Shown: one piece after another, positions 1 to 26,110 of the stretch
Layout of the letters: every line of letters starts with the position of its first letter
Numbering within the stretch: the stretch's first letter is position 1
IMG/VR virus record: IMGVR_UViG_3300044946_000064
Coordinates: 1-26,110 of that record
Reading direction: 5' to 3' (one strand)
Length of the DNA: 26,110 bases
Source of the DNA: a virus
The notes under the pieces: generated by a model
What the model saw: the letters and a program-made list of their open reading frames with translations, nothing else
What the model was told of the DNA's origin: nothing
Database searches by the model: none
Translations under genes and position numbers: made by a program

Positions 1-16
1 TGACGGCGAGAGCGCG

Positions 17-811
17 ATGTCCGAGCGCTGGTGCAAGCTCTATCCGCATGCCTTGACCGACCCGCTGTGGCTCGCGGTCGCCGATGATGCCGGAACCTCG
101 CCCGGCCTGGTCGGGGCGACCTTTGTCGAGTTGCTGACCTGGACGACCGAGCACGCGCCCGATACCGGCTCGATCGCCGGGTTCGATCCGCGGGTGTGGG
201 CCGCGTGGCTGCGGATCGCACCGGAGGCCGTCGAGCGCATCATCGCCAGCTTGCGCAAATTTGGCCGCCTCGCCGGCGACACCATCGCCAATTGGGCGAA
301 GCGCCAAGGGACGGCGGCGCTCGCCGCGGCGCAAGAGGTTAAGCGCAAGGTCACCGCCGGCGCCGAACGGATGCGCCGATATCGCCGGCGCAAGCGCCAG
401 GATGACCGGCAAGGCGAGTTTTTTGGCGAGGCGTCACACCCCCCGTCACCCGTTACGCCAATTCAATCAGATCAGCAGGTTGCACCCCCCGTCACGGCGC
501 CTTCCCCCCACTCCCCCCTTAAAGACTCAGACTTCCCCCGTGGTTCCCCCCAACCCCCCACGCGGTGGGGGGCTCGGCAATCGCGACGACAGGAAGGAAC
601 CAACCCGCGCGCCCTCGGGCTTAATCCGCGAGCGCAGCAACGCGGGCTGTTGCTGCCGTTTGCCGGGGGCCGCGACGACGGCTTATCCGAACTGATCGAC
701 CGATGCGCGTGCGAGCGGCAAGCCGGCGACTTTGACGATGAGCGATATCCGCAGCACCTGGCGCGGATCAAAGCGCGGCAGGCCGAGCTATTCGGCAGGG
801 AGGCCGCGTGA
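17..811 (+). CDS. Putative phage replication-initiation protein (winged-helix type)
   Basis: 264 aa. The first ~100 residues (Trp5, KLYPHAL, DPLWLAVA, then FVELLTWTTEHAP and a helix ending LRKFGRL) look like the winged-helix N-terminal domain of phage replisome-organiser/DnaD-like proteins, which usually start by describing a segment that lies down on origin DNA. A basic stretch follows (RMRRYRRRKRQ, about 118-128), then a low-complexity Pro/Ser linker (about 135-190) and a short C-terminal helical part. The linker is encoded by an unusual run of C-tracts, annotated separately, as might be expected if an origin lies inside the initiator gene as in lambda O. It overlaps the downstream ParB gene by 4 bases (GTGA), so the two are probably co-translated. 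The ATG at 17 is the first in frame; the Shine-Dalgarno sequence is weak (GGCGAGAG). The fold assignment is from pattern only; an unknown DNA-binding protein is the alternative. Confidence 0.55.
   Translation: MSERWCKLYPHALTDPLWLAVADDAGTSPGLVGATFVELLTWTTEHAPDTGSIAGFDPRVWAAWLRIAPEAVERIIASLRKFGRLAGDTIANWAKRQGTAALAAAQEVKRKVTAGAERMRRYRRRKRQDDRQGEFFGEASHPPSPVTPIQSDQQVAPPVTAPSPHSPLKDSDFPRGSPQPPTRWGARQSRRQEGTNPRALGLNPRAQQRGLLLPFAGGRDDGLSELIDRCACERQAGDFDDERYPQHLARIKARQAELFGREAA
437..572. repeat. C-tract cluster with 13-bp direct repeat and perfect hairpin; origin candidate
   Basis: Seven runs of 5-6 C occur between 439 and 559 (439-444, 485-490, 504-509, 513-518, 535-539, 546-551, 554-559). The 13-mer CACCCCCCGTCAC is present twice (437-449 and 483-495). 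The last C run forms a perfect 8-bp stem with a 3-nt loop (CCCCCCAC, GCG, GTGGGGGG; 554-572). The complementary strand therefore carries closely spaced G-runs that could form quadruplexes. The element lies inside the putative replication-initiation gene. That it is a replication origin is inference; it could be only a codon-biased Pro-rich linker. Confidence 0.4.
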
Positions 812-1734
812 TGGACGGGCTCGACGATTTGCTCGACCGCAAACCAGGGCGCCGGCGCAAAGAGCCCGAAGTGCCGACTGATCTGCTCGCGCACCCGGCG
901 GCAGAATTATTTCCGATGATGGGCGAGGCCAAGCTCGCCGAGCTCGCCGCCGATATCAAAGCGAATGGGCTGCTCGATCCGATTATCCTCGATGCTGAGG
1001 GCAAGTCGATCGTAGACGGCCGCAACCGCTATGCCGCCTGCCAGATTGCGGGTGTTGCGCCGCGCTTTGACCGGCTGAATGGCGAAGACCCCGAACAAGT
1101 CTCGATATCGCGCAACGGCAAGCGCCGCGATTTGACCGCAGCGCAGCGAGCATGCGCGGCGGCAATTGCTTGGAAGCGCGCCGAGGATGATGGACGGGTG
1201 CGTAAATCGGAAGAGGGTCGGCCGACCAAGGAAGTTGCTTACAGTAAGCAACTTATCCTCAATCCGCGCGATCATTTTGCGGCCCGCTTTGGGGCCGGCC
1301 AGAGCTTCACGCAACAGGCGAAATATCTATTCGACAACGATCCGCTTGGCTTTGAGGCCGCGCGCAATGGTGCGGACTTCAAAACAACTTATCAGGAGGC
1401 GATTGATCGCCGCGCCGGCAAAGACCGCGAAGTTGTGGCAATGGAACGCCTGCGGGTCGAGGCGCCCGACCTGGCCGATCTAGTCGGCGAAAACCGACTG
1501 AGCTTGGACGCGGCCGAACTCGAAGTCCGTAAGCGCCGCGAGCGCATCGAACTATTAATCGGAGCGGCAAAGAGTGCCGTAAAGACGATCGAACAGCTAC
1601 GAATTATTGATATCGAAACCGGCGCGCAATATGGCGCGATGCCGGCAACCCGCGAGCACGTCGCGATTCTGCGCGAGGCTACAGATCGACTGGAAACGAT
1701 CCTCGACCAATGGGAGGCACAACAGGATGCCTAA
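808..1734 (+). CDS. ParB/RepB/Spo0J-family DNA-binding protein
   Basis: 308 aa. Residues about 28-90 read as a ParB N-terminal domain: HPAAELFPMM, then LAADIKANGLLDPIIL and the phosphate-binding type motif IVDGRNRYAACQIAG (about 68-82). A helical region with the RDLTAAQRACAAAIAWKRA stretch (about 115-135) is consistent with the usual middle DNA-binding helices. The C-terminal third is Arg/Glu-rich and probably coiled. Family members bind DNA, and many ParB folds bind CTP or act as nucleases; phage versions are often transcription or modification accessory factors rather than partition proteins. No ParA is adjacent, so a partition role is not supported. Translation can start at GTG 808 or ATG 811; both overlap the stop codon of the preceding gene, indicating coupling. 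Confidence 0.75.
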   Translation: MMDGLDDLLDRKPGRRRKEPEVPTDLLAHPAAELFPMMGEAKLAELAADIKANGLLDPIILDAEGKSIVDGRNRYAACQIAGVAPRFDRLNGEDPEQVSISRNGKRRDLTAAQRACAAAIAWKRAEDDGRVRKSEEGRPTKEVAYSKQLILNPRDHFAARFGAGQSFTQQAKYLFDNDPLGFEAARNGADFKTTYQEAIDRRAGKDREVVAMERLRVEAPDLADLVGENRLSLDAAELEVRKRRERIELLIGAAKSAVKTIEQLRIIDIETGAQYGAMPATREHVAILREATDRLETILDQWEAQQDA

Positions 1735-2257
1735 GCCGAAATGGTTGATGGAAAAGACCAAATCGCAGCGTGAGCAGGTTTTAAAAACCTTGGGTATCAG
1801 CGAACTCACCCCCTCGGTTGACAACGAAAAAGTACGCGATGCGGTTAAAGCCGTTCTCGTTTTTGACATTGAAAAGGCACGTGAGGGCGCAGTTGACAGA
1901 TTCATTGACGATTGGGGCAGTGAGGGCGGGGCAGAGGCCGAGGATCAATACTGGCTCCCGGAGTTTCCCAAACCTCGCAACTTAGAGCCTGGTCGGTTGA
2001 TTGAAGACAATAACGGAAATTCTAGCATCGAAAGGGTAGCGCCGCCGAATTTCTTCATTGACCGCGCCAAGCGCTCTGAAACAAACCGCAATCGCGTCGA
2101 TCTTGCTGACGATATTCTGCAAGCCGAAGCCAAGCACTACAGCGCCTGGCATATCAAGCAACTGGCCGCTGGCCGCGATGCACTGCAACTAACCTGGCCC
2201 GTGTGCGTGCGTGAGACGCTGAAACGCAGACCGCGCCGCAGGCGAGGCGCCGCGTGA
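1727..2257 (+). CDS. Hypothetical phage protein
   Basis: 176 aa, family not recognised. The start at 1727 overlaps the end of the ParB gene by 8 bases and is preceded by GGGAGG about 12 bases upstream. The N-terminus is basic (MPKPKWLMEKTKSQREQ), the centre is acidic and Trp/Tyr-bearing, and the C-terminus ends in an Arg-rich tail (KRRPRRRRGAA), suggesting nucleic-acid contact. Base composition looks visibly less GC-rich than the neighbouring genes, which may indicate a separate origin. The next gene starts on a GTG overlapping its stop (GTGA), so it belongs to the same operon. Function unknown. Confidence 0.6.
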   Translation: MPKPKWLMEKTKSQREQVLKTLGISELTPSVDNEKVRDAVKAVLVFDIEKAREGAVDRFIDDWGSEGGAEAEDQYWLPEFPKPRNLEPGRLIEDNNGNSSIERVAPPNFFIDRAKRSETNRNRVDLADDILQAEAKHYSAWHIKQLAAGRDALQLTWPVCVRETLKRRPRRRRGAA

Positions 2258-2694
2258 CTGATCTTTTCTTCCCGTCCGAAGATCACCGCCGCGCGCTGGT
2301 CGCCAAGGTCGAGGCCGGCGGTTTTGCCGCGCTTGATGCTATCGAGCGGATGCAATTTCACGGCTACCGCTACGGTTGGCGCCGGGTGCGCCTCGCCGAC
2401 TTCAGCCAGAAATATGGCTGCGACCCGCGCGGTGACTGGTTCGACGGGGTTTTTGTCAACCAGGTGGTCGAGATGATGACCGGCGGCAAATACAGCCTGA
2501 CACCGCCGCGGCCGGAGCGCCGCCCGGACCCGACACCCGAAGACGTCGCCTATGTCGATCGACGGCTCGCCGAATTCCGCGCGAACCTCGCTGTCGCCGA
2601 GCAGCGCACCGCGACCACGACGCGACGCACCGCGGACCCGCGCGACCTCGCCGCGATCCAGGCCGGGCTTGGCCTTACCGCAACCGAGGAATGA
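2254..2694 (+). CDS. Hypothetical phage protein
   Basis: 146 aa starting on GTG 2254, inside the stop codon of the preceding gene. It is a small soluble protein with an aromatic-rich middle (MQFHGYRYGWRRVRLADF, about 30-47) and a Pro/Arg-rich linker followed by an amphipathic C-terminal helix region. No catalytic motif stands out and I do not recognise the family. The downstream open frame begins on an ATG overlapping this stop (ATGA, 2691), so translation is coupled. Confidence 0.6.
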   Translation: MTDLFFPSEDHRRALVAKVEAGGFAALDAIERMQFHGYRYGWRRVRLADFSQKYGCDPRGDWFDGVFVNQVVEMMTGGKYSLTPPRPERRPDPTPEDVAYVDRRLAEFRANLAVAEQRTATTTRRTADPRDLAAIQAGLGLTATEE

Positions 2695-2912
2695 CCGTGA
2701 CACCGCAAGCCCTAATCGACAAATGGCGTCCGCACCGTGAGGCGATCCGGCCGGGCGAGTGCGACCACCGCGCCGGCTGCTGGGTTATCGACCCGTTTGG
2801 TGCCTGTACGGGGAATGACAAAGGGCCGGGCTGCACTGCCTGCGGCGGCAGATTGCTGGTTCGCGCGCCGCTGGATACCGCACCGCAATTTGAACCCGAG
2901 AGGAGAACAAGC
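2691..2912 (+). other. 74-codon Cys-rich segment open in frame into the PEP-CTERM gene
   Basis: An ATG at 2691, overlapping the previous stop (ATGA), opens a 74-codon segment that runs without a stop into the PEP-CTERM gene. It encodes a small Cys-rich domain, with CDHRAGCW and GCTACGG around residues 24-53, that resembles a little metal-binding or disulfide-bonded module. It reads like a formerly independent small phage gene that has lost its own stop, or the long-start form of a two-product gene. A protein made from this start would have its signal peptide buried 74 residues in and would probably not be exported. Confidence 0.45.
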
Positions 2913-3551
2913 ATGCGTTCCTTGATCATCGCCGCAGCTGCTGCCGCGGCGCTTGCGTCCGCCGGACCGGCGCACGCAACCCTGACGCTTACCCTGACCG
3001 ATAACGGGGTGCCGCAAACCTTGCTCGAAACCACGCCGTCGCCCGGCAACTTGATCGGCACCTTGACCGGTGATCCGAATTTCTCGGACGTGACAATCGA
3101 CATAACCGGGGTGCCGGCGGTGCCTGCACCCGATCTCGGCACTGTTACCCTCAGTGTAACCGGGGCCACCGGTGCGGGTCATACTCTCGATATCACCGCG
3201 ACGCAGACCGGGCTTGCAGTGCCGGCCGGGTTTGCCGGGTTGACGACCGATACTTACAACGGCCTGGTCGGCGCGCCTGGTCCTGTCACCGAGACGATGC
3301 TGGTCAACGGCGCCGTGCTCAATACCGAGACGTTCCCGCCGACGGCGGGCGCCCTCGACGCCGCCTTTACCGATGCCGGTTTGCCGGCGATCGCCAGCAA
3401 TGCCGAACTGTTTGATGCCGCTTTCACCGCCGCGGATCAGGACCTCGAGGCGACGATGGAATTCAGCGGGGTTCCCGAGCCCGCGACGCTTGGGTTGTTC
3501 GCGATAATGCTCCTGGGTCTCGGATGGGTGCGAACCAAGACGAGGGTATGA
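2913..3551 (+). CDS. Secreted PEP-CTERM sorting-signal protein
   Basis: 212 aa from ATG 2913, chosen because AGAGGAG lies just upstream at good spacing and because the first residues form a classic signal peptide: MRS, a hydrophobic Leu/Ile/Ala core, and a cleavage site after GPAHA (about residue 22). The mature part begins TLTLTLTDNG, a beta-rich Thr/Pro protein typical of PEP-CTERM substrates. The C-terminus is VPEPATLGLFAIMLL followed by a hydrophobic span and a basic tail (RTKTRV). That is the three-part PEP-CTERM signal recognised by exosortase/EpsH in hosts that make exopolysaccharide. The product should therefore be exported, then cleaved and anchored or released at the host surface. 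It sits between intracellular DNA-handling genes and has no phage structural motif. It could alter the cell surface (superinfection exclusion) or be a host gene picked up as cargo; the role is inference. Confidence 0.8.
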   Translation: MRSLIIAAAAAAALASAGPAHATLTLTLTDNGVPQTLLETTPSPGNLIGTLTGDPNFSDVTIDITGVPAVPAPDLGTVTLSVTGATGAGHTLDITATQTGLAVPAGFAGLTTDTYNGLVGAPGPVTETMLVNGAVLNTETFPPTAGALDAAFTDAGLPAIASNAELFDAAFTAADQDLEATMEFSGVPEPATLGLFAIMLLGLGWVRTKTRV

Positions 3552-3554
3552 TTT

Positions 3555-4043
3555 ATGGCAAAGACACTGCGGGATGAAATCCCCGACCAATTCGGCGGGG
3601 TCATCAACGAAACCGCACTGCAACGCTACGTCGGGCGGATCGAGGAAAAGCACAACGAGCGCAACGACCTCAACGTCGAGATCAAAGAAATCTATGCCGA
3701 GGCCAAGGACGCCGGCTTTGATACGACGATCCTGCGCGAGATCGTCCGCGAGCGGCAGATGGAGGAGCCCGCCCGCCATTCCCGCTATGCGCTCCTCGAC
3801 AGCTATCGCCGCGCCTTGGGGATGCTCGCCGGCACGCCGCTCGGCGATGCCGCGATGGACCGCGCCGAGGCGATCCATGCCGCGCACCCGCCAGCGGGGA
3901 GGCGGGCGCGCAAGCCGCGATCCTTTGACGAACAGCCGGTGCATCAACCGCGACGGCCCCGCGGCCGTCCGCGCAAGGACGCCACCGAGGCGCTGCAGGC
4001 GGCGCGGTTGCACCTCGGCGACGACGCCGCGGGCACCGCATGA
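3555..4043 (+). CDS. GapR-like (DUF2312) nucleoid protein with C-terminal AT-hook
   Basis: 162 aa. Residues about 20-92 match the GapR/DUF2312 pattern: a coiled N-terminal helix (ALQRYVGRIEEKHNERNDLN), then VEIKEIYAEAKDAGFDTTIL, REIVRERQ and ALLDSYRRALGML. GapR of Caulobacter forms tetramers that clamp overtwisted AT-rich DNA and help replication and topology. Here the domain is followed by a linker and a textbook AT-hook core (RRPRGRPRK, about 133-141), which host GapR proteins of ordinary ~90-residue length lack. That would add minor-groove binding. The gene starts 3 bases after the PEP-CTERM stop. Its stop lies within the first copy of a 22-bp tandem repeat. A phage nucleoid or host-takeover role is inferred. 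Confidence 0.85.
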   Translation: MAKTLRDEIPDQFGGVINETALQRYVGRIEEKHNERNDLNVEIKEIYAEAKDAGFDTTILREIVRERQMEEPARHSRYALLDSYRRALGMLAGTPLGDAAMDRAEAIHAAHPPAGRRARKPRSFDEQPVHQPRRPRGRPRKDATEALQAARLHLGDDAAGTA

Positions 4044-4074
4044 CTGCGCCCTGGGCACCGCATGACTGCGCCCT
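4031..4074 (+). repeat. 22-bp perfect tandem duplication over the gapR-like stop codon
   Basis: The 22-mer starting GGGCACCGCATGACTGCGCC is present twice back to back (4031-4052, 4053-4074), followed by a partial third GGGCA. Each copy holds an ATG overlapping a TGA. The first TGA ends the GapR-like gene. Because 22 is not a multiple of 3, the duplication shifts the frame of anything started at the first copy relative to the second. Confidence 0.9.
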
Positions 4075-4225
4075 GGGCAAAATGGTGGCGGATCAAATTG
4101 CTGCAATAAAATCGCAAGAAATTGCGGCTGGCGCCCCTGCCGTTGCGACATCGTTGCGGTTTTTTGTGGGGCTGGGGAGCGGTTCAGGGACCATAGGAGG
4201 GCCGCCTTGCGATCAGATAAGATGA
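4040..4225 (+). CDS. Small hypothetical ORF after gapR-like gene
   Basis: 61 aa starting on the ATG that overlaps the GapR-like stop (ATGA). It is followed by a 17-codon ORF at 4222-4275 that again overlaps by ATGA, and then by the GTG at 4272 (GTGA), so a chain of coupled starts runs through this stretch. The sequence is Ala/Gly-rich with no recognisable domain. Because the start lies in the tandem duplication, the reading frame may have been altered recently. It may be a real small gene or a decaying one; low certainty. Confidence 0.3.
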   Translation: MTAPWAPHDCALGKMVADQIAAIKSQEIAAGAPAVATSLRFFVGLGSGSGTIGGPPCDQIR

Positions 4226-4271
4226 TGCCGGGAGGTTTACCCCATATCCAGCGGGCTCTGGGAGGGAGCCT

Positions 4272-4358
4272 GTGACCGGTGGATTGCTCGCGCTCGATGT
4301 CGCGACAACGACCGCCTTCGCCACGCTCGGCGAAGTCTGGCCCGGAGAAACCCGATGA
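4272..4358 (+). pseudogene. Truncated copy of the RuvC-like resolvase N-terminus
   Basis: GTG at 4272 preceded by GGGAGGGAGCC encodes 28 aa. Its first 14 residues (VTGGLLALDVATTT) match the start of the RuvC-like protein at 4945 (MTGGILALDVATTT) at 12 of 14 positions. At the DNA level the first 45 bases are about 80% identical. After that the similarity stops and the frame ends on a TGA that overlaps the next ATG (4355). It looks like the 5' end of a resolvase gene left behind when the coiled-coil gene at 4355 was placed between it and the intact copy. It could still serve as a translated leader for the downstream gene. Confidence 0.6.
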
Positions 4359-4945
4359 TGATTCAAAACGGCCGCGTGCTGAGCCGCAACGAGACCCACG
4401 ACCTGAGCATGATCATCAAGGATCGGGCGAAGGTCCTCAAGGCCCACGCCGAGGAACAGGCAGCGCACTGCATCGCCGATTTCGAGAAGAAATTGGCCGC
4501 AGTCTATTCCTGGGATCAAGACGAAATCTGGCAGGCGGCGACCGAGGAGGCGCAGAAAGTCGTCGCCGAGTCCCAAGCCAAAATAGCGGCCCGTTGCGAA
4601 GACCTTGGCATCCCGAAATCGTTTGCGCCGGCGATCGGCATGAGCTGGTCGGGGCGCGGCGAAAACGCGCTCAACTCGCGTCGGGCCGAACTGCGCCGGG
4701 TCGCCAAGACTTCGATCGAGGCGATGATGAAGGCCGCCATCACCAAGATCGAGAAACAGAGCCTCGAACTGCGCACCCAGATTGTTTCCTTGGCGGTGCT
4801 GTCGGACGCCGCCCGCGTCTTTCTCGAAAGCTTGGCCCCTGTCGACGAAGCCATGCGGTCTCTCGACTTCGCCGAGATCGAGCAGAAGTTGGAGCGCGAG
4901 CAGCAGCAACGCATCGTCGATCGCCGGCATTTCGGCATGATCTGA
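4355..4945 (+). CDS. Hypothetical coiled-coil phage protein
   Basis: 196 aa. Start at 4355 in an ATGA overlap with the truncated resolvase copy. The sequence is almost entirely helical and charged, with Ala/Glu/Lys/Gln-rich stretches (KDRAKVLKAHAEEQAAH, AATEEAQKVVAESQAK, QKLEREQQQR), a hydrophobic patch about 130-160 and no Cys-rich or catalytic motif. I do not recognise a named family. It is bracketed by two copies of the resolvase 5' end, which suggests it was acquired as a unit. The next gene begins on an ATG overlapping its stop (TGATG). Confidence 0.65.
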   Translation: MMIQNGRVLSRNETHDLSMIIKDRAKVLKAHAEEQAAHCIADFEKKLAAVYSWDQDEIWQAATEEAQKVVAESQAKIAARCEDLGIPKSFAPAIGMSWSGRGENALNSRRAELRRVAKTSIEAMMKAAITKIEKQSLELRTQIVSLAVLSDAARVFLESLAPVDEAMRSLDFAEIEQKLEREQQQRIVDRRHFGMI

Positions 4946-5544
4946 TGACCGGCGGCATCCTCGCGCTCGACGTCGCCACAACAACCGGCTGGGCCTATGG
5001 CATGCCGGGCGACCGTCCCGCTTTTGGGCATTTCCGCTCGGGCAAACCGCGCGACGCCACCGGCGAGGTCCTGGCGCAATTCCGCGTCTGGCTCGATCGC
5101 TGCTGCGCCAAATCCCAGCCGCGGATGGTCGTATTCGAGGCGCCCTATGTGCCGCGGTTCGCGCCTAAAAAGGTCCGCACAAAAACCGGCCAAGTGATCT
5201 CGACGACGCCGAGTTCGTCGACGCCGATCGACATTTACGTGGTGCGCCGGCTGTTCGCGATGTGCGGCCTGGTCGAGATGATCGCGCACGAGCGCGGGCT
5301 CCCCTGCCGCGAGGAGCAATCCAACGTCATCTGCCGCCACTTCACCGGCAACGGCTCGTGGGGCGGCCGGGAGAACAAGAAAGCCGCGACGCAAAAGATG
5401 TGCGCCGTCTATGGCTGGCCCGATGTCAGCGAGGACGAGGCGGACGCGCTCGCCCTCTGGGTCTATGCCGAGGCGGTGCTGTTCCCGAAAGCCCGAAGTG
5501 CTGGACCGCTGTTCGCGCTCGGCGACCGGGCTCGTTTCACGTAA
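4945..5544 (+). CDS. RuvC-like Holliday-junction endonuclease
   Basis: 199 aa with the RNase H-fold RuvC layout. The first catalytic Asp is at about residue 9 in ILALDVATTTGWA, a Glu at about 65 in MVVFEAPYV, and a C-terminal acidic cluster at about 164-167 in SEDEADALALW. The length is close to bacterial RuvC (~170) and to phage RuvC-like resolvases. It would cut branched DNA, resolving recombination or replication intermediates before packaging. A larger open frame extends upstream, but the ATG at 4945 is preferred because it overlaps the previous stop and gives the family N-terminus. The 5' end is duplicated at 4272. Confidence 0.85.
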   Translation: MTGGILALDVATTTGWAYGMPGDRPAFGHFRSGKPRDATGEVLAQFRVWLDRCCAKSQPRMVVFEAPYVPRFAPKKVRTKTGQVISTTPSSSTPIDIYVVRRLFAMCGLVEMIAHERGLPCREEQSNVICRHFTGNGSWGGRENKKAATQKMCAVYGWPDVSEDEADALALWVYAEAVLFPKARSAGPLFALGDRARFT

Positions 5545-5598
5545 GGTGCCGGGGGTGAGACGAGACAGCGTCGTTTCGCGTTTAATCCTCCCAGACTT

Positions 5599-5623
5599 GG
5601 GCGGCCCGGCCGCCCGCTCTTTT
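5599..5623 (+). terminator. Probable rho-independent terminator after the RuvC-like gene
   Basis: A perfect 7-bp GC stem with 3-nt loop (GGGCGGC, CCG, GCCGCCC; 5599-5615) is followed by GCTCTTTT. The U-run is short, so efficiency may be modest. It closes the gap between the RuvC-like gene and the alpha-CTD-like gene, which would then need its own promoter or readthrough. Confidence 0.5.
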
Positions 5624-5636
5624 GCCGCCGGCGCCG

Positions 5637-6116
5637 ATGTCTGACACCGCCGCCGCGCGTCCGTGGCCGATCGAGACGATCGAGCGCCGCCCGGTCGCCA
5701 TCGCGGAACTTGATGAATTGATCCTTGCCCACGAAGCGCTGTTGCACCGGCTGCGCCGGCTACGTCAGCAGCTGATGCCGGATGATCCGCCAGATGATCC
5801 GCCGCCGGATTGTAAGACTGACCCGCTGGTGTGGGATTTGGCGTTCAGCGTCCGGACATTGAATTGCTTCGCGCACCGCGTAACCTGCCGCTTAGTCAAT
5901 CCAGAGGAGCCGGACGTTCATAAGCGGAAAATCAAATGGTATCCTGCCCCGCTTGTTCGACTAAGCGAGGTCGCAGCCTTGTCGCGTTCCGAACTGCTGA
6001 GTATTCCGAATTTTGGGAAAATCTCTTATCGAGAGGTTCACGCCATTTGCGTTCAATATGGTTTTTGGCGGGCGGACGATCGGCGATATGACCCGACGCG
6101 TTGGCGATATGGCTGA
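5637..6116 (+). CDS. RNA polymerase alpha C-terminal-domain-like protein
   Basis: 159 aa. Residues about 68-142 follow the RpoA alpha-CTD pattern: LAFSVRTLNCF (compare the SVRSANCLK helix of E. coli alpha), then VRLSEVAALSRSELLSIPNFGK and SYREVHAICVQYGF, which is the paired helix-hairpin-helix with the hallmark PNFGK turn. About 25 extra residues separate the first helix from the second. Alpha-CTD binds UP-element DNA and activators. A free-standing phage copy could compete with or redirect host RNA polymerase. The N-terminus (residues 7-20, ARPWPIETIERRPV) is identical to the N-terminus of the next gene, the ParB protein, and is encoded in a 46-bp direct repeat. ATG 5637 has no clear Shine-Dalgarno. 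Other helix-hairpin-helix families are the alternative. Confidence 0.7.
   Translation: MSDTAAARPWPIETIERRPVAIAELDELILAHEALLHRLRRLRQQLMPDDPPDDPPPDCKTDPLVWDLAFSVRTLNCFAHRVTCRLVNPEEPDVHKRKIKWYPAPLVRLSEVAALSRSELLSIPNFGKISYREVHAICVQYGFWRADDRRYDPTRWRYG
5652..5697 (+). repeat. 46-bp direct repeat, copy 1
   Basis: This stretch matches 6118-6163 at 44 of 46 bases; the only differences are T/C and G/T near the left end. It encodes the N-terminal ARPWPIETIERRPV of the alpha-CTD-like protein. The two copies are 466 bp apart and bracket nearly the whole alpha-CTD-like coding sequence. Confidence 0.9.
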
Positions 6117-6903
6117 AGCCGCGCGCCCTTGGCCGATCGAGACGATCGAGCGCCGCCCGGTCGACAAGTTGATCCCCTATGCGCGTAACGCCCGGAAACA
6201 CACCGCGAAACAGATTGCGACGATCGCCGCCTCGATCCGCGAATTCGGCTGGACGATGCCGGTCCTGATCGACGAAGCGGACCTGATCATCGCCGGACAT
6301 GGGCGCGTGCTCGCCGCGCCGCAGCTGGACCTGCTCGAGGTCCCGGTGATCGTCGCCCGCGGCTGGACCGCCGCGCAAAAGCGCGCCTATCGCGTCGCCG
6401 ACAATCAAATCGCCCTCAACGCCGCCTGGGACAACGGATTGCTGCGGGTCGAACTCGCCGACTTGCACAACGAGGGCTTTGATCTCGAAATGCTCGGGTT
6501 CGCGACCGCGGACGCGACCGCGCGCGACGATTTCGGGGGTGAGCTGCCGCAGGCGCTGCAACTGGAACCCGCCCGCGAATATGCCGTCATCATGTGCCAG
6601 GACGCCGCCGAATGGGAACGGCTCAAGGTTGCCCTGTCGCTCGTCCCGGTGCGCCGCGGGGGCTACAAAAAGGGTTCGCCGTTTGATGATGTCGGAACAC
6701 AACGCGTCGTCGCCGCCGCGGACATCCTGCGCCTGATCGCAGAGGGGACCGCCGACAATGCTGATCGCCGTTCCAAGCAAAGGCCGCGCCGGCCGCGTGA
6801 CGACTCAGACGGTGCTGCCGTCCGCGACGCTGTTCGTTCCCGCGCTCGAGGTGCCGGCCTATCAGCGGATGGGCGCGCGCCAGGTCGTCGCCGTTCCGGA
6901 TGA
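6109..6903 (+). CDS. ParB N-terminal-domain protein of the DNA-methylase-associated type
   Basis: 264 aa from ATG 6109, whose first codons overlap the previous stop. Residues about 17-100 are a clear ParB/Srx-fold domain: DKLIPYARNARKHTAKQI, IAASIREFGWTMPVLID, IIAGHGRVLAA (about 60-70), then KRAYRVADNQIALNAAWD. This variant is found in prophages, often fused or next to DNA methyltransferases and other base-modifying enzymes. No methylase follows here; instead a glycosyltransferase starts inside the end of this gene. Residues about 157-212 form a second small domain (YAVIMCQDAAEWERLKV to VAAADILRLI). The last ~48 residues, out of frame over the glycosyltransferase start, are low-complexity and Arg-rich, as if an original stop near 6757 was lost by frameshift or mutation. 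Confidence 0.8.
   Translation: MAEAARPWPIETIERRPVDKLIPYARNARKHTAKQIATIAASIREFGWTMPVLIDEADLIIAGHGRVLAAPQLDLLEVPVIVARGWTAAQKRAYRVADNQIALNAAWDNGLLRVELADLHNEGFDLEMLGFATADATARDDFGGELPQALQLEPAREYAVIMCQDAAEWERLKVALSLVPVRRGGYKKGSPFDDVGTQRVVAAADILRLIAEGTADNADRRSKQRPRRPRDDSDGAAVRDAVRSRARGAGLSADGRAPGRRRSG
6118..6163 (+). repeat. 46-bp direct repeat, copy 2
   Basis: Second copy of the repeat, encoding residues of the ParB-domain protein just after its start. The near-identity, including third codon positions, indicates a recent duplication rather than two conserved protein termini. Confidence 0.9.
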
Positions 6904-7474
6904 AATCCGCGGCATCACCGCGACGCGGAACTGGATATTGCGCAGCACCGAGGACCGCCGGGTGGTGATGATCGACGACGACTCGCACTATGCCGGATAT
7001 TCGAAGCTGCGCGAGCGCGACACGATGCGCGTCCGCCTCGACGAGCGGATCTGGCTCGGGGAATTCGTCAAGCTGTTCGATCTGACGGAGCAGCTGTCCT
7101 ATCGCATCTGGGGCGTGGCGACCGACGGCGCGACCCGCTCGATCTATCCCTACTGGCCCTTTCGCTGGCGATCCTACGTTACCGCCAGCTGCATGGGGAT
7201 CGTCAACGACGGACGCACGTATTTCGACGAAAGCTATCCCGTCAAAGAGGATTACGAGCTCTGCGCGCGATGCATCGCCGAGGACGGCGGCGTCGTCTGC
7301 GCGCAGTATATCTATTGGGTCAACCTGCATTGGGACACCGCGGGCGGATGCCGCGACTACCGGACGCAAGCGATGGAGCGCGACTGCATCCGCCGTTTGC
7401 GCCGGACCTATCCGGGGATCATCCGCATCGTCAACCGCAAGAGTCACGGATGGGCGATCGAGATCGCCGCCTGA
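6758..7474 (+). CDS. TET/JBP-associated-type glycosyltransferase (GT-A fold)
   Basis: 238 aa. The N-terminus LIAVPSKGRAGRV, the ITATRNWIL motif (about 53-61), a metal-binding DDD at 73-75 in VVMIDDDSHY, and DESYPVKEDYELCAR (about 157-171) match the glycosyltransferase family that Iyer and Aravind described beside TET/JBP dioxygenases and other phage base-hypermodification genes. Members are predicted to put sugars on modified DNA bases, and less certainly on other substrates. The start at 6758 is fixed by the family N-terminus and produces a 146-base overlap with the ParB gene. The gene's TGA abuts the TGA of the convergent hydrolase gene (TGATCA at 7472-7477). No TET-like oxygenase or thymidylate-synthase homologue is visible in this window, so the acceptor is unknown. 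Confidence 0.7.
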   Translation: MLIAVPSKGRAGRVTTQTVLPSATLFVPALEVPAYQRMGARQVVAVPDEIRGITATRNWILRSTEDRRVVMIDDDSHYAGYSKLRERDTMRVRLDERIWLGEFVKLFDLTEQLSYRIWGVATDGATRSIYPYWPFRWRSYVTASCMGIVNDGRTYFDESYPVKEDYELCARCIAEDGGVVCAQYIYWVNLHWDTAGGCRDYRTQAMERDCIRRLRRTYPGIIRIVNRKSHGWAIEIAA

Positions 7475-7858
7475 TCACGCCGCGGCGGGGGGTGGGCCCT
7501 CGATCACGAAAAAGGCGTCGCCGTCATTGTTGGCGGTGCCCTGGCCGCCCTTCCAGCGGATCGTCCGCTGACTTACCGGGTGGCCCTTCCACTGGTCCCA
7601 CACGCGGAGCCCGCCGCCATCCTGGGCGATCAGGATCGCCGCATGCGAGGCGCCGTCGACCCGGTTCTCATAGCGGCCGTCTCGCGAGAAGGTGGCGATC
7701 GCCGTCCCGGTCGCGACCTGGTTGCCGCGGACCTTGACGCCACGCCGCCAGTAAGACGTGTGGGGCGCGTGCGCCGCGCTCTGGACAAAGGCGACGCAAT
7801 GCCCGCTGCCCTCGCCCTTGCCGGCGTAGGATGCGGGGTCCGGGGCGATCCAACTCAT
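7475..7858 (-). CDS. BPSL0067-family NlpC/P60-like hydrolase, candidate endolysin
   Basis: 127 aa from ATG 7858; a TTG at 7873 is also in frame. The pattern fits the BPSL0067 family of small papain-like amidases: GSGHCVAFVQ with the nucleophile Cys near residue 21, SYWRRGVKVRGN, GTAIATFSRDGRYENR, then the His in DGASHAAIL, VWDQWKG and NDGDAFFVIE at the end. Such enzymes cut peptide bonds in peptidoglycan. No signal peptide or membrane span is present, so a holin or equivalent would be needed for release. It is the last gene of the minus-strand cluster. A strong terminator hairpin lies 14 bases before its start, so its expression may depend on readthrough or antitermination. Confidence 0.7.
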   Translation of the reverse strand: MSWIAPDPASYAGKGEGSGHCVAFVQSAAHAPHTSYWRRGVKVRGNQVATGTAIATFSRDGRYENRVDGASHAAILIAQDGGGLRVWDQWKGHPVSQRTIRWKGGQGTANNDGDAFFVIEGPPPAAA

Positions 7859-7871
7859 AGCGCGCACCGTC

Positions 7872-7898
7872 AAAAAAAGAGCGGGCCGAAGCCCGCTC
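7872..7898 (-). terminator. Strong rho-independent terminator, minus strand
   Basis: Read on the minus strand, GAGCGGGC, TTCG, GCCCGCTC (7898-7879) is a perfect 8-bp stem closed by the exceptionally stable C(UUCG)G tetraloop. It is followed at once by seven T (7878-7872). It lies after the gene ending at 7913 and before the hydrolase gene starting at 7858. Confidence 0.9.
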
Positions 7899-7912
7899 CC
7901 TCATTTGGTGGC

Positions 7913-8203
7913 CTACCAGCCGAATTCCCAGGCGGGCCACTCGACCTCGAATTGCGGTCGCGGCTTTTCGACAACGCCGATCGCCTCGACCACCGCGGGG
8001 TCGCCCAAGGGCATCAGCCGCCCGCTGTCGGCGCGCGCGCATTTGCGATTACCCAGGTCAAAACTCGCTTCGTCGTCGACAACGACCTTGTCGACCCGCG
8101 GACCCTTGCCGTCGCCGTCATTGCGCACGACGACATAGACCGGGATCAGATAGGTCAACACGACCTCAGTCGCGCCCGCCTCGATGTCGCATTCGCCTAG
8201 CAT
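7913..8203 (-). CDS. Hypothetical phage protein
   Basis: 96 aa. The start at 8203 is supported by AAAGGAGT about 9 bases upstream and by a 7-base overlap with the end of the preceding gene. The protein is mixed alpha/beta and acidic, beginning MLGECDIEAGATEVVLTYLI and ending in a Trp-bearing EVEWPAWEFGW. No family recognised. Immediately followed by the strong terminator at 7898-7872. Confidence 0.6.
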   Translation of the reverse strand: MLGECDIEAGATEVVLTYLIPVYVVVRNDGDGKGPRVDKVVVDDEASFDLGNRKCARADSGRLMPLGDPAVVEAIGVVEKPRPQFEVEWPAWEFGW

Positions 8204-8505
8204 CGCGTGGACTCCTTTGGCAAAAACTCGTCCGGGTCGCCGCGATGTCCGCAGTCGCGGCAGCGCACCGGAATGGTGATGTCCTCGATGTCCTCGCCGC
8301 CGCATTCGGGGCAGGTCATGCCGAGGGTTTCGTCGTCGCGCTCCGCGCGCAGCCCGCGCAGCAACAGCCGCTCAACCGCGGTTTTTAGGCTCAGCCGCTC
8401 GGGCTGCTGACGGCGCCACGTTTCGACCTGGGTCAACAGCGCGGCGTCGAGGAGCGACGGCGCATGGCCGACCGCCGCGACCCGCCGGGGGCGTCCCGCG
8501 GGCAT
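8197..8505 (-). CDS. Ribbon-helix-helix-like protein with C-terminal zinc ribbon
   Basis: 102 aa. The N-terminal part (PSLLDAALLTQVETWRRQQ to SLKTAVERLLLRGL, about 16-52) resembles the strand plus two helices of small MetJ/Arc-type repressors. The C-terminal part has two CxxC knuckles (CPECGGED and CRDCGHRG, about 65-87) forming a zinc ribbon. A DNA-binding regulator of the minus cluster is possible. The ATG is 1 base after the upstream stop and the gene overlaps the next by 7 bases, so it sits within an operon. Both domain calls are from pattern. Confidence 0.55.
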   Translation of the reverse strand: MPAGRPRRVAAVGHAPSLLDAALLTQVETWRRQQPERLSLKTAVERLLLRGLRAERDDETLGMTCPECGGEDIEDITIPVRCRDCGHRGDPDEFLPKESTRC

Positions 8506-8506
8506 C

Positions 8507-8758
8507 TCAGCGCTTCCTTTCGTCGAGATAGTCCCGCATCACCGCGGACCCGATGCGCACCTTGGGGTCGCTCAGAAGGGCGGTGCGGGCCTTTTCGAGA
8601 TCGCCCGCGATCTGCGCCTGTTTGACCGCCTCGGCGCGGAGCTTGAACGGCCCCACCGGCGGCATGAGATCGATCTGGTAATAGTAACCTTGCGCCAGAC
8701 CGGCGACCCCGTCCGGACGCGCGTTTTTGCGGAAGTAAAAGACCTTTGCCATGATCAC
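8507..8758 (-). CDS. Hypothetical small phage protein
   Basis: 83 aa from GTG 8758. The GTG is preferred over the ATG six bases later because AGGAG lies 8 bases upstream of it. A beta-strand N-terminus (AKVFYFRKN), a YYYQIDLMPPVGPF segment and an Ala/Leu-rich helix with RKAL-type spacing follow. No named family recognised. Confidence 0.55.
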   Translation of the reverse strand: MIMAKVFYFRKNARPDGVAGLAQGYYYQIDLMPPVGPFKLRAEAVKQAQIAGDLEKARTALLSDPKVRIGSAVMRDYLDERKR

Positions 8759-8797
8759 GGGTGTTGCTCCTATTGACCGCGAGCGGGGCTGATCGCT

Positions 8798-9007
8798 CTA
8801 TTTCCTGTTAGCGAGGATTGCTTGGATTTGCGCAGTGACCTCGGCGCGCTGAGCGCGGAATTCCTCGCCGAGATCGCGTCGCAGTTCTTTGAAATCGTCG
8901 TCCAGGCGATCCATGCGATGTTCAAGGCGATTGAATAGGAATGCGAAAAAACCGAGGCCGCCGATCCAAAGGGCAACGAGTGCGCTGAATTGCGTAAGAT
9001 CGTTCAC
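8798..9007 (-). CDS. Small membrane protein with coiled-coil tail
   Basis: 69 aa from GTG 9007, with a G-rich Shine-Dalgarno (AGGGGG) just upstream. One hydrophobic span (about residues 8-28: FSALVALWIGGLGFFAFLF) is followed by a charged helical tail (RLEHRMDRLDDDFKELRRD) with heptad spacing. This shape is common among phage proteins encoded near lysis genes and also among superinfection or membrane-tether proteins. A holin role is possible because the hydrolase is in the same cluster, but a single-span coiled-coil topology does not prove it. Confidence 0.55.
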   Translation of the reverse strand: MNDLTQFSALVALWIGGLGFFAFLFNRLEHRMDRLDDDFKELRRDLGEEFRAQRAEVTAQIQAILANRK

Positions 9008-9015
9008 GTTGCCCC

Positions 9016-9222
9016 CTATGCCCAATCGTAAACTTTGCCGAAGGGCGACCGGATGACGATGCGATGCGACAGGTTCTCACTGCGCGAGATCGTCGCGACT
9101 GCCTGACATTCCTTTTCATCGTCGCAGAGGGTGTGCGCGATGATGTCCGCGGCATCCCTGGTAATGACCGTGACATGCCACGCCGGAACCGTGCCGAGTG
9201 GCGGGAGGTACTGCCGTGCCAT
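9016..9222 (-). CDS. Hypothetical small phage protein
   Basis: 68 aa from ATG 9222, with GAGGAGT about 10 bases upstream. Starts MARQYLPPLGTVPAWHVTV and carries ITRDAADIIAHTLCDDEKEC, a short alpha/beta protein. No family recognised. It follows a 50-aa gene by 5 bases and precedes the small membrane protein gene by 8 bases. Confidence 0.55.
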   Translation of the reverse strand: MARQYLPPLGTVPAWHVTVITRDAADIIAHTLCDDEKECQAVATISRSENLSHRIVIRSPFGKVYDWA

Positions 9223-9227
9223 TGGGG

Positions 9228-9380
9228 TTACTCCTCGCCGTCGCACGCCAATTCACCAGCCGCGTCCGCCGGTGAATATCCGCGCTCGTAAAGCCGAATT
9301 GCCTCGGTCTCGTCATAGGCTGTCGCGCCCATGTCCGCGAGGCAGCCGTAAAGGTCCGCAAACCATTCGTCGCGATCCAT
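9228..9380 (-). CDS. Very small acidic protein
   Basis: 50 aa from ATG 9380 (MDRDEWFADLYGCLADMGAT) to TAA 9228. The call rests on a good upstream AGGGA, tight packing against the gene at 9222, and a sensible amphipathic sequence with AIRLYERGYSPADAAGEL, which resembles a short helix-turn-helix-like or degradation-tag-like repeat common in small phage proteins. Function unknown. Confidence 0.55.
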   Translation of the reverse strand: MDRDEWFADLYGCLADMGATAYDETEAIRLYERGYSPADAAGELACDGEE

Positions 9381-9401
9381 TGTCTTGATCCCTGCATTGT
9401 G

Positions 9402-9423
9402 AAAAAGGGGCGCTTGCGCGCCC
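9402..9423 (-). terminator. Rho-independent terminator, minus strand
   Basis: On the minus strand, GGGCGC, GCAA, GCGCCC (9423-9408) is a 6-bp stem with a GNRA tetraloop, followed by C and five T (9406-9402). It lies directly after the stop of the 103-aa gene and before the gene starting at 9380. Confidence 0.75.
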
Positions 9424-9425
9424 GG

Positions 9426-9737
9426 TCAGTCGTTAAGGATGTGGACCTGCGTCCCGCTGCACCGCGGAATGCGCCGCGCGTCCTCGCTGATGGGCTTGAA
9501 TATCCAGACCTGGACGTCGCCGTCCGGATTGCGCTTAACCTCGCTCAGGTAATAGCGCACCGTCGACCGACAGCCGCGCAGTGCGATTCCTTCGTCGCAT
9601 GCGTCGTCGTAAATCTGGAAGCATTGACGGAACCCGACATCGCTTGCCTCTGCGACAAACCAGCCGTCCTCCGGGTGAAACGAGAACGCCTTTGCATCGA
9701 ACGCGCGAATGTCGTCATCGCGCAGGATGATCGTCAT
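9426..9737 (-). CDS. Hypothetical phage protein
   Basis: 103 aa from ATG 9737 with GGAGT about 9 bases upstream; a longer frame exists but has no ribosome site. Begins MTIILRDDDIRAFDAKAF and continues with mixed strands and helices, three Cys in the middle (QCFQIYDDACDEG, RGCRS) and a C-terminal VQVWIFKPI strand. No family recognised. Followed by its own terminator. Confidence 0.6.
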   Translation of the reverse strand: MTIILRDDDIRAFDAKAFSFHPEDGWFVAEASDVGFRQCFQIYDDACDEGIALRGCRSTVRYYLSEVKRNPDGDVQVWIFKPISEDARRIPRCSGTQVHILND

Positions 9738-9775
9738 TGTCTTAACTCCGGTGTGTGAGAGAAGAAGAAATCGGC

Positions 9776-9805
9776 GAGCAGCAAATCCCATTTGACTTGC
9801 TGCTC
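9776..9805. repeat. 9-bp inverted repeat in the gap between minus-strand genes
   Basis: GAGCAGCAA (9776-9784) and TTGCTGCTC (9797-9805) form a perfect 9-bp stem with a 12-nt loop. On the minus strand it is followed by a pyrimidine-rich CGATTTCTTCTTCTC. It may be a weak terminator for the gene ending at 9829 or an operator for the gene at 9737. Confidence 0.4.
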
Positions 9806-9828
9806 TTGCTCTGCCGAGGGAAGGGCCA

Positions 9829-10074
9829 TTACCGCCAGCCTGCCGGGCTGGTGGCGATGTCCTCGACGGACACCGGACGATTGCGGATCGTCCGCAATAG
9901 CCGGCTCTCCCAAAGATCGTCGGCGACCATGCCGACGCCGCGGATATGGACCGGCTGATCGAGTTCGACGCGATAGAACGCCGGACCCTCTTTTGCGACG
10001 ATCCGCCCCGTCTTGCCGACGAACTCGCTCATGCCGCCGAGGATTTCGACGCGCTGTCCATAACGATCTGCCAT
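9829..10074 (-). CDS. Small beta-barrel (KOW/SH3-like) phage protein
   Basis: 81 aa from ATG 10074 with AAGGAGT at good spacing. The pattern GQRVEILGGMSEFVGKTGRI, then EGPAFYRVELDQPVHI and MVADDLWESRLL is that of a short all-beta SH3-like barrel seen in many phage small-gene clusters; molecular role unknown. It is the first gene of the minus cluster and lies directly behind the AT-rich control region. Confidence 0.6.
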   Translation of the reverse strand: MADRYGQRVEILGGMSEFVGKTGRIVAKEGPAFYRVELDQPVHIRGVGMVADDLWESRLLRTIRNRPVSVEDIATSPAGWR

Positions 10075-10081
10075 TGGATGG

Positions 10082-10178
10082 ACTCCTTGTTTTTGGGGTG
10101 CTGTGACACCCTAAATATAATTATTTACGTAAAAAATAGAAGTGCTTTTCCGGGTTTTTAGCGAGTAATTCTAATGGT
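10082..10178 (-). promoter_or_regulatory. AT-rich control region for the minus-strand small-gene cluster
   Basis: This is the only markedly AT-rich stretch of its size in the window. On the minus strand it contains a TATATT (10119-10114) usable as a -10 box, but only poor -35 matches. It also has a perfect 10-bp palindrome TTTACGTAAA (10124-10133), and a hairpin GGGTG/CACCC (10096-10111) just before the ribosome site of the gene at 10074. The palindrome could be an operator. The exact promoter cannot be fixed by eye. The region also separates the terminase operon from the small genes. Confidence 0.5.
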
Positions 10179-11876
10179 TTAGAAAACGAGGAGTTCGCGC
10201 CCGTCCTGATAGATGAAATCGCTGTCGCGCTCGCTCGCGATCGAGACGCCTAGCGCCATGATCAGCGCGATCGCGTTGTCGATCTTTTTCTCGGGCGCGT
10301 CCTTGCGCGGATAGACGTTCGATCTGTTGTCGTAGTGACCGACGACGTTCCCGATGCACCATGCCAGGACGGGATCGCCGTTATGCCGGATGCGCCGTTC
10401 GCGCATCAACGCGTCCAGCAGCTTTGTCGGTTCCGAGAAGTTCAGCGTCGACGACCGATATTCGAACATCGGAAACCCGTCATTCGTCAGTCGCTGCGCG
10501 AACTGCATCATCGAATAGGGATCGTAAGCCGTCGCCCGGAGATCGAACCGCGATCCGATTTCGTGGAGCCAATCCTCGATCGCCTCGAATGACGTCGTCT
10601 CGCCCGGAGTGACGGTCAGCGCGCCGGCCTCGGCCCATTGCGGATAGAACGGACTGCGTTCGCTGTCGACCGCCGCCTCGGGCAACCATGCCTGCGCAAA
10701 TGCCGCATAGGTGACTTTCTGCGGATCGTCCGGATCACGCCGCGGGAAGATGATCGCGCCGGCCGCGATGTCGATCCGCGTCGCCATGTCGATTGCCGCG
10801 AAACACTCCTCGCCCTCGAAATCCTCGAGGCGGAGGTCCGGATCAGCGCACGCTTTCCAGGCGTCGCTGTCGAATAGCGCATTCTGCGCCGACACCCAGA
10901 CATTCAGATGTCGCGTCTTAAACGCCGCCTGCAGAGCCGGCGACGCCAGCGCCTGCCGCGCCAGCGCGCGGATCGCCTCGGGCTGGACCAGGACTCCCCA
11001 TCCGGGGTTTGCTTTGCGCCAGGACGTTTCCGACCAAGGATCGTCACCCTGGTCGACATCGAAAATCACGCCAAAAAACTGATCGTCGCGCAGCTGTCCG
11101 GACAGAACGCTTTCGGTGTAATCCCAGACGGTTTTGCCGACGCCGGTCGTCTGATCCGTCGCCGTCGAGATCGAGATCAGCAGGGGCTCGGCACGCTTAC
11201 CGGTCGCGGTGATCAACGCATTGTAAACCGCCGCCGACTTGTGCGATCCGATCTCGTCCAGCACTGCGAAATAGACGTTGAGCCCGTCGAGGGCCCGCGC
11301 GTGCGACGACAGCGCTTTAAACGACGATCCCGTCCGCGCCTGCGAAATCGCCTGGGCGTTCACCTGGACGCCATACTGCCGCCGGAACTCCGGGGTGCGC
11401 TCGCTCATCGATTTCGCCAGCGCCAGGACGATGCGGGCCTGGTCGCGCGACACCGCCGCCGCATAACCCTCGGCGCCGCCCTCGTTCTCGGTGAACGTGA
11501 CGGATAGCGCGAGGATCGCCGCCAATGTCGACTTGCCATTGCCGCGCGGAATCCAAATCGATGCCTGCCGAAACCGCCGGCGGCCGGTCCTGCGCTCCAC
11601 AAAGCCGAACAGGTTCGCCAGCATCCATTTCTGGAACGCCAGGAGTTCGATCGTCTCGCCGGCCTGCGGTCCTTTGACGTTGACTAGCAGCCCCGCGAAC
11701 GCGATCGGAAATTCCGCCCTGCCTTCGTCGAAGCGCCAGCGCGACCGCGGACGCTTGGCTAGCTCGAGGTCCGCCAGGAACCGCGCGCATGCGGCCCGCG
11801 CCCAACGACCTGCCGCGATCCGCCCGGACGCGACGTCCTGCGCATACTGGATCGCCTCGACAAGGTGTGGGCTCAA
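10179..11876 (-). CDS. terL: Terminase large subunit
   Basis: 565 aa with the two TerL domains. The packaging ATPase has Walker A at about 110-117 (PRGNGKST) and Walker B at about 203-208 (FAVLDE). The RNase H-like nuclease has Asp363 (AAIDMAT), Asp452 (AYDPYSM) and Asp533 (KKIDNAIALIMA) as likely metal ligands. Sequence style and length fit the HK97-type terminase family. It pumps DNA into the prohead through the portal and cuts concatemers. The start is TTG 11876, embedded in the TGA of the preceding gene (TTGA), and gives the expected N-terminus (VEAIQYAQDVASGRIAAGRW). It is the last gene of a minus-strand operon whose other members overlap it or each other. Confidence 0.95.
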   Translation of the reverse strand: MSPHLVEAIQYAQDVASGRIAAGRWARAACARFLADLELAKRPRSRWRFDEGRAEFPIAFAGLLVNVKGPQAGETIELLAFQKWMLANLFGFVERRTGRRRFRQASIWIPRGNGKSTLAAILALSVTFTENEGGAEGYAAAVSRDQARIVLALAKSMSERTPEFRRQYGVQVNAQAISQARTGSSFKALSSHARALDGLNVYFAVLDEIGSHKSAAVYNALITATGKRAEPLLISISTATDQTTGVGKTVWDYTESVLSGQLRDDQFFGVIFDVDQGDDPWSETSWRKANPGWGVLVQPEAIRALARQALASPALQAAFKTRHLNVWVSAQNALFDSDAWKACADPDLRLEDFEGEECFAAIDMATRIDIAAGAIIFPRRDPDDPQKVTYAAFAQAWLPEAAVDSERSPFYPQWAEAGALTVTPGETTSFEAIEDWLHEIGSRFDLRATAYDPYSMMQFAQRLTNDGFPMFEYRSSTLNFSEPTKLLDALMRERRIRHNGDPVLAWCIGNVVGHYDNRSNVYPRKDAPEKKIDNAIALIMALGVSIASERDSDFIYQDGRELLVF

Positions 11877-12097
11877 TCGCTGTCCGGGACCTTGTCCAAT
11901 TCGATCGAGACTTCCGCCTCGGCGTCCTGGCGACTAGGTTCGGTCACACCCCAAACGACCCGCGTCACTCGTAAGAGGACGTTTTCGCCGTTGACCGTGA
12001 CGACCATGTCGTCGCCGATGCGGGGAACCAATGACCAGCGCCGCAGACCAATCTGATCAGGGGTGCCCTTCACGAACAGATTGATCCGGATCGTCAT
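11873..12097 (-). CDS. Hypothetical small protein in terminase operon
   Basis: 74 aa from ATG 12097, in an ATGA overlap with the gene before it and a TTGA overlap with terL after it. Predominantly beta (IRINLFVKG, RWSLVPRIGDDMVVTVNGEN, LLRVTRVVWGV) with an acidic C-terminus; a small barrel is likely. Position between the terminase subunits suggests a packaging accessory, but no family is recognised. Confidence 0.65.
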   Translation of the reverse strand: MTIRINLFVKGTPDQIGLRRWSLVPRIGDDMVVTVNGENVLLRVTRVVWGVTEPSRQDAEAEVSIELDKVPDSD

Positions 12098-12315
12098 CAG
12101 CGCCGCCTGCCGCCTTGGACTTTATGGGCGACGCCCGCGCACATCCGCTTAGACCCGCCGCCGTTCCTGCATTCGGCATAAGCATGCTTCGCACCGGTCG
12201 CAGTAACGCCGCGGGGTGCAATGAAATAGCCGCCGCCGGACGACTTGACGACCGATGACCGCGGGAACCCCAATCGTGCCGCGCGTCCTAATGCGCCGGA
12301 TCGTGTCTCAGGCAT
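12097..12315 (-). CDS. Hypothetical small basic protein in terminase operon
   Basis: 72 aa, strongly basic. The N-terminal half is Gly/Ser/Arg-rich (SSVVKSSGGGYFIAPRGV) and the second half has TGAKHAYAECRNGGGSKRMCAGVAH, ending QGGRRR. Two Cys and a His could bind metal. ATGA overlaps link it to both neighbours, so it is translated from the terminase mRNA. Function unknown; nucleic-acid binding is plausible from charge only. Confidence 0.6.
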   Translation of the reverse strand: MPETRSGALGRAARLGFPRSSVVKSSGGGYFIAPRGVTATGAKHAYAECRNGGGSKRMCAGVAHKVQGGRRR

Positions 12316-12890
12316 CAGCTGTCCTTTCCTCCGTCAATAACCCGCAGCTGGCGCAGGGCCGCCCAACTTTGCGCGTCGTCGTCCTCGTCTTGCAATCGTG
12401 CGACCGCCAGCCGCGCGCGCCCTGCCGGGGTGAACCCCATCTCGCCGCCATACCGCGCCAGCAACAACAGACACCGATCCATCTGCCGCAGATAAGGGGA
12501 GATATGCGGACCCGACGCGCCTTTGATCAAGAACGGGAGATCCTGGCCCGCGTCGAGACGCTGTTGCGCGCGCACTAGTCTGGTGTAGCGATCCCACGTC
12601 TCGACATATCCCGCGAACAACGCCCAATCGATCCGCCGCAAAATATCCTTGGGCGCGTCGACCAGCGTCTCGGTCCAGAAATCCCGCATGCTCGGCGTCA
12701 TCCAATCGGGCGGCGCTTTCGTCGCGAGATCGCCGACCGCCTGGGGTTCGCCGCCGCTTTCGTGCCGATCGCCGCGGAATGTCCCGCGGATTTTCAGCAT
12801 CGCTACGGGTGCGGGTGGACGTCCGATGCCGCCCTTTCGTCGGGGCTTTGGCGGGGTTGAACGGATCATTTGCGCATGATCGAATGACAT
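12315..12890 (-). CDS. terS: Terminase small subunit, P27 family
   Basis: 191 aa. A Pro/Arg-rich N-terminus with GIGRPPAPVAMLKIRGTFR, then APPDWMTPSMRDFWTETLVD, a helical core (DWALFAGYVETWDRYTRLVRAQQRL) and ISPYLRQMDRCLLLLARYGGEMGFTPAGRARL. This order is typical of P27-like small terminases, which recognise the packaging site and load the large subunit. The ATG at 12890 has no clear Shine-Dalgarno, and a second ATG seven codons in is possible. It is the first gene of the minus terminase operon and is divergent from the HNH gene with only 29 bases between, so its promoter must lie within the HNH coding region or overlap it. Confidence 0.85.
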   Translation of the reverse strand: MSFDHAQMIRSTPPKPRRKGGIGRPPAPVAMLKIRGTFRGDRHESGGEPQAVGDLATKAPPDWMTPSMRDFWTETLVDAPKDILRRIDWALFAGYVETWDRYTRLVRAQQRLDAGQDLPFLIKGASGPHISPYLRQMDRCLLLLARYGGEMGFTPAGRARLAVARLQDEDDDAQSWAALRQLRVIDGGKDS

Positions 12891-12919
12891 GAGAACAAGA
12901 CAGGGGAGGGTTATAGCCG

Positions 12920-13768
12920 ATGCAATTCCCCTTGTGGCAAGACCTCCCGATTGTGCGCGGCGGCTCGCGACGCAGGGGCGGACGCCCGCCCAAAATCCGC
13001 GCTCCGATCGAATGCCGCGAATGTCACCGAATGTTTATTCCGGATCGCCGCCGATCTAGAGGCTATTGCTCGCCAAAATGTGGCAAAGCGGCACACCATC
13101 GTTTGCACCGCCTGACAAAAGATAAACCCTGCGCCAATTGTCAAAAATCACTCCGAAACGCGCCAGCCGCGACTAAATTCTGCTCGTCAGAATGCGCGGA
13201 AGCCGCGCGGACGGCGATATGTGCATTTTGCCGGCAACCATTCATACGTTACGGCGGTAAGTTTTGTTCGCGCCGCTGTGCAGATGTAGCGAAAATAAGG
13301 TTCAATACTTGCAAAAATTGCGGTGATCCATTCCGCCCTCACAGAGGGCGATCGGAACAGCCGTTTTGCAGCCCTGGATGCTATTGGGAAAAGCGAACCG
13401 GACGCCCGCGGCCATCCGCGGCCGCTCGCCGATCGATCGCCACACCTTTGCCCAACATCTCGACGCGCCTGCGCGCCGTCATCGCCGCACGCGAGGGCTA
13501 TCGATGTTGGTTGTGTGAACGCAAGATCGATCGCCGCCTCAAACATCCGCACCCGCGATCACTCTCGCTCGATCATTACATTCCGGTGACCAAGGGCGGG
13601 AGCGATGATCCAAATAATTTGCGGCCGGCGCACCTGATTTGTAACGTCCGTCGCGCTGCCGCCCCGCCGACGAAGTCGTTTCAACTGGACCTCGATTTGA
13701 GGCCGATGCGCGCGCCGGTTATCAGGAATGCGCGCCAGCGTCGGCGGGCGATGGGGCTGGTTTTGTAG
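12920..13768 (+). CDS. HNH endonuclease with four tandem zinc fingers
   Basis: 282 aa from ATG 12920 with GGGGAGGG about 9 bases upstream. Four CxxC...CxxxC knuckles of the FCS type precede the nuclease: Cys 32/35/50/54, 71/74/88/92, 101/104/116/120 and 131/134/150/154. The HNH motif is C-terminal: CWLC (196-199), SLDHYIPVTKGG (216-227), then DDPNNLRPAHLICN (229-242). In HK97-like phages an HNH protein beside the terminases is needed for cos cleavage, and this location fits that job. The zinc fingers would supply DNA binding. It is transcribed opposite to the terminases. The first half of the gene looks less GC-rich than its neighbours, hinting at separate acquisition as a homing-type gene, which is the alternative role. 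Confidence 0.85.
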   Translation: MQFPLWQDLPIVRGGSRRRGGRPPKIRAPIECRECHRMFIPDRRRSRGYCSPKCGKAAHHRLHRLTKDKPCANCQKSLRNAPAATKFCSSECAEAARTAICAFCRQPFIRYGGKFCSRRCADVAKIRFNTCKNCGDPFRPHRGRSEQPFCSPGCYWEKRTGRPRPSAAARRSIATPLPNISTRLRAVIAAREGYRCWLCERKIDRRLKHPHPRSLSLDHYIPVTKGGSDDPNNLRPAHLICNVRRAAAPPTKSFQLDLDLRPMRAPVIRNARQRRRAMGLVL

Positions 13769-13817
13769 CTTTGGACATCATGCGAAATTGCCTGCCGGAA
13801 CCAGTTCGGGCGGTTTC

Positions 13818-13855
13818 GAAAAATTTTTGGAGGACCCCCCCCCATTTTTGGGCGG
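13818..13855. other. C9 tract flanked by direct repeats; candidate cos-like site
   Basis: In the 221-bp gap after the HNH gene, AAAAATTTTT is followed by GGAGGA, nine C (13835-13843) and a second ATTTTTGG. The ATTTTTGG copies start at 13823 and 13844, exactly 21 bp (two helical turns) apart. The rest of the gap holds a promoter-like pair and nothing else I can name. The position next to HNH and terminase genes makes it a candidate packaging site, but no overhang can be demonstrated from one internal sequence. Confidence 0.3.
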
Positions 13856-13927
13856 CGCCGACGGTCTCCCCGGACTGCGTTCGCGCGGAGAGTCATGCGC
13901 TGCGCACCACAAAATCTAGCGACTGCG

Positions 13928-13957
13928 TTTAACGATCGTCACAAAGCGAGCTATAAG
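13928..13957 (+). promoter_or_regulatory. Candidate promoter for the structural operon
   Basis: TTTAAC (13928-13933) and TATAAG (13952-13957) are separated by 18 bases, in a non-coding gap directly before the acidic protein and the capsid genes. The -10 box matches the consensus at 5 of 6 positions; the -35 box is weaker. The predicted start would fall about 20-25 bases before ATG 13990. Confidence 0.4.
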
Positions 13958-13989
13958 GCACGGACATGATTAGCGGGAGGGCTCGCAGC

Positions 13990-14628
13990 ATGACGATCGA
14001 GACACGCGAGGGGGTAGGGTATCTCAATCGCGCCGGCCCTGCCGGGCCGCCGCCGCGCGCCCCCGCCCTTGGCGGGACCGCGCCGGTCACGCCAGGGGCC
14101 GCACATCAGGGACGCGGCAACGCTGCGCTCTACATGCTGGACAGGATCGCGGCACAGGCGCGCACCGCGGTCATGACCCGCGAGGATGTGACGCCGGAGA
14201 TGGAACCCCTATCCCCCTCCCTCCCCTCCGGCGACGAGCTCGCGGACAGCGAGTTCGACGATGACGAGAATGAGGATGTCGCGCCGGACCTGGAGCCGTT
14301 CGATCCCTCGATCGAGAGCGCCTTGCGTGCGACCGCGGAAGAAAATGCGGACGGGTCCGTGACGATCACACCGGAGGAGGGCGAGGAGATCGTCGGCGTT
14401 GTCGAGGACGATCACGGCGATGTCGAGGTCCTGATCGAAGACACCGGCGACGTGCTGCTGACGGCGCCAGCGCTGAACATGCCGCGTCCGCCGCGCCGGG
14501 TGGCGCGCGCCCAGGTCGAGGAACACGACGACGGCTCGGTCACGATCACGCCGGACGAAGGCGAGGTCCTGGACGTGTCGGAGATGGGCGACGGGGATCT
14601 TGCGGTTCACGTCGAGGAAGAGGAATAA
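13990..14628 (+). CDS. Acidic protein with internal repeat, upstream of protease
   Basis: 212 aa from ATG 13990, chosen over ATG 13966 because GGGAGGG lies about 8 bases upstream. The N-terminal 45 residues are Pro/Gly-rich. The rest is very acidic (for example SEFDDDENEDVAPD) and contains the repeat DGSVTITPEEGE at 121-132 and DGSVTITPDEGE at 181-192. It is the first gene of the head operon, before the protease, where some phages keep scaffold-like or portal-linked acidic proteins. An acidic stretch like this is also seen in DNA mimics. Function not established. Confidence 0.6.
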   Translation: MTIETREGVGYLNRAGPAGPPPRAPALGGTAPVTPGAAHQGRGNAALYMLDRIAAQARTAVMTREDVTPEMEPLSPSLPSGDELADSEFDDDENEDVAPDLEPFDPSIESALRATAEENADGSVTITPEEGEEIVGVVEDDHGDVEVLIEDTGDVLLTAPALNMPRPPRRVARAQVEEHDDGSVTITPDEGEVLDVSEMGDGDLAVHVEEEE

Positions 14629-14662
14629 GCGTCGCCGTCGCGGGGCCTTAGCCGCCGCGGAC

Positions 14663-14690
14663 AAAAAAAAGGGGCCGACGAACCGGCCCC
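14663..14690 (-). terminator. Rho-independent terminator facing the minus strand
   Basis: On the minus strand GGGGCCG, a 6-nt loop and CGGCCCC (14690-14671) are followed by eight T (14670-14663). On the plus strand the hairpin has no U-run, so it acts mainly on leftward transcripts. It sits between two plus-strand genes. Confidence 0.75.
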
Positions 14691-14760
14691 GAAATTGGGG
14701 TCTTTAGCCTTCCCCAACGCTCGTTCACCCAAGCGGGGTTTTACTCGCTTCGAGCGGAGG

Positions 14761-15486
14761 ATGGCAAGATTGGCAGACCCTAACCACCTGGCCGCCGAGG
14801 CTGCGCCGCGCACCACGGGGCCGCTGCCGCGCCGCATCATCAAGGAAGCGTTCCTCGATCACGTCGACGAGTCCCGGTTCTCGAGGTTTGTCGCGTCGTC
14901 GAACCGCATCGACCGTTACGGCGACATCATCGAGCAGGAATGGGCCCTCGATGATTTCATGAAAAACCCGGTGTTTCTGTGGTCGCACAATTCGTGGGGC
15001 GAACCGATCGGCTGGGTCCGCGAATTCGAGGCCAATGCAGAACGCACCGAGACGGTGGCGCGCGTCGAATTTGCGCCGGCCGGACATGACCCTTTCGTCG
15101 ACAAGCTCGTCCGTGCGGTCAACATGAGGCTGATCCGTGCCGTCTCGGTGGGCTTTGTGCCGGTCGAGATGGAGGATCGCCTCGACGAACGCGGGCGCTG
15201 GGACGGATACCGCTTTCTGCGCTCGGCGCTGATCGAACTGTCGCTTTGCACGATCCCGGCGAACCCGGACGCGCTGAACCTCGCGCGGACGATCGACGCC
15301 GACCCGAAGTTCCTGCGCGCGTTTTTCGCGGAGGGAAGCTACCGCGCCCGCCAAGCGCTCGCGCCGATGTCGTCCGCGCCTGCCCCGGTGACTGTGGGCT
15401 CTTACGTCAAGCGCGACAACGCGATCGCCGAACTGGAACGGTTCAAGTCCCGCAGCTTGCCCGGTGTCTCGGGCGCTAGCCGTTGA
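14761..15486 (+). CDS. HK97-type prohead protease
   Basis: 241 aa from ATG 14761. Catalytic residues of the phage prohead-protease family are visible: His76 in FLWSHNSWG, Ser129 in AVSVGFVP and Glu159 in SALIELSLCTIPANPDAL. The early SRFVASSNRIDRYGDII strand pair is typical. It matures the capsid by trimming the N-terminal delta region and scaffold. The GGAGG touches ATG 14761, which is too close, whereas TTG 14770 lies 9 bases from it and may be the true start (three residues shorter). The capsid gene follows after 13 bases. Confidence 0.9.
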   Translation: MARLADPNHLAAEAAPRTTGPLPRRIIKEAFLDHVDESRFSRFVASSNRIDRYGDIIEQEWALDDFMKNPVFLWSHNSWGEPIGWVREFEANAERTETVARVEFAPAGHDPFVDKLVRAVNMRLIRAVSVGFVPVEMEDRLDERGRWDGYRFLRSALIELSLCTIPANPDALNLARTIDADPKFLRAFFAEGSYRARQALAPMSSAPAPVTVGSYVKRDNAIAELERFKSRSLPGVSGASR

Positions 15487-15499
15487 CGGAAACACGGCT

Positions 15500-16960
15500 A
15501 TGAACCTGTCACAACGCATTGCCGCGCTGTCGACCGAACGAGGTCAGATGACGCGGGCTTACGAGGCGGCCCTGCGGCCAGCCCTCGACGAAAATCGCGA
15601 TCTCAACGACGCCGAGACGACGACGATCGATGAATGCCGCTCGCGCCTGACGATCATCGATCAGCAGCTGACGCACTGGACCGAGGCCGAGGCCCTACTT
15701 GCGCGCTCGGCCGAACCGACATCGGGGACGGTGCCCGGAAACCGGCCAGGACAGATCGTCAACCTGCCGGCGGTGCGCAACCATCCGAACATTACGATGC
15801 AGCGCCGCGACGCGTTCAAGGGTTGCGAATTCACTCGGATGGCGATCGCCGTCGCGGTCGCGGGACCCTGGAACGCCGCGAACTATGCCGCGATGCGCTG
15901 GGGCGACGACGATTTCACCGACCTGGTGCGCGGTGCGGTCCAGACCTGGATCATCCGCGCCAACGTGCCGCCGATGTGGAGCGGGGAAAATGGCGCGGCC
16001 GGCGGATCGGGTTTCCTTGTCCGCTTCGAACAGCTGCAACAGGAATTCATCGAAATGTTGCGGCCGCTCTTGATCGTCGGCCGCCTGCCGAACCTGCGCC
16101 GGCTGAACTTCAACAATGCGGGGTCCTTGCTGATCCCGCGCCAGACCGGGGGCGTCTCGGGCGGGTATGTCGGCGAGGGCGGGCCGATCGTCGTCAATCG
16201 CTTGGCGTTCGGGCAGATGACGCTGACGCCGTCCAAGCTCGCAGTAATCGTGCCGCAGACCGCGGAATTGCTGCGTCGCTCGGACCCGTCGACCGAGATG
16301 CTGATCCGCGACGATATGCTCGCCGGGACCGCGCAGACGATCGACAACGTCTTTTTCTCGACGCGTGTCGCAATGCCCAATCCCGCCGGAATTCTGAACG
16401 GCATCGTGGCACTCCCCGCCGGGGCGATCCCGGCGCACGATCCCGATGCGGCACCCGTTTCCGCTGTAACCGATGCGCTGCGGGCGATGATCTGGTCTCT
16501 GCGCTCGCGCAACGTCCCGATGCTGGCGCCCGTCTGGATCATGAATGCGCGCACTAAGGAATACCTGCGCCTGTTGCGGACAACGCAGGAAATCTTTGCG
16601 TTCAAGGCCGAGATCGACGCCGGGACCCTGCTCGGGTTCCCGATGATCGATACCACCTCGATCCCGATCCCGTTTCCGCCAGGAACCGGGCAACAAACCG
16701 CCTATGCGCTGATGGACGCCAGTCAAATCATCTGGGCAGACGACATGGGCGCGATGATCGACGCTTCACAGGACGCGACGATCCAGCTGGCCGATGACGT
16801 CGTCCAGCCGGTTCCGCCAGGGCCGCCGCTCTCCGGCACCCAGTCGCCGCCGTACTGGTCCGCCTTCCAAAATGACATGATCTTTATGCGTCTGCGGATG
16901 TCGCACACCTGGGCTCGCCGCCACGACGTCGCCGTGGCTTGGGCATTGACTGACGAATAG
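15500..16960 (+). CDS. Major capsid protein, HK97 fold
   Basis: 486 aa from ATG 15500. The N-terminal ~110 residues (MNLSQRIAALSTERGQMTRA and on) are helical and charged like the HK97 delta/scaffold domain, which the preceding protease would remove. The core follows: LQQEFIEMLRPLLIVGRLPN, SLLIPRQTGGVSGGYVGEGG, LTPSKLAVIVPQTAELLRRS, then the A-domain strands and a C-terminal LRMSHTWARRHDVAVAW. This is the familiar order of the family, and the total is about 100 residues longer than HK97 gp5. It makes the shell. The frame is open upstream from 15464, but that would start inside the protease gene without a better ribosome site. Confidence 0.92.
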   Translation: MNLSQRIAALSTERGQMTRAYEAALRPALDENRDLNDAETTTIDECRSRLTIIDQQLTHWTEAEALLARSAEPTSGTVPGNRPGQIVNLPAVRNHPNITMQRRDAFKGCEFTRMAIAVAVAGPWNAANYAAMRWGDDDFTDLVRGAVQTWIIRANVPPMWSGENGAAGGSGFLVRFEQLQQEFIEMLRPLLIVGRLPNLRRLNFNNAGSLLIPRQTGGVSGGYVGEGGPIVVNRLAFGQMTLTPSKLAVIVPQTAELLRRSDPSTEMLIRDDMLAGTAQTIDNVFFSTRVAMPNPAGILNGIVALPAGAIPAHDPDAAPVSAVTDALRAMIWSLRSRNVPMLAPVWIMNARTKEYLRLLRTTQEIFAFKAEIDAGTLLGFPMIDTTSIPIPFPPGTGQQTAYALMDASQIIWADDMGAMIDASQDATIQLADDVVQPVPPGPPLSGTQSPPYWSAFQNDMIFMRLRMSHTWARRHDVAVAWALTDE

Positions 16961-17019
16961 TGCGTTTTGCGCCGGGGGGCGGCCCTGGGTCGCCTCCCAT
17001 CGCGTCTGAGGGGGTTTTG

Positions 17020-17385
17020 ATGGCTCAACAGTCCTATCGCGTCTTTTACCCGATCCGCTATCAGGGGACGCTCTACGGGCCGCGGGACGGCTTTGATGCA
17101 GACGATGCCGATCCGGAGATCATCGCTTTTGCCGAATATGGCGAAATCGCACTGGTCGGACCCGCGCCCGAACCGCCTGCGCAGCCCGGCCCCGGAGAAC
17201 CCGGAGAACCCGGAGAACCCGGACCCGGAGAACCCGGACCCGAGGATCCCCGACCCGACCCGCATGCGCGCGACACTCTGCGCGATCACGCCGGCGCCGG
17301 CCATGTTCCGTCCCGCCAGCCGCCGGCGGCCGGGCCGATGACGACGCACAACGCCCCGACGCGTCCGCCCGTCCGCCCGCGATGA
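17020..17385 (+). CDS. Hypothetical protein with Pro-Gly-Glu repeat
   Basis: 121 aa from ATG 17020, with GAGGGGG about 7 bases upstream. A folded N-terminal part of about 50 residues (MAQQSYRVFYPIRYQGTLYG, DGFDADDADPEIIAFAEYGE) is followed by a Pro-rich tail with repeated PGE triplets encoded by a 9-bp tandem repeat. Lying between capsid and portal, it may be a capsid-decorating or adaptor protein. The tail has the look of a short collagen-like stalk but lacks regular Gly spacing after the first few units. The portal ATG overlaps its stop (ATGA). Confidence 0.6.
   Translation: MAQQSYRVFYPIRYQGTLYGPRDGFDADDADPEIIAFAEYGEIALVGPAPEPPAQPGPGEPGEPGEPGPGEPGPEDPRPDPHARDTLRDHAGAGHVPSRQPPAAGPMTTHNAPTRPPVRPR
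17191..17238 (+). repeat. 9-bp tandem repeat encoding PGE units
   Basis: CCCGGAGAA occurs three times in a row (17191-17217), then a CCCGGA spacer, another CCCGGAGAA (17224-17232) and CCCGGA. Repeat length can change by slippage without breaking the frame. Confidence 0.85.
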
Positions 17386-18839
17386 ACGTCGTCACCCGCG
17401 GCGTCGCCCGCGGGCTCGCCCGGATCGCCCGCTGGATCACGCGCAGCGCATGGTTTCCCGCAATGCCGGTGGGCCATTGGGGGCCGGATTGGTTTCAGCG
17501 CGGATATCCGTCGCCGTCCTCGATGCCGCCGCTGTTGACGTTCCCCGCGGTGTTCACCGCGATCGACGGGATTTCCAACGACATCGCGCGCCTGCCGATG
17601 CGCCATTTCCGCCGCGAGGCCGGCGAGGTCCTCGAGGTCGAGAATTCCGCAGCGCTGCGCGTTCTCGAAGAGCCGAACGGGTATCAGACCCGCTTCGACT
17701 TTATGAAACAGCTGGTCGCCGCGCAGCTGTACCGCGGCAATGGCTACGCCTATGCGATCCGCAATCGCCGTTATGAGGTCGACGAACTGCACAATTTGTG
17801 GCCGGACAGTGTCTGGCCGTACCGCGCCGGAACCGAGGTTTTTTATGAGGTTGGGGCGAACCCGCTCGGCGGCATTAACTCGGCCCGGATGCTGACGACG
17901 CGCGAATGCTTCCATCATCGGATGATGACGTTAAACGACCCGATTTTCGGGGTGACGCCGCTTGTGTCCGCCGCGCTGTCCTGTTCCGCCGGAATGGCGA
18001 TCCTGCGCCAGTCGGAACGGTTCTTTAACTCGATGTCGCGTCCCTCGGGGGTGCTGCAAACCGCCGGGCGCCTCAATGCCGATCAAGCGCAAGCGATTAA
18101 GGATCGTTGGAATTCCGTTTACAAAGGACCCGAGAATGCCGGCGAGGTCGCCGTCCTGGAGCAGGGCCTCGAATGGAAACCGCTGACGATGACGTCGGTC
18201 GACGCGCAGCTGATCGAACAGCTGCGCTATACCGTCGAGGACGTCGCCCGCGTCTATCAGCTGCCGCTGTTCAAGCTGGGCGACTACACGAAGGTTTCCT
18301 ATTCGTCGACCGAACAGCTGACGCGGATTTACCACTCGCAGTGCCTGGCCGCGCACATGGAATCGCTGGAGGACCGCTTTACCTGGTTTTTTGGAATGAA
18401 CCCGCGCCAGGAATGGCTCGAATTCGACACGGACGCGCTGTTCCGGACTGAGATGGTGCAGCGCATCGATTCGTTGGCGAAATCCGTCCAAGGCGGGATC
18501 CGCACGCCCAACGAAGCGCGGAAATCCGAGGGGCTGAACCCGATCGAGGGCGGCGATACCGTCTACATGCAGGCGCAGATGACGCCTTTAACGATCCTCG
18601 AGGCGAAATCCGCAGCACCGCAACCAATCCCGCCGGCGCCGCCGACAACTGCGGCATTGCCCGCGCCAGCGCCGGCCGCCGTCGAGATCGACGTCGCCGC
18701 CCTGTCGGACGAACTGATGAGCGAGGTTTTTCGCGATGATCAGCCGCGCCGTCGCCGCCGTCCGCATCTCGCCCTGGTCGAGAGCGGCGAACCCGAACAA
18801 AAACTGATCTATGGACGGCGGTCGCGACCTGCCGCGTGA
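17382..18839 (+). CDS. Portal protein, HK97 family
   Basis: 485 aa. The HK97 portal pattern is seen throughout: FPAVFTAIDGISNDIARLPM, the LLxxPN-like element LEEPNGYQTRFDFMKQLVA, YRGNGYAYAIRNRRYEVDEL, the GVTPLVSAALSCSAGM helix, the stem stretch DVARVYQLPLFKLGDYTKVSYSS and GGIRTPNEARKSEGLNPIEG. The C-terminal ~60 residues are Pro/Ala-rich and disordered. It forms the dodecameric ring at the vertex through which TerL pumps DNA. It lies after the capsid gene, unlike the usual portal-protease-capsid order. The start overlaps the preceding stop, and its end overlaps the first fibre gene by 29 bases. Confidence 0.92.
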   Translation: MNVVTRGVARGLARIARWITRSAWFPAMPVGHWGPDWFQRGYPSPSSMPPLLTFPAVFTAIDGISNDIARLPMRHFRREAGEVLEVENSAALRVLEEPNGYQTRFDFMKQLVAAQLYRGNGYAYAIRNRRYEVDELHNLWPDSVWPYRAGTEVFYEVGANPLGGINSARMLTTRECFHHRMMTLNDPIFGVTPLVSAALSCSAGMAILRQSERFFNSMSRPSGVLQTAGRLNADQAQAIKDRWNSVYKGPENAGEVAVLEQGLEWKPLTMTSVDAQLIEQLRYTVEDVARVYQLPLFKLGDYTKVSYSSTEQLTRIYHSQCLAAHMESLEDRFTWFFGMNPRQEWLEFDTDALFRTEMVQRIDSLAKSVQGGIRTPNEARKSEGLNPIEGGDTVYMQAQMTPLTILEAKSAAPQPIPPAPPTTAALPAPAPAAVEIDVAALSDELMSEVFRDDQPRRRRRPHLALVESGEPEQKLIYGRRSRPAA

Positions 18840-19704
18840 TCCGGCCGTCGCCGCGGTCATGCGGGCGATCTCGCCCGTCCTGCGCCAGCTGCGCGCGGAT
18901 TTCGACGCGCGTCTCGATAGCCTGGAAGCGATCTTTGCCGAACGCATCGGCGGACAGATGCAACAAGCCGCGATGCATCTCGCGCGACTGATCGACACCG
19001 AACGCCGCCGCGCCGAGGATGCGATCCGCGATAGCGCCGACGCGGTGCGCCAGCTGGCCGCGACCGTCGCCGCGCAGACGCATTCGATCCCCGATCGGCT
19101 GACCGCGCAGCTGGCGTTGCTCCCGAAGCCGCGCGATGGGCGCGACGCGTTCCTGTCGATCGCCGCGGCCTGGGTCGGACGAGTCTATGAACCGGGCGAA
19201 ATCGTGACGCATCTGTCCGGAACATGGCAGGCGATCAATCGAACTGCCGAGGAACCCGGCCCCGATGCCGCCGCCTGGCGCTGTCTCGCCGATGGGCTCG
19301 CGCTGCTCGAGGTCGAACTCGATCCCGCCGATCGCCGCCGTCACATCATCGCCTTTGTGCAATCAGACGGCCTGCGCCGCGAATTCATCCTCGACTTGCC
19401 GATCCCGATGCACCGCGGGGCCTATCAGTCGGATGGCGTCTATCAGCTGGGGGACGAGGTCGCCTTCGACGACAGCAGCTGGCGCTGCATCGTGCCGCAA
19501 GCCTCGACGGTGCCGGGGACGTCGGACGAATGGAAGCTGGTCGCGCGGCGTGGCGGCCGCGGACGGATGGGACCGCAAGGCCCGCCAGGACAGCAGGGCG
19601 AACGCGGGGAAGTCGGGCCCGCCGGCCAGGACGCGCCCGGTCTTGCCGATCTTACCGCCCGCGTCGACCGCCTCGACGCCGCATTGCTCGGCCGGACATC
19701 ATGA
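18811..19704 (+). CDS. Collagen-like fibre protein with carbohydrate-binding-type modules (paralogue 1)
   Basis: 297 aa. An N-terminal coiled-coil (about 15-95) leads into two small Trp-rich modules resembling the CBM5/12 chitin-binding fold: GRVYEPGEIVTHLSGTWQA (about 123-141) and HRGAYQSDGVYQLGDEVAF, ending DEWKLVARR (about 201-247). Then comes a collagen-type run of about eight Gly-X-Y triplets (GPQGPPGQQGERGEVGPAG, about 254-272) and a C-terminal coil. Such proteins trimerise into fibres. The same module set recurs in the two downstream paralogues. The gene lies directly after portal, so head-vertex or neck fibres are as likely as tail fibres. The start at 18811 lacks a good Shine-Dalgarno, but the portal overlap suggests coupling. 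Confidence 0.7.
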   Translation: MDGGRDLPRDPAVAAVMRAISPVLRQLRADFDARLDSLEAIFAERIGGQMQQAAMHLARLIDTERRRAEDAIRDSADAVRQLAATVAAQTHSIPDRLTAQLALLPKPRDGRDAFLSIAAAWVGRVYEPGEIVTHLSGTWQAINRTAEEPGPDAAAWRCLADGLALLEVELDPADRRRHIIAFVQSDGLRREFILDLPIPMHRGAYQSDGVYQLGDEVAFDDSSWRCIVPQASTVPGTSDEWKLVARRGGRGRMGPQGPPGQQGERGEVGPAGQDAPGLADLTARVDRLDAALLGRTS

Positions 19705-20321
19705 CCGTGCCGCCGCCGGCCGGACCCGCGGGGCTCGTTCAGGGCGTCCTCGACCGCGTCTTTGCGTTTATGACCGTGCCGTGGAAAGCCGCGGTCGTCG
19801 TCCTGCTGATCATCCTGATCGGGGTGGGCTGGGCATTGTGGCAGGAACGCGATCGCCTGTTTTTCCAGCCGCCGCCCGCGCGCGCCGGGCTCGATCTCGC
19901 GCGCATGCCCGCGGAGCTGACGGAATTGCTGCATCAGACCGGGGCTGATCTCGACACCGTTTGGACGGTCGATTTCGGACACAACGCACAGACGTTTGTT
20001 ACCGCGCAGCAACGCGGTAGGGCCGCCTGGATACCCTCGCCGCGCCGCCTGCCGCTGATCCTCGACACCAGCGATTCGAAAGGTGTTGTCACCCTGTTGC
20101 ACGGGCTCGGGCTGTGCGGCGACCCCGCGAGTAAGCCGTCGCTGTTGCTGCAACGCTTCGCCGCGGACGGAATGGTTCGCGCCTGCATCGTCGCGATCCG
20201 ATCGCCGCGCGGGGAGGCACTCGGATTGATCTATTTTGGATGGCGGCATGCCCTCGACAAACCGCACGAGGACGCCGCCCTCGCCGCCGCCCGCGATACC
20301 GCCGCAGATTTGGTGCGCTGA
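19701..20321 (+). CDS. Membrane-anchored protein, possibly GAF-like
   Basis: 206 aa from ATG 19701 in an ATGA overlap with the fibre gene. A single strong membrane span lies at about residues 30-47 (AAVVVLLIILIGVGWALW). The following domain (about 65-206) has the alternating helix/strand order of a small GAF-like sensor: MPAELTELLHQTGADLDTVW, then a strand VDFGHNAQTFVTAQQ, a loop, and IVAIRSPRGEALGLIYFGW. The GAF resemblance is weak and unconfirmed. It sits between two fibre paralogues in the virion operon, so it may act at the host membrane during assembly, entry or exclusion rather than in the particle. No lysis motif is seen. Confidence 0.5.
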   Translation: MTVPPPAGPAGLVQGVLDRVFAFMTVPWKAAVVVLLIILIGVGWALWQERDRLFFQPPPARAGLDLARMPAELTELLHQTGADLDTVWTVDFGHNAQTFVTAQQRGRAAWIPSPRRLPLILDTSDSKGVVTLLHGLGLCGDPASKPSLLLQRFAADGMVRACIVAIRSPRGEALGLIYFGWRHALDKPHEDAALAAARDTAADLVR

Positions 20322-22936
20322 TGCCGGACGACACATCCCTCGATCTCACGCGCCTTGCCGATGAAGTCGCCGCGCGTCTGATCAGCACCGCGGACGGGCC
20401 GCGCGTCAGTTTCACGACGCTCGCGCGCGAATGGGAACCGGGGCATATCCACGAACAGGGGACCGTTGTTTTTCACGAAGGCGGGATCTGGCAGGCGCGC
20501 CTGCGGACAGCCTCGCGCCCGGACATCGAGACCGCCGAATGGGTGCTGCTGACGAACGGCATCCGCTTTGTCCAAAGCTATCAGGACCCGGACGATCCGC
20601 GCGCTTTCGGCCTCTTGATCGGGTTCACCGGGGGGCGATCGCGGGACCTGCGCTATCGCCTCGCCCTGCCGGTGCACCGCGGACAATACCGCGCCGGGGT
20701 GCATTACTGGGCGGGGGACGAGGTCGAGCACAACGGCGCGACGTTCCGCGCGCTGATCGAGGCGCCTGTCGAGCCACCCGGGGGCGAGGGCTGGACCATC
20801 ATCGCCGCGCGCGGACGACAGGGCATCACCGGAGAACGCGGCCCCAAGGGCGAGCAGGGGGATTTGGGACCGCAGGGCGAACCGGGTGTTCCAGGACGCG
20901 CCGGACAGGACGGGCTGCCTGGGGAGCGCGGGCCGCGCGGATTTGGGATTGCCCGCGTCGAGGGACTGCCGGATCAGCCGGGGCTTATTCGCGTCGTCCT
21001 CGACGATGGATCGCTGTCCGACCCGATTGACGTGGCGATCATGCGCTACGTCGGACTGTACCGCACCGGTGAATCGTATCGCCGCGGCGACATCGTCCGC
21101 CTGGGGTTCGCGCTATGGATCGCTGCCGAAGATACCGAGTCGGTGCCGCACGCCAACAATCCGAACTGGACGCTATTCCTGGTCAGTCCGGAGGTCGGGA
21201 TCAGCGGCGGCGGCGATCGCGATCAGCCGCCGGACCTGCCGACCCTCGATGCGCGCTATCTGCGGCTGATTGGCGGGACGCTAACCGGACCCTTGACAGT
21301 GCCCGACGGGGGACCCCTCGACGTCGGGATCGGCGTGGGAGAAAGCAGCACCGGCCTTTATCGGGCGCCAGCGCAAGGACTGATCGCCACGCATGAGGGC
21401 GTGGGGGTGATGCTGTTCGCCCGAACCGGGGCGATCGTCGGGGTCGACCTCAGCATGTCCGGCCGCCGGATCACTAACCTCAACCTGCCGTCCGATCCCG
21501 GAGATGCCGCGAGTAAAAGCTATGTCGACTCGCTGGGCGGCGGCGGCAATTTCCTGCCATTGACCGGCGGAACGCTGACCGGCGAGCTTATGATGCTGTC
21601 GGTCGATGGTCCCGACATGCCAAATCAGCCGCCGATCAGGTTCAGCATTCGCGGCTCGCAGATTTACTGGGACAACGCTCTGGTGCTGCGCCGCGGCGAT
21701 GCCGGGCAGAGCGTCTTTATTGAAAACGAGAACGGATCGAACCGCAGTGAAGTCCTAACCCAGCTGCTCGGCGATCTCGCCTATGTGCGCAAAGATTTCG
21801 GGGTGATGACCGGGTCGCTGATGGCGATCACCGGAACCGCGGGATCGCCGGGGCTGATGCTGGGCAATAACAGCAACGGATTTCTCGGCCTACCGAACAT
21901 GGTGCAATTTATGGTCGGTGGCACGCTGGTCGAGGCGTGGACGCCGAGCTCGATATTGCCGCAAGTCGATATCAATATGAGCGGTCGCAAGATCACCTCG
22001 CTGGCGACGCCGACCGCTGCGACCGATGCCGCAACCCGAGCCTATGTCGATGCGGTCGCGGGCGGCGGTAATTATCTGCCGCTCGCCGGCGGCCAGATGA
22101 CCGGCGAAATCTACATGATCGGGACCACCGGGCCGCAGGTTGACGCCGGCGTGAGCTTTGGCGTGCGGCAAGCTCGCATTCATTGGAGTGAGCCGGCTAA
22201 TTCGCTCATTATCACGAAGGGCGCGGGCAACTACCCTATTGCTGTCAGAGACACGGATGGCAGTAATCAGCGGCCGATCATCGATCAGACGCTCGGCGAC
22301 GAGCGCTATCTGCGAGTCAGCGGCGACAATGACATGGAGGGGTCGATCTACCTTGGTCCGACTGCCGGGCTGATCTGGCGCGATCCGCTGCCGCCGGGCG
22401 GCATCGGCGCCGTCATTTACAGCCAGTCGGGTACAGGAAATGGTCTGGTATTGCGCCGGCCGGCGAACACCGATCACATTTTCTCCGAGCACGCGAGTTC
22501 GGGCCTGCGCCTCCGGCTGCTGGACGAGACCGACAGGCTCGCGAACTCGGTCAAGATCGACAACCTCGCGTCTATTCCTCTGACGGTAAATGGACAATGG
22601 CTGCAATTGTGGGCGGATTATTTCCGGCTACCGCGCACCGGCAATTCGCGCCTGCTGATCAGTGTTTCAGTCAGTGTCGTCACGACAACGGGACAAATCT
22701 GGTATCTCGGCGCACGGCTGATATCGCCTATGGAGCAAGTTGAGCGCCGTGTCTTCATGTATGCTGCAAACCAGACCGCGACATTTGATCTTTACGCCGA
22801 TGTCGTCGGCAGCGACCCGATAATCGCCGTCGAGATTGCGGGGTTCAGTGACGCTTCACTGCCCCCTGGAACCAGCACCATCGGGACCGGGGCCAACCGC
22901 TCGCAAATTCTGATCGCTGATCTGGGCCCACGCTGA
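20321..22936 (+). CDS. Large collagen-like fibre protein with tail-fibre repeats (paralogue 2)
   Basis: 871 aa from ATG 20321, overlapping the previous stop (TGATG). Two CBM5/12-like modules (about 38-77, REWEPGHIHEQGTVVFHEGG; and 119-162, HRGQYRAGVHYWAGDEV) are followed by about 14 Gly-X-Y triplets (165-209) and a third module (about 244-282, RTGESYRRGDIVRLGFALW). The rest has fibre-type repeats: YLRLIGGTLTGPL, MSGRRITNL, DPGDAASKSYVDSLG, FLPLTGGTLTGEL, MSGRKITSLATPTAATDAAT and YLPLAGGQMTGEI. These mark phage receptor-binding fibres. The last ~130 residues form a distinct beta-rich tip domain. No chaperone is visible. Likely a host-adhesion fibre; location on the particle is not certain. Confidence 0.8.
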   Translation: MPDDTSLDLTRLADEVAARLISTADGPRVSFTTLAREWEPGHIHEQGTVVFHEGGIWQARLRTASRPDIETAEWVLLTNGIRFVQSYQDPDDPRAFGLLIGFTGGRSRDLRYRLALPVHRGQYRAGVHYWAGDEVEHNGATFRALIEAPVEPPGGEGWTIIAARGRQGITGERGPKGEQGDLGPQGEPGVPGRAGQDGLPGERGPRGFGIARVEGLPDQPGLIRVVLDDGSLSDPIDVAIMRYVGLYRTGESYRRGDIVRLGFALWIAAEDTESVPHANNPNWTLFLVSPEVGISGGGDRDQPPDLPTLDARYLRLIGGTLTGPLTVPDGGPLDVGIGVGESSTGLYRAPAQGLIATHEGVGVMLFARTGAIVGVDLSMSGRRITNLNLPSDPGDAASKSYVDSLGGGGNFLPLTGGTLTGELMMLSVDGPDMPNQPPIRFSIRGSQIYWDNALVLRRGDAGQSVFIENENGSNRSEVLTQLLGDLAYVRKDFGVMTGSLMAITGTAGSPGLMLGNNSNGFLGLPNMVQFMVGGTLVEAWTPSSILPQVDINMSGRKITSLATPTAATDAATRAYVDAVAGGGNYLPLAGGQMTGEIYMIGTTGPQVDAGVSFGVRQARIHWSEPANSLIITKGAGNYPIAVRDTDGSNQRPIIDQTLGDERYLRVSGDNDMEGSIYLGPTAGLIWRDPLPPGGIGAVIYSQSGTGNGLVLRRPANTDHIFSEHASSGLRLRLLDETDRLANSVKIDNLASIPLTVNGQWLQLWADYFRLPRTGNSRLLISVSVSVVTTTGQIWYLGARLISPMEQVERRVFMYAANQTATFDLYADVVGSDPIIAVEIAGFSDASLPPGTSTIGTGANRSQILIADLGPR

Positions 22937-23862
22937 TGGATGATGATCTCACCGCTGTCGCCGACGCTCTCGCCGACGCTCTCGCGCAACGTCTGGGGCC
23001 GTCGCAACAGCAGAATGGCCGCCTGATCGGGCTCGCGTCGCCGGCGCCGACCGAACCCGTCGAGATCGTCGAGATCGCGCGCGTCTGGCGCGAAGGGGCG
23101 ATCTACGAAAAGGGTGCTGTCACCGTCCACGATGGCGGGGTCTGGCAGGCGACGCAACCGACCGCCGTCAAACCGCCAGGACGCACCGGGGAATGGCAGC
23201 TGCTGGTTGACGGCATCCGGAACGTGCTCGCCTATCAACAAACCGCGGACCCGCGTCACTATGGGTTCCGCGTCGTCCTGACGTCGGGGAACTGGATCGA
23301 TCTCCCGGTTCGCCTGCCGATGCCGCACCACCGCGGACCCTACGAACCCGACGAACGCTATGCGCAGGGGGACGAGGTCGAATTCGAGGGCGCGACGTTC
23401 CGCGCCCGCCAGGATCGGCCGCCGCACGCGCCAGGATACGGCGACGACGGATGGGACCTTGTCTCTGCACGCGGCGAGCGGGGGTTCCAAGGTCCGACCG
23501 GCGAACGCGGCGAGACTGGAATGTGTGGCGATGTGGGGCCGCAGGGCGCGCCAGGGCCGCAGGGAGAACCCGGACAGCGCGGGGTGCAGGGTCGCCCCGG
23601 ACGTGGCATCCGTGCCGTGCGCGGGCTTGGCGCCGGTTTCGTGCAATTAGTCTATGACGACGACGAACTCTCCGACCCGATCGAGGTTTCGCCGTTCCGC
23701 TTCCGCGGGGCCTATGCCACGGGTGCGACCTATGACGACCGCGACATCGTCCGTCATCTTGGCAGTCTGTGGATCGCGCTGGTTCGAACCAACAACGTCC
23801 CTAGCGCCAGCAATCCGGATTGGGAATTGTTCCTTTCAGGAGGAGGGGACGCGGCGGCATGA
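22936..23862 (+). CDS. Collagen-like fibre protein (paralogue 3)
   Basis: 308 aa from ATG 22936, overlapping the stop of paralogue 2. Same architecture as the first part of paralogue 2: module 1 (about 50-89, VWREGAIYEKGAVTVHDGG), module 2 (about 132-176, HRGPYEPDERYAQGDEVEF), about 15 Gly-X-Y triplets (180-224), and module 3 (about 258-300, AYATGATYDDRDIVRHLG to NPDWELFL). It then ends in GGGDAAA without the repeat-rich tip. It may pair with or cap the longer fibre, or be a duplicate that lost or never gained the tip. Confidence 0.75.
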   Translation: MDDDLTAVADALADALAQRLGPSQQQNGRLIGLASPAPTEPVEIVEIARVWREGAIYEKGAVTVHDGGVWQATQPTAVKPPGRTGEWQLLVDGIRNVLAYQQTADPRHYGFRVVLTSGNWIDLPVRLPMPHHRGPYEPDERYAQGDEVEFEGATFRARQDRPPHAPGYGDDGWDLVSARGERGFQGPTGERGETGMCGDVGPQGAPGPQGEPGQRGVQGRPGRGIRAVRGLGAGFVQLVYDDDELSDPIEVSPFRFRGAYATGATYDDRDIVRHLGSLWIALVRTNNVPSASNPDWELFLSGGGDAAA

Positions 23863-24482
23863 CCTGGATCGAGCGCTGGCGCTACACGCGCGCTGAATTG
23901 CAGGGCCGCGCGCGCCGGACCCGCGCGCCGACGCTGTCGCCGCTGACACCCGCGGAAATCGTCCTGCATCTGCGACTTGCGCCAGGATCGGAAACCGGAC
24001 CCGAAAAGGAGCTGCTCGATCGTCTGCAGGCGGCGATGGTCGGACACCTGGAACGCTATGCCTCGATCGCGGTGATGGATCAGGAATGGCGGTTGACGCT
24101 GAATTGCTGGCCGCCGCCGGGGGTCGCGCTGGAACTGCCCTATCCGCCGCTTGTCGAGATCACCGATATCAGCATGCCGGACCCTGGTTTCGATCCCGCG
24201 GATTTCCTGATCACGGCGAGCGACGTGTTGCCCGGCATCCTCTACCCTGCCGAGGGCCATTTTTGGCCCGGCGGGGCCGGGCGCCAGGACATCGCGATCG
24301 CGCTGCGCTGCGGATACGAGGATCCCAAAGACGTGCCGCCCTCGATCAAACAGGCGCTGCTGACGGCGATCGCGACCGGCTACGAAAACCGTGAATCGCT
24401 GTCACAATACAATCTGACGCCAATCCTCGAATTGGGCTGGGAGAACCTGATCATGCCCTACCGCGAAGCGGGGTTTGCCTGA
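23859..24482 (+). CDS. Head-tail connector protein (HK97 gp6-like)
   Basis: 207 aa from ATG 23859 in an ATGA overlap. An early helical part (PLTPAEIVLHLRLAPGSETG, LLDRLQAAMVGHLERYASI) is followed by strands (WRLTLNCWPPPGVALELPYP, PLVEITDISM) and a helical C-terminus (PPSIKQALLTAIATGYENRE). This helix-strand-helix order is that of the phage_connect/gp6-type adaptor that docks on the portal. Position before the head-closure gene agrees. Confidence 0.75.
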   Translation: MTWIERWRYTRAELQGRARRTRAPTLSPLTPAEIVLHLRLAPGSETGPEKELLDRLQAAMVGHLERYASIAVMDQEWRLTLNCWPPPGVALELPYPPLVEITDISMPDPGFDPADFLITASDVLPGILYPAEGHFWPGGAGRQDIAIALRCGYEDPKDVPPSIKQALLTAIATGYENRESLSQYNLTPILELGWENLIMPYREAGFA

Positions 24483-24718
24483 TGGCGGAACAGCCGCAAA
24501 CCGAGTCCGTCTGGGATGAATTCAACCGCTCGATCCCTGATCTGGTCAAAGCGCGCGTCGAATTGGACGCATGGGCGAACGCCTGGGGGATTGTCCTGGA
24601 AATCGCCGATCATCATCCGGACGCGACCGCAGCGATGATGGTCCGCGCGTTCTATGTCGCGCTGCGCGACCGCGGGATGTCTGTTCCGTGGCCGCGCCGC
24701 TTTGGGAACCCGCCCTGA
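24482..24718 (+). CDS. Hypothetical small protein in neck module
   Basis: 78 aa from ATG 24482, which overlaps the connector stop (TGATG). Mostly helical (VWDEFNRSIPDLVKARVELD, ATAAMMVRAFYVALRDRGM), acidic at the N-terminus. No family recognised. Placed between the connector and head-closure genes and coupled to both by overlaps. Confidence 0.65.
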   Translation: MAEQPQTESVWDEFNRSIPDLVKARVELDAWANAWGIVLEIADHHPDATAAMMVRAFYVALRDRGMSVPWPRRFGNPP

Positions 24719-25116
24719 TGCCGCTGCCAAAATCGCCTGCTATCGGCACCTTCCGCAACCTCGCGCTGATCCAGCTGTGGCGCGACGTCCCGGTGGACGA
24801 GGAACAGTCCCTGCCGGGGTATGTCGACATCGCCTCGGCCTGGTGCTCGATCGTCGCGACTGCCGGCGACGTGTTGTGGTCCGGCGGGTTCGCGACCGCG
24901 GAGCGTCCGACGCATGTCCTGACGATGCGCTATCGCGAGGACCTGACGCACGAACATCACATCGTCGTCGCCGGACAGCGTTTCCGCATCCTGCGAGTGC
25001 AAAAGGACGATGCGCGCCGCTTCGTCCGCGTCGACTGCGAACTCTATGGCGACGCCTCGATGGTCGCCCGGCCGCCTGCGCTGCTCCCCGTCGCGCCGAT
25101 CCCGGAGGATTTCTAA
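24718..25116 (+). CDS. Head-closure / head-tail joining protein
   Basis: 132 aa from ATG 24718 (overlap TGATG). All-beta protein: FRNLALIQLWRDVPVD, ASAWCSIVATAGDVLWSGG, THVLTMRYREDLTHEHHIVV, QRFRILRVQKDDARRFVRVD and a C-terminal LYG strand. The order and length match the phage head-tail joining (gp7/SPP1 gp16-type) barrel family that seals the capsid and receives the tail. Confidence 0.75.
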   Translation: MPLPKSPAIGTFRNLALIQLWRDVPVDEEQSLPGYVDIASAWCSIVATAGDVLWSGGFATAERPTHVLTMRYREDLTHEHHIVVAGQRFRILRVQKDDARRFVRVDCELYGDASMVARPPALLPVAPIPEDF

Positions 25117-25118
25117 CA

Positions 25119-25292
25119 ATGCCGCTCGGTCTGCTGTTCTGGGTCTTGATGATCCTGTGGCTGGTATTTGGGTTCTGGCAGTGGCGGCCGAACCTCCCAA
25201 CGAATTACGCGCCGTTTGGCGGCCACATCCTGTTGTGGATACTGCTCTTTATCATCGGCTGGCGCATCTTTGGCTTTGTGATCCAGGGGTAG
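25119..25292 (+). CDS. Tiny Trp-rich membrane protein with two spans
   Basis: 57 aa from ATG 25119, with GGAGG about 11 bases upstream. Two hydrophobic spans (about 4-22, LGLLFWVLMILWLVFGFW, and about 37-54, ILLWILLFIIGWRIFGFV) are joined by a short polar loop (QWRPNLPTNYAPFGGH). Six Trp in 57 residues. Lies inside the neck module. It could be a holin-like or a virion-associated membrane peptide; neither can be decided here. Confidence 0.6.
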   Translation: MPLGLLFWVLMILWLVFGFWQWRPNLPTNYAPFGGHILLWILLFIIGWRIFGFVIQG

Positions 25293-25297
25293 GACGG

Positions 25298-25711
25298 ATG
25301 CAGCTGTCCGTCAAAATCGATGTTTCCTATGTCCAATTCGACCGCAAAGCGGTGCGCGCCGCGTCGCGCAAGGGCGGACAGCAGATGCGCGCCGAAATCC
25401 GCAAGCGCGGTGGCGGCCGCGGGGTGTCGCCGCCAGGATCGCCGCCAGGACGCCGCACCGGGGCATTGTGGCGCTCGGTCTATGGCCGCGCGTCCGCCAG
25501 GGGTTACGCGATGGTCGCCGGGACCGCCGCCACGCATGGGCATTTTCTCGAATTGGGGACGCGCCGAATGGACGTCCGTCCGCTCGTTCAGCCCGCGTTC
25601 GCCGGCAAGCAAAGCGTCATCATTGGGCTTTACCGCGACGCGATCGGCAAGGGGATCACCGCGACCGTGGGCTCGCCCGGACAGCCGCCGTCCGCCGTCG
25701 AGATCGGATGA
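25298..25711 (+). CDS. HK97 gp10-family neck/tail component
   Basis: 137 aa from ATG 25298 with AGGA just upstream. The pattern fits the HK97-gp10 tail-component family: a basic first half (KAVRAASRKGGQQMRAEIRK), a GRRTGALWRSVYGRASARG stretch, then ATHGHFLELGTRRMDVRPL and VQPAFAGKQSVIIGLYRDAI. Members sit at the neck, between the head-closure and tail-terminator proteins, and the gene order here agrees. Stop overlaps the next ATG. Confidence 0.8.
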   Translation: MQLSVKIDVSYVQFDRKAVRAASRKGGQQMRAEIRKRGGGRGVSPPGSPPGRRTGALWRSVYGRASARGYAMVAGTAATHGHFLELGTRRMDVRPLVQPAFAGKQSVIIGLYRDAIGKGITATVGSPGQPPSAVEIG

Positions 25712-25848
25712 TGGATAAGCCGCACGGCCCGCTGATCTATACGATCCGAAAGGGCGCGGACGTCGTGCCGCGCCGAGTCTTCTATCCGATCGTCGCTGTC
25801 TTGATCGTCGGGGTGCTCGGCCTCGCCTTCTACCTGGGGCCGCACTGA
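25708..25848 (+). CDS. Tiny single-span membrane protein
   Basis: 46 aa from ATG 25708 (or ATG 25711), overlapping the gp10 stop. A basic N-terminus (MMDKPHGPLIYTIRKGADVV) is followed by one hydrophobic segment (VFYPIVAVLIVGVLGLAFYL, about 24-43). The next gene starts on an overlapping ATG. Function unknown; a membrane effector or lysis helper is possible. Confidence 0.55.
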   Translation: MMDKPHGPLIYTIRKGADVVPRRVFYPIVAVLIVGVLGLAFYLGPH

Positions 25849-26110
25849 TGGCCGGCCGCCTCGACATGTCGGACCTGATCGCCAAGCTGCGTCGGTCAAC
25901 GCCCGCGCGCACTTTCTTTGCCGATCGCGTCGCCGGGGTCGCCGACGAAAACCGCGTCGCCGAATATGCCAACATGGAACCGCCTTGCGCTTATGTCGCC
26001 TATATCGGCGATAGCGCCGCCCCCTCCGACGCGATTAACGAGAACGTGCAATGGGTGACGGAAACCTGGGCGATCCTGGTCAAGCTTGCCGCGCACGAAG
26101 AAATCCGCGG
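25848..26110 (+). CDS. Tail-terminator-like protein, truncated by window edge
   Basis: 87 codons visible from ATG 25848 (TGATG overlap). The start MAGRLDMSDLIAKLRRSTPA, followed by FADRVAGVADENRVAEYANM, PPCAYVAYIGDSA and NENVQWVTETWAILVKL, is like gp37/DUF1834-type tail-completion proteins that cap the tail tube. Location after gp10 fits. The C-terminus is missing. Confidence 0.65.
   Translation, partial: MAGRLDMSDLIAKLRRSTPARTFFADRVAGVADENRVAEYANMEPPCAYVAYIGDSAAPSDAINENVQWVTETWAILVKLAAHEEIR

Follow-up and report, generated by a model that had tools for sequence, protein, structure and literature searches.

A foreign, small gene for a stand-alone RNA polymerase alpha C-terminal domain (alpha-CTD) appears to have recombined into the 5' end of a phage ParB-domain gene. 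The whole stretch of DNA that was analysed (the window) is a single virus record of 26,110 bp. In it, the ancestral start codon of ParB and its first ~20 codons are now used by the alpha-CTD gene, and the present ParB gene has its start at a second leader that overlaps the alpha-CTD stop. We place high confidence in this insertion history and in the identity of the domain. The whole explanation, in which the inserted gene would supply a dimeric, free alpha-CTD that modulates transcription, is given a probability of about 0.5. The features of the locus are as follows.

4945..5544, + strand: RuvC-like resolvase gene (phrog_159), in the left flank common to the sister phages
5637..6116, + strand: gene for the stand-alone alpha-CTD protein, a 159-aa ORF that starts with leader copy 1
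5652..5700, + strand: leader copy 1, at the ancestral ParB 5' position and now opening the alpha-CTD gene
5814..6113, + strand: end of the linker and alpha-CTD segment; GC 0.54, GC3 0.58, codon adaptation 0.47
6109..6903, + strand: ParB N-terminal-domain gene, a 264-aa ORF with its ATG at 6109; match to phrog_620 at E 1.8e-47
6118..6166, + strand: leader copy 2, opening the present ParB gene; its core is the allele of sister contigs L005 and L016
6758..7474, + strand: TET-associated (base-modifying) glycosyltransferase gene, in the right flank common to the sisters

Comparison of the window with itself showed that positions 5652-5700 and 6118-6166 are identical at 46 of 49 positions and lie 466 bp apart, start to start. 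This repeat tops all 49-bp ungapped self-matches in the 26-kb window (runner-up 39/49) and agrees, over a slightly longer stretch, with the 44/46 repeat at 466 bp reported in the first-pass annotation. The repeat coordinates also bear out its placement of the alpha-CTD-like module exactly between two ParB leaders. The end it assigned to the module, 6163, needs correction to 6116, where the alpha-CTD gene stops; the stretch beyond takes in copy 2, a part of ParB. The two genes share 8 nt, ATGGCTGA, at 6109-6116, the ParB start lying within the final codons of the alpha-CTD gene.

In relatives, the motif WPxxxIERRPVxxLIPYARNxRKH is the N-terminus of ParB, and the leader is therefore native to ParB and secondary in the alpha-CTD gene. 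The possibility had been raised that the leader is a conserved domain found independently with both genes; this was not seen in the relatives, where the leader occurs solely as the ParB N-terminus. The start of copy 2 (ATGGCTGAAGCC) resembles the ParB starts of other relatives. The downstream gene is assigned by its profile match to phrog_620, a ParB-like phage protein, and Pfam ParB_N scores 18.9 bits on it, under the cut-off of 26.3.

Three sister contigs from other metagenomes (L005, L006, and L016) carry one leader each, running straight into ParB without an alpha-CTD gene, which is the allele that the first-pass annotation had proposed to look for. Their flanks are mostly 97-99% identical to those of the window, with one piece of the L005 left flank at 94%. 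No alpha-CTD match was found in 13 related records (the three sisters and 10 more), and the distant relatives with upstream sequence (L008, L010, L013, and L015) have no alpha-CTD upstream of ParB. The right junction is absent from all other viral contigs searched, and the insertion is known from one assembled contig. These near-identical phages form a natural with/without pair for a stand-alone alpha-CTD gene.

The composition of the alpha-CTD segment is foreign: the phage codon adaptation of 5814-6113 is lower than that of all 141 100-codon windows elsewhere, whose minimum is 0.49. A tblastn search with the alpha-CTD protein gave no match among isolate phages or plasmids, and neither genome contigs nor 297 genomes from the order of the Bradyrhizobium relative matched the insert without its leader. 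Among the fetched loci, nothing related to the coil and linker was found; L010 has DDPPDDP before its ParB, probably by chance.

The two leaders also differ in their affinities. The core of copy 2 is that of L005/L016 (CGCGCCCTTGG...GTCGAC), and at three sites copy 1 has L006-type bases (CGT, G before TGG, GTCGC). The copies differ at 3/49 positions and in the start region, and the flanks differ from the sisters by only ~1-3%. The leaders thus look like different sister alleles, a leaning rather than proof given the few informative sites, which points to recombination with a related phage more than to transposon target duplication. The earlier proposal of a recombination that duplicated the leader seems to oversimplify the event, since each copy resembles a different sister allele. 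The insert probably arrived with the ParB 5' end of a related phage that carried the gene beside ParB.

The allele without the gene might itself be derived, an ancestral alpha-CTD gene having been lost from the sisters through recombination between the leader repeats. The L005/L016 leader does resemble the 5' part of copy 1 joined to the 3' part of copy 2, as after a deletion. At least two separate losses would be needed, however, because L005/L016 and L006 differ in their ParB 5' allele; the four distant relatives with upstream sequence have no alpha-CTD before ParB, and the composition of the segment would still be foreign. Loss from the sisters is possible but less parsimonious than insertion, and we consider it unlikely.

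The second part of the argument is the identity of the inserted domain. The encoded protein is divided as follows.

Residues 1-20 of the 159-aa protein: ParB leader
Residues 22-46: predicted leucine-heptad helix
Residues 47-62: Asp/Pro-rich linker (PDDPPDDPPPD)
Residues 65-143: alpha-CTD, interrupted after helix 1 by a ~22-aa insert

Pfam RNA_pol_A_CTD (PF03118) matches the protein at 29.5 bits (cut-off 23.8, E 6.3e-7), in an alignment that spans the helix-hairpin-helix (HhH) part alone, 109-136. A profile built from 43 phage alpha-CTDs, with the window's protein left out, scores 44 bits over residues 65-143, with 2000 shuffles at or below 6.5. Its alignment bridges the insert and crosses SVRTLNC (residues 71-77) and IPNFGK (residues 123-128), the two motifs that had been noticed in the first reading. 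A structure model made with the family alignment has a pLDDT of about 90 in the core and fits solved alpha-CTDs with Z of 8-9.3, best at 1.7 A. The alignment-free model reached a pLDDT of 45, and the family-alignment model is for that reason supporting rather than independent evidence. Between them, the Pfam score, the full-domain profile match and the structural fit uphold the earlier call of an alpha-CTD.

It is rather improbable that the domain is a generic HhH DNA-binding module unrelated to transcription. The restriction of the Pfam match to the HhH part and the presence of polymerase-eta chains lower down the fold list would fit such a module, but the whole domain, including the SVRTLNC helix, aligns once the insert is bridged, Pfam at E up to 1 gave no other HhH family, and the top fold scores are all to solved alpha-CTDs.

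Residues R73, N76, C77, N125, G127, S130, and E133 are the equivalents of R265, N268, C269, N294, G296, S299, and E302. R73 and N125 are invariant in the 43 other phage domains, with N125 sitting within the search pattern. The K298 equivalent is I129, a position that is Lys in 42/43 of the other phage domains, and the K291 equivalent is S122. R265 and N294 enter the DNA minor groove, and K291 and K298 touch the DNA backbone (PMC7822876). With the equivalents of both lysines lost, DNA binding may be weak, and protein contacts perhaps have a larger role. The absence of these two basic residues also leaves the first-pass suggestion that the protein could retarget RNA polymerase a tentative one. 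The N-terminal assembly domain of rpoA is absent, with equivalog models scoring 11-18 bits against cut-offs of 228-434.

Two further explanations concern the junctions. An assembly chimera joined via the repeat would be limited to one contig, as the insertion is, and assemblers can be misled by near-identical repeats. Against this, the copies are exactly identical over at most ~34 bp, which we infer to be short relative to usual assembly word lengths, the left junction keeps the ORF in frame and the ParB overlap is exactly ATGGCTGA, and the same sister contigs match both flanks; we regard a chimera as very unlikely. A transposon-like insertion with target-site duplication could leave direct repeats around a foreign segment missing from the sisters, but it is the least probable reading, as the 466-bp insert was found to contain neither a transposase gene nor terminal inverted repeats, a target duplication of 46-49 bp would be very long, the repeat falls on a gene start, and the copies differ from each other more than the flanks differ from the sisters (only about 1-3%).

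The architecture of the protein suggests how it may act. The helix at 22-46 has Leu at 6/7 a/d positions (25, 28, 32, 35, 39, 42, 46), with His at 32, and may dimerise the protein. Such a dimer, read from the heptads alone, would present a pair of alpha-CTDs through a flexible acidic/proline linker, like the RNA polymerase alpha dimer, and would amount to a miniature alpha dimer minus the core-binding domain. The free alpha-CTD could then engage A/T minor grooves, alpha-CTD-binding activators, or both, and shift transcription by competing with host RNA polymerase or by bridging to it; the competition would be over A/T grooves or activators, and the dimer might also link partners to DNA. Confidence that the protein is a transcription modulator acting via its alpha-CTD is moderate to low. 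If phage-encoded alpha-CTDs such as this one do modulate host RNA polymerase, they would represent a simple, testable route to transcription takeover that uses the polymerase's own domain.

The ParB locus is variable in other respects. In L006, the leader is separated from the RuvC-like gene by a ~166-bp insert containing a small ORF (L006:2725-2892, window ~5542); this is a separate, second insertion at the locus, and ParB 3' ends differ as well. At the ParB 3' end of the window (6739-6752), ~85-110 bp present in the sisters are missing, which gives ParB a C-terminal tail unlike theirs; this tail runs into the glycosyltransferase gene. The presence of this glycosyltransferase gene beside ParB suggests DNA base hypermodification in the phage. 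In seven relatives (L007, L009, L011, L012, L014, L017, and L018), the contig begins at NNNGATTTTT or no more than about 10 bp from it. This motif precedes the ParB start by some 20-40 bp, and three other relatives (L010:2968-2988, L013:2944-2964, and L015:1266-1286) continue across ACCGCGCCCCA|NNNGATTTTT. The site has the look of a physical genome end (cos) next to ParB in these phages; the window lacks the motif.

The first-pass annotation considered an alpha-CTD unusual as a stand-alone phage protein, a view that needs softening: stand-alone alpha-CTDs of 85-252 aa were found in 65 viral contigs, none of them a full-length rpoA, and extra copies occur in some Bradyrhizobium genomes. The other phage alpha-CTDs adjoin terminases, DNA polymerases, and exonucleases, neighbours that mark these as phage loci; ParB is not among their 25 commonest neighbour families. 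By eye, many are joined to helical or HTH-like segments, and the diverse set L091-L155 includes some HTH-like or sigma-region-4-like segments (e.g., L137, L151, and L152). PHROG matches were obtained for 5 of 10 stand-alone alpha-CTDs tested. A single match was strong, and it was to a family of unknown function; none of the matches for these 10 proteins is annotated as an RNA polymerase domain. In a tblastn search of the phage collection with an RpoA alpha-CTD, most hits were annotated RpoA or came from unannotated records that may be bacterial, with the exception of Ruegeria phage vB_RpoS-V16. No paper on phage-encoded stand-alone alpha-CTDs was found in a partial coverage of the literature, which is weak evidence. 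Among 99 genomes of the genus to which the Bradyrhizobium relative belongs, some contain extra short alpha-CTD-like ORFs, and one 852-aa ORF in that genus (L088, G377:C42) combines, by eye, an alpha-CTD-like domain with a sigma-like HTH segment. We tentatively suggest that stand-alone alpha-CTDs may be widespread, largely unnamed phage transcription modulators, in which a portable alpha-CTD coupled to a dimerising or HTH module mimics the alpha dimer and serves as a decoy or recruiter, and that the insertion in the window captures one of them entering a phage genome through capture of the start site of another gene.

The alpha-CTD-like ORFs of the Bradyrhizobium genus, mostly 85-156 aa and patchy in distribution, are stand-alone like the window's protein, but their similarity to it is low and no link to the leader or ParB was seen. 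The L004/L125 phage protein (IMGVR_UViG_3300022665_000676) shares LLSIPNFGKIS and has also lost the K298 lysine; unlike the window's protein, it has an unrelated neighbourhood, other extensions, and a domain without the insert. The stand-alone alpha-CTDs of uncultivated phages (e.g., L103, L104, L127, and L134) are small and, as here, combine one alpha-CTD with helical or HTH-like extensions, and in L127 and L134 the domain has an insert at the same place; their extensions are different, however, and no duplicated ParB leader lies beside them. The ParB gene of the window is, by profile, a member of the ParB-CTPase-fold phage proteins (phrog_620), surveyed in a text that makes no mention of RNA polymerase (PMC12704722); these normally keep their own single N-terminus, unlike the ParB of the window. 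With the CTD of RNA polymerase alpha (PF03118), the window's protein has in common the fold, both motifs, and the R265 and N294 equivalents. It differs from alpha in lacking the N-terminal assembly domain, in having K291 and K298 replaced, and in carrying a ~22-aa insert after helix 1 together with a helix and linker of its own.

Follow-up and report, generated by a model that had tools for sequence, protein, structure and literature searches.

Glycosyltransferases (GTs) of the TAGT family (PF20691) include the T6-type beta-glucosyl-HMC-alpha-glucosyltransferase, whose name is borne by phrog_842 and which adds a glucose to glucosyl-hmC and is predicted to be a GT-A enzyme (PMC13216743). Known TAGTs act on hydroxymethyl- or glucosyl-cytosine (PMC13216743, PMC13390438), and known TAGT clusters do carry the hydroxyl-making enzyme. 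In fact, Nonlabens phage P12024L has Tet_JBP and a methyltransferase beside its TAGT (gp26-gp28, 2622-4887 of locus L244), a compact trio with no ParB annotated beside it, while KP185 has a thymidylate synthase one gene away from its TAGT. However, 288 of 753 phage genomes hold a TAGT without an alpha-GT or beta-GT, and such "solitary" TAGTs have been flagged as potential novel transferases of unknown role (PMC13216743). Additionally, ParBc proteins accompany phage C5 enzymes, including the carboxymethyltransferase CmoX, although the function of ParB with these methylases was stated to be unknown (PMC12783734). Here, a conserved pair formed by a ParB-fold protein and a TAGT-family enzyme is described, which many unrelated phages carry in a genomic slot where sister phages keep DNA methylases, suggesting that the pair probably marks viral DNA with sugar, although no enzyme that would prepare the DNA for it could be found.

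The analysed window is a 26,110-bp IMG/VR phage record carrying HK97-type terminase, portal, protease and capsid genes. An initial annotation had noted in it a methylase-associated ParB domain directly followed, with overlap, by a glycosyltransferase with a PSKGRAG start and a DDD metal site, without a visible oxygenase or nucleotide-modifying enzyme, and this observation was confirmed. An ATG at 6109 opens a ParB-domain ORF of 264 aa ending at 6903 (+), whose frame also reads from a TTG at 6013, and the GT ORF of 238 aa runs from 6758 to 7474 (+), so that both overlap by 146 nt in different frames, with a Shine-Dalgarno-like AGAGGGG (6741-6747, +; inferred from sequence reading) preceding the GT ATG. 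Two details differ from the initial description, since this overlap is peculiar to the window, being 23 nt in the related loci L003 and L007, and the 5′ end of the ParB gene is disturbed by a ~420-bp insert, absent from L002, L003 and L007. The insert is flanked by a 46-bp direct repeat (95.7%) of the ParB 5′ end (5652-5697 and 6118-6163), and the ORF 5622-6116 joins the old ParB start to an RNA polymerase alpha-CTD-like domain (PF03118, 7e-07). The window also encodes a second, different ParB-domain protein (808-1734; phrog_21315, 2.2e-17) and a GapR-like DNA-binding domain (3555-4043; PF10073, 6.3e-19).

Regarding the GT, the search against the TAGT family that had been proposed beforehand returned PF20691 with 42.2 bits (E 1.2e-10) against a cut-off of 27.5, and phrog_842 was matched at 8.8e-20. 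Among 25 ParB-linked records, 23 were over the PF20691 cut-off, the exceptions being record G014 and Microbacterium phage KaiHaiDragon. In 57 relatives, P6, S7, R10 and G12 of the PSKGRAG motif (residues 6-12; 6773-6793, +) are invariant and K8, G9 and A11 nearly so, whereas D73, D74 and D75 (6974-6982, +), the presumed metal/nucleotide-sugar site by inference from GT-A enzymes, and K163-E164-D165 (7244-7252, +), an inferred candidate catalytic base, are invariant. The dN/dS ratio (NG86, in-house script) was 0.048 for the window against L003 and 0.029 against L007, with a median of 0.028 over 62 pairs (range 0.013–0.511), indicating purifying selection and, together with the motifs, ruling out a chance ORF. 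An AlphaFold2 model built from 57 relatives had a mean pLDDT of 88.0 and a pTM of 0.87, and its top viral structure match was a TAGT (TM 0.82). The initial annotation had stated that clustering with protein- or wall-directed enzymes would count against its reading, and this was not observed, since TAGT was the only glycosyltransferase family given by Pfam, the best-scoring viral structure matches include named TAGTs, and PDB matches are remote GT-A folds, while phmmer and profile searches of solved structures found no real GT homologue.

On the other hand, the ParB N-terminal domain matches phrog_620 (1.8e-47) and the N-terminus of phrog_498 'DNA methyltransferase' (6.5e-45). Although Pfam ParB_N scored below its cut-off (18.6 against 26.3 bits) and the structure model of the protein was weak (mean pLDDT 73.9), a profile of 36 relatives matched solved ParB, Noc and Spo0J structures (E 8.6e-13). 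The C-terminal domain (6547-6744, +; REYaVIMC..EWERLK....VRRGGYKKGS.FD) is the part tied to the GT and is more conserved than the N-terminal part, with mean pairwise identities of 57% and 41%, respectively, over 630 pairs. In the pair L083/L084, the N-parts are 33% and the C-parts 87% identical, which suggests N-domain exchange around a fixed GT-linked domain. A chromosome-partition system was considered and rejected, since no ParA family was matched among the early ORFs scanned, although no dedicated search for ParA or parS was made.

The pair was verified to be a genuine two-gene module. A viral-contig scan with four GTs found 79 loci among 127 pattern matches, and a scan of genome contigs with the GT alignment gave only one, L018 from a Planctomycetota MAG, so that genomic contexts rest mainly on viral contigs. 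With the window, these make 81 GT loci, some of them near-identical copies, of which 74 have the ParB C-terminal domain within 1.2 kb upstream, the other 7 beginning 1–108 nt from a contig end. In the reverse test, the C-terminal domain alone was used, and 282 of 313 pattern matches were relatives, of which the best 80 were kept; 80 of 80 carry the GT, 45 of them by our count on contigs not seen in the GT scan. On one contig, G019 (83,470 bp), two different ParB-TAGT loci (681-1271 and 43068-43658) lie 42.4 kb apart, which could reflect tandem prophages or an assembly join. When ORFs of nine window-like sequences, five marine-type ones and two cultured phages were compared, ParB and GT were the only families shared by at least three of the first and two of the second, apart from a 97-aa shadow ORF antisense to the GT, although this rests on ORFs of six sequences and several sequences are incomplete. 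A third cassette gene was therefore rejected, considering also that gaps between the ParB domain and the GT vary from –4 to 643 nt. The GT is also more conserved than the large terminase, with 66–70% against 51–52% identity in the relatives G003, G004 and G005. A long G/C-rich repetitive tract, read as (A/G)RRGMAGRG-like ORFs on both strands, was seen in another record, G006 (9900-12450 of L015).

The strongest functional clue came from the genomic slot occupied by the pair. Several contigs (the starts of L005, L019, L022, L023, L026, L028, L029, L031 and L046, and G012, represented by loci L096-L098) end at one exact site about 20 nt before ParB (A-CTGATTTTT and variants), while others read through it as GACCGCGCCCCAA followed directly by CTGATTTTT. 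G012 begins there, after seven bases that look like an Illumina adapter end, and ends at ...CACTGAC, and the nine missing bases CGCGCCCCA fit a 3′ cos overhang, an inference that makes G012 a full-length 43.4-kb genome and the only record showing both termini, most others being fragments. Thus, the order in these relatives is cos-ParB-GT-TerS-TerL-portal. A scan with the G012 TerL gave 35 loci, of which 16 have this TAGT and ten have too little upstream sequence (at most 626 nt). Of the other nine, L199 and L205 have ParB plus a C5-cytosine methylase (PF00145; 1.8e-53 and 5.4e-51), L211 a ParB-N6/N4-methylase fusion (PF01555, 5.9e-17), L203 a PF01555 C-terminus just before TerS, and L215 ParB plus a TAGT of another subfamily (8e-45) before TerS, whereas L198, L200, L213 and L216, four of the 25 usable loci, have no recognised enzyme in the slot, although L198 has a weak N6/N4-methylase match further upstream. 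The TerLs of L199, L205, L203 and L211 are 63–75% identical to that of G012, and the ParB N-domains of L199, L205 and L211 are 58–61% identical to that of the window over 127–131 aa. The terminus signature precedes ParB in L211 (GACCGCGCCCC) and L205 (contig start ACTGTTTTTTC), but the exact 12-base motif was absent from several other loci, the window included. The C5 methylases of L199 (1343-2623) and L205 (626-2035) carry an SPPC motif, reported for CmoX (PMC12783734), although the presence of a CmoA gene was not checked. In the window and its three near-copies, the terminase genes are inverted and the cassette is detached from TerS. Nevertheless, methylases and TAGT exchange in one slot behind one ParB type, which is the best evidence here that the GT acts on DNA.

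The pair was also identified in cultured phages. Streptococcus phage Javan291 has ParB (annotated 'DNA modification methylase'), GT, one ORF and TerL in a row, and KaiHaiDragon has ParB, gp85 and GT near the right end of the record, with TerS as gene 1 and TerS/TerL next on the circular map. The KaiHaiDragon GT was found by our profile (1.9e-20) but not by PF20691, and it is directly followed by a UDP-glucose dehydrogenase (46855-48374 of L189; PF00984, 3.5e-15), which hints at a UDP-glucuronate donor in that lineage only. A short tblastn with the C-terminal domain against cultured phages found nothing, since this domain has diverged in both phages, where only full-length ParB profiles match well. 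The proximity to terminase genes in the window-like group, Javan291 and KaiHaiDragon could alternatively reflect a packaging or assembly role, the GT glycosylating a protein (its ParB partner, the terminase or a virion protein) or a free nucleotide, and remote PDB matches do include protein- and polymer-directed GTs, while no DNA-modifying activity has been measured. However, this reading is unlikely, since sister phages hold DNA methylases in the slot, the ParB N-domain is shared with methylases, and the known members of the TAGT family act on DNA. Moreover, the order is kept with a different large-terminase-like protein in the marine group (our reading of a protein cluster that was not scanned) and in the Microbacterium phages, which are lytic and circularly permuted (PMC7302621), making a link to one packaging mechanism unlikely. 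It is also very unlikely that the GT alters host LPS or wall to block superinfection, as phage Gtr systems do. Although it is a phage GT-A enzyme distantly related in fold to TarP and WrtF, a ParB-fold protein is its constant partner, no flippase or Gtr-type gene is shared, Pfam gave no Glycos_transf_2 match, and the pair occurs in Streptococcus and Microbacterium phages as well as in the very different phage group of the window.

The initial annotation left two options, a partner enzyme outside the window or a different acceptor, and had named TET/JBP and thymidylate-synthase homologues in the rest of the genome as what to look for. No oxygenase or nucleotide-modifying enzyme was recognised in the window. 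A first PF12851 search gave no match, controls included, but in the repeated search Tet_JBP was absent from 25 of 25 ParB-linked records, G012 among them, while the control P12024L was positive at 2.8e-29, so that the association in the TAGT name, which the Pfam model does not require, is not fulfilled here. Likewise, the thymidylate synthase family (PF00303) was absent from 25 of 25 records, with 9 of 14 control genomes positive. No modification enzyme besides TAGT was observed among 25 of the 38 Pfam families matched by 101 ORFs of G012, nor among the 11 matches of a rescan of 75 mainly early-region ORFs, and none among 25 of the 37 PHROG matches of the same ORFs. On the other hand, N6/N4-methylase matches were found in 5 of 32 records searched, one of them a MAG, indicating that other modification genes coexist with the pair in four phage records. 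Therefore, the partner outside the window is disfavoured, and the different acceptor is the better option. It is still possible that the GT acts on a hydroxylated base made by a phage or host enzyme that family searches do not recognise, as in classical two-step hypermodification, since known TAGTs act in this way and many ORFs in these phages have no Pfam match, but this is opposed by the negative searches above and by the lack of a third gene shared across phage groups.

The interpretation of the initial annotation, a possible DNA base-modification pair, is supported by these findings, and we propose that the two genes form a self-contained cassette for ParB-guided DNA glycosylation, a reading to which we assign a probability of roughly 0.6 for any base. 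What the computation itself demonstrates is the family, motifs and selection of the GT, the conservation of the pair as a unit in otherwise unrelated phages, the variable N-terminal and conserved C-terminal domains of the ParB protein, the slot exchanged with methylases and the absence of recognisable hydroxylases. It is by inference that DNA is taken as the target, and that the ParB N-domain would bring the enzyme to DNA, the C-terminal domain would dock the GT, and the GT would move a sugar from a host nucleotide sugar onto a base of newly made phage DNA, as a late modification shielding it from host nucleases. No modified nucleoside has been measured, the docking was not modelled, and the sugar, base and site specificity were not identified. 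Since no gene that would make a hydroxylated base is conserved with the pair, the acceptor is, in our view, most likely a base needing no phage-encoded hydroxylase, either unmodified, for example at an exocyclic amine, or host-made. More tentatively, an ordinary, unhydroxylated base could be glycosylated in one step, so that phages would gain glycosylated DNA from two genes without TET/JBP, dCMP hydroxymethylase or a special nucleotide pool, using exchangeable ParB N-domains to choose where. As TAGTs with known activity act on already hydroxymethylated and glucosylated cytosine (PMC13216743), this would be new chemistry. If the acceptor is a canonical base, the pair represents a new route to glycosylated DNA and a compact tool for writing bulky marks on DNA. 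The conserved-C/variable-N design also suggests an adaptor role for ParB, whose function with phage methylases has not been explained. No paper on a ParB-TAGT pair was found in literature searches, which did not cover most subscription papers or the likeliest source, Iyer et al. 2013, which proposed TAGT/JBP glycosyltransferases.

Compared with the T6-type enzyme, the GT described here shares the Pfam family, the predicted GT-A fold, the PSKGRAG-like start and the acidic metal site. However, T-even TAGTs sit with thymidylate-synthase-type enzymes and add a second sugar to glucosyl-hmC, an activity not assayed here, whereas no such enzyme was found in the ParB-linked records and ParB is the constant partner. 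In a 26-row tree, 20 ParB-linked GTs (the window type, the marine type, L018, Javan291 and KaiHaiDragon) fall together (92/90), apart from hmC/TET-linked TAGTs, while L215, also ParB-linked, groups on the other side with Aeromonas/Vibrio TAGTs (98/97), so that ParB pairing may have arisen twice, but long branches meet and the relationship to the hydroxylase-linked enzymes is left unsettled by this tree. The TET/JBP-TAGT clusters, such as that of P12024L, are likewise compact modification cassettes with a GT of the same family, but they contain the Tet_JBP that the 25 ParB-linked records lack. The phage ParB-DNA methyltransferases share the ParB N-domain and, in sister phages, the cos-side slot before TerS, but here the adjacent enzyme is a glycosyltransferase, whose action on DNA is inferred from the slot, so that counting the pair among ParB-linked DNA modification enzymes stays a matter of that inference, and the ParB carries a distinct conserved C-terminal domain instead of a fused methylase or zinc-ribbon-like tail. 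Finally, the pair resembles the solitary TAGTs, since neither an alpha-GT nor a beta-GT was noticed, although these families were not searched for by name; Pfam scans of G012 showed neither. While no partner gene is named in what we consulted of that study (PMC13216743), the present analysis gives such TAGTs a constant partner, a genomic slot exchanged with DNA methylases, a context without recognisable hydroxylases, and cultured relatives.
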